Below the pieces are notes generated by a model, which had not been told where the DNA came from, made no database searches, and saw only the letters and a program-made list of their open reading frames with translations. This document shows, piece after piece, positions 1 through 40,251 of a stretch of 40,251 nucleotides of DNA. The DNA is from Bacillota bacterium (GTDB lineage Bacteria; Bacillota; Clostridia; Christensenellales; UBA1242). Made by a program: the position numbers and the translations under genes. Location: the NCBI GenBank assembly GCA_009780375.1, contig WRAD01000008.1:1-40251 (forward strand). Reading direction: 5' to 3'. Position 1 is the stretch's first letter; every line of letters starts with the position of its first letter.

Positions 1-17
1 GCTTCAATCTATAATTC

Positions 18-47
18 ATAATACCATATTTCATTCCCAATTGTCAA
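18..47 (-). promoter_or_regulatory. Promoter for a leftward gene outside the window
   Basis: On the minus strand TTGACA (42-47) is followed after 18 nt by TATTAT (18-23). It points out of the left edge and would start transcription near position 11. No start codon lies between it and the edge, so the gene it serves is not in the window. It is divergent from the dnaE promoter. Confidence 0.6.
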
Positions 48-132
48 GTATTTACCAACAAATTTCTTATACAAAAAAGTTTTTCCCGTATATAATTATA
101 TGTGTGTAACCTTCAAAAAGACTATTTGATGC

Positions 133-203
133 TCTAGGAATTATCGCTAAATTTTTTGTACTAAAATCTCGGCTGAAACGCACCGTATGCATGCTTTTGT
201 TCC
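133..203 (+). repeat. Intergenic repeat element, copy R1 (long type)
   Basis: This 71-nt segment runs from TCTAGGAAT to TTTTGTTCC and ends 12 nt before the -35 of the dnaE promoter. It matches copy R2 (32078-32149, minus strand) along its whole length at roughly 80% identity by eye. Shared blocks include ATCTCGGCT, GCACCG and GCTTTTGTTCC. The left CTAGGAAT and the right GTTCCTGG (the latter running 3 nt past the element) can pair over 8 bp with two G-U pairs, suggesting a structured RNA or a short inverted-repeat element. Its first 27 nt also match copy R5 at 25 positions. I cannot assign it to a known family. Confidence 0.7.
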
Positions 204-215
204 TGGTACAGAGGA

Positions 216-244
216 CTGACAAAATTCAACATATATGCTATATT
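216..244 (+). promoter_or_regulatory. dnaE promoter, leaderless configuration
   Basis: CTGACA (216-221), a 17-nt spacer and TATATT (239-244) form a sigma-A-type promoter. Only 6 nt separate the -10 from ATG at 251, so transcription should start at or next to the A of the start codon. Confidence 0.75.
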
Positions 245-250
245 GGTTCA

Positions 251-3200
251 ATGAGTTTTGTACATCTACACATTCACACCGAATACTCGTTGCTTGATGG
301 TGCAACAAAAATTTCCCATGCGGTTAAACATGCAAAAGCACTCGGTATGCCTGCACTTGCAATAACCGATCATGGCAATATGTATGGCACGTACAAATTC
401 TATAAAGAATGTAAGAAACAAGGCATCAAGCCACTTATAGGTTGTGAGTTTTATTGCGTAGACGATTTAAATGCACGTAACCACAAAGAACACCGCGGGC
501 ATCTTGTGCTTATTGCAAAAAACAACACTGGCTATATAAACCTCTGCAAGTTAAGCAGCACCGCCTGGACAAAAGGCTTTTACTTCAAACCACGAATAGA
601 CTATAACTTTCTTGCCAAACACTCCGAAGGCTTGATTTGTCTAAGCGGCTGCTTGGGTGGACATATCCCTCACTATCTTATGAAAGGGATGTATGACGAA
701 GCAAAAAAATATGCAATCTTTTTAAAGGAAATATTCGCAGACGACTTTTACATAGAATTACAGAATTTTTTTCACCCAGATAATGAACTTACAAACCCAC
801 TTATGATAAAGATGGCGGATGAACTTGGTATCCAAGTCGTCGCAACAAATGACGTTCATTATATCAACAAACAAGATGCCGAACTTCAAGATGCACTTAT
901 GTGTGTCGAGATGAAAAAGACTTTTGATGACCCAAATCGTATGCGTTTTCCTGGACAAGAATTTTATATGAAAACACACGACGAAATGAGTGCACTTTTC
1001 CCAGACACTCCAAAAGCAATCTCGAATACACTCGTCATCGCCGATAAATGTGATTGCCATCCATTTGGGCGGCAAAATTTATTACCTGTTTATGTAATTC
1101 CCTCTGAATTCAAAATGTCCAATGACGAATATTTTCGAATGCTTATTGAACAAGGGCTTGTTGAACGTTATGGCAAAATAACCCCAGAAATCAAAGAACG
1201 ATACGAACACGAATTTAAAATGATTGCAGGCAACGGTTTTACCGATTATTTTCTAATAGTCGCCGATTTCATGAAATATGCAAATGACCAAAGCATTGCG
1301 GTAGGCCCAGGTCGAGGCTCGGGGGCTGGATCAATTATCGCATACGCACTTAACATAACAAAACTCGATCCATTCAAATATAATCTTCTCTTTGAACGCT
1401 TTTTGCATAACGAAAGAATCACAACACCCGACTTTGATCTTGATTTTTGTTGCAACAGACGTGAAGAAATCATCCAATACGTAAAAGATAAATACGGTGA
1501 AACAAATGTCGCACAAATTGTAACCTTTGGAAGTTTGGCGGCAAAGGCGGCAATCAAAGATATTGCAAGGGTCTTTCAAATCCCCTATGCCGAGGTTGAC
1601 AAGATTACAAAGCCAATGCAATTTGGTCAAACCGTGCGTCCTCCTGTGCTTCCTTACGTTTTTGATCAAATCAAAGTTTGGGATCCAAAAAAAGAACCAG
1701 ATTTTAAAACACTCGATGAAAAAGAACAAGACAGAAGACTTGATGCATATCGTAAAGAAAAATCAAAGCTTGATGAACTTCGCAATAATGATCTTGTTGC
1801 ACTTTATAACAACGACGAAAATGTCAAAAAAGTTGTCGACATGGCAATCAAGGCCGAAGGCTTTCCACGCAACTGTTCCACCCATGCATGTGGTGTAATT
1901 ATTTGTAAAGAAGTCGTCGGTGACGTTACCCCACTTCAAAGAAATGGCGAAGATGTAACGACCCAGTTCGATATGAAAGAACTTGAAGAACTTGGTTTTT
2001 TAAAAATGGATTTCCTTGGACTCATTACACTGACAGATATTCAAATGACACTTGACCAAATACATAAACTTTCCCAGTTTACAAGTGGTTCCAAACCAAA
2101 AATAGATTTTTACAAAACCCCTTACACAGATTTGGATGTATATAAAATGATTTCAACGGGCGATACCGATGGCGTATTTCAAATGGAAACAGGCGGATTT
2201 AAAAAATTCTTACAACAACTAAGACCAGACTGTATCGAAGACATCATTGCGGCCGTATCTTTATACCGACCTGGACCTATGGATATGATCCCCGACTATT
2301 GCAAGAACAAGCATAATCCAAAACTTACAAAATATGATCATCCTATGCTTGAAAATATTTTAAAAAATACCTATGGTCAAATCGTCTACCAAGAACAAGT
2401 CATGGACATATTTCGTGTTATGGGCGGTTATTCATTGGGCCAGGCAGACATGGTGCGACGTGCAATGGGAAAAAAAGATATTAAAGAAATGGACAAACAG
2501 AAAGACATTTTTATCTATGGCGACCCTAAACTTAATATAAGTGGTGCTATGTCCAAGGGTGTTAAAAAAGAAGTTGCAAAATTAATCTTTGAAAAGATGG
2601 CAAAATTCGCAGGATATGCATTTAACAAGAGCCACGCCGCGTGCTATGCATATATCGCATATCAAACCGCTTACCTTAAAAAATATTATTACCCTTATTA
2701 TATGGCGTCGGTGCTTAATAACCGTGTTAACAAATTTGATCAAATGACATTTTATATCATGTCTATTCGCAACAATGGAACAGAAGTTTTACGCCCAGAC
2801 ATAAACAAAAGCAACACGTATTTCAGTGTCGAACATGAAGGCATAAGATTCGGCCTTGGTGCGGTCAAAAATGTGGGTACCGCCCTTGTCGAGAGTATCT
2901 TAGAAGAACGTGAAAAAAATGGTGACTTCAAAGACTTTCAAGATTTCTGCGAACGTGTAGAATGGAATGTACTTAACAAACGTTGTCTCGAAAGTCTTAT
3001 TCTAAGTGGTGCCTTTGACAGTTTCGGTAAACGAAGCCAATTCATGAACGTCTATCCGACAATTGTAAAACAAATTGCAAATCATAAAAAAGCAACAGAC
3101 AGTGGACAAATGTCACTCTTCGCACTTGCAAGTGACGCAAGATTCGAGGCGATTCATTTGCCAAAAATGAACGAATTCGACGATGCATCAAAATTAAAAT

Positions 3201-3970
3201 TTGAAAAAGAGGTCGTCGGAATTTATCTAAGTGGACATCCTCTACAACAATATAAAAAGGAATTCGAAAACTTTAACTTTGATACAAGGTTTATCAAAAA
3301 ACGTACAGACGAGCCAGAAGACGAACATGAAAGTTGCAATTTAAACAATGAGAACGACAATAACGACGAGAATATAAAAGAATTCACAAACAACCAACCT
3401 ATTACAATGGGTGCGATTATAACCGAGGTTAAACGCGTTAAAACAAAAATAGGTGCAAAAGATATGGCTATTGTTGCCGTTGAAGATATCTACGGAAGTT
3501 GTGATCTCATGTTATTCCCACAAACCTATGAAAGGGTCAAGCATGTACTTGAAAAGGATGCTGTTATACAAATTTCTGGAAAACTTTCTATAAGAGATGG
3601 TGAAGACAGTATCATTCTTGTTGACAATATCGCAATCCTTGAAAAAGGTGGAGATATAATATCTCTTGGACGACCTGGTTCAAATCAAAACGGGCAAATT
3701 AGAAATAACACATATGGCTCTTTTAAACCTGAATCAGAGGAACAATCACAAAGACAAAAAACACTCTACATAAAATACAATATGAATGATTCAACACTTC
3801 ATTCCGATGTTCAAAATATTATTTTTGCGTACAATGGTGATTGCCCTGTTATCATAAAAAATACCGCAACTGGTCGTGCTTTTGCACATACATCTGGCGT
3901 ACGTGAGGTAAGTGCAATAATACACGAACTTTCGAATAAAGTAGGAACAGGCAATGTACTTTTCAAGTAA
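251..3970 (+). CDS. dnaE: DNA polymerase III alpha subunit (DnaE)
   Basis: This is the catalytic subunit of a bacterial C-family replicative DNA polymerase. The 1239-residue protein opens with a PHP domain (HLHIHTEYSLLDGATK). The palm carries TPDFDLDF at about residues 393-400. A likely clamp-binding motif GQMSLF lies near residue 951, and an OB-fold region follows at about 1050-1135 after an Asn/Asp-rich linker. The ORF track starts at 191, but those 20 extra residues lie in repeat R1 and the promoter. ATG 251 starts exactly where PHP homology begins and sits 6 nt after a -10, with no Shine-Dalgarno. It is a DnaE-type enzyme, not PolC. The product is certain; the start is very likely. Confidence 0.97.
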   Translation: MSFVHLHIHTEYSLLDGATKISHAVKHAKALGMPALAITDHGNMYGTYKFYKECKKQGIKPLIGCEFYCVDDLNARNHKEHRGHLVLIAKNNTGYINLCKLSSTAWTKGFYFKPRIDYNFLAKHSEGLICLSGCLGGHIPHYLMKGMYDEAKKYAIFLKEIFADDFYIELQNFFHPDNELTNPLMIKMADELGIQVVATNDVHYINKQDAELQDALMCVEMKKTFDDPNRMRFPGQEFYMKTHDEMSALFPDTPKAISNTLVIADKCDCHPFGRQNLLPVYVIPSEFKMSNDEYFRMLIEQGLVERYGKITPEIKERYEHEFKMIAGNGFTDYFLIVADFMKYANDQSIAVGPGRGSGAGSIIAYALNITKLDPFKYNLLFERFLHNERITTPDFDLDFCCNRREEIIQYVKDKYGETNVAQIVTFGSLAAKAAIKDIARVFQIPYAEVDKITKPMQFGQTVRPPVLPYVFDQIKVWDPKKEPDFKTLDEKEQDRRLDAYRKEKSKLDELRNNDLVALYNNDENVKKVVDMAIKAEGFPRNCSTHACGVIICKEVVGDVTPLQRNGEDVTTQFDMKELEELGFLKMDFLGLITLTDIQMTLDQIHKLSQFTSGSKPKIDFYKTPYTDLDVYKMISTGDTDGVFQMETGGFKKFLQQLRPDCIEDIIAAVSLYRPGPMDMIPDYCKNKHNPKLTKYDHPMLENILKNTYGQIVYQEQVMDIFRVMGGYSLGQADMVRRAMGKKDIKEMDKQKDIFIYGDPKLNISGAMSKGVKKEVAKLIFEKMAKFAGYAFNKSHAACYAYIAYQTAYLKKYYYPYYMASVLNNRVNKFDQMTFYIMSIRNNGTEVLRPDINKSNTYFSVEHEGIRFGLGAVKNVGTALVESILEEREKNGDFKDFQDFCERVEWNVLNKRCLESLILSGAFDSFGKRSQFMNVYPTIVKQIANHKKATDSGQMSLFALASDARFEAIHLPKMNEFDDASKLKFEKEVVGIYLSGHPLQQYKKEFENFNFDTRFIKKRTDEPEDEHESCNLNNENDNNDENIKEFTNNQPITMGAIITEVKRVKTKIGAKDMAIVAVEDIYGSCDLMLFPQTYERVKHVLEKDAVIQISGKLSIRDGEDSIILVDNIAILEKGGDIISLGRPGSNQNGQIRNNTYGSFKPESEEQSQRQKTLYIKYNMNDSTLHSDVQNIIFAYNGDCPVIIKNTATGRAFAHTSGVREVSAIIHELSNKVGTGNVLFK

Positions 3971-4002
3971 ATGGAAGTTTAAACTTTTGCACAAACTAAG
4001 TC

Positions 4003-4704
4003 ATGGAAAAAAAACCAAAAAGCAACAAGATGGCAAAATTTTTGTTTGCTATGTTCATAATATTGTCGGTGATGTCTGCTTTTCTTTTCTGGGCAACTAA
4101 TAATACTATGCGTGCATCTTCCAATGGCGAAGTCGCCGAAACTACCGAGGCCACCCCATCAGGTAACATTGGTACTCTTTTACTTGTCGCCGCAATTATC
4201 TCGCTTTGCCTTGCAATCTTCTTTGGTGTCCTATGTTTTCTAAGATGGATACGCGGCAAGAGTGTGTCTGGCGGTCTATTTTTAACAACCGCAATATCCA
4301 CCGCAGTTTTTCTCGGAACTTCTCACTTTCTTGGGGCATTGCTGCCACCTGCCATAGGTGCATTTGGTATCGATCCGGCCGCAGAACAGGCAGGCTCTGG
4401 AATTGTATTTATAATTGCCCAGATAGGCCTTTTTGCAATGTGGTTTGCATTTTTGCTTCTAACTATCTGGGTTTATGTACGTCCTATAAAAAGGGTTGAT
4501 AAATATCTAGGACAAATTCTTGAAGGAGAACAAGTAAAAAAGGTCCGTGTAGGCAAAAGCAAACAATACAAAGAAATTGAAATAAAGCTAAAACAAATCG
4601 CCTCAAAGGTATCAAACGATGATGACCAAAAGACAACTATCGCACCGCCCAACCTTGACTTAACAGAAATTCACGAACAAATCGATCCGATTCTAAAAAA
4701 TTAG
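4003..4704 (+). CDS. Four-TM membrane protein with HAMP-like cytoplasmic tail
   Basis: I do not recognise the family. The 233-residue protein has four hydrophobic segments at about residues 11-30, 55-82, 88-112 and 131-158. A charged tail begins RPIKRVDKYLGQILEG, which resembles the linker helix of HAMP domains, but no kinase or methyl-accepting domain follows. It lies 32 nt after dnaE with no clear Shine-Dalgarno, so it may be co-transcribed with dnaE; a weak TAAACT lies about 20 nt upstream of the ATG. Its last 68 nt overlap the convergent divIC-like gene. Function is unknown; a sensor-like or scaffold role is only a guess. Confidence 0.75.
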   Translation: MEKKPKSNKMAKFLFAMFIILSVMSAFLFWATNNTMRASSNGEVAETTEATPSGNIGTLLLVAAIISLCLAIFFGVLCFLRWIRGKSVSGGLFLTTAISTAVFLGTSHFLGALLPPAIGAFGIDPAAEQAGSGIVFIIAQIGLFAMWFAFLLLTIWVYVRPIKRVDKYLGQILEGEQVKKVRVGKSKQYKEIEIKLKQIASKVSNDDDQKTTIAPPNLDLTEIHEQIDPILKN

Positions 4705-4885
4705 TATCATTCGTAAGTCTATAAAGTTCATCTTGCATCGCCCGCAAGTCACGCTCGTGACGTCTTATTTGTGCATTCCTATTTGATCCAATACCAATTT
4801 GAAATACAAGCACAATTACAAGAATAAAAAGCAAAGATACCGCCCCAACAACAATAAACTTAAGCCTGCGAAGTCTGTCTTCCAT
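4637..4885 (-). CDS. FtsB/DivIC-like septum formation initiator
   Basis: This 82-residue bitopic protein has a short basic N-terminus, one TM helix (about residues 10-31) and a coiled coil with a hydrophobic heptad pattern. It ends in a segment like the DivIC/FtsB tail (NFLESDRFVREFL). That layout and size fit the divisome subunit that bridges FtsL-type partners at the septum. The -10 TATACT (4893-4898) ends 7 nt before the ATG, so the mRNA is predicted leaderless. The 3' end overlaps the convergent upstream ORF by 68 nt. Assignment rests on architecture more than on diagnostic residues. Confidence 0.72.
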   Translation of the reverse strand: MEDRLRRLKFIVVGAVSLLFILVIVLVFQIGIGSNRNAQIRRHERDLRAMQDELYRLTNDTNFLESDRFVREFLLSQGWAVR

Positions 4886-4953
4886 ATACCCAAGTATAAA
4901 ATATTATTCAGTAATCCACTCGCTGCCCTCATCTCTGAGTACTAGGAAAATCA

Positions 4954-5112
4954 TTATTTCTCTTGTGTTTCAAAGAATTCAATTGCCTTGGTGTACTCTG
5001 CAATATCATCATTAATTTGTCTGTGTTGTCCACGAAGTGTCCTATCAAGATTTTCAAGAACCGGAAACCTATCGCGATTTCGGTACATAATGTCTTCACA
5101 ATTTGCAACACT
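4954..5112 (-). pseudogene. In-frame coding continuation after the stop of the coiled-coil gene
   Basis: Directly after the TAA of the 1325-residue gene, the same frame stays open for 52 codons and ends at TAA 4954-4956. The translation is charged and helix-prone (for example NDDIAEYTKAIEFFETQEK) and reads like the natural end of the same protein. The simplest explanation is a nonsense change that cut off the C-terminus. Readthrough or a sequencing error are alternatives. An internal ATG could give a 44-aa ORF, but it has no Shine-Dalgarno and no -10 placed for a leaderless start. Confidence 0.55.
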
Positions 5113-8100
5113 TTACTGAAGTCCTGTAAGTTGCTGAACATTTTGCTCAAGTTTTTTCACTCGCTCTGGATCAAGATTTGCAATATTATTCACACCATAC
5201 ACAAGAACCTGTTGTTTCGCGACAACTGCCTCACGCTTGCGCAATAATTTCATGTCACGTTCAAGAGTATCACGTATGCGACGAAGTGGCACAAATTCTT
5301 TGTTGTTACCACGAATTGCACGTTCGTTTTCACGAAGACGGTTTTGCAATTCTTCCAAACGATTTCTGTAATCTTCTAAAATTCTGTCACGCTCTTCCTC
5401 TGTATACACACGATCGGTAATAAGGGTATGTATTTCACGGGCCTCTGTTGTAATACGTGCCTCTTCACTTATAATGTGCTGTTCTTTCATTTCAAGTTCT
5501 GTTGCACGTGCCATTATCTTAGACTCTTCACGGCGAAGTTCCGCTTGTTTACTTTCATACTCCCTGCGAAGTTGTGTCTCCGCCTTTTCAAGTTCGGCAT
5601 GAAGTTGTTCTTTCAACCTTACTTGTTCTGCTTCAAGTTCTGCTTTAAGCCTTGCCTTTGCCTCTTCAAGTTTCCCTTCATCGGCAACCATAACCGTTCC
5701 AGGATTTGATTTAAGTTCTTCAACAAGTTTTTCACGTTCTTCAAGTTTACGTTGAACAGAAATAACTTCACGTTCAAGACGTATTTTTTCCGACTCTAAC
5801 TGTCTCACAACTTCTGCCTCGATTTCTGACACACGGCCTTGTTCAATTGACGCAAGCAATGTCATGCGTTCATTTTCAAGTGTCGCTTTTTCTTGCTCAA
5901 ATCTTGCACGTTCCCCCTCAAGTTGCTTGACAAGTTCATCTTGTTTTTGTTCTTCAAGTTTCGCACGCTCTTGCTCAAGTTGATTTTCAAGTTTCGCACG
6001 CTCTGCCATCAACCTTGCACGCTCGGTCTCAAGTGCAAGTTCCATCTCTTCACGAACACTTTCTTTTTCGCCCACAACATCTTCCCGAGCCTGTTTTACA
6101 AGTTCAAGATCACGTCGAACTTGTTCAGATTTTTCTGCAAGTTGCTGGCTCTCACGTTTTAACTCTTCACGAAGTTTAAGGTATTTTTCTGATAAAATCT
6201 TTTCATTTGCCTCACGTTCTGCCTCAATTTCTTGACGAAGCCTTTCTTGTTCACGTGCAAGTTCCTCGTTTTTCTCTGCAAGCTGTGCCTCAAGTTCTGC
6301 ACTCTTACGATCAAGTTCCGCCTTAACTTGTGTTTCGGTCTCACGCCTTGCCTCTTCTTGTGCCGCCTCAAGTTCTGCTATGATCTGTGCCTTCTGTTCC
6401 TCAAGTGCAAGTTTATCTGCCTCCGCTTTTTGACGTGCCGCCGCAATTCCATCACGCTCTTCTTGCATTGCTTTTAATGTTTGTGCAATTTCACTACGTT
6501 GTTTTGCAACTTCATCCTCAAATGCTTGACGCCTAAACTGCTCCTCCGCCTCAAGTGCCGCAAGTCTTTCTTGCTCTAACTTTTCTAATGCCTCTTTTCG
6601 CTCTGCTTCCTTTTCTTCCAAATCACGTTGTGCTTTTTGCACCTGTTCAAGCGTCGCCTCTTGCTCACTTACAAGTCGTGCTCGCTCTTCTGCAACCTGG
6701 CGAAGTTGCTCTGCGGCAACTGCCTCACGCTCTTCTGCGGTTTTTTGCAATTCTGCCCTTACTCTCCTTGCCTCTTCTTCAAGCTGTTCACGCTCACGAC
6801 GAATCTTTTCTCTTGATCGTTGTGCACGTTCTTGATTTTCTTGTTGTAATTTAATTTTTTCCGCCTCAAGTTGTGCAAGACGCTCTTCCGCTTCCTTTAA
6901 AATCTTTGCCCTTTCTTCTTGGCCCTCTTGTGCCATTTGCACACGCATTGCATCTGCTTCTCTTTCTAACTTCTCTCTTTGAATACGCTTTTCTTCTTCA
7001 AGTTTTTCTTGTTGCAATTGTACAAAACGTGATTGTTCTTCTTCTTGTTTTCTAAGTTGCTCTTTTGCTTCTGCAAGTTTCACAAGCTGTTCTTGAGCCA
7101 AACGAGTACGTTCTTCCTCTTCTCGCACAAGTTGTGCTTGCTTTTCTTGCATCATACGAATAACTTCTTCTTCTGTACGACGAATCTCTTGCTCCTGAGC
7201 ACTAAGTTGTGCCATCCTTGCCTTTTCAAATTGTGAGAGTTTTTCTTGCTCCTCTTTAAGCAATTTCTCTCTGGCCTCTTCTGCCTCTTTTTCAAGACGT
7301 TCACGCTCAAGTTGTTGCTCTTTTGCAAACCTGACTTGCTGGTCCTTAAGTTGACGTTGACGCTCATCCTCTTCTTCTTGACGTTGGCGAAGTTGCTCTT
7401 CTTCTGCCCTACGAAGTTTTGCTTTTGCATCGTCACTCTCACGCTGCAAACGTTCACGTTCAAGTTTTTGCTCACGAACAAAATTCGCCTTCATTCTATC
7501 AAATTCCGCACGCTGGTCCTCACGTTCAATTTCAAGGTCACGCATTTGATTTTCAAGTTTACGCCTTAAAATCCCTGCCTCTTCATTTTCTCTATCAATT
7601 CGTCCGTTATATGTTTCCTTTACCTCGGTCTTTTCTTTTTCACTTCCAAGTTTATCAACAAGTATCTGCATCTCTGCACGCATTGCCGCAACCGTACGCT
7701 CGTTCTCATCTTGCATTGATTTTAACGCTTGACTAAACTTTTGTTGTTCACGTTCAAACTGCTCTTGCATCTCTTTTTCTTTACGCTCGCGTGCCTCATT
7801 TTCAAGTCTTTTTTCTTCGTCAAGACGTCGTTTTTCCATTTCTGCACGCATCTCTTCCATCTGCTTTCGCATCTCTTCAACTTGTGGATCAAGTTTTTCT
7901 TGTTGCTGTGACACAGTTGGGGCAAGACTTGCTTTGAACTGCTCCATCTCTTGTCTTCGTTCCATATCTGCACGCATTTTATCCATCTCGGCACGAACTT
8001 TTGCAACTTCTTGCTCTTTCTCGCGTTCTATACGGTCTATTTCTTGCTGCTTTTCACGGGCAACTTTATCAACTTCCTGTTGCTTTTCACGTTGCAGGCG

Positions 8101-9090
8101 TTCAATATCTTGTTGATTACCACGGTTTCCACCCTGTGCTTGCATCAACTTATCCATTTTATCAAGCATAGCCTTTTCTGACTGGGCACGCTTTGCATCT
8201 TCCTCTCTTCTCTCAAGTTTTGCCTCAAGTTTTTTAACATCATCTTCTCTGTTAAATCTTTCGTTATTATTATGCCTTTCATTCCTGTTATTATCTTGCC
8301 TATCGTTATTACGTGGTTGAAAGTTCTCTTGTCTTTGATTTTGCTGCCACGGGCTTGCACTAGTATTTGGATTTCCGCGATCCTCAAACGGACTTGGACG
8401 ACGTTGTTGATTATCTCCAAAAGGTGGACGCCCTTCTTGATTACGGTCGGCAAGCCATGGGTTTGGACGTGCAGGCATATTTCTGTCAAATGGTGGACGA
8501 CGGTTTGAATCGTCAAACGGACTTGGTCTTCTGCCTTGATCATCAAATGGACGACGTGATGGATCATTAAATGGATTTGGACGCCCCCCCTGTGGTGTAT
8601 TCATATTCGGACGTGTATTATTTTCAAAAGCAGGTCGACGTGAGAACATGTCATCTCTGTTATTATTCTTGCCTACTTCGTCAAAAAAACTTGATGGACG
8701 TTTTTCTTCAGGCTTATCCATATTTCTTTTGGCCATATCATCTCGGGTGAAATTTGAAAATGCTTCCCTATCTTTTGAAACTTCTGGCGTTAATATTTTC
8801 TCCTCTTTAACCTCCATAACAGGGGTTGGTGCAATAACCGGGGCCAATTGCGGCTGTGGCAATGGTGGCGGAGTATAGGTTTCCACTTCAGGCTCGCGTC
8901 TTTCACGCCTTTGTCTTGGCCCACGTTCAACTCCATCATTTGGTGTACGCGCCTTAGCAACTTGCATAATCAAGAAAATAATGGCGGCCACCAAAAACAC
9001 AGCCACCAAAATTATCCCAATAATTATCAATACATTCAACACCGAATCCTGATGAATTCTGTTTAACATACTTGAAAATACCGAGTTCAT
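5113..9090 (-). CDS. Giant membrane-anchored coiled-coil protein
   Basis: I do not recognise a family. The 1325-residue protein has a TM helix at about residues 18-43 followed by an Arg/Lys-rich stretch, which predicts a cytoplasmic C-terminus. Next comes a Pro/Asn/Arg-rich zone (about 150-260) with variants of RRPSPFDD, then roughly 1000 residues of nearly continuous Glu/Gln/Arg/Lys-rich coiled coil. If extended, such a coil would be about 150 nm long, so a cytoskeletal, curvature or tethering role is plausible but inferred. The start has a strong Shine-Dalgarno (AGGAGGGG) and a clear promoter at 9116-9144. The frame continues for 52 codons past its TAA. Similarity to myosin or SMC proteins would be expected from composition alone. 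Confidence 0.85.
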   Translation of the reverse strand: MNSVFSSMLNRIHQDSVLNVLIIIGIILVAVFLVAAIIFLIMQVAKARTPNDGVERGPRQRRERREPEVETYTPPPLPQPQLAPVIAPTPVMEVKEEKILTPEVSKDREAFSNFTRDDMAKRNMDKPEEKRPSSFFDEVGKNNNRDDMFSRRPAFENNTRPNMNTPQGGRPNPFNDPSRRPFDDQGRRPSPFDDSNRRPPFDRNMPARPNPWLADRNQEGRPPFGDNQQRRPSPFEDRGNPNTSASPWQQNQRQENFQPRNNDRQDNNRNERHNNNERFNREDDVKKLEAKLERREEDAKRAQSEKAMLDKMDKLMQAQGGNRGNQQDIERLQREKQQEVDKVAREKQQEIDRIEREKEQEVAKVRAEMDKMRADMERRQEMEQFKASLAPTVSQQQEKLDPQVEEMRKQMEEMRAEMEKRRLDEEKRLENEARERKEKEMQEQFEREQQKFSQALKSMQDENERTVAAMRAEMQILVDKLGSEKEKTEVKETYNGRIDRENEEAGILRRKLENQMRDLEIEREDQRAEFDRMKANFVREQKLERERLQRESDDAKAKLRRAEEEQLRQRQEEEDERQRQLKDQQVRFAKEQQLERERLEKEAEEAREKLLKEEQEKLSQFEKARMAQLSAQEQEIRRTEEEVIRMMQEKQAQLVREEEERTRLAQEQLVKLAEAKEQLRKQEEEQSRFVQLQQEKLEEEKRIQREKLEREADAMRVQMAQEGQEERAKILKEAEERLAQLEAEKIKLQQENQERAQRSREKIRREREQLEEEARRVRAELQKTAEEREAVAAEQLRQVAEERARLVSEQEATLEQVQKAQRDLEEKEAERKEALEKLEQERLAALEAEEQFRRQAFEDEVAKQRSEIAQTLKAMQEERDGIAAARQKAEADKLALEEQKAQIIAELEAAQEEARRETETQVKAELDRKSAELEAQLAEKNEELAREQERLRQEIEAEREANEKILSEKYLKLREELKRESQQLAEKSEQVRRDLELVKQAREDVVGEKESVREEMELALETERARLMAERAKLENQLEQERAKLEEQKQDELVKQLEGERARFEQEKATLENERMTLLASIEQGRVSEIEAEVVRQLESEKIRLEREVISVQRKLEEREKLVEELKSNPGTVMVADEGKLEEAKARLKAELEAEQVRLKEQLHAELEKAETQLRREYESKQAELRREESKIMARATELEMKEQHIISEEARITTEAREIHTLITDRVYTEEERDRILEDYRNRLEELQNRLRENERAIRGNNKEFVPLRRIRDTLERDMKLLRKREAVVAKQQVLVYGVNNIANLDPERVKKLEQNVQQLTGLQ

Positions 9091-9115
9091 ATAACCCCTC
9101 CTATACTACTTATAG

Positions 9116-9144
9116 ATAATATCATTATTTCCTAAAAAAGTCAA
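9116..9144 (-). promoter_or_regulatory. Promoter of the coiled-coil gene
   Basis: TTGACT (9139-9144), a 17-nt spacer and TATTAT (9116-9121) preceded by TGA give an extended -10 promoter. The leader is about 20-25 nt and carries AGGAGGGG, so this gene belongs to the Shine-Dalgarno class. Confidence 0.75.
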
Positions 9145-9149
9145 TACTT

Positions 9150-9740
9150 TTATCCTAATTCTTTAATTCTTTGCGTAAGAAGTGTTTTATTCGCCCCCTT
9201 AACCTTAAGTGTATGCTCCAAAAGTAACATAATTTGCTTGCGGTTAAGATTAGGAACTTTTGTATTGTTTTTTGAACAATATGTATTAAATACATCGTCA
9301 ATAAGCAACTTCATCCTATCACCAAAATCCATATTATTGTTTTTATTTGCCGCCAACAGTTTAAGTATTTCATCCGCCGCATCAATCTTAGACGCCAAAA
9401 CAAGTGACGATAAATAAGCCAAATTTCCCCCAACACCTGCGGTTGCACATGACGAATATACAAGTTTCAATATGGTCGGATTTGACCCAAGTAATTGACG
9501 CAATTTTGCATCCGATATCCTTTGCATAACTTCAAATACTTTTGTTTCAATGTTATGACTTATAACAACATCAGAAAGTCTGGAAACATGTGTTGTCAAC
9601 AAATATTCCCACATCTCAAAAGCGGTTTGGTAATCAACAACCGCAAGTTCCGCTAAATAACTCGCCAGATTTTCATCTTGAATCTCGGTTGCACCTACTT
9701 TAACAATTAATTCGTATTTTTTAAGTTCCTTTGCATTCAT
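9150..9740 (-). CDS. Helical protein of unknown function, 196 aa
   Basis: I do not recognise this protein. It is predicted soluble and mostly helical, without TM segments or a signal peptide. It is rich in Leu, Asn and Lys and ends in a helix with repeated basic residues (TLLTQRIKELG). It lies between the DUF4097-like gene (16 nt upstream) and the coiled-coil gene, all in the same direction. Its promoter is a perfect consensus overlapping the end of the upstream gene, with the -10 6 nt from ATG and no Shine-Dalgarno, so it is a strong candidate for a leaderless message. Confidence 0.8.
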   Translation of the reverse strand: MNAKELKKYELIVKVGATEIQDENLASYLAELAVVDYQTAFEMWEYLLTTHVSRLSDVVISHNIETKVFEVMQRISDAKLRQLLGSNPTILKLVYSSCATAGVGGNLAYLSSLVLASKIDAADEILKLLAANKNNNMDFGDRMKLLIDDVFNTYCSKNNTKVPNLNRKQIMLLLEHTLKVKGANKTLLTQRIKELG

Positions 9741-9746
9741 ACTGTT

Positions 9747-9775
9747 ATTATATCCTTATACAAGCCTCATGTCAA
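9747..9775 (-). promoter_or_regulatory. Perfect-consensus leaderless promoter of the 196-aa gene
   Basis: TTGACA (9770-9775), a 17-nt spacer and TATAAT (9747-9752) match the sigma-A consensus exactly. The -35 lies in the last codons of the upstream gene and the spacer covers its TAA. The ATG (9740) follows the -10 after 6 nt. Confidence 0.85.
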
Positions 9776-11468
9776 CCGCATTACTTGTACGAACAACAAG
9801 AACCCTGTTTGCATCCGTAGGATTTTGGTCAAGTGGATGCACAGGCCACATTTGCCCTCCAGAAGGATGTGGTGCATTAAAGTTTGGTATAACACGCCCC
9901 AGATTCGTATTACCCGCAATACCATGAACGGTCCAACCTGTCCTGTCACGCGCCTGTTCAGAACTTTCTACACGCAACCAAAAAGGTATGAACGGAGCCA
10001 ATCCATTATTGGTCGTATTTAATATAACATTTATATTCCCTCTCCCAAGGTTTTCAAGTAAATTACCACCTGCAACCGCCGTCGAAACAACCCTTCTAAA
10101 ATTTGCGAATATATGGCCATCACCTATTGATCCTATTTGTGGTTGTAATCTTATTACTGCCTGACCTACAATATTATTTACCGTAATATTGCCTGTTCGC
10201 CCCAAAATATAAACAAATGGTGCCGATGCCAAAACTTGGTCAACCGTTGCAAATCTTACGATGGTATTCCCATAGTTATTTCGCACGGTCACATTATTAT
10301 GTGCCCCTTCTCCTGTCGTTGATAACGCACCAATTGTTATCGTCGCATTGTCAACATCAACATCGGCAACACCATATAATCTTGTAATATTTAATGTCCC
10401 ACCTGCACTCGAAATAAAGTCAAGTCTTCCCCGCACCTGATTCACCGTCGCACGCCCCATAAAACTTGTACTAAAATAAAGATCTCCCATAATTTGGTTC
10501 GCATCAAGTGATCCCGAAAACGTACTCATACGCACATCACCCATGATGATGCCCGCATTGACACCTCCCATTGTGGTGTTTACATCCAAAAAGCCAAAAA
10601 TATCATCTGTTGTTAAAACAACATTTTGCCCGTTGTTTATTTCTACACTTGAACCTGTTCCGGAAATTCCCACATTTCCAAATACAAACCTTCCGTTTTG
10701 TGTGTTTATATCAAGACGTTCTCTAACTGGAACACGTGCCGCATTTATTACGATGTCCGAATTATTAACAATTACCTGATTAACCTCAACGGTAAAACTT
10801 GTCCCGCCACCAAGTGCCCTTGGCGACGGTATTGTATATGTACCACTTGCCCCCTCACCAATTTCAATTCGACCAAACCGCGTGGTTTCTATTCCCTCTT
10901 CTGCAAATGTTTGCAATACATCGTATGCAAATAAAAACCTCACACTTCCCGCCCCCAGATTAAAAATAAAATTATATGGGCGAAAATCTGCATCATCCAC
11001 ATCAAAGTCAAGTTCGCATAAATTTATCTCAAGCAACGGTCGTCTGTTAAACGCGGTGGAACCTTCGTTCACAACAATTCTAAAAAATAATTCATCATCA
11101 ACAAACACCTGGGTCCACTCAAGCCAACTTCTGTTATTACGTGCATCTTCTCGAATCGTCATTGTGTTTGTGCTGTTTTGTGGGGGCAGGCTTGGCAACT
11201 CTGGACCGCCATACCCATGCCCAGGCTTTCGAACCCAAATATCAATATCGGTATTCTTTGCATCAATCATAATATTGCGATGCCTTAAAATCGCCTCAAT
11301 ATCCGAACCATAATATCTTGTAAAACTATTCCGATTCGCCCTTCCAAAGTTAAATATATTAAACCCATCAGGAAACCACATTTGAAACAAAAACAAACAC
11401 ACAATAACAAATACAACAAGTATCAAAAAAAAGATACCATATATCGTAACACGTCTTGCCATTGTCAT
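9756..11468 (-). CDS. Membrane-anchored surface protein with DUF4097-like beta repeats
   Basis: The 570-residue protein has an N-terminal TM helix (about residues 8-32) and a large outside part. From roughly residue 255 to 460 it shows the repeating short beta-strand pattern of DUF4097/adhesin-like beta-helix regions, with runs such as GDVRMSTFSGSLDANQIMG and GNITVNNIVGQAVIRL. It probably sits on the cell surface; binding partners are unknown. The first ATG (11468) is 6 nt after TATAAT (11475-11480). The second ATG, two codons on, would suit a leadered mRNA, but no Shine-Dalgarno is present, so I prefer the first. The -35 is weak. Confidence 0.75.
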   Translation of the reverse strand: MTMARRVTIYGIFFLILVVFVIVCLFLFQMWFPDGFNIFNFGRANRNSFTRYYGSDIEAILRHRNIMIDAKNTDIDIWVRKPGHGYGGPELPSLPPQNSTNTMTIREDARNNRSWLEWTQVFVDDELFFRIVVNEGSTAFNRRPLLEINLCELDFDVDDADFRPYNFIFNLGAGSVRFLFAYDVLQTFAEEGIETTRFGRIEIGEGASGTYTIPSPRALGGGTSFTVEVNQVIVNNSDIVINAARVPVRERLDINTQNGRFVFGNVGISGTGSSVEINNGQNVVLTTDDIFGFLDVNTTMGGVNAGIIMGDVRMSTFSGSLDANQIMGDLYFSTSFMGRATVNQVRGRLDFISSAGGTLNITRLYGVADVDVDNATITIGALSTTGEGAHNNVTVRNNYGNTIVRFATVDQVLASAPFVYILGRTGNITVNNIVGQAVIRLQPQIGSIGDGHIFANFRRVVSTAVAGGNLLENLGRGNINVILNTTNNGLAPFIPFWLRVESSEQARDRTGWTVHGIAGNTNLGRVIPNFNAPHPSGGQMWPVHPLDQNPTDANRVLVVRTSNAVDMRLV

Positions 11469-11513
11469 ACAACTATTATAAGTCGAAAATTAAAAAACTA
11501 AAAATGGTTTTCT

Positions 11514-13328
11514 CTATTCTCTAACTTGATAGAATTCTTCAATATCATCATCTGGATTATCCCAATCATATGCCGTTGCATTTGGCTTATATTTTTCTAT
11601 GCCTTCTTCGTCATCGTCATAATCATCCCCAGAATCCTCATCTTCACTTGTTTCTTCTTTAATTTCTTCATTTACTTGTCCAAAATCTTCTTCCTCTTGT
11701 ACTTCTTCCGTGGCTTCTATTTTTTCTTCGGTTTCCGCCTCTTCCGTCGACCCAACCTCTTCAACCGATTCCATCTCTTCAACCACTTCCGTTGTCTCTT
11801 CGTCAATACTATCCTCATCATCCATCTCTTCAACAATTTCTTCAACTATATCATTATGCTCATCCTCAATTCTTTGCAACACAAACTTTTCCAAGGCTTT
11901 CCCAGACTCCTTCTCCTTTGCTCTAAATTCACGAACACTTCTAATCTCTTGCTCGATCAATGATTCCTCTTCATCCTCTTCGCTTTCTGCCTCGGCACTC
12001 TCTTCTACTTCAACATCATCTTCTACTTCTTCTTGTTCTGAATCTTCAAACTCTTCTTCAAGTTTTTCTTCTTCAATTGATAAAACTTCTTTTACTTCCT
12101 CAACCTCTTCAAAATAATCTTCCTTATCATTAATCAAAGTTTCTTCAATTTGTTCCTGCTCTTGAATTGGATACTCTATAACTTTTTCCATATCCAAATC
12201 TTCTTCAACAATCTCTTCTGTAACCCTCAAAACAACCTCTTTTTTATCTTCAAGTTGCACAGGTTTTTTTTCACCTACTGTATTATAATCCTCTTTTACA
12301 ATCTGCCGTTCTCTTGCAATCCCAAGTGCCCCCGATGGAACATTTTCGGTGATTGTGCTCCCCGCCGCAATTGTTACATTATCCCCAATAATAATTGGTG
12401 ATACAAAATTAACATTGCTTCCAATAAAGCAGTTATCACCAATCACTGTTTTACTCTTCTTTTTACCATCATAGTTACAAAATACAACTCCACATCCAAT
12501 ATTTGTATTTGTGCCAATTATGCCATCCCCGATATACGACATATGCGACACCTTTGATCCATCTCCTATACTTGAATTCTTAACCTCAACAAAGTTTCCT
12601 ATTTTACAATTCTTTCCAATGATTGACCCATTCCTTAAATGTGCATTTGGTCCAATTTTTGTTCCGCAACCAACAGAACTTTTACCTTTGATAATTGTGT
12701 TTGGTTCAATAACAACGCCACTTTCAATAATTACCGCCGCATCAATATATGCTGTGCCTGAATCTATAATTTGAACACCACTTTGCATATGTTTATAATT
12801 AATCCTTGATTGCATAACAGACCTTGCAAGCCCAAGTTGCGAATAATTATAAACCGCCACAAAGTCTTCTGGCTCAAGAATGGTACAATCCACCGTTTCA
12901 ATTTGACCAACCTCGAATTGCCCGTCCGCGGTCTGCTTTATTCCAAAGTTTTTAACATACTCCGTCTCAAAAAGCCATCCTCTTGGCAACCTTACCGCCT
13001 TATGTGAAAAACTCTTCGTAAAATTCAAAGCCTCTTCAATCGTCCGCCTTGTAACAAGTGGCATGTCCGCGTAAACAACACAAATATACTTATGCCTTGT
13101 TGCATGCTTTCTTACAAGAGTTATAATATCATCACCAAGACTTACCTCCACCCTGCGATACGGAAAACTCGATACTGCCTCTGTGTTCCAATCAATCAAA
13201 CTCTTCCCACATAATTCCAACTCAAAAGGATCATCTAACGCAAACGCAGATAACTGTGGTACAAGTACCAATACAAACAAATCATCACTTGATGTTAATT
13301 TTACTTTTTCCTCTTTAACCTGTGTCAA
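11514..13328 (-). CDS. GlmU-like protein with degenerate uridyltransferase domain and long acidic tail
   Basis: Normal GlmU makes UDP-GlcNAc using an N-terminal uridyltransferase and a C-terminal left-handed beta-helix acetyltransferase. Here residues 1-180 keep fold landmarks such as ADMPLV but lack the N-terminal GxGT-type nucleotide loop, so uridylyl transfer is doubtful. Residues 185-345 are a good acetyltransferase match: hexapeptide repeats, GNFVEVK, a likely catalytic His in SHMSYIGDG (about 262) and CNYDG (284-288). Residues from about 355 to 604 are an unusual Glu/Asp-rich tail. The start is TTG (13326-13328) behind a strong GGAGGGG at the rplI stop, implying translational coupling to rplI. 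It may be an acetyltransferase working with a separate uridyltransferase. Confidence 0.82.
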   Translation of the reverse strand: MTQVKEEKVKLTSSDDLFVLVLVPQLSAFALDDPFELELCGKSLIDWNTEAVSSFPYRRVEVSLGDDIITLVRKHATRHKYICVVYADMPLVTRRTIEEALNFTKSFSHKAVRLPRGWLFETEYVKNFGIKQTADGQFEVGQIETVDCTILEPEDFVAVYNYSQLGLARSVMQSRINYKHMQSGVQIIDSGTAYIDAAVIIESGVVIEPNTIIKGKSSVGCGTKIGPNAHLRNGSIIGKNCKIGNFVEVKNSSIGDGSKVSHMSYIGDGIIGTNTNIGCGVVFCNYDGKKKSKTVIGDNCFIGSNVNFVSPIIIGDNVTIAAGSTITENVPSGALGIARERQIVKEDYNTVGEKKPVQLEDKKEVVLRVTEEIVEEDLDMEKVIEYPIQEQEQIEETLINDKEDYFEEVEEVKEVLSIEEEKLEEEFEDSEQEEVEDDVEVEESAEAESEEDEEESLIEQEIRSVREFRAKEKESGKALEKFVLQRIEDEHNDIVEEIVEEMDDEDSIDEETTEVVEEMESVEEVGSTEEAETEEKIEATEEVQEEEDFGQVNEEIKEETSEDEDSGDDYDDDEEGIEKYKPNATAYDWDNPDDDIEEFYQVRE

Positions 13329-13338
13329 GTGCCCCTCC

Positions 13339-13782
13339 TTATTGATTCACAACATTAACTTTAATCTCACCTGCCATCCCATAACTAAACTTTACCTTAA
13401 CTTTATATATGCCAATTGCTTTAATAGGTTCTGGCAAAACTATATTACGTTTTTCAATTTCAAAACCTTTCTCCACAAGTGCTTTTTCGATATCTCCACC
13501 TGTAATGCTTCCGAATAATTTGCCATTGTCACCAATCTTGGCAATGATGGTAACCTCGGCATCTTCCAATTTCTTAATTATACCGGCTATTTGTTTCTTT
13601 TCTTCCGAAATCCTAAATGTGTCACTCTCTGACTTTGCCTTAACCTGTGCTTCGATTTCATTTGTTACAAGAACCCCATAACCATTCTTAATCACAAAAT
13701 TCTTTCCATACCCATCGTTAACATTAATTATCTCACCTGCCTTACCTTTTCCCGCAAGATCTTTCCTAAGTAATACTTTCAT
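13339..13782 (-). CDS. rplI: Ribosomal protein bL9
   Basis: This 147-residue protein has the typical L9 N-terminus (MKVLLRKDLAGKGKAGEI), the GYGKNFVIKNGYG segment, a long connecting helix and a C-terminal rRNA-binding domain. L9 binds 23S rRNA near the L1 stalk. The start has AAAGGAG at normal spacing. The GlmU-like TTG start lies 10 nt after its stop with the Shine-Dalgarno in between, so both are probably on one transcript. The usual partners rpsF, ssb and rpsR are not in the window. Confidence 0.97.
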   Translation of the reverse strand: MKVLLRKDLAGKGKAGEIINVNDGYGKNFVIKNGYGVLVTNEIEAQVKAKSESDTFRISEEKKQIAGIIKKLEDAEVTIIAKIGDNGKLFGSITGGDIEKALVEKGFEIEKRNIVLPEPIKAIGIYKVKVKFSYGMAGEIKVNVVNQ

Positions 13783-13833
13783 ATTAACATCTCCTTTTTA
13801 ATAATAAATCATTCCCAGTGTAATGAAAAAGCG

Positions 13834-13858
13834 TTAACTAGTCAAATATTTAACTAGT
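13834..13858. repeat. Two direct copies of TTAACTAGT upstream of the DUF1540 gene
   Basis: TTAACTAGT occurs at 13834-13842 and 13850-13858, a 16-nt period, within the region between divergent rplI and the DUF1540 gene. ACTAGT is itself palindromic. The spacing is close to 1.5 helical turns and could be an operator, but this is inference only. Confidence 0.45.
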
Positions 13859-13893
13859 ACAAATTATTTTTTACACCACACAAGGAGGGGCGT

Positions 13894-14208
13894 ATGGAAA
13901 TTCGATGCAGAAAAGGCGATTGCGTATATAACAATGGTTGCAGTTGCACCGCCAAAGAAGTAGAGGTTTCAAGAGAAACAGATTGCGAGAGTTATCAATG
14001 CGACGAACTTAAAAAGAGTCTGATTATAGAAAACGGAAATCTTTTTGAAATAAGCGAAGAACTTGTCGCCAAGAATCTTCGCAACGTACCGCTGGTCTGT
14101 CGTGCAAGACATTGCCTTTACAACCGCGATTCAAAATGCAATGCAAATGGCATTTCAATAATTGAAGAACAATCCGACGCCCCCTGCGCGACATTCATCG
14201 AGAGATGA
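13894..14208 (+). CDS. Tandem DUF1540 cysteine-rich protein
   Basis: The 104-residue protein contains two copies of a Cys-rich unit resembling DUF1540, one at residues 3-35 (CRKGDCVYNNGCSC, then CESY) and one at about 69-102 (CRARHCLYNRDSKC, then CATF). The spacing suggests metal binding by each unit. DUF1540 proteins are frequent in spore-forming Bacillota; their role is not well defined. The start has a strong GGAGGGG 3 nt before ATG. It is convergent with tpiA. Confidence 0.82.
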   Translation: MEIRCRKGDCVYNNGCSCTAKEVEVSRETDCESYQCDELKKSLIIENGNLFEISEELVAKNLRNVPLVCRARHCLYNRDSKCNANGISIIEEQSDAPCATFIER

Positions 14209-14247
14209 CAAGTTATCACCTCCATACTTTCTCCTTTGCTTATGACC

Positions 14248-14274
14248 ACAAAAAATTTAGCAAAAATTCCTAGA
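14248..14274 (-). repeat. Intergenic repeat element, copy R5 (partial, long type)
   Basis: Read on the minus strand, this 27-nt segment matches the first 27 nt of R1 at 25 positions, including GCTAAATTTTTTGT. The similarity stops after that. It starts 9 nt after the tpiA stop and is oriented along tpiA transcription. Confidence 0.6.
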
Positions 14275-14282
14275 ATGTGAAA

Positions 14283-15017
14283 CTAAGCTTGGTAATTCGC
14301 CATTGCTGCAAACTTTGATGCAACAAGGCTCGCCCCACCTATCAACGCCCCATCAACACCTTGAATCGCGAAAATCTCCGAACAATTTTGTTCATTCGCC
14401 GACCCACCATAAAGCACAGGAACATCAACACCAAATTGTTTTGTAACAAGTTCTTTTATAAAAGCATGAGTCTCCTGAATTTGTTCCGTGGTCGCCACCT
14501 TGCCTGTCCCAATTGCCCAAACAGGTTCGTACGCCACATAAAGATTTTCAGAATTCGTTACTCCATTCAAACCTTTATTAATTTGTGTCATAAGCACCTC
14601 GAACGTTTGATTATGCTCTCGTTCTTCAAGTGTTTCACCTATACAAAAAATCGCAATCATGCCCGCATCTATTGTCGCTTTGACCTTTTCGTTTATAAAT
14701 TCATCTGTTTCCAAAAACATCGTTCTCCGTTCACTGTGTCCAATTATTACCGCACCACAATCCATACTCTTTAACATGTCCACAGAAATTTCCCCTGTGA
14801 ACGCACCATTTTTTGCTGGATGCACGTTCTGTGCCCCTGCAATTACATTAATATCATTCTTTTTCTTTTGCTTTGCAACGGTCTTAACTACTGTAAAAGG
14901 TGCACAAACAATCACTTTGTTATCCGTTTGTTTTACAAGTGCCTTATACTCTTCAAAGAATGCTTTTGCATCCTCCTTTGTTTTGTTCATTTTCCAATTT
15001 CCTGCAATAATTTTCAT
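14283..15017 (-). CDS. tpiA: Triosephosphate isomerase
   Basis: It interconverts dihydroxyacetone phosphate and glyceraldehyde 3-phosphate in glycolysis. The 244-residue TIM barrel shows NWKMN with the substrate Lys, IIGHSERR with the electrophilic His, YEPVWAIGTG with the catalytic Glu, and the phosphate-binding segments YGGSAN and ALIGGASL. Other glycolytic genes (gap, pgk, gpmI, eno) are absent here. It follows ileS by 39 nt, a gap that holds an extended -10 (TGATATAAT; the hexamer is 15036-15041) and a Shine-Dalgarno (AAAGGAG), so it may have its own promoter. Confidence 0.98.
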   Translation of the reverse strand: MKIIAGNWKMNKTKEDAKAFFEEYKALVKQTDNKVIVCAPFTVVKTVAKQKKKNDINVIAGAQNVHPAKNGAFTGEISVDMLKSMDCGAVIIGHSERRTMFLETDEFINEKVKATIDAGMIAIFCIGETLEEREHNQTFEVLMTQINKGLNGVTNSENLYVAYEPVWAIGTGKVATTEQIQETHAFIKELVTKQFGVDVPVLYGGSANEQNCSEIFAIQGVDGALIGGASLVASKFAAMANYQA

Positions 15018-15056
15018 TGTTTTCTCCTTTAATAAATTATATCATACAAGTTAATT

Positions 15057-18000
15057 TTATCGTCTGATTTTCACCATGACAACTTTACCATTCGATAAAA
15101 CATCACAGGTGGCATCCGCTTTGTCAATTTTTGCAATAACACCCAAAACTTCCTCACAGATATAATCAATAAAATTTTGTGGAATATCTCCTGTTAATTC
15201 TATTTTTATCTTGTCGTTAATTTCACAACCAAGTTGCTTCCTTGCATCCTGAACATTACGAATAATTTCGCGCGCCATGCCTTCTTCTTTTAATTCATCA
15301 TCAAGTCTTGTATCAAGACGAACCACAATATCATGATCCGATTCAACAAGTCCTTCTTTGGCGGTATATTTTACAAGGATATCTTCATGATTTAAATAAA
15401 TCTTTTCTCCATCAATTTCGATTAAATAACATTCATTCGTCGACAAAATGCCACCACTTGCAATAGCATTACTGCTAAACTTGCCCGATTTAACAAGCAA
15501 AGAAATTTCTCGAAGCCTCGATCCAAACTTCTTAAGTGTTGCAAAGTTCGGAAGATATTCAACAGTTGCAATCTGTGCAACATCATCAAGAAGTTTAATC
15601 TCTTTCACGTTAATCTCTTCGGAAACAATGTCTTTGAATTTTGTCAAAATATTTCTATCTCTTTCCTTTGCAACCGCTATGTCAAGTCTTGATAAAGGCT
15701 GGCGTAATTTAACATTCTCCCGTTCTCTCAAACGCCTCGCAAGTGTTATAACACGCATAACAACATCGGTCTGCATAAGAACCTCTTCATTCTTATATTG
15801 CTCTGGTACAGAAGGCCATCGTTCAAGATGCACAGACATTGTGGAATTTGTCAAAATCTGATACAAATAATCACTTAAAACAGGTGCAACAGGACCAAGC
15901 ATCTTACAAATCGACACAAGTACATAACAAGTGATGTCATATGCATTCTGCTTATCCAAAGAAACCCCCGATTCCCAAAAGCGACGACGCGAACGACGAA
16001 GATACCACGTGCTTAACCCATCAATTAAATCAACAATAGGCTCGACATATTCATCAATTTGATATCCTGCCATATTTTTTGATATATGCTTTTCACACTC
16101 ATATAATTTGCCAAGTATCCACTGGTCCAAAGAATTATCCGAATTAATGTACTTTTCTTTACTTGCAACATAACCATCAAGCTCCGCATATGAAAGAAAA
16201 AAATTCACACAGTTATAAAGTGGCAAAAGTATTTTTTGTATTTGTTCCTTTATACCCTGTTGATCAAATAAAAGATCACCAATAATCATCGCATTACTTC
16301 TGTATAAATAAAGTCTATATGCATCCGTTCCAAATGTGTCCATTAATTCCATTGGATCTGTATAATTCTTAGAAGATTTAGATAATTTTTTTCCATCACT
16401 TGCCAAAATTGTTCCATGTACGACAACATTTTTAAACGCAGGCTTGTCAAACAAAGCCACACCCAAAACATGAAGAACATAAAACCAACAGCGAATCTGG
16501 CCTGCATACTCGACAATAAAATCACTTGGATTATACTGAACACCCGAAAAAGGATAATTCTTGCTTGCAAATGGCACCGACCCTGCCTCAAACCAACAAT
16601 CCATAACTTCGGATATACGCCGCATATTCTTGCCGCAATCACACTTGATAACAATATCATCAAGATACTGGCGATGAAGTCCTTTTACCTTCACCCCCGA
16701 TGCCTTTTCAATTTCTGCTCTCCCACCAAACACACGAACATGTGTGCATTCGCCATCATCACTTGTACATTTCCAAACGGGTAAAGGTGTCGCCCAATAA
16801 CGATTTCGCGAAATATTCCAATCCCTTGCATTTGAAACCCATGGCGTGAATCGTCCTTCGTTTGCATGCCCTGGCACCCAATTAATTTCCTTATTCGCCG
16901 CAAGCAACTTGTCCTTGACTTTCTCAATACTGAAATACCACGCCTCCATTGCTTTATGTAATAAAGGGGTCTTACAACGCCAACAATGTGGATAATTATG
17001 CATAATACTTCCATCAAGAATAACCGCACCCTTTTCACGTAACATACGCAATACCTTTATATTTGCATCCATTACATTCTGACCAACAAAATCTGTAATC
17101 TCAAAAGTATATTGCCCTTTTTCATTCACAGGACACACAAACGGAACATTATTATTTCGTGCAACCCAGTAATCATCCTCACCAAAGCCCGGAGCAATGT
17201 GAACAATCCCAACCCCATCACCAACGGTAACAAAGTCGGCAACAATAACACGAAACGCACCTTGATTTGGCTCGGAAGATGCAAGAGAACTAAAATACGG
17301 GGTTATCGGCTCATATTTCAAACCTTTTAACTCTGCCCCTTTAATTGTATCTTTCCCATCGGCCATTTTTAATAACTGTGGCTCTTTCCCCCAAACTTTT
17401 TCATACTTTCCTAAACTTTCTTTTCCTGTAATATATACAACATCATCAACCTCTACAAATACATAGTCAATTTCTGGATTCACCGCCAAAGCCATATTTG
17501 ATGGCAACGTCCATGGTGTCGTCGTCCAAGCTAACAAGTAAACTTGTTTACCACTCAAACTGTTCAATAATTTATGCAAAGCCAATCCTGTTGTCTCACT
17601 AACACTTTGCTCCTTTCTAACCTTAAACCTTGCCAAAGCCCAAGTATCTTGCCTGGGACGTGTTGAATCCGATTCACGTGTATCTGAAATTGAAAGAGGT
17701 GTCTCACAACGATAACAATATGGTGTTGAACGATGATCCTGATAAATATACCCCTTATCGTAACAGGTCTTAAATGCCCACATTACACTGTCCATGAAAC
17801 TGTCATCCATTGTTTTGTAATTGTTTTTATAATCTACCCATCGACACATTTTACGAACATAATTTGCCCAACTGTCATTATTCTGACTTACAATATTTTT
17901 ACACGTATCATTAAACTTTGCAATTCCAACTTCACCCTCAATTTGACGTTTATCGGTAATTCCCAAAATCTTTTCCGCATCTGTCTCAATAGGCAAACCA

Positions 18001-18281
18001 TGACAATCCCAACCCCATTGACGTGGAATCGAAAAGCCCTTCATCGTCCAAAATCGTGCAATCATATCCTTGATAAAAGACGTCACAACCGTTCCATGAT
18101 GAGGAATCCCTGTCGGAAATGGCGGCCCATCAATAAAAACCATTTGTTCAATACCCTCACCACTCTTCCCCCCAGGGTTCTTCACAGACTTTTCAAACGT
18201 TCTATCAATATCCCAAAAATCAAGCATCTCATTCTGAATTTTTACAAAATCAGGACTTGCAGGCATTTTTTTAAATTTCAT
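15057..18281 (-). CDS. ileS: Isoleucyl-tRNA synthetase, type 2-like
   Basis: This class I enzyme charges tRNA-Ile. The 1074-residue protein has the nucleotide-binding signature as PHHGT near residues 60-64, in place of a canonical HIGH ending in His. It also has GWDCHGLPIET, an editing domain and KLSKS before NYTDP. Length and sequence style fit the eukaryote-like type 2 IleRS branch, which in known members is less sensitive to mupirocin. The start has AGGAG about 10 nt before ATG and a promoter at 18306-18334. I see no T-box leader, although T-boxes are common for this gene in Bacillota. Confidence 0.97.
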   Translation of the reverse strand: MKFKKMPASPDFVKIQNEMLDFWDIDRTFEKSVKNPGGKSGEGIEQMVFIDGPPFPTGIPHHGTVVTSFIKDMIARFWTMKGFSIPRQWGWDCHGLPIETDAEKILGITDKRQIEGEVGIAKFNDTCKNIVSQNNDSWANYVRKMCRWVDYKNNYKTMDDSFMDSVMWAFKTCYDKGYIYQDHRSTPYCYRCETPLSISDTRESDSTRPRQDTWALARFKVRKEQSVSETTGLALHKLLNSLSGKQVYLLAWTTTPWTLPSNMALAVNPEIDYVFVEVDDVVYITGKESLGKYEKVWGKEPQLLKMADGKDTIKGAELKGLKYEPITPYFSSLASSEPNQGAFRVIVADFVTVGDGVGIVHIAPGFGEDDYWVARNNNVPFVCPVNEKGQYTFEITDFVGQNVMDANIKVLRMLREKGAVILDGSIMHNYPHCWRCKTPLLHKAMEAWYFSIEKVKDKLLAANKEINWVPGHANEGRFTPWVSNARDWNISRNRYWATPLPVWKCTSDDGECTHVRVFGGRAEIEKASGVKVKGLHRQYLDDIVIKCDCGKNMRRISEVMDCWFEAGSVPFASKNYPFSGVQYNPSDFIVEYAGQIRCWFYVLHVLGVALFDKPAFKNVVVHGTILASDGKKLSKSSKNYTDPMELMDTFGTDAYRLYLYRSNAMIIGDLLFDQQGIKEQIQKILLPLYNCVNFFLSYAELDGYVASKEKYINSDNSLDQWILGKLYECEKHISKNMAGYQIDEYVEPIVDLIDGLSTWYLRRSRRRFWESGVSLDKQNAYDITCYVLVSICKMLGPVAPVLSDYLYQILTNSTMSVHLERWPSVPEQYKNEEVLMQTDVVMRVITLARRLRERENVKLRQPLSRLDIAVAKERDRNILTKFKDIVSEEINVKEIKLLDDVAQIATVEYLPNFATLKKFGSRLREISLLVKSGKFSSNAIASGGILSTNECYLIEIDGEKIYLNHEDILVKYTAKEGLVESDHDIVVRLDTRLDDELKEEGMAREIIRNVQDARKQLGCEINDKIKIELTGDIPQNFIDYICEEVLGVIAKIDKADATCDVLSNGKVVMVKIRR

Positions 18282-18305
18282 TTCTCACACTCCTATCAAT
18301 CCTAA

Positions 18306-18334
18306 ATTTTATCACACTCTTCACTCAAAAGCAA
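18306..18334 (-). promoter_or_regulatory. ileS promoter
   Basis: TTGCTT (18329-18334), a 17-nt spacer and TAAAAT (18306-18311) preceded by TGA form an extended -10 promoter. The leader is only about 20 nt, which leaves no room for a T-box. Confidence 0.6.
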
Positions 18335-18357
18335 ATTCGCAAATAACCATTAATATC

Positions 18358-18390
18358 TTCCTTAATGTCCACGCATGTATAATTCCTAGA
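18358..18390 (-). repeat. Intergenic repeat element, copy R3 (short type)
   Basis: This 33-nt segment is identical to copy R4 (19470-19502) except for one base. On the minus strand it begins TCTAGGAATTATACATGCG and ends TTAAGGAA. It lies between the terminator of the lipoprotein gene and the ileS promoter, along the direction of transcription. A 16-nt stretch around its start, ATGCTCTAGGAATTAT, is also identical to the start of R1 (129-144). Confidence 0.65.
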
Positions 18391-18399
18391 GCATAAGAA

Positions 18400-18429
18400 A
18401 AAACCACAAGCCTAAATTCTTGTGGTTTT
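18400..18429 (-). terminator. Intrinsic terminator of the 253-aa lipoprotein gene
   Basis: AAAACCACAAG and CTTGTGGTTTT form a perfect 11-bp stem with an 8-nt loop, 21 nt after the stop codon. On the minus strand it is followed by further T residues. The opposite strand has the same stem, so it could act both ways. Confidence 0.85.
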
Positions 18430-18450
18430 CAAATCATTATAATCTTTAAA

Positions 18451-19212
18451 TTATACAATCACCGGACGTGTAATCACAGGTGCATTTCCAAGTGTAATTG
18501 TAAAAATACCCTCAGATGTGAAACTCCCTTCCCATTCAAGCACTCCATCAATATAGTCTCTGTCTTCACTCACAGATGTTCCTTCTATCACCACAACATT
18601 ACCGGTATGTAACAATGTCGCCCCTTCAAGCAAAGTCACACTTGATGTCCATCGCTCTTCCACTCCATCTTCTCCCCATGTTCCTTCTGTTTCTGAAACA
18701 ACGGTATCTTCCAATAATTTAAATTCCCCTTCCCCTGTTGCATGCCAATCGGCACCAAGTGTTCCTGCAAATGTTGATCTTTGTGCAAGTTCAGATAAAA
18801 CATCACTCCATGTAAGACCCATAGCACCGAACGGAATTACATCATATTCCCATTCATTCCATCCAATTTGCTCGTCATGTCCACGGATTCCATCGCGTTG
18901 ATACATAATAAACTCATCACCATTGCGCCACGCAATCATTTCCTCTGACCAATCATCTGCGTCGATAACAACCATCACACTGTTATCATTTACCGTGACC
19001 GTTGTTGTGCCAACAAATCCATCCTCATCAGACACTATCGTAATAACAAAATTCGTACTTGTATTGAATGCTGTCGCAAAACCACTTAATGTTGTCATAT
19101 CAGGCGGCGTCTGTCCACTTCCTCCACATGCACTTAATCCAATTGCCATAGGTATTGCAAGCATCAATGCAAGCATCGGCAACAAGATTTTCTTTCCCAA
19201 AAATTTCTTCAT
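18451..19212 (-). CDS. Putative lipoprotein, 253 aa
   Basis: A type II signal peptide with lipobox LSAC places the lipidated Cys at residue 29, followed by a Gly/Ser/Thr-rich linker. The mature part is acidic and Trp/Thr-rich with predicted beta structure and has no domain I recognise. It is likely anchored on the outer face of the membrane. It has a strong AAAGGAGG start and an unusually long leader (about 170 nt) from the promoter at 19387-19414. Confidence 0.8.
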   Translation of the reverse strand: MKKFLGKKILLPMLALMLAIPMAIGLSACGGSGQTPPDMTTLSGFATAFNTSTNFVITIVSDEDGFVGTTTVTVNDNSVMVVIDADDWSEEMIAWRNGDEFIMYQRDGIRGHDEQIGWNEWEYDVIPFGAMGLTWSDVLSELAQRSTFAGTLGADWHATGEGEFKLLEDTVVSETEGTWGEDGVEERWTSSVTLLEGATLLHTGNVVVIEGTSVSEDRDYIDGVLEWEGSFTSEGIFTITLGNAPVITRPVIV

Positions 19213-19238
19213 TTTTCCTCCTTTATTTTTCGCACCTT

Positions 19239-19266
19239 TTGGGCTTCTCTTTAAAACAAAAAAGCC
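19239..19266 (-). promoter_or_regulatory. Hairpin in the lipoprotein leader
   Basis: GGGCTT and AAGCCC arms flank an A/T-rich loop in the 5' leader, about 25-50 nt before the lipoprotein ATG. It could be an attenuator or stability element. The stem is short and the call tentative. Confidence 0.35.
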
Positions 19267-19299
19267 CTAATAATCTATCCAAAGTGCACTGATAGATGT

Positions 19300-19326
19300 T
19301 CAAGCGGAAATTTTAAATTTAGGCAT
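19300..19326 (-). CDS. Possible 8-codon leader peptide of the lipoprotein mRNA
   Basis: In the lipoprotein leader, GGAGG followed by 7-8 T/A bases precedes an ATG that encodes MPKFKISA and ends at TGA. The Shine-Dalgarno spacing is good. It is followed by the leader hairpin, the arrangement expected for a translated attenuator, but the peptide has no obvious sensing codons. Confidence 0.3.
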   Translation of the reverse strand: MPKFKISA

Positions 19327-19350
19327 TAAAAAACCTCCACTCACCTACAA

Positions 19351-19374
19351 GCCGTAAAGCCGTAAAGCCGTAAA
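19351..19374 (-). repeat. Three tandem TTTACGGC units at the lipoprotein mRNA 5' end
   Basis: The 8-nt unit TTTACGGC (minus strand) occurs three times without gaps, starting 12 nt after the -10 and so just inside the predicted transcript. It may be a slippage-prone tract or a protein-binding array. Confidence 0.55.
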
Positions 19375-19386
19375 GGTATATAATCA

Positions 19387-19414
19387 AGTATACATTTCAT
19401 AAACAACTTGTCAA
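19387..19414 (-). promoter_or_regulatory. Promoter of the 253-aa lipoprotein gene
   Basis: TTGACA (19409-19414), a 16-nt spacer and TATACT (19387-19392) form a good sigma-A-type promoter. It predicts a 5' leader of about 170 nt. Confidence 0.7.
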
Positions 19415-19443
19415 GCAAAAAAAGAAGCAGAAGTAGAAGACAA

Positions 19444-19459
19444 GTTCGCTCAAGCGAAC
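19444..19459 (-). terminator. Probable terminator downstream of the CBS gene
   Basis: GTTCGCT and AGCGAAC form a perfect 7-bp stem with a 2-nt loop, followed on the minus strand by a C/T-rich stretch with a run of T. The T-run is some distance away, so termination efficiency is uncertain. Confidence 0.5.
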
Positions 19460-19469
19460 CTTTATTCTT

Positions 19470-19502
19470 TTCCTTAATGTCCGCGCATGTATAATTCCTA
19501 GA
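19470..19502 (-). repeat. Intergenic repeat element, copy R4 (short type)
   Basis: Same 33-nt element as R3 with one T-to-C difference. It starts 3 nt after the stop of the CBS gene, before the hairpin at 19444-19459. Both copies contain ATG CGY GGA CAT TAA after AGGAA, and their single difference is silent in that frame. Confidence 0.65.
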
Positions 19503-19505
19503 TTA

Positions 19506-20222
19506 TCAATAATCCTCAAGCACTTGCATAAGATTAATCAAATCACCCCGTGTAACAATCCCAAGAGGCCTACAATTCGCCGTCCCATCTTCGGTTATTA
19601 AAATACACGCAAGTTTCCTATTATTCGTAAATGCGGTCAAAACCTCTTCAATCGTAATTTTTTGCCCGGCAAGAAGATATCTGTTGGTTGTCGGAAAAGT
19701 ACGCAAGAAATCCTCACCTGTCATGTTCTCAATGAAATCGTCAATGCTTTCACCCCGTGGAATTATATGAGAACCCATTACCTCCACAAATCTGTATTTC
19801 CGCCACACGCCTATAAGTACATTATTTTTATAAACAGGTATTGACCCATACCCCAAACGTGCCGCCTCGATGATAAGTTCCTTTAAACTCAAATGCGATG
19901 GAATCGTCGCCACATCCTTGCTTGTTAATCTCTCAATCGCAGTAGGCGGAGTCATAACAAGTTTCGCAATCTTTTCAAACAATTCCACAACCTCAATATT
20001 AGGCTCGGCTACAAGTGTCTCGGTCTTGTTATGAATAATAGCATTACGAAGCCTTGCCAAGTCAACAAGATCATCTTCATATATTCTAACAACTGTGTTT
20101 AAACTTGCACACCTTCTTATCAAATCGGTAAAAGTAACATTCGCCTTGAAATTATAAATTGTCCTCAAGCCATGATCAATTACATTATACGCATTCACAA
20201 ATCTTGTTCCATTTGTTCCCAT
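19506..20222 (-). CDS. HEPN-like plus paired CBS domain protein
   Basis: The 238-residue protein has a helical N-terminal part with LARLRNAIIHNK. R59 and H64 form an Rx4H motif as in HEPN domains, many of which are RNases or RNA-binding. Residues about 90-238 contain two CBS motifs (around TSKDVATIP and ITEDGTANCRPLGIVTRGDL), which usually bind adenine nucleotides. A nucleotide-gated RNA-acting protein is possible but inferred. It lies 65 nt after rnr in the same direction, suggesting a link to RNA turnover. Its own promoter (20229-20257) predicts a leaderless mRNA. Confidence 0.75.
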   Translation of the reverse strand: MGTNGTRFVNAYNVIDHGLRTIYNFKANVTFTDLIRRCASLNTVVRIYEDDLVDLARLRNAIIHNKTETLVAEPNIEVVELFEKIAKLVMTPPTAIERLTSKDVATIPSHLSLKELIIEAARLGYGSIPVYKNNVLIGVWRKYRFVEVMGSHIIPRGESIDDFIENMTGEDFLRTFPTTNRYLLAGQKITIEEVLTAFTNNRKLACILITEDGTANCRPLGIVTRGDLINLMQVLEDY

Positions 20223-20228
20223 AAAATC

Positions 20229-20257
20229 ATTATACCGCTTTATACACTTTTAACCAA
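20229..20257 (-). promoter_or_regulatory. Leaderless promoter of the HEPN/CBS gene
   Basis: TTGGTT (20252-20257), a 17-nt spacer and TATAAT (20229-20234), then 6 nt to ATG at 20222. No Shine-Dalgarno is present. Confidence 0.75.
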
Positions 20258-20287
20258 ACAATCTTCCACTTTCAACTTCTTCCATTT

Positions 20288-22264
20288 CTATACCGCCCCA
20301 AACTCAACCTGTCTGCGTTCAAGAGATACCGAAGACACAATCACATCTAACTTGTCCCCCATCTTGTATGTTCGCTTTTTACCTACATAGGTCATCTGCT
20401 TTTCGTTAAAAGTATAATTATCCTTTGGCATATTCTCAATACGTACAAGTCCCTCAACGGTATTATCAAGATAAACAAACACACCAAAGTCACGAATACC
20501 ACTTATCGTTCCTATAAATTGTTCGCCAATTTTGTCCTTCATAAATTCCGCACGTTTCAAATTATCAACCTCACGCTCTGCCTCCGTCGAAAGCACCTCA
20601 CGCTTTGAAGATTGAATCGATGCATCAACCACAAAATCACGCATTTCTTCCATTTTGTGACTCGAAAGTTTTCTGTTAAGCATCATCTTAATTATTCTAT
20701 GTATAACAAGGTCCGGATAACGACGAATCGGAGAAGTAAAATGACAATAATGTTTTGCACCCAAACCAAAATGTCCCAAATTTTTTTCAAGGTACTTTGC
20801 CTTTGACATTGAACGAAGTGCAAGTTTTGAAATAATCTGCTCAAGTGCATCGTCAACATCCTTGTTTATGGAATCAAGCATTTCTTGATAAACTCGCCCC
20901 GAAATACTAGACGGATTAATCTTATGTTGCACCGCAAAAGGTTTAAGCGTCTCTACAAAGTCCGCAACTTTCTTAGGATCAGGTTTTTCATGAACACGAT
21001 ACACAAATGGCATATCCAAATCATTCATCTTCTTTGCAACAACCTCGTTACACAATATCATAAACGTTTCAATTATACGATGGCTTAGATACCTTGGATA
21101 CGCAACAACATCTTTAATACGACCGGTCTCCGTATCAAGAATTATCCTAGGCTCTGGAACATTAAAACTCACCTCTCCCCTTGCACGCCGCTGCCCCTCT
21201 ATAACTTTTGTAAGTACCGCCATGTTTTTAAACAAAGGAAGATATTTCTTTTTTAACTGGGCGGTCAAAAGCGAATGATGAGTCCCATCAAGAAGTTGCT
21301 GAACCTCATCATAACTAAACTTGTACTTTACATTGATAACACTCTCAACAATTTTGTGACTCAAAACATCGCCATTCGGATCAATATTCATAATTACAGA
21401 GAGTGCAAGCCTATCCACGTTTGGATGTAAACTGCATACTCCATTTGATAAAACTCTTGGCAACATTGGCAATACTCTATCCGGGAAATATACACTTGTA
21501 CCTCTTTCATATGCCTCTTTATCAAGAAAACTCCCCTCCTTGACATAATGACAAACATCGGCAATATGCACACCTAATTCCCACGTTCCATCTTCACGCT
21601 TTTCAATATGCACCGCATCATCAAGATCCTTTGCGTCATGTGGGTCAATTGTTATAATCATCTTTTTTCTCAAATCAAGACGTTTTTCTATACTCTTCTC
21701 TGACACCGGTTTTGCAACTACATTTGCCTCGTCTTCCACCTCTTTTGAAAATTCTTCATAAAGATTATGTGCCCTTATAATTGACAATATATCATTACCA
21801 ACATCACCAGGACGCCCAATCACCTCGTCAATACGCGTATTACCACAATCATCCAACCGCACAACAACCTTCTGCCCAACAAGTGAACACTCACCATCAA
21901 TAGAACACTCGATCAACTTATCATCAAAACCTGAAATATCAAAACTCTGCCCTAATCTTTCTTCGTCTGGTATGATAAAGTATCCGGTATTACTCTTCAT
22001 AAGTATCCCGACAATATTTTTTACACGTCGCTCCACAACTTCAACAATTTCACCTTCGCGACGTCGCCCCACACCAAAAGTCTTCGCAATCGAATCCGTC
22101 CAATCAACTTTTTTTTCTTTCACACGAACCAAATCACCGTGAATCGCCCCACCCAACTTTTCTTTTGCAATAAAAATGTCCTGTTCATCCACACTTGTCT
22201 TGACAAATCCAAAACCTTTCAAAGCAACATCAAGCACACCCTCGACAAAATTGGTCTTACCCAT
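20288..22264 (-). CDS. rnr: Ribonuclease R
   Basis: This 3'-5' exoribonuclease degrades structured RNA. The 658-residue protein has cold-shock-like N-terminal segments, the RNB catalytic centre DPHDAKDLDDAVHIEK with its metal-binding Asp residues, FPDRVLPMLPRVLSNGVCSL, HFTSPIRRYPDLVIHR and a C-terminal S1 domain starting near EQFIGTISGIRDFGVFVYLD. It lacks a long basic tail. smpB and ssrA, frequent neighbours in Bacillota, are not seen. A TG-extended TATAAT ends 7 nt before ATG. The AAAGG in that gap would be at the extreme 5' end of the RNA and too short to act as a leader. Confidence 0.96.
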   Translation of the reverse strand: MGKTNFVEGVLDVALKGFGFVKTSVDEQDIFIAKEKLGGAIHGDLVRVKEKKVDWTDSIAKTFGVGRRREGEIVEVVERRVKNIVGILMKSNTGYFIIPDEERLGQSFDISGFDDKLIECSIDGECSLVGQKVVVRLDDCGNTRIDEVIGRPGDVGNDILSIIRAHNLYEEFSKEVEDEANVVAKPVSEKSIEKRLDLRKKMIITIDPHDAKDLDDAVHIEKREDGTWELGVHIADVCHYVKEGSFLDKEAYERGTSVYFPDRVLPMLPRVLSNGVCSLHPNVDRLALSVIMNIDPNGDVLSHKIVESVINVKYKFSYDEVQQLLDGTHHSLLTAQLKKKYLPLFKNMAVLTKVIEGQRRARGEVSFNVPEPRIILDTETGRIKDVVAYPRYLSHRIIETFMILCNEVVAKKMNDLDMPFVYRVHEKPDPKKVADFVETLKPFAVQHKINPSSISGRVYQEMLDSINKDVDDALEQIISKLALRSMSKAKYLEKNLGHFGLGAKHYCHFTSPIRRYPDLVIHRIIKMMLNRKLSSHKMEEMRDFVVDASIQSSKREVLSTEAEREVDNLKRAEFMKDKIGEQFIGTISGIRDFGVFVYLDNTVEGLVRIENMPKDNYTFNEKQMTYVGKKRTYKMGDKLDVIVSSVSLERRQVEFGAV

Positions 22265-22271
22265 AGCCTTT

Positions 22272-22301
22272 ATTATACCACATCCTCACACAAATTGACA
22301 A
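22272..22301 (-). promoter_or_regulatory. Leaderless promoter of rnr
   Basis: TTGTCA (22296-22301), an 18-nt spacer ending in TGG and TATAAT (22272-22277). The ATG follows after 7 nt. Confidence 0.75.
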
Positions 22302-22343
22302 TTTTCCAGATATTCATCATCTTTATATTAGAAGTTAAGTAAA

Positions 22344-23186
22344 TTACATCTCCCAAACATCACCAAATTCATAACCCGCACCTTTAACCTTGGGAATTAA
22401 AACCTCTAACATCGTTGGCATCCCTGCATTTGAAATATGGAAAAGCATTATATTGCCATCATGAATTCGCTCCATTACCTTATCTGCACTCTTTTGTGCA
22501 TTAATTGGCTCTTTGCCCCAATCCACAATTGCACTAGACCACATAACCGTTCTCAAACCCTGTTCACTTGCAATTCTTACCGTCCTTTCACACATTCTAC
22601 CCTTTCCTGGTCTAAAAAGTGTCAAAGGCTTACCATATAACTCTCCATATCGCTCACCAAACATTGTGTTAAATTCCGCAATATCTGCGGTAATTGCATC
22701 CTCACCAAGTGTTGGCAAATCCTTATGCTTGTTCGTGTGATTTCCAATCATATGCCCATCATTTATCATTCGCGCCACAAGTTCTTCCGAATTCAAATAA
22801 TGCCCACAAAGAAAAAAGACCGCCTTTATATCATTTGCCTTCAGTACATCTAAAACTTTGTCTGTATGTCCCGCCTCATATCCCAAGTCAAATGTAATAT
22901 AAACTTTTTTTTGTTCCGATTGCTCACCACCTGCTTCACTATCATTGTCTTTTGAATCTACAAAATAAAGTCCATCATATTTTTTTAAAAGTTCCATACT
23001 TCCCGATGGAGGTGTCGGCACACGCCCTTTTCCATAACCGCCAAGACCCCAACTTATAGGTTTCGATGTTGCACCTACACTCACATTCTCAAAATTCGAA
23101 TTCCCAAAAGCATTACCCGTTAACGCCCCACCAATGCAAACCCCAATCACAACACAAACAATGCCCAATTTCAAAAATCTCTTCAT
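22344..23186 (-). CDS. PdaA-type peptidoglycan N-acetylmuramic acid deacetylase
   Basis: This polysaccharide deacetylase (NodB fold) has an N-terminal signal/anchor (about residues 4-24). A PdaA-like lead-in includes SWGLGGYGKG, followed by YITFDLGYEAGHTDKVLDVL (catalytic Asp motif), GHMIGNHTNKHKD (metal His motif) and LFRPGKGR. Enzymes of this branch remove acetyl groups from muramic acid, in known cases as a step toward the delta-lactam of spore cortex, which fits a sporulating host. I start at MKRFLKLGIV; the longer ORF would begin at a TTG 2 nt after acpP. No clear Shine-Dalgarno is visible, so the start is uncertain. Confidence 0.88.
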   Translation of the reverse strand: MKRFLKLGIVCVVIGVCIGGALTGNAFGNSNFENVSVGATSKPISWGLGGYGKGRVPTPPSGSMELLKKYDGLYFVDSKDNDSEAGGEQSEQKKVYITFDLGYEAGHTDKVLDVLKANDIKAVFFLCGHYLNSEELVARMINDGHMIGNHTNKHKDLPTLGEDAITADIAEFNTMFGERYGELYGKPLTLFRPGKGRMCERTVRIASEQGLRTVMWSSAIVDWGKEPINAQKSADKVMERIHDGNIMLFHISNAGMPTMLEVLIPKVKGAGYEFGDVWEM

Positions 23187-23251
23187 GAACGTATTGTTTG
23201 CCGAATCATTGATATATATACAAACAACAAAACATCTTGTAAAAATCAACC

Positions 23252-23491
23252 TTACTTAAGTTCACTCAAATATACAACAACATCATTAACCGTCTTGAAA
23301 TTCATTGCTGTTTCATCAGGAATAACAACTTCATAATCCTCTTCAAGGGTCATAAGCATTTCTACAATATCAAGACTATCTGCACCTAAATCTTCCATAA
23401 CACGATGTTCCAACTTAATATCCTCTGGTTTTTTACGAATTTGTTTCGCAATTACATCACGTACTTTTAAAAATACAGCTTCTTTTTCCAT
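23252..23491 (-). CDS. acpP: Acyl carrier protein
   Basis: This 79-residue acidic four-helix carrier holds growing fatty acyl chains on phosphopantetheine attached to Ser39 in DLGADSLDIVEM. The rest (LEEDYEVVIPDETAMNFKTVNDVV) is typical of the family. I shorten the ORF-track start to ATG 23491, where homology begins. TATAAT (23498-23503) ends 6 nt before this ATG, so the mRNA is predicted leaderless, though the -35 is poor. No fab genes are nearby. Confidence 0.96.
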   Translation of the reverse strand: MEKEAVFLKVRDVIAKQIRKKPEDIKLEHRVMEDLGADSLDIVEMLMTLEEDYEVVIPDETAMNFKTVNDVVVYLSELK

Positions 23492-23497
23492 AAGACA

Positions 23498-23503
23498 ATT
23501 ATA
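23498..23503 (-). promoter_or_regulatory. acpP -10 element, leaderless configuration
   Basis: A perfect TATAAT lies 6 nt before the acpP ATG. I find no convincing -35 at 16-18 nt. It lies back to back with the promoter at 23535-23563. Confidence 0.55.
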
Positions 23504-23534
23504 CAACAACACATGTAAAATACATACCAAAAGA

Positions 23535-23563
23535 TTGACAAAATTCAAAAGAAATGTTATAAT
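23535..23563 (+). promoter_or_regulatory. Perfect-consensus promoter of the InlB-repeat gene
   Basis: TTGACA (23535-23540), a 17-nt spacer and TATAAT (23558-23563). The leader is about 31 nt and carries the strong Shine-Dalgarno AAAGGGGAGGT. Confidence 0.9.
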
Positions 23564-23600
23564 AATTACGAATAATATTTATCAAAGGGGAGGTAAAATT

Positions 23601-24023
23601 ATGGGAAGAAGAGTAACAATAATCGCTAATTCTCAAGGCAAGGCAAAACGCCGTTTTAATCAACCCTTGTCGATTATGCTTGCATTTGCATTAATAACCG
23701 TACTTGCAATCCTCTCATTCCAGGCAATTGCATTCGTCATTACAAATCACCGGTCATCAATTCGCCATACAATAACAATACAATACGAACACGTAATTCT
23801 ACCACCTAACATACTCTCAAACACAGACTGCCCTTTTACATTTACCCAGAAAATTTCTGTCAAAACAAATACATTGTTTGATTTCGTACCGCAATCCAAT
23901 CACCCAAACGAAGTATTCTCTGGTTGGTTCACCTGTGAAAATCACCTAGAATTATTCGACCTAACCACACCGATAACAAAAAACATGCCTTTGTTTGGAT
24001 ATTTTATCTATAACTCACACTAG
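23601..24023 (+). CDS. Small membrane protein with one InlB B-repeat-like domain
   Basis: The 140-residue protein has a basic N-terminus, one TM helix (about residues 23-47) and an outside part of about 90 residues. Its end resembles an InlB/Flg_new (Listeria-Bacteroides) repeat: a Pro-rich strand, then VFSGWFTCENHLELFDLTTP, then an LFGYFIY strand in place of the usual LYAKW. Such repeats are normally in tandem on large surface proteins, so a lone copy on a short anchor is odd. I shorten the track's start to ATG 23601, behind the Shine-Dalgarno and promoter. The last 9 nt overlap rnpA. Confidence 0.75.
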   Translation: MGRRVTIIANSQGKAKRRFNQPLSIMLAFALITVLAILSFQAIAFVITNHRSSIRHTITIQYEHVILPPNILSNTDCPFTFTQKISVKTNTLFDFVPQSNHPNEVFSGWFTCENHLELFDLTTPITKNMPLFGYFIYNSH

Positions 24024-24356
24024 GCCCGCTCTTTTTAAAATAATTTCCATAGATTTTTGAATTTCCATCGGCTTAAACTTATCAATACCTTCTTTTGCTA
24101 CAAATATAATGCTATGATGTTCTTTAATCATTGGCAACAACGGTTTAACCGCATCTCTCATTCGTCTTACCACCTTATGCCTCACCACACTATTCCCTAC
24201 TTTCTTACTAACCGAAAAGCCTATCTTGATTTTTGAATCTCGCATTCTTGCAAACACAAAAACAAGGGTAAGCATATCATTTCCATAATGCTTGCCCTTT
24301 TTGTAAATATAATTAAAACTTTTACGTTTTTTTAATCTAAATTGTTTTTTTAACAT
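24015..24356 (-). CDS. rnpA: Ribonuclease P protein component
   Basis: This small basic protein assists the RNase P RNA in maturing tRNA 5' ends. The 113-residue protein has the FRLKKRKSFNYIYKKGKHY start, a central FSVSKKVGNSVVRHKVVRRMRD (RHKVVRR replaces the common RNRIKR) and IIFVAKEG. It follows rpmH in the usual order. It has no Shine-Dalgarno; a short ORF ends 6 nt before its ATG, so translation may be coupled. No yidC follows. Confidence 0.94.
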   Translation of the reverse strand: MLKKQFRLKKRKSFNYIYKKGKHYGNDMLTLVFVFARMRDSKIKIGFSVSKKVGNSVVRHKVVRRMRDAVKPLLPMIKEHHSIIFVAKEGIDKFKPMEIQKSMEIILKRAGLV

Positions 24357-24362
24357 AATGAT

Positions 24363-24440
24363 TTATCCATTAAGACCTAAAACTTCTTCTTGTAATCTTT
24401 CTTTTGCAAGATGCGTAAATCCATCATAATCATTATGCAC
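24363..24440 (-). CDS. Possible 25-aa ORF between rpmH and rnpA
   Basis: A GTG at 24440 lies 7 nt after a perfect TATAAT (24448-24453), the same geometry as the leaderless genes here. The frame reads HNDYDGFTHLAKERLQEEVL and ends TAA 6 nt before the rnpA ATG. The sequence looks coding and helical, but I recognise nothing. It could instead be a decayed remnant, as the frame is open upstream of the GTG too. Confidence 0.35.
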   Translation of the reverse strand: MHNDYDGFTHLAKERLQEEVLGLNG

Positions 24441-24483
24441 CAGAAAAATTATAAATTGATTTTGCCTATCTAGACTAAATCAC

Positions 24484-24618
24484 CTACGCAGAAAGTTGTT
24501 TCCTTCCACGTGCACGACGACGCTTTAAAACACGACGACCTGTTGCCGACGCCATTCTTGCACGAAACCCGTGAACTTTACTGCGTTTTCTTTTTTTAGG
24601 TTGAAATGTCCTTTTCAT
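24484..24618 (-). CDS. rpmH: Ribosomal protein bL34
   Basis: The 44-residue product is a standard L34 ([18 protein letters not shown], then an Arg/Lys-rich helix ending GRKQLSA). It is too short for the ORF track. The start has GGAGG 6 nt before ATG. It lies 69 nt downstream of rplQ rather than beside dnaA/oriC, which is unusual. Confidence 0.97.
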
Positions 24619-24687
24619 CTTAATCCTCCAGTTTCAGAAATTAATCTCTTATATTGTTGCTTGTTATATTCCACTTTTTAAAACCTG

Positions 24688-25197
24688 TTACACAAGTTCA
24701 ACAAGTGCCATCGCCGCATCATCACCACGACGATTTCCAAGTTTCATAATACGTGTATATCCACCACCCTGCCCAAGTTCTTTCGCACGCTTTGCATACT
24801 TAGGTGCAAGTTCATTAAAAATCTTCTCCACAAGTGGATGATTAATATGTTTCGTCCTTGCTGTAAATTGTGCTTTACTCTCTTCCTTACTTTTAACTTC
24901 ATGAAGATCATAAACTTTTGCCATAATGCGACGACGTGCCGCCAATTTTTGTGGGCCATCAATAAGAACCTTACGCTTTGACTTCACACCTTTCGCGTTA
25001 ACAACATCTTTTTCCACTTTAATTGTGTCTGTATATGTATTAATCGCAAGCGTCAAAAGTTTCTCCGCCGCCGAGCGTACAGATTTTGCCTTTGCAACTG
25101 TTGTTTCAAGCTGTCCATTCCACAATAAAAAACTCACTTGATTTCTCAAAACCGCAAGTCTTTGATCGGTTGGTCTTCCTAATTTTTTGTTTCCCAT
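24688..25197 (-). CDS. rplQ: Ribosomal protein bL17
   Basis: L17 lies at the peptide exit tunnel. The 169-residue protein begins MGNKKLGRPTDQRLAVLRNQ and ends with the conserved GGYTRIMKLGNRRGDDAAMALVEL. It is about 40-50 residues longer than the B. subtilis protein because of a basic/charged central insertion. It is the last gene of the S13/alpha operon but also has its own promoter (25261-25290) and an AAAGGAG start. Confidence 0.96.
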   Translation of the reverse strand: MGNKKLGRPTDQRLAVLRNQVSFLLWNGQLETTVAKAKSVRSAAEKLLTLAINTYTDTIKVEKDVVNAKGVKSKRKVLIDGPQKLAARRRIMAKVYDLHEVKSKEESKAQFTARTKHINHPLVEKIFNELAPKYAKRAKELGQGGGYTRIMKLGNRRGDDAAMALVELV

Positions 25198-25260
25198 TTG
25201 TTACTCCTTTTACGTACCAGACAATCCTTCTATCGTTGTCCGCCACCATTCATATCCATC

Positions 25261-25290
25261 ATTCTACATCAATCAAATGTTCGCTGTCAA
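25261..25290 (-). promoter_or_regulatory. Internal promoter for rplQ
   Basis: TTGACA (25285-25290), an 18-nt spacer and TAGAAT (25261-25266) lie in the 165-nt gap between rpoA and rplQ. The leader of about 55 nt contains GACAA/TTGTC arms that could form a short hairpin. Confidence 0.65.
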
Positions 25291-25362
25291 TATTTTCCTA
25301 AATGTATCAAGATTCCTAAATAAATTCATCGTCCCCAAACCCATCTAACGATATCGAATACA

Positions 25363-26325
25363 CTATATATTTTCCTCTTCAACCCTCAATCCCAACCCAA
25401 GTTGTTCAAGTTTCAAAATAATTTCATCAAGCGACTTTGATCCAAGATTACGAACCCTTAACATCTCTTCTTTTGTACGTCGTGTAAGGTCATCAATAGT
25501 ATTAATGTTCGCACGCTTAAGGCAATTACTTGAACGTGGACTCAATTCCATGTCCTCAATACTTGTTTCAAGAAGTTTAACTTTTGTGTCTTCTTTGCGG
25601 TCAACAAGTGTAACCGTATTTACCAAACTTTCAACAAGATCAACAAATATTTGAAGATGGTCTTGAACAAGCCTTGCCGACAAAGATACAACTTCCTTTG
25701 CATCAACTGAACCATTTGTTGTAACTTCAATTGTTAACTTATCATAATCAATTCTTTGTCCAACACGAGCCGCTTCAACATAGTAATTCACTTTTTCAAC
25801 CGGACTAAAAAGACTGTCAATTGCAATTGTACCAATATTATCTGTCGCACCTTTATGCTCGCGTGCAACAACGTACCCACGGCCACGTCCAACACTTATT
25901 TCCATGTTAATCTCTTGTCCACCATCAAGCGTGCAAACAAGCAAATCTGGATTACATATTGTAATTTCACTTGAATATTCTAAATCCTTTGCATAAACCG
26001 GACCTTCTTTTTTTGTCTTAAGTCGCATGGTCCCTTTATAGGCAATATCCTGACTAATTGTCCTAAGCACAAGGCTCTTAAGATTAAGAACAATGTCTGT
26101 AACATCTTCAACAACCCCTTTAATCGTCGAAAATTCATGTTGCACACCTTCAATTTTAACCGCGGTAACCGCCGCTCCTGGCAAATTCGACAAAAGCACC
26201 CTACGAAGCATATTTCCAAGCGTATTCCCATAACCACGCTCAAGTGGTTCGATTACAAACTTTGCATTTTTACCACTCGTACTTTCTGTAACGGCAATCT
26301 TCGGTTTTTCAAGTTCCATTTTCAT
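25363..26325 (-). CDS. rpoA: RNA polymerase alpha subunit
   Basis: The 320-residue protein has the assembly domain (LERGYGNTLGNMLRRVLLSNLPGAAVTAVKI) and the two-helix-hairpin C-terminal domain (LSPRSSNCLKRANINTIDDL, then LRVRNLGSKSLDEI) that contacts UP elements and regulators. The first of two close ATGs is 7 nt after GGAGGAG and is preferred. It sits between rpsD and rplQ, the standard order. Confidence 0.98.
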   Translation of the reverse strand: MKMELEKPKIAVTESTSGKNAKFVIEPLERGYGNTLGNMLRRVLLSNLPGAAVTAVKIEGVQHEFSTIKGVVEDVTDIVLNLKSLVLRTISQDIAYKGTMRLKTKKEGPVYAKDLEYSSEITICNPDLLVCTLDGGQEINMEISVGRGRGYVVAREHKGATDNIGTIAIDSLFSPVEKVNYYVEAARVGQRIDYDKLTIEVTTNGSVDAKEVVSLSARLVQDHLQIFVDLVESLVNTVTLVDRKEDTKVKLLETSIEDMELSPRSSNCLKRANINTIDDLTRRTKEEMLRVRNLGSKSLDEIILKLEQLGLGLRVEEENI

Positions 26326-26393
26326 TTTGCATCTCCTCCTATATTTTCAAAGCGGGTACGCACACAGGCTCACCCCTACACAAGACAAAGAAT

Positions 26394-27014
26394 TTATCTA
26401 GAATAAAGTTCAATGATAAGGTTTTCCTGTATATTAAGATCAATATCATCTCTTTGTGGCAAGTCAAGAATTACACCTGACAATTTTGCACCATTAAACT
26501 CAAGCCATTTTGGGAATACCATTTTTTGGTTTTTCAATTCCTTAAACATTTCAAGATCTTTTTTGTTTTCTTTAATAGCAATTACATCGCCCTTTTTCGT
26601 AAGGTAAGACGCAATGTTAACCGATTTTCCATTTACGGTAATGTGACGGTGCGAAACAATTTGACGCGCCTCTGCTCTTGACGAACCAATACCCATACGA
26701 TAAACAACGTTATCTAAACGACGCTCAAGCAACGAAAGAAGATTTTCACCGGTAACACCTTTAAGACGCACCGCCTCTTCATATGTTTTACGAAATTGAC
26801 GCTCTAACACACCGTATGCACGTTTAACTTTTTGCTTTTCACGCAACTGTGTACCATATTCTTTTTCTTTTCTACGCATAAGGCCATGTTGTCCTGGCAC
26901 AACTGGACGACGTTCCATTGCACATTTTGGTCCAACACATCGCTCGCCCTTAAGGAATAATTTCATCCCCTCACGACGACATTGTCTGCATTTTGCTCCT
27001 GTATCTCTTGCCAT
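26394..27014 (-). CDS. rpsD: Ribosomal protein uS4, zinc-binding form
   Basis: S4 starts 30S assembly by binding 16S rRNA. The 206-residue protein keeps a zinc-ribbon Cys set near the N-terminus (CRQC and CVGPKC), the S4 RNA-binding fold (RRLDNVVYRMG, ARQIVSHRHITVNGK) and the usual tail. It has an AGGAGG start. The 112-nt gap from rpsK contains GCGAT/ATCGC arms near the ribosome-binding site, a possible autoregulatory structure by analogy with S4 control elsewhere. Confidence 0.98.
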   Translation of the reverse strand: MARDTGAKCRQCRREGMKLFLKGERCVGPKCAMERRPVVPGQHGLMRRKEKEYGTQLREKQKVKRAYGVLERQFRKTYEEAVRLKGVTGENLLSLLERRLDNVVYRMGIGSSRAEARQIVSHRHITVNGKSVNIASYLTKKGDVIAIKENKKDLEMFKELKNQKMVFPKWLEFNGAKLSGVILDLPQRDDIDLNIQENLIIELYSR

Positions 27015-27126
27015 TATTTCCTCCTATCGCGATGGCGAACCTCTTTACACAAAATCGCTTCATCAAAGTTCAACTCCCAACACTTTTTCTTTTTAAATTT
27101 ATCTGATGTTCACAAAGTCTAATTAA

Positions 27127-27555
27127 TTATTTTCTACGGCGTTTTGGTGGACGACATCCATTATGTGCGACCGGACTTACATCCTTAATAGATGTAATTT
27201 CAAGCCCAGCGGTCTGCAACGCACGAATAGCATTTTCACGCCCATGCCCAGGTCCTTTAACAATAACATCAACACGTTTTACACCAAGTTCCTTCGCCGC
27301 AACTCCTGCCTTTTCTGCGGTTACCTGTGCCGCAAAAGGTGTAGATTTACGCGAGCCTTTAAACCCACTTGTACCACCACTTGCCCATGTTTGCGTTGCA
27401 CCCGACCCATCCGCAATAGTAACAATTGTATTATTAAACGATGCCGAGATATAGGCTTTACCATGTACAACACTATGCGTAGGTTTTTTCTTACGCTTTG
27501 TTGTAGGTTTTTTCTTCATTTGTGGCTTTGGTTTTGGTGCTTCTTTCTTTGCCAT
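27127..27555 (-). CDS. rpsK: Ribosomal protein uS11
   Basis: The 142-residue S11 has the conserved core ([52 protein letters not shown]). The N-terminus is extended by about 15 Lys/Pro-rich residues compared with common S11. GGAGG lies 13 nt before ATG, a little far. Confidence 0.98.
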
Positions 27556-27606
27556 GTTTTGTTCATTCCTCCAGTTTATTATGTTTCTGTTTACAGAACC
27601 TTTAAA

Positions 27607-27978
27607 TTACTTTTTCTTACTGCGCGTAACCATTTTCTTTGGTCCTTTACGTGTACGTGCATTTTGCTTACTTGATTGCCCACGAACAGGCAATCCTTTA
27701 CGATGTCGTATTCCACGATAACAACCAATCTCTGTAAGACGTTTAATGTTAAGCATAACTTCACGCTTCGCATCACCCTCAACCGGTACATTCTTATCAA
27801 TGTATGTACGAATTGTATTAATTTGATCTTCGCTTAAATCCTTAACCCTTGTTGTTGGGTCGATGTTTGTCGCCGCACAAATCTTATCCGCCATTGGCTG
27901 ACCAATCCCATAAATATAACAAAGTGAAAACTTTACCTGTTTATCCTTCGGAATATCAATACCTGCTATACGTGCCAT
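27607..27978 (-). CDS. rpsM: Ribosomal protein uS13
   Basis: The 123-residue S13 starts [19 protein letters not shown], includes the helix-turn-helix region with YIGIG-like YIYGIGQ, and ends with the conserved [18 protein letters not shown] segment plus a basic tail. It sits in the head of the 30S subunit. The start has AAAAGGAG. It lies 54 nt after rpmJ in the same operon. Confidence 0.98.
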
Positions 27979-28032
27979 GTCATCTCCTTTTCGTCATTAA
28001 CTTTTAAATCCACACTGGATCAAGCATTTTAT

Positions 28033-28149
28033 CTACCCTTGCGTTTGCTTGTGCTTTGCATTCTTAGGACAAATTACCATAACTTTTCCATTACGCTTTA
28101 TCACTTTACAGGCATCGCACATTGGTTTAACTCCTGCTCTTATTTTCAT
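28033..28149 (-). CDS. rpmJ: Ribosomal protein bL36, zinc form
   Basis: The 38-residue L36 ([20 protein letters not shown]...) keeps the zinc ligands Cys11, Cys14, Cys27 and a following His. It is too short for the ORF track. Its ATG overlaps the infA stop as ATGA, which implies translational coupling. Confidence 0.97.
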
Positions 28150-28397
28150 GATTGTCCTCCCTTACTTCTCCACACAATTCTTCCTCTTGTCAAATCATAC
28201 GGCGAGAGCTCTACCTTAACCATATCACCCTCAATAATCTTTATATTATTTTTGTAAAGCTTTCCTGCAAGATGTCCGATGACGATGTGGCTTTTTCCTG
28301 TACGTGCATTTGTAATTTCCACTTTAAACTGGGCATTACGCATCACTTCAACAACCTGTCCTTCAACCTCAATTACGCCTTCTTTCTCTTTCCCCAA
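28146..28397 (-). CDS. infA: Translation initiation factor IF-1
   Basis: IF-1 occupies the ribosomal A site during initiation. The OB-fold core is canonical ([57 protein letters not shown]). The track's ATG at 28436 gives 96 residues, longer than usual. I prefer the TTG at 28397, which follows GGGAGAGG by 4 nt and gives 83 residues ([12 protein letters not shown]). However, the upstream ATG overlaps the stop of a possible leaderless leader ORF, so the long form is not excluded. Confidence 0.93.
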
Positions 28398-28432
28398 AGA
28401 AACCTCTCCCTTTACCAAAATAATTTTCAATG

Positions 28433-28456
28433 TCATCTAAAAATAACACTGTCCAT
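28433..28456 (-). CDS. Possible 7-codon leaderless leader ORF before infA
   Basis: ATG at 28456 lies 7 nt after TAGAAT (28464-28469) and encodes MDSVIFR before TGA. That TGA overlaps the ATG of the longer infA ORF as ATGA. The geometry matches the leaderless genes and suggests a coupled leader, but with 7 codons chance cannot be excluded. Confidence 0.3.
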
Positions 28457-28463
28457 AGGACAA

Positions 28464-28491
28464 ATTCTAGCACAAATTATACGCCCCACAA
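28464..28491 (-). promoter_or_regulatory. Promoter of the infA-rplQ operon
   Basis: TTGTGG (28486-28491), a 16-nt spacer ending in TGC and TAGAAT (28464-28469) form an extended -10 promoter. Two further TATAAT hexamers lie upstream within 60 nt and may give additional starts. Confidence 0.55.
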
Positions 28492-28604
28492 TATACTAAT
28501 CTTATATTATAACAATCAATTTAACCTTAACTAAAGACTCTTCAACCACGGGTCATCAATTGACCAAAGCTTTTGCTATTTTTATGCTTTATTCATTATG
28601 CAAG

Positions 28605-31600
28605 TCATAGGATAAAACCAGAATGAACCCATATAATGCTTGGCTCGGACTCGATCCAAAATGAATTCCCCACAACACGAACCTCGAACGCAAGGTTTAT
28701 TGTGTCGCCCGCTGGAACATCAAAATTTTGTCCAGCCCAGTTGAATCTTGCTTGCGTTGTCGTAAATGTGCCTATCTCTGTTTCTTCTAGCGACAAGCCG
28801 TCAACAACAAACACTCTCACGCTATATCTAAGATTCAAGTCAGAATTTGCAAGCGGTGGGGCTATCCAATTTACATACATATTATCTATTTCAACGTTCA
28901 TTGGGCGGTTGTGTTGACGTTGAACAATACCAGTGTGTTGTGCCGACCATTCAGACGTTAAGAGTTCGCCATCTACCCAAGCAACCGCACGAACACTAAA
29001 TCTAAATTGACCTGGCAAGAAAATATTTAATTGTTGTGAAGGAATAAGACTTATGCTTGTTGCAGATGTTGATATTTCTCTAACAAGCGTGCCGTTAAGT
29101 TCTGTTATTCGCACTTGATACATTTGTGCATTGTCAACCGCACTCCATGTCAATATCCTATTCGGAATAGAAACGGAAACCCCTGTCGGTGTTGTTAATT
29201 CAATAACCTCAGGTGCAGGCTCGCCAATCGTAATTGTTATTGGTGTCCCTCTGTTAGAGTCTAGGAAAATCGTGCCATGTCCCGTGAGTTCTGTATCTGC
29301 AATCGAACGCACGTTGACAACATAACCTGTGGCTTCCGCAAGTTCACCAAACAAAGATACAAGGCTTGCCACAACTGGAAATTGTGTGTGCGTATAGAAT
29401 CCGTTGCTCTGAATTGACCCGACATCAATATAAGCGGTTTCGCTAATTCCAAGTGCCTCATTTGTTAAATACACGCGAAAAGCAAATGCGTTGCCATGGT
29501 TTGGGAAATTCAAAGTTGAACCTACGAATCCTGTGATTGTTAAAATACCATCTGCTATTTCAAATGTCGGTGTCATTGTTTGATTAATTCTCAGTTGCGC
29601 ACTAAACGCCTCGTTCCTTACAAAATTGCCATAAGGTGTTCCAACCGCAACTACACGGAAACTGTCATTGTGATTGAATATAATATCCTCACCCATCAAT
29701 GCAATAAGTTCAAACAAACAAATAGAAGTTTCTGTTAAAAGTTCCGAACTCCAAAACCACGGCTCACGTACTATGTGTGCATCAATTCTATATCCTATTG
29801 CGTTTGGAACAGAGTCCCAACTTAATACACCAGTGTCAGAAACTTGTAAATTTTGCGGTGTTGCAATTTGTTGTGGGAGAATTGTAAAAATGGTTGCATT
29901 ACTTAATGGCGAGTCAAGGATAGTTGAAAGTGTCCCTGTGCGTGCAATTGCCCTGAGTTGAACATTGTGGCTTCCAACTGGTAAGCCAAATTGTAAGAAA
30001 TCAATTTCCCTCACGGTCTCTGTTATCAATATTCTGCGTTCACCGTTAATGTAAAGCCCAATTGCGGAAACATCCCCACTAACTGGTGCTATTTGAATCC
30101 TGTTCCACGAAACTAAAGATGGTGGCGGTGTTGGTGCATTCAAGCGAGTAAAAGTTGCTTCACTCCAACCTGAGTTCAAAACAATATCGTTATCACTAAT
30201 AGCACGAACACGCAATCTAAATGTTCCTGTTCGTTCCCCTAAATCAATTGATGTTGCCTCGAAATATTGCTCTGTTGTTGTAAATGTTGCAATTGTCGTT
30301 ACTGTAACTGTTCCTTGCAAAATCTCAACCTCGTAATAGTTTGCAAGTGCGGATGATGTCCATGTTATATATGTTCCCCTCATATTGAACCAAAATTGCG
30401 GATTTGGCAATTGAACCGGCAAACGAATTAAATTCCAGTGCCCTGTTGAAAATTGTGGATCTCTCCAACCTGATCCTGTTGCTGTGTCGGCAAGCGCTCT
30501 TATAAAAATTTGATATGTAAAGTTTTCAAAGTCCGCCGTATAGTCAAGTGAACTATCCATCAATGGCCGCAAATCAAATGAATTAGTGTTTGTCTCAATT
30601 ATCGTTGCAAATGCGTTTGCACCTTGCCTCCTGAAATAAAGGCGATAGCCAACTGCACTTGGAACTTCTGCCCAACTTATAACGGATAGGTTTTGATTGA
30701 AACTTGACCAGTTGATGTCTGCCAATTGTCTTGTTCGTTCAATTTGTTCGCTTTGTGCAGATTCTAACAGCAATGCAAAATTAGGAATAATTCTCTCTTG
30801 CGCACGAATTCGCAACATATCACCAAATTGAACGGATGGACTGATTCCGGTTACCAAGTTCAATTGTTGAACACTACTTAAATCGCTTGTTGTCCCTCTT
30901 GAAATACCATTGACATATACTGTGTAAAAATGTGGTGTTACATTGCCTATTGATGGAACTTGCACCATATTGCCACCGTCTATTAGCCAATTCAACGTTT
31001 GGTCGTTTACACCGCTTATACTCAGATCTATTACAGGACTAAATTGACGAACACTTATAACCAAGTTTGCCGTTGCGGAATTAACAACATTTTCACTACC
31101 CAAGAATTGAGCAGTAATGATCCAGTCACCAGACCCTCTTGCTCTTAATATATTTGCAAGGTTTAATCTGTTCGGTGCAATCACTCCATTAAATTCCTCT
31201 GTGCCACCAACAGTCACACGTATAGAAGTTGCATAAGGAACAGAACTTTGCCAGTTCAAGTAACCATCCGCACCAAAATTTATAATCGGTGTTACAAGTT
31301 GAATAGGATTATCATTATTCTGCCCATTTCCATTGCCACCGCTTGGTACATAGGCATCCACCGTGACGGTTGCCATTCCTGTACGCGCATTATTCACAGT
31401 AGACGTTGCGGTAATTGTTACTTCGCCGTTTTTTATTGCAGTAACAAGACCTGCACTTGAAACAGTAGCAACAGCAGAATTACTCGATGTCCATGTAACG
31501 GTTTGTTCTGCACCACCAACAACAATAACATTTGCAGTTAATTGAATCGTTGATCCAAGAGTTGTTAATGTATGTGTTACAGGTGCAATAGAAACAGAAA

Positions 31601-31733
31601 TCACACTCGGAATTACATCACTTGGTGGTGGCTCTGGGTTATTATTGCCACCACAAGCCGTCAAGAAAAATGCACCAAACCCAATCATAACAAAGCACAC
31701 ACTCAACAGACCAAGCATTTTCATGCTTTTCAT
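28605..31733 (-). CDS. Large surface lipoprotein with Big2 and FN3-like repeats
   Basis: The 1042-residue protein has a type II signal peptide with lipobox LTAC (Cys27) and a Gly/Asn/Pro linker. A bacterial Ig-like Big2 domain occupies about residues 40-125 (TSSNSAVATVSSAGLVTAIK). A long series of FN3-like beta-sandwich units follows, each with a phrase like LSWDSVPNAIGYRI or ITWTSSALANYYEVEI. It is probably an extended cell-surface stalk or adhesin. The true start is ATG 31733 behind AAGGAGG, not the track start. No anchor other than the lipid is visible. Confidence 0.85.
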   Translation of the reverse strand: MKSMKMLGLLSVCFVMIGFGAFFLTACGGNNNPEPPPSDVIPSVISVSIAPVTHTLTTLGSTIQLTANVIVVGGAEQTVTWTSSNSAVATVSSAGLVTAIKNGEVTITATSTVNNARTGMATVTVDAYVPSGGNGNGQNNDNPIQLVTPIINFGADGYLNWQSSVPYATSIRVTVGGTEEFNGVIAPNRLNLANILRARGSGDWIITAQFLGSENVVNSATANLVISVRQFSPVIDLSISGVNDQTLNWLIDGGNMVQVPSIGNVTPHFYTVYVNGISRGTTSDLSSVQQLNLVTGISPSVQFGDMLRIRAQERIIPNFALLLESAQSEQIERTRQLADINWSSFNQNLSVISWAEVPSAVGYRLYFRRQGANAFATIIETNTNSFDLRPLMDSSLDYTADFENFTYQIFIRALADTATGSGWRDPQFSTGHWNLIRLPVQLPNPQFWFNMRGTYITWTSSALANYYEVEILQGTVTVTTIATFTTTEQYFEATSIDLGERTGTFRLRVRAISDNDIVLNSGWSEATFTRLNAPTPPPSLVSWNRIQIAPVSGDVSAIGLYINGERRILITETVREIDFLQFGLPVGSHNVQLRAIARTGTLSTILDSPLSNATIFTILPQQIATPQNLQVSDTGVLSWDSVPNAIGYRIDAHIVREPWFWSSELLTETSICLFELIALMGEDIIFNHNDSFRVVAVGTPYGNFVRNEAFSAQLRINQTMTPTFEIADGILTITGFVGSTLNFPNHGNAFAFRVYLTNEALGISETAYIDVGSIQSNGFYTHTQFPVVASLVSLFGELAEATGYVVNVRSIADTELTGHGTIFLDSNRGTPITITIGEPAPEVIELTTPTGVSVSIPNRILTWSAVDNAQMYQVRITELNGTLVREISTSATSISLIPSQQLNIFLPGQFRFSVRAVAWVDGELLTSEWSAQHTGIVQRQHNRPMNVEIDNMYVNWIAPPLANSDLNLRYSVRVFVVDGLSLEETEIGTFTTTQARFNWAGQNFDVPAGDTINLAFEVRVVGNSFWIESEPSIIWVHSGFIL

Positions 31734-31743
31734 AGTTACCTCC

Positions 31744-31923
31744 TTATAAAATTGTTCCTTTGATTTCATCATTTTTCGGTCGTAAGTCTTTCCGCATTGC
31801 ACGAGACAACTCACCAACTTCTTCTGACAATTTCATGAAATATTTGTCTTTCAACTCTGGCTTGTAATCTTTCTTTTTGATTTGCTCCTGCAGTGATTTA
31901 ATCGTTGTAAAAACCTCATCCAT
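31744..31923 (-). pseudogene. Truncated MazG-like nucleotide pyrophosphohydrolase fragment
   Basis: This 59-codon ORF is absent from the track. It encodes a MazG-type N-terminal half with KYFMKLSEEVGELSRAMRK, the first Glu-rich metal motif. It stops right after DEIKGTI, where homologues continue into the second acidic motif, so it should be inactive. Its ATG is the first codon after the encoded CCA of tRNA-Val. Its TAA sits 10 nt before the lipoprotein ATG, next to that gene's Shine-Dalgarno. A functional short protein is possible but less likely than a remnant. Confidence 0.6.
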
Positions 31924-31999
31924 TGGTGGGAAATGACGGGCTCGAACCGCCGACCTGTCGCTTGTAAGGCGAATGCTCTCCCAGCTGAGCTAATTTCCC
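31924..31999 (-). tRNA. tRNA-Val (anticodon TAC)
   Basis: The 76-nt gene folds as a cloverleaf: acceptor GGGAAAT/ATTTCCC, D-arm GCTC/GAGC, anticodon loop CTTACAA with anticodon TAC, T-loop TTCGAGC with a 5-bp stem, then A and encoded CCA. One T-C mismatch closes the top of the anticodon stem. It is transcribed from the promoter at 32032-32060. The base after CCA is the A of an ATG. Confidence 0.96.
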
Positions 32000-32031
32000 T
32001 AGGTCTGTCCTCATTTTCACAAGAACAAATA

Positions 32032-32060
32032 ATTATATCACAAACAAAAAATGCTGACAA
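32032..32060 (-). promoter_or_regulatory. Promoter of tRNA-Val
   Basis: TTGTCA (32055-32060), a 17-nt spacer ending in TGA and TATAAT (32032-32037) form a strong extended -10 promoter about 25-30 nt upstream of the tRNA 5' end. Confidence 0.8.
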
Positions 32061-32077
32061 GTCTTTTTTTGATACTT

Positions 32078-32149
32078 GGAACAAAAGCACGCAAGCGGTG
32101 CATTAAAGCCGAGATCCTAGTGCAAATGATTGAAGCGATAGTTCCTAGA
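32078..32149 (-). repeat. Intergenic repeat element, copy R2 (long type)
   Basis: This 72-nt segment matches R1 over its full length on the minus strand and likewise ends with GCTTTTGTTCC shortly before a promoter, here that of tRNA-Val. Its ends GGAAC and GTTCC are exactly complementary. The corresponding R1 pair is GGAAT/GTTCC, a change that keeps pairing (C-G to U-G). It lies between the aqpZ terminator and the tRNA promoter. Confidence 0.7.
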
Positions 32150-32155
32150 TTGTGA

Positions 32156-32177
32156 AAAAAGCCCGTTAGGGCTTTTT
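32156..32177 (-). terminator. Intrinsic terminator of aqpZ
   Basis: AAAAAGCCC and GGGCTTTTT form a 9-bp stem with a GTTA (TAAC on minus) loop 31 nt after the aqpZ stop, followed by T residues on the minus strand. The sequence is nearly symmetric and could work in both directions. Confidence 0.85.
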
Positions 32178-32208
32178 AAACAACAGTTCTAAAATAATAA
32201 ACCTTGTA

Positions 32209-32955
32209 TTATTCACCTTTAACCTTTGTCACAGATGCTTCTTCTTTGTCTTCTTTGAAAAAGAACTTTGCCGCAACCGCCGCAAGCACACCACCAACCA
32301 TAGGCGCAACAAGGAATAACCAAATCTGTTCAAGTGCAACGCGTCCACCAAACACCGCAACACCAAAACTTCTTGCAGGGTTAACACTTGTGTTTGTCAA
32401 TGGAATTGTTACAAGGTGAACCGCCATCAATGCAAAACCAATCGCAACTGGGGCAACCCATTTGTTTTGTGATTTTGATGTAACGCCAAAGATAATAAAG
32501 ATAAAGATAAATGTGAAGATAATTTCAACAAGTAACCCACCAATAATCGCAACACCTGTACTTGCACTGTCAAATAAACTGTTGTCACCATTAAAGAAGT
32601 TGTATCCAAGATTAGCCGAACCTGTATCTCCCATAATTCTTGTAATCACAAACAATAATGTTCCACCAAGCAACGCACCTATAAATTGTGCAAGAACATA
32701 AAACCCAAAATCTTTCCAACTAAGCTTCTTACGCAATGCCATAGCAATAGATACCGCAGGGTTAACATGCGAACCACTTATCGGTCCAATTATAACCACA
32801 CAAAGCATAAGTGCAATACCAAACGCCGCCGCCACACCAAGAATTCCCACATCTGGCCCTGCAAACACCGCCGTTCCCAAACTTATTGTCACCAACAAGA
32901 ATGTTCCAAAACATTCGGCAATGTACTTTTTCATATTTGCACAACATGTTTTCAT
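32209..32955 (-). CDS. aqpZ: Aquaporin Z-like water channel
   Basis: The 248-residue MIP-family protein has six TM helices and both pore half-helices with NPA motifs (GSHVNPAVS and TNTSVNPARS). Around the second NPA it follows AqpZ closely: a His in MAVHLVTIPLTNTSVNPARS as expected for the narrow water filter, then ALEQIWLFLVAPMVGG. This favours a water channel over a glycerol facilitator. The start has AAGGAGG. The promoter at 32983-33010 has an inverted repeat just upstream, a possible operator. Confidence 0.93.
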   Translation of the reverse strand: MKTCCANMKKYIAECFGTFLLVTISLGTAVFAGPDVGILGVAAAFGIALMLCVVIIGPISGSHVNPAVSIAMALRKKLSWKDFGFYVLAQFIGALLGGTLLFVITRIMGDTGSANLGYNFFNGDNSLFDSASTGVAIIGGLLVEIIFTFIFIFIIFGVTSKSQNKWVAPVAIGFALMAVHLVTIPLTNTSVNPARSFGVAVFGGRVALEQIWLFLVAPMVGGVLAAVAAKFFFKEDKEEASVTKVKGE

Positions 32956-32982
32956 TATATTTCCTCCTTAAGATATACCTAT

Positions 32983-33010
32983 ATGATAACGAATTTCCTA
33001 CTCTTGTCAA
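32983..33010 (-). promoter_or_regulatory. aqpZ promoter
   Basis: TTGACA (33005-33010), a 16-nt spacer and TATCAT (32983-32988). The -35 lies inside a CTTGTTGACAAG palindromic context. Confidence 0.6.
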
Positions 33011-33016
33011 CAAGTT

Positions 33017-33032
33017 TTTCCAAGTCTGGAAA
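33017..33032. promoter_or_regulatory. Inverted repeat upstream of the aqpZ promoter
   Basis: TTTCCA-AGTC-TGGAAA is a perfect 6-bp dyad centred about 17 nt upstream of the -35. The position fits an activator or repressor site; no regulator is known from the window. Confidence 0.35.
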
Positions 33033-33039
33033 CTATACT

Positions 33040-33073
33040 AAGAACAAAAGCACCTTACAGTGCTTTTGTTCTT
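33040..33073 (-). terminator. Long hairpin at the end of sipL
   Basis: AAGAACAAAAGCAC and its exact complement form a 14-bp stem with a 6-nt loop beginning in the sipL stop codon. There is no T-run after it on the minus strand, though the 3' arm is itself T-rich. The arm sequence GAACAAAAGCAC also occurs at the end of repeat R2 and, with one change, R1. Confidence 0.65.
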
Positions 33074-34595
33074 AAAAATTCACAACCTGCTGCCTGTACA
33101 CAAACAATTTATCCCCCGCCTTTAACCCACCTTCAACATGTGGATTTTGTGCAACAATCTCTGATGTCCTGCATGAAATACGCTTTGCAACATCCCACAG
33201 TGTCTCTGCCTGAGCAACAGTATAAATCATAATCGCTCCCTCTTCGGTAATTTTCGCATCCCCCACAACAACATCAGACGTCAACACAGATGTCACCGCA
33301 CTTGAAACAGACAAGTTAAGCGAAACCCGTGCATCAACAAGCAATTCCCTACCACGGCGAGCCTTAACCTTACAAAATTGTACACTCGCATATGCCTGCA
33401 TAGTATGTTTTGTACTGCATCCATCTATTTTAACAACGGTAGAAAACGGAACGGCGGCCAAATGCGTATGCACTATCTTCTCTTCACATTCGTATACAAT
33501 CTGTGTTTGTAACACACCCTCAACGGTCACCTTGTCATTTGCCGGCACAAGATTAATACTGTTAATCTTCGATGCCCCCACAGACATAATCTTTGTAATA
33601 TATGGAGATTTTTCCCCAAGTGTAAGATTCCCCTCAACATCAACAAGTGTATTTACCTGAGGCAACACATTTACACCAGACACATCCATCTGTCCAAAAT
33701 TCAACAAGTTTGTAAAACTGAACGCATCTGCAACTATATCCAAATTCTCAGAAACAACAGTATGCCCAATAAAAGCAAGTTCCGCCGTAAGCACAAGTTG
33801 CACTCTTTCCTTGTTTTCAATTCTAACACCAACATTAGACACCATAAGTGTTCCGGTAACCATATCCTCAAGTCCAATAATCTTACTTGTAATTGTTTTT
33901 GAAAAATCAAACTCGACAACATCGTTATAAATATGCGTACTCTCACCACTGCGAACACCTACAATATTCGCACTCACAACACCTTTAAGTGTAATCTTCC
34001 CCTCTCCAACAACAATGTCTCGAAGGCTTGCAGAAACATCACTTCCCAAGATTCCAACACACGCCCTGTCAATATCAACAACTTCCTCAACTTCAAAGCG
34101 TGTGTTTATCATGTCGCCAAAAGTGGTAACCGCAACCCTATCTCGCTTGCATTCAACATCACCACTAAGATCCGTAACAAATTTAATCTCACTTGCCACA
34201 AGTCCAAGCAACGTAACATCAACAATGTTTTGAACCTCAACCGCACTTGGATTAGAATTATCAACAAGTCTTGTGTCAATAACATGGGCAACAGGACTAA
34301 GCGAAGACGCATTCACACCGTCTTTTAATATCAAGCGTTCAGAGAAATTATCATGACGCTCTTCACTGTTAAAACTGTCGGTCTCATCAATGTAAATAAC
34401 ACGCGTCACCACACGCCCAGAAACCCTGACCTCGGTTTCCGTCCTCTCCATTTCACCCAAATAACATCTTGAACTCGCCTCCAAAATCTTTTTAACACCA
34501 ACTTTTAAATCAAGCCTTGCATCAACCTTTATCTGTGTCTTTGTCAACTGTTCAAGGTTACGCATACCTTTTGTGCCATACACCACTTCGAACAT
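33072..34595 (-). CDS. sipL: SipL-like SPOCS (DUF3794) and LysM spore morphogenesis protein
   Basis: The 507-residue protein shows repeated SPOCS/DUF3794 segments (about residues 15-150, 160-290 and 300-420) and a C-terminal LysM domain (about 455-500, YTVAQAETLWDVAKRI to GDKLFVY). This is the layout of SipL, which in Clostridioides difficile binds SpoIVA through LysM to attach the spore coat. It is the best evidence that the host sporulates. The start has GGGGAGGAG. It is divergent from veg. The orthology call rests on domain order. Confidence 0.85.
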   Translation of the reverse strand: MFEVVYGTKGMRNLEQLTKTQIKVDARLDLKVGVKKILEASSRCYLGEMERTETEVRVSGRVVTRVIYIDETDSFNSEERHDNFSERLILKDGVNASSLSPVAHVIDTRLVDNSNPSAVEVQNIVDVTLLGLVASEIKFVTDLSGDVECKRDRVAVTTFGDMINTRFEVEEVVDIDRACVGILGSDVSASLRDIVVGEGKITLKGVVSANIVGVRSGESTHIYNDVVEFDFSKTITSKIIGLEDMVTGTLMVSNVGVRIENKERVQLVLTAELAFIGHTVVSENLDIVADAFSFTNLLNFGQMDVSGVNVLPQVNTLVDVEGNLTLGEKSPYITKIMSVGASKINSINLVPANDKVTVEGVLQTQIVYECEEKIVHTHLAAVPFSTVVKIDGCSTKHTMQAYASVQFCKVKARRGRELLVDARVSLNLSVSSAVTSVLTSDVVVGDAKITEEGAIMIYTVAQAETLWDVAKRISCRTSEIVAQNPHVEGGLKAGDKLFVYRQQVVNF

Positions 34596-34695
34596 AATTC
34601 TCCTCCCCTATCCTATAAGTTATTCCATTCTTATTAGATACAAGTTTTAAATATGACACCGATTAAACAAATCCGTATTTGACAATAATCAATAA

Positions 34696-34947
34696 ATGAA
34701 GAAACCAACAGGCCCAAGCATTGATACAATCCGACAAAAAATAGACGAAATGGTAGGCCGAAATATAAGCATGACTGTGTGCCGCGGTCGAAAACAATAC
34801 AAACACTATGATGGTATTGTTCAAAGTGCATTCCCACGTGTATTTGTGGTAAGACTATCAAAAAAAGAAGGAGCCATAGACTCCCTCTCATATTCCTATA
34901 ATGACATTCTTTGTGGAGAAGTAGTAATAAACGAAACAACCGCCTAA
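34696..34947 (+). CDS. veg: Veg family protein
   Basis: The 83-residue protein matches Veg (IRQKIDEMVGRNISMTVCRGRK, then a small beta-barrel with FVVRL and SYSYNDIL). In Bacillus subtilis Veg is abundant and linked to biofilm matrix gene expression and spore outgrowth; the molecular activity is unclear. An AATAAT hexamer (34684-34689) ends 6 nt before ATG and there is no Shine-Dalgarno, so it probably belongs to the leaderless group; the -35 is weak. It is convergent with the next gene at a 1-nt gap. Confidence 0.92.
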   Translation: MKKPTGPSIDTIRQKIDEMVGRNISMTVCRGRKQYKHYDGIVQSAFPRVFVVRLSKKEGAIDSLSYSYNDILCGEVVINETTA

Positions 34948-34948
34948 A

Positions 34949-37723
34949 TTATCTTTGCACAAATCTCCACTCGCCTGCAATTACATCAAACGCCCAATAA
35001 AATTCCGAACTTGCCCGCATAGCATTGATAAGTCCTGCTATCCCGCCATTATATCCATCCAAAATCCTGCGCTGCTGGTAAAGTGTAACAAATCCACTAT
35101 GCCCAAATCCTGTAACGCCTGCATCTGTCTCTTGATAAACATTGATTTGTCTAGGAGGCATCAAAAAGAACATATCAAGTGTAATATCTTCAAGCCCAAG
35201 CACAACATTCAAGATTTCAAAAGTATCCGCATCTGGGTATTCTCCCCCGATACTGCTTTCCACCCAATTCACATTATCAAGACACCACGCATTCCCTCCA
35301 GATGTCCCAAGTGATATCAACGGCAAATTCATAAGATGGGTTGTACGCTCACGAATAGTCACCCCCAACCTTTCATTCTCCGCCAAAATAGGCGCAACAA
35401 TCCTTTGTGCCAATCTTGTTACACCATGCACAGGCGATTCATCCCAAAACGGAAGCATAGGAAATTTAAAGTTAGGAAACACAAGATCCGTCAAACGAAG
35501 CCACGTATAATATTTGTTATTCTCGCCCTCAAAAATTACATACGTACCCGCCTCATTATCATCAATAACAATCGGCACGGTGGTAACTTCATAAATGAAC
35601 AAATCACGCAACAAAATAAAGTTACCAAAACGTTGATACACTCCTGGAACCGCTTCGACAGAGATATTTGAATTTGGCAATGTCGCTGGCCTATCACCAA
35701 CTGCAACTCTGTCACCCCAAAACGCTTGGTTCATCTCTGGGCGACCTGACACCTCTCCCATTTGATTATTACGACGCACTTCCCACGCATTTTCAAAACC
35801 AAACCCAGAATCGGTCGCAGGATTCCCACCACTCAAGTTAGAAAACCCTCTGCCAAATACCGCGGTGAACCCTGCATAACGAAGCACGCTATTATCAATG
35901 GTCACAGGTCTTTCAAAACTCGGCGCATAAGCAACTCCAAACAAAATAACGCCTTTTTCTAAAATACTGTTTTGAACTGTTATACCTGCAACGTATCGAT
36001 GTGGCAAGAATTCACCACCGACATGCATATTGCCAACCTGAAAATTTTGCAATCGTCCGCCAAGTGCACTTGTTCCTAAAACCCCATACCATGCGTAATC
36101 GGTCAAACGAACAGGCGCCCCATCATTGTCAATATTCATACCTGTCAAAGTAATATTACACATAACACTATCATTTGAAAGCATATAAAACGCAAAATGC
36201 TCTCCCCAACCTTGTCCCGCCCTAAAGGGAAGTCTCTCCATTCCATTAGACGCAAAACTTGTACCATGTGTGTTTCTGTATGTTTGATGATAACTGTTTG
36301 CATATGCGGTCGCATCAAGCCTGAATCCGTTACCAAATACATTTCCAAAAAACCATGTTGCCTCGTCATGTGTTTCAATATCCGCCCTAACAACAATATC
36401 CCTGTAACGAAATGATGGTGCCCATCTGGCAAATTCTCTAAAAAAGTGACTTGTTGCCCTTGCAGGCGGATTAACCGCCTCTTCTCCGGTATTTGCATTC
36501 ACAAAACGACGTGTTGTTTCTGCTCTGAAACGACTACTGTTCAATCTCCACTGGTCATCGTCAGAATCCACAGAATCCCAATAGAAAAATCCATTAAGCG
36601 AACCATTGAGCATAACATTCGCCTCCACAAATTGCCTATGAAGCGACAGTGTGCCAAGTGGGTTAATAACATACCCATAACCATCAACATAAACTCCATT
36701 CAAAATGTAATCAAGCCTCGCATTCATTTCAACAAGTTTAAGTTCTTCAATACTCCACGCATTAATCGCATCAACAACATTGTATGTAAAAGAATAAAAC
36801 GGAGTATTGTTTGGAAAACCCACCGCCAAATCGGCACTCGGTCTTCCACTAACTCTAACGGTTCTCACCCCTTCACCTAAAAACTGCACCTTAACACGAC
36901 TGTATTGCCCTGTATAAGGATTAAGCTCAACACTTATCCTCATGACATCATCCTGCACATATGTACGTGCACCAATATCACCACTCTGTACATTAACAAC
37001 CATGTATCGGTCTGCGGGTGCCAATGCCCCACCAACAAGTTCTATCCTAAGATCAACATCCCCACGATACCTCCACGCCAAGTCCATAACATCGCCCGAT
37101 AATTCATAATTCCTGTATATACCTTCATCAAGCATATTCGTTCGCCCAACAATTGCCGAATCACGACGCCCAGACTCCGCAACATCCCAAAGCCCAAACA
37201 CACGTTGGTTGCCAATACCTTGAATACGATATGCATTTCGCCCTGTCTGGTTACTTGAAAATAATCTTCTAAATGTATCTTCCCTCGGGTCTTCTATTGT
37301 CAACCTATAAACAAGATTAGAAACCCTTCCTCTATGGCTTACACGTGCATTGAACTCTACAACCGCACGCTCTACATCATCGGCAAAAGGCAAAGTAACA
37401 AAATAGTCTCCCTCTGCCAAAAGTGATACAAATCTCCCCTCTGTGCCACTGTCATCAAGTAAAATCATTGCAGGTACCATCTCATCATCCGCATCAAATC
37501 CTGTCTCGGAAATTATTGACCACGAAACATTGGTAATTCCACCACCACGCACCGCAGGCAAAGCAATTTCTTGATCCGCACTCCAAAATCTAATAACCGC
37601 AGGGGCAGGCATCAAAGAAACCCGTCCAGGTCTTACCGCGACCGGCACAATCGCCGCAATTAAAATCACAGGCAAAGCAATTGCAACCGAAATAATAATC
37701 CACTTTTTTGTGGTTCTTTTCAT
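34949..37723 (-). CDS. Large secreted or membrane-anchored protein, 924 aa
   Basis: I do not recognise the family. An N-terminal TM/signal segment (about residues 8-28) is followed by about 895 outside residues. The first third looks like beta-sandwich modules (IRFWSADQEIALPAVRGG, LVYRLTIEDPR). Later parts have short strand-turn repeats with many Gly/Asn, such as FGNVFGNGFRLDATAY, suggesting a beta-helix. No catalytic motif is evident. The start has GAAGGAG and a promoter at 37742-37770. It is probably a cell-surface protein. Confidence 0.78.
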   Translation of the reverse strand: MKRTTKKWIIISVAIALPVILIAAIVPVAVRPGRVSLMPAPAVIRFWSADQEIALPAVRGGGITNVSWSIISETGFDADDEMVPAMILLDDSGTEGRFVSLLAEGDYFVTLPFADDVERAVVEFNARVSHRGRVSNLVYRLTIEDPREDTFRRLFSSNQTGRNAYRIQGIGNQRVFGLWDVAESGRRDSAIVGRTNMLDEGIYRNYELSGDVMDLAWRYRGDVDLRIELVGGALAPADRYMVVNVQSGDIGARTYVQDDVMRISVELNPYTGQYSRVKVQFLGEGVRTVRVSGRPSADLAVGFPNNTPFYSFTYNVVDAINAWSIEELKLVEMNARLDYILNGVYVDGYGYVINPLGTLSLHRQFVEANVMLNGSLNGFFYWDSVDSDDDQWRLNSSRFRAETTRRFVNANTGEEAVNPPARATSHFFREFARWAPSFRYRDIVVRADIETHDEATWFFGNVFGNGFRLDATAYANSYHQTYRNTHGTSFASNGMERLPFRAGQGWGEHFAFYMLSNDSVMCNITLTGMNIDNDGAPVRLTDYAWYGVLGTSALGGRLQNFQVGNMHVGGEFLPHRYVAGITVQNSILEKGVILFGVAYAPSFERPVTIDNSVLRYAGFTAVFGRGFSNLSGGNPATDSGFGFENAWEVRRNNQMGEVSGRPEMNQAFWGDRVAVGDRPATLPNSNISVEAVPGVYQRFGNFILLRDLFIYEVTTVPIVIDDNEAGTYVIFEGENNKYYTWLRLTDLVFPNFKFPMLPFWDESPVHGVTRLAQRIVAPILAENERLGVTIRERTTHLMNLPLISLGTSGGNAWCLDNVNWVESSIGGEYPDADTFEILNVVLGLEDITLDMFFLMPPRQINVYQETDAGVTGFGHSGFVTLYQQRRILDGYNGGIAGLINAMRASSEFYWAFDVIAGEWRFVQR

Positions 37724-37741
37724 ATCTTAACTCCTTCAAGA

Positions 37742-37770
37742 ATTCTACCAACAATACAAGCAAAGTTCAA
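37742..37770 (-). promoter_or_regulatory. Proximal promoter of the 924-aa gene
   Basis: TTGAAC (37765-37770), a 17-nt spacer and TAGAAT (37742-37747). It gives a short leader of about 12 nt containing GAAGGAG. Confidence 0.6.
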
Positions 37771-37806
37771 AATTTTATTGTATAAATACTATATCTATAT
37801 AAACAA

Positions 37807-37848
37807 GACATCTCCCCCAATAAACATAATAAAGTCTTCCAAGATGTC
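37807..37848 (-). ncRNA. Hairpin at the predicted 5' end of an intergenic transcript
   Basis: GACATCT and AGATGTC arms 28 nt apart lie immediately downstream of a minus-strand promoter at 37858-37886. The RNA would begin almost at this hairpin and either end as a small RNA or continue into the 924-aa gene. The loop is large and pairing inside it is unclear. The 228-nt gap holds nothing else I can name. Confidence 0.3.
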
Positions 37849-37857
37849 CTTAACTAC

Positions 37858-37886
37858 AAAATACCTCACCGTTTTTATCTCGTCAA
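37858..37886 (-). promoter_or_regulatory. Distal promoter upstream of the 924-aa gene
   Basis: TTGACG (37881-37886), a 17-nt spacer and TATTTT (37858-37863), located after the stop of the 353-aa gene and directed to the 924-aa gene. Confidence 0.5.
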
Positions 37887-37951
37887 GTTTATTTTGACAA
37901 ATTAATCCTGACTATCACAGGAACATTACCAATTTCAAGACAAACCGCAAA

Positions 37952-39013
37952 TTATATAACAGGATTCGCATCATCCTCGTCAAACATATTGTTTATCATG
38001 TGATCACTAAACTCATTACCGTCAAATTCATCATCAAATTGATTAAAAGCATCGTCAACATTGAAACTATTTAATTCATCAACTATACCAGAATCTATAC
38101 CTTCATTGCCATACTCCTGATCGCCGCTTTGACCACCTCGATTCTTATCACCTGCATATCTATCGTATTTACTTCCACTTCGCCCCGAATCTGTCCTTGC
38201 ATCTCTAAAACTCAATTTATCACTGTCTGAAAAATTTTGAAACGCACCTTTGCGTGTTTTCATCGCACCACTCTGCAATTCTTTTTCCAATTGCTTTGCC
38301 CTATCTTTCATAAAAGGATTTCTTCTCGCCGCATTCATTTCATTAATCTTATCCGCATTGTTCTTATAATAATTTCTCATATCACGTGTCATACCAACAC
38401 GCCCTTTCATCGTATTATATGGCTCTGTTGCCTTCTTTTCCGCATTTTTATACGTGTCTTGCAAACCTTGCTTTAAATTCACATCGGTAAATGCGGCCAT
38501 GCCAAGTTTCGGTTTGCTTCCATCTGCATTGAGACTCACCGAACTCTCTTTTGCTTTTTTTTTCTCTTTCTTCTTATTTTCCTTAACTTCTTCGGCATTC
38601 TTAATAGAATCAATCGCACCGGTAACGTTAATAATTTTCTCTACAAAAGGATACGCATAATCCCTAAATGCCCTTAACTTCCATTGTATAGGCGGAAACA
38701 TTAACGCAACATTCAATTTCAAGCGTATATTTAAAAAAGCATTAATAAGTGGATCATTCGCAACTTCTAAAAGTGCACCAATTGTATTAACCACAAAATG
38801 CGGCTTCCAAGGCACAATTATGTAAATTATTCCATATGTGATAACCGCAAGTTTGGTTTGAACCTTTGTATTTATCTGATTCATCTTAGGACGAAGCTTA
38901 GGTATCCGATAACACATCGCCCAAACTTTTTCAATAAATTCAATGGTAACCATATCACCCTTGTTCCATCCCTTTGGCCTCTGTCCATCAGGTGCATTTC
39001 TTCCCCCTGCCAT
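37952..39013 (-). CDS. Unknown 353-aa protein with hydrophobic N-terminal half and acidic tail
   Basis: I do not recognise this protein. Residues about 50-110 contain two hydrophobic stretches (AVITYGIIYIIVPW and FVVNTIGALLEV). A Lys-rich middle (ENKKKEKKKAKE) leads to a polar, disordered-looking C-terminal half that ends in a highly acidic tail (about the last 45 residues). It might be a peripheral membrane or intracellular scaffold protein. TG-extended TATTAT (39021-39026) ends 7 nt before ATG, so the mRNA is predicted leaderless. It is divergent from rsmG, with only 61 nt between the two ATGs. Confidence 0.75.
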   Translation of the reverse strand: MAGGRNAPDGQRPKGWNKGDMVTIEFIEKVWAMCYRIPKLRPKMNQINTKVQTKLAVITYGIIYIIVPWKPHFVVNTIGALLEVANDPLINAFLNIRLKLNVALMFPPIQWKLRAFRDYAYPFVEKIINVTGAIDSIKNAEEVKENKKKEKKKAKESSVSLNADGSKPKLGMAAFTDVNLKQGLQDTYKNAEKKATEPYNTMKGRVGMTRDMRNYYKNNADKINEMNAARRNPFMKDRAKQLEKELQSGAMKTRKGAFQNFSDSDKLSFRDARTDSGRSGSKYDRYAGDKNRGGQSGDQEYGNEGIDSGIVDELNSFNVDDAFNQFDDEFDGNEFSDHMINNMFDEDDANPVI

Positions 39014-39020
39014 TATCTAA

Positions 39021-39029
39021 ATAATATCA
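39021..39029 (-). promoter_or_regulatory. Extended -10 of the 353-aa gene, leaderless configuration
   Basis: TGATATTAT on the minus strand ends 7 nt before ATG 39013. It is back to back with the rsmG promoter. Confidence 0.6.
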
Positions 39030-39059
39030 TATCTGCTATTTCAACCAAACTGTTTTTTG

Positions 39060-39068
39060 TGATAAACT
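39060..39068 (+). promoter_or_regulatory. Extended -10 of rsmG, leaderless configuration
   Basis: TGATAAACT ends 6 nt before the rsmG ATG at 39075. A weak TTCAAC lies 17 nt upstream of the hexamer. Confidence 0.6.
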
Positions 39069-39074
39069 GCAACC

Positions 39075-39773
39075 ATGAATATTTTTCAAAATCCTGAACT
39101 TGCAAAGCAACTGGAATTATATAACAATCTTCTTGTTGAACATAATAAAATCACAAACCTCACCGCCCACAGAACACTCGAACAAAGCCTCAAATATAAT
39201 ATAGAGGACAGTCTCCTCTTCAACAAAGAAATAACACCCTACCTAACTTCCGATTCCCAAATCAACGTACTCGACATTGGCTCTGGTGGCGGTTGTCCTG
39301 CAATTCCACTTAAACTCTGCTTTCCACAAATAAACCTAACAATGGTTGACAGTGTCAACAAAAAAATTACATTTCTAAACAACACAATAACAAAACTCAA
39401 CCTGAACGATGCCATCGCAATACACACCCGCCTAGAAGACTTTAAACCACAAACAACACACTCCTGCCACACAAAAAAAGATGTTTTCGATATTATAACC
39501 GCACGTGCATTGGCACCACTTCCTACACTGCTCGAATATGCACTTCCTTTTCTAAAAATCGGTGGAAAGTTTCTCGCATTCAAAGGCTCTCGTGTTCACG
39601 ATGAAATCAAAGAATCCCAAACCGCATTACAAATTCTCGGCGGTCAAATTATAAATATAACAGAAAAAAACCTCGGTAATGAACCAAGGTCTCTTATCAT
39701 TATCCAAAAAACAAAACAAACAAACCCAATCTACCCCCGCCCCAAAAACCTACCCCGCCACAAACCAATCTAA
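39075..39773 (+). CDS. rsmG: 16S rRNA (guanine-N7) methyltransferase RsmG
   Basis: It methylates G527 (E. coli numbering) of 16S rRNA using SAM. The 232-residue protein has the typical LYNNLLVEHNKITNLTAHR start, the SAM motif LDIGSGGGCPAIPLKL, VDSVNKKITFLNN and ITARALAPLPTLLEYA. The usual neighbours mnmG and mnmE are absent. There is no Shine-Dalgarno and the extended -10 is 6 nt from ATG. It is convergent with the next ORF at a 9-nt gap. Confidence 0.97.
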   Translation: MNIFQNPELAKQLELYNNLLVEHNKITNLTAHRTLEQSLKYNIEDSLLFNKEITPYLTSDSQINVLDIGSGGGCPAIPLKLCFPQINLTMVDSVNKKITFLNNTITKLNLNDAIAIHTRLEDFKPQTTHSCHTKKDVFDIITARALAPLPTLLEYALPFLKIGGKFLAFKGSRVHDEIKESQTALQILGGQIINITEKNLGNEPRSLIIIQKTKQTNPIYPRPKNLPRHKPI

Positions 39774-39782
39774 CAACCCACT

Positions 39783-40251
39783 CTACTGAACTCGCACTGC
39801 CTCTTCCTGACCCGAAACCCCTGCTTGCGGCATTGAACCTGTCCACACATCAAAATCCGGCCAATTACCCTCAACCATAATACTCCCACTCTGTGTCATT
39901 CCAAATATCTGCCCTGCCTCAATCTCTGGAAAAATATGCGGCTGAAGCAAACCCCATGCTTCTAAATTTGCCATTGTTTGTGCTGCCGACAATCCTACAT
40001 TATTTCTAAAAATCGCTCCCGTCCTCACACCGACTTGTGGCATACTTACATCAAAATAAGGCATAAACTCGTCATTAACTAACTCTGCCTGTAACCCCGC
40101 AGGAACACTTATGTTATGCAATCTCGCTACTCTAATAAGCTCACTCCTCACAACCTCATCTCCTTGTCTTGCCCATGCAAAAATTGTATCAAATCCTACT
40201 ATTCCTCCTATCTGATCAAAGAATTCAAGCATCGGTCCGCCATCACTTAAA
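39783..40251 (-). CDS. Partial CDS of unknown function (5' end outside the window)
   Basis: The frame is open to the right edge, so the track's ATG at 40232 is probably internal; the residues before it read SDGGP. The visible 150 or so residues are acidic and contain FDQIGGIVGFDTIFAWARQGDEV and a Pro/Gln/Gly-rich end. I recognise no domain. It is convergent with rsmG. Confidence 0.6.
   Translation of the reverse strand, partial: LSDGGPMLEFFDQIGGIVGFDTIFAWARQGDEVVRSELIRVARLHNISVPAGLQAELVNDEFMPYFDVSMPQVGVRTGAIFRNNVGLSAAQTMANLEAWGLLQPHIFPEIEAGQIFGMTQSGSIMVEGNWPDFDVWTGSMPQAGVSGQEEAVRVQ

Follow-up and report, generated by a model that had tools for sequence, protein, structure and literature searches.

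Two stretches of about 70 nt, R1 and R2, lie close to promoter-like sequences in the window (the whole 40,251-nucleotide stretch of DNA analysed here). They raise the question of what sort of element they represent; the original prediction offered two options, a structured RNA and a short mobile element with inverted repeats. Our data indicate that R1 and R2 are very probably two of about 50 copies of a non-autonomous, MITE-like repeat of 69-71 nt that has proliferated in this species.

R1 and R2 are copies of a dispersed repeat

R1 is a full-length copy of 70 nt upstream of dnaE (133..202, plus strand). R2 is a full-length copy of 71 nt located between the terminator of an aquaporin gene and the promoter of tRNA-Val (32079..32149, minus strand). 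The two copies are 80.6% identical over 72 columns (blastn, E = 1e-13), and the window contains exactly two occurrences of their common core, ATCTCGGCTNNAANGCACCG, compared to 0.04 in shuffled sequences, confirming that the repeat is real. As predicted, both copies have the same orientation relative to the downstream gene, R1 pointing toward dnaE (ATG at 251) and R2 toward tRNA-Val (31999-31924). Their differences, read from the alignment, are 8 transitions, 5 transversions and 1 gap, for which "mostly transitions" was a fair description. A promoter-like match lies after each copy (CTGACA-17-TATATT at 216-244 after R1; TTGTCA-17-TATAAT at 32060-32032 after R2). It should also be noted that the dnaE match ends at 244, with the ATG at 251 (window 216-251), and that dnaE may be leaderless; the dnaE open frame has an earlier ATG at 191, within R1.

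The assembly under study (G000) comprises 688,659 bases in 21 contigs and is 65% complete; contig C21 (2734 bases) is N throughout, and the other contigs carry all counts. A covariance model, which the original prediction had named as a check, detected 51 copies in this assembly and none in 59 relatives, four of them of the same genus. An iterated profile HMM gave 57 matches in G000. The density is about 1 copy per 13.5 kb. The DnaE proteins of the congeners are 64-71% identical to that of G000. A DNA search of 296 other genomes of the order returned no convincing match; the sole non-self match among the 297 order genomes spans 26 nt, which we read as chance. Neither 85,462 species genomes nor viral contigs contain the exact core pattern, and no similar sequence was found in phage or plasmid records.

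The consensus is TCTAGGAAYTATCGCT(TCAATCATTTG or -AAATTTTTTG)TACTAGGATCTCGGCTNNAAYGCACC-loop-GGTGCTTTTGTTC, 69-71 nt in length, with a mean column identity of 87% across copies. Copies start with TCTAGGAAYTAT and finish with a short terminator-like hairpin followed by TTTTGTTC, so that the two ends can be abbreviated as TCTAGGAATTAT (left) and TTTTGTTC (right). The right end of R1 consists of the hairpin region GCACCGTATGCATGC and then TTTTGTTC (180..202, plus strand); the right-end hairpin of R2 is GCACCGCTTGCGTGC (32087..32101, minus strand). Truncated copies are also present in G000, and one in the window, just behind tpiA, retains the first 27 nt only (14248..14274, minus strand). In a long variant, the 12-nt left end is separated from the remainder by about 57 additional bases, which contain GGACATTAAGGA...hairpin...KGTC. 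Two long-variant copies lie in the window: one has the left part TCTAGGAATTATACATGCGCGGACATTAAGG...GGTTCGCTTGAGCGAACTTGTC and is missing its 3' part (19430..19502, minus strand), and the other is truncated and lies upstream of ileS (18345..18390, minus strand). Tandem copies follow one another with a 73-nt period and three YRN-like bases in between. All four combinations were seen for 27% of variable-column pairs at most 6 nt apart, compared to 85% of pairs farther apart. This mosaicism of the copies suggests gene conversion or template switching.

Left ends lie behind T-runs and terminators

Single left ends (n = 40) sit directly behind the context TTTTTTAYRN, in which T occurs at 75-93% from -10 to -6, A at 65% at -4, Y at 88% at -3 and R at 98% at -2. 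TTTT is found at most 14 nt upstream of 78% of left ends, compared to 15% of random intergenic sites. Compared with other intergenic T-runs, the upstream 36 nt also show stronger folding (p = 0.003), with 48% below -6 kcal/mol compared to 24% of T-run controls. In about half of cases the tail of an intrinsic terminator lies directly before the left end. R2 is one such case: its left end is abutted by the tail of the aquaporin terminator, AAAAAGCCC-TAAC-GGGCTTTTTT (32154..32178, minus strand), and then CACAA, which together form the landing context. The left flank of R1, ACTATTTGATGC (121..132, plus strand), is a poor fit to the usual TTTTTTAYRN and ends in the common TGC. The right end of the repeat, TTTTGTTC, itself resembles the landing context. 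We did not detect a target-site duplication, as the three flanking bases are equal in 1 of 31 non-tandem copies and 0.77 are expected by shuffling. A search of the available literature returned no direct precedent for repeats inserted behind intrinsic terminators.

Gene calls in G000 follow a simple longest-ORF rule. Among the 35 intergenic copies for which both neighbours are known, 12 lie in convergent gaps, which make up 16% of intergenic bases, and 5 lie in divergent gaps, which make up 27%. Promoter adjacency, which the original prediction had noted, is thus found at R1 and R2 and is not a property of the family. Since few copies occupy divergent gaps, the closeness of R1 and R2 to promoters reflects their chance location.

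These positions could also be explained if the host maintained the repeat as a terminator or insulator, with the right-end hairpin backing up termination between genes. The right end does consist of a hairpin and TTTTGTT, many copies are located behind terminators and in convergent gaps, and the right-end hairpin is also found on its own, in the palindrome at 33042-33071. However, the stem has about 5 pairs with a short T-run and is broken in several copies, other copies lie within genes or in divergent gaps, and many copies are preceded by a terminator that was already there. We therefore consider host maintenance improbable. The palindrome itself, GAACAAAAGCAC-TGTAAG-GTGCTTTTGTTC (33042..33071), is perfect, presents the family right-end sequence on both strands, also stands alone at C9:34347-34379 of G000, and is probably a bidirectional terminator.

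Copies within genes are in frame

Four intact copies are located within genes (glmM, clpX, a trxB-like gene and a gerAC-like gene). All are antisense and in frame, and they sit behind T-runs of the template strand. Each adds 24 residues, encoded as EQKHxTVRxSRDPSTKNLxIIPRL, to a linker or tail. By Pfam, the GlmM insert falls between domain I (ends 137) and domain II (starts 200), the ClpX insert lies ahead of the AAA domain, the TrxB-like insert falls between Pyr_redox_2 (ends 302) and Thioredoxin_3 (starts 503), and the GerAC-like insert is in the N-terminal tail. A fifth, degraded copy (C1:22038) is found in a protein with no Pfam domain. GlmM of the congener G002, about 40% identical, can be aligned on both sides of the 24-residue stretch and does not have it. 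The glmM DNA junction, ...GTAGAACAAAAGCACC...TTCCTAGACTATTAAAAAAATTG, is the T-run context on the opposite strand. The ClpX and TrxB inserts are supported by their domain positions, the congener sequences being partial or diverged there. Two further ORFs (C1:107588 and the beginning of C14) are doubtful as host genes since the copy precedes the likely start codon in each.

All five in-gene copies have a length divisible by three, compared to 5 of 28 elsewhere (Fisher p = 0.001), and the 70-nt variant has a TGA in the in-gene frame. We found no third-position excess that would point to coding selection on the peptide, with variation of 0.165, 0.185 and 0.141 at codon positions 1-3; judging from these values, the peptide is not selected as such. 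Given the equal variation over codon positions and the lengths divisible by three, the survival of copies within genes probably reflects the filtering of random insertions.

Evidence for mobility

The mobile element suggested by the original prediction agrees well with about 51 dispersed copies, tandems, a fixed context, an ortholog free of the insert, and absence from congeners. The family shares with MITEs the trait of being short, non-coding, multi-copy and dispersed (51 copies of about 70 nt), and it has no MITE-like terminal inverted repeat beyond GGAAY/GTTC. With neither a target-site duplication nor a genuine terminal inverted repeat, the family gives no indication of classical DDE transposition. 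The copies are rather diverged (87% identity), so mobility may be past.

We searched for an enzyme that could mobilise the repeat and found none in the 65%-complete G000. The Y1 (HUH) transposase domain PF01797 is absent from five incomplete genomes of the genus, in searches whose controls were positive. Reverse transcriptase (RVT_1), IS110 and TnpB were not found in the incomplete G000 assembly. Lists of all ends in G000 revealed no autonomous element between a left and a right end, and an all-against-all protein comparison, with clusters judged by size and neighbours, showed no evident multi-copy transposase. An rve-domain transposase and a gene resembling a rolling-circle replication initiator are present at C2:18968-20056 and C2:20300-21385. 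No repeat ends lie near this rve transposase, nor was a parent transposon with these ends found in the 65%-complete assembly. The repeat ends are unlike the consensus of integron attC, group II intron or IS605. These three origins were set aside; neither RT nor Y1 genes were found in the incomplete assembly.

The lack of a duplication, the right-end hairpin and the target-like right end might be traces of a single-strand mechanism. We suggest that a putative enzyme acting in trans would recognise the repeat ends, perhaps on single-stranded DNA or as a hairpin, and would place the repeat behind T-runs. The repeat probably has no general regulatory job, and any influence on neighbouring genes, for example as an additional weak terminator, would be a side effect.

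Spread by selection is a different explanation for a dispersed family, with a chromosome-organising or regulatory protein binding to the repeat. A spacing of about 1 copy per 13.5 kb would suit such a role, and the internal near-repeat CTAGGAATTATCGCT / CTAGGATCTCGGCT possibly represents two half-sites. Nevertheless, occurrence in one species only, the fixed context, the tandems, and the in-gene and truncated copies fit mobility better, and we regard a binding site as very improbable.

The MITE-like repeat was compared with known systems. Rickettsia palindromic elements (RPE) are 105-146 bp long, with long stem-loops and terminal inverted repeats of about 12 bp, and lie between genes and in frame within conserved protein genes without evident loss of the protein (PMC2229807, PMC10969869). 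The G000 family is likewise a short dispersed repeat, both intergenic and in frame in conserved genes, that adds a peptide. Unlike RPE, it is 69-71 nt long, folds poorly, has 4-5 nt of terminal complementarity, is apparently unrelated in sequence and lies behind T-runs. SPRITE elements of S. pneumoniae have an 18-bp duplex and a long U-rich tract; they are terminator-like, enriched in convergent gaps, show no detected target-site duplication, and insert next to or into one another (PMC3049150). The terminator-like end, the excess in convergent gaps, the lack of a duplication and the adjoining repeats are shared by the G000 family, whereas its stem is about 5 bp with TTTTGTT, its sequence is unrelated, and in-frame gene insertions are a main feature. 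BOX of Streptococcus pneumoniae resembles it in its modular build, the BOX modules being internal and optional (PMC3049150), and both BOX and RUP are unrelated to it in sequence. ERIC/RU-1 and Correia elements are MITE-like, with open frames fused to genes, terminal inverted repeats and target-site duplications (PMC2229807). Correia also has a frame-open class (107 bp) found in genes (PMC2229807), comparable to the 69-nt variant here, but the G000 repeat differs from ERIC/RU-1 and Correia in having neither a terminal inverted repeat nor a duplication. It is set apart from IS200/IS605-derived repeats (REP, PATE) in that no Y1 was found in the five incomplete genus genomes. Lacking a terminal inverted repeat, a target-site duplication and a strong fold, the repeat falls outside RPE, SPRITE and BOX by the features tested, and we file it as a bacterial small interspersed mobile repeat.

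The repeat does not behave as a structured RNA

The other proposal of the original prediction, a structured RNA, was not supported. Across 29 copies, fold strength has a mean z of -0.01 relative to dinucleotide shuffles, there is no covariation above shuffles, and Rfam gave no real match at curated or permissive thresholds. The terminal pairing GGAAY/GTTCC, on which that proposal drew, is present in both R1 and R2. It does not extend to the family: among 31 non-tandem copies, GTTC is followed by T in 21 and by C in 4. The C-to-T change that was said to keep the pairing only turns G-C into G-U. The terminal helix GGAAY/GTTC is paired in 94% of cells solely because these columns are almost invariant; none of its pairs shows a compensatory (two-sided) change, and the helix is disrupted, without compensation, by changes at columns 6 and 71. 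The terminal pairing was therefore rejected as a conserved stem, and there is no support for an inverted repeat longer than 4-5 nt. The 3' hairpin GCACC/GGTGC, ahead of TTTTGTTC, is paired in 91% of cells with one two-sided change (GCATC/GATGC), which weakly suggests a terminator-like hairpin, itself weak.

We dismiss as the least probable explanation a structured cis-acting RNA (riboswitch or leader) acting on the downstream gene. In its favour, R1 precedes dnaE and R2 precedes tRNA-Val, both in the same orientation, and a short 3' hairpin is present. Against it, the folding, covariation and Rfam results are negative; at R1 and R2 the promoter-like site lies downstream of the repeat, leaving the repeat outside that transcript; many copies are found in convergent gaps or antisense within genes; and orthologous families in congeners have no repeat.

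Sister species carry different repeats in similar places

A de novo repeat search covering 580 kb in G003 and 540 kb in G002 revealed that both congeners carry their own repeats, different in sequence, many of which adjoin terminators. The G003 unit is about 111 nt; one end, TTTTTTAT|GACCTAGGAAAAATCG, abuts a terminator, and the opposite end is in a terminator of its own. The congener repeats and the G000 long variant have in common a module consisting of GGACATTAAKGA, a spacer, a hairpin of variable sequence and RGGTC(AT). With one mismatch, TTTTGGACATTAAKGA occurs 12, 23 and 7 times in G002, G003 and G004, respectively, compared to 0 for the reversed control, and is at background level outside the genus. 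Sites of the module include L103:8311, L129:2830- and L124:9719 in G003 and L107:18380 and L145:7777 in G002, with others in G004; in the G000 long variant it is seen, for example, at window 19502-19430 (minus strand). The module often begins right behind a hairpin and T-run. It has no match in Rfam. Its stems are wholly different between copies and its flanks constant, which gives it the appearance of a genuinely structured element.

One tentative, and in our view rather doubtful, interpretation is that a genus-wide process, with no target-site duplication and no known transposase type found, continually seeds tiny species-specific repeats behind terminators or T-runs. The terminator-like end of each repeat would then offer the next landing site, giving rise to chains, and units within genes would be kept in linkers of essential proteins (ClpX, GlmM).

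In-frame selfish repeats in housekeeping proteins are best known from Rickettsia, and gene fusions of ERIC and Correia are also listed (PMC2229807). The G000 family provides a separate case, in a small-genome lineage of Bacillota, with a clear landing rule (TTTTTTAYRN, often a terminator). Sister species with different repeats in similar places make the site choice of such repeats testable. Whether repeats add usable protein segments can be tested as well, and the in-gene copies already provide protein pairs that differ in the presence of the insert.

The genus-wide module also occurs, in frame, close to the N-terminus of a G000 protein (C2:46706-48253, module at 46777), which we take to be a tryptophanase/tyrosine phenol-lyase (TLDIKDNLSKCSQGERVIK). 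Repeats of more than one family may therefore have inserted into genes.
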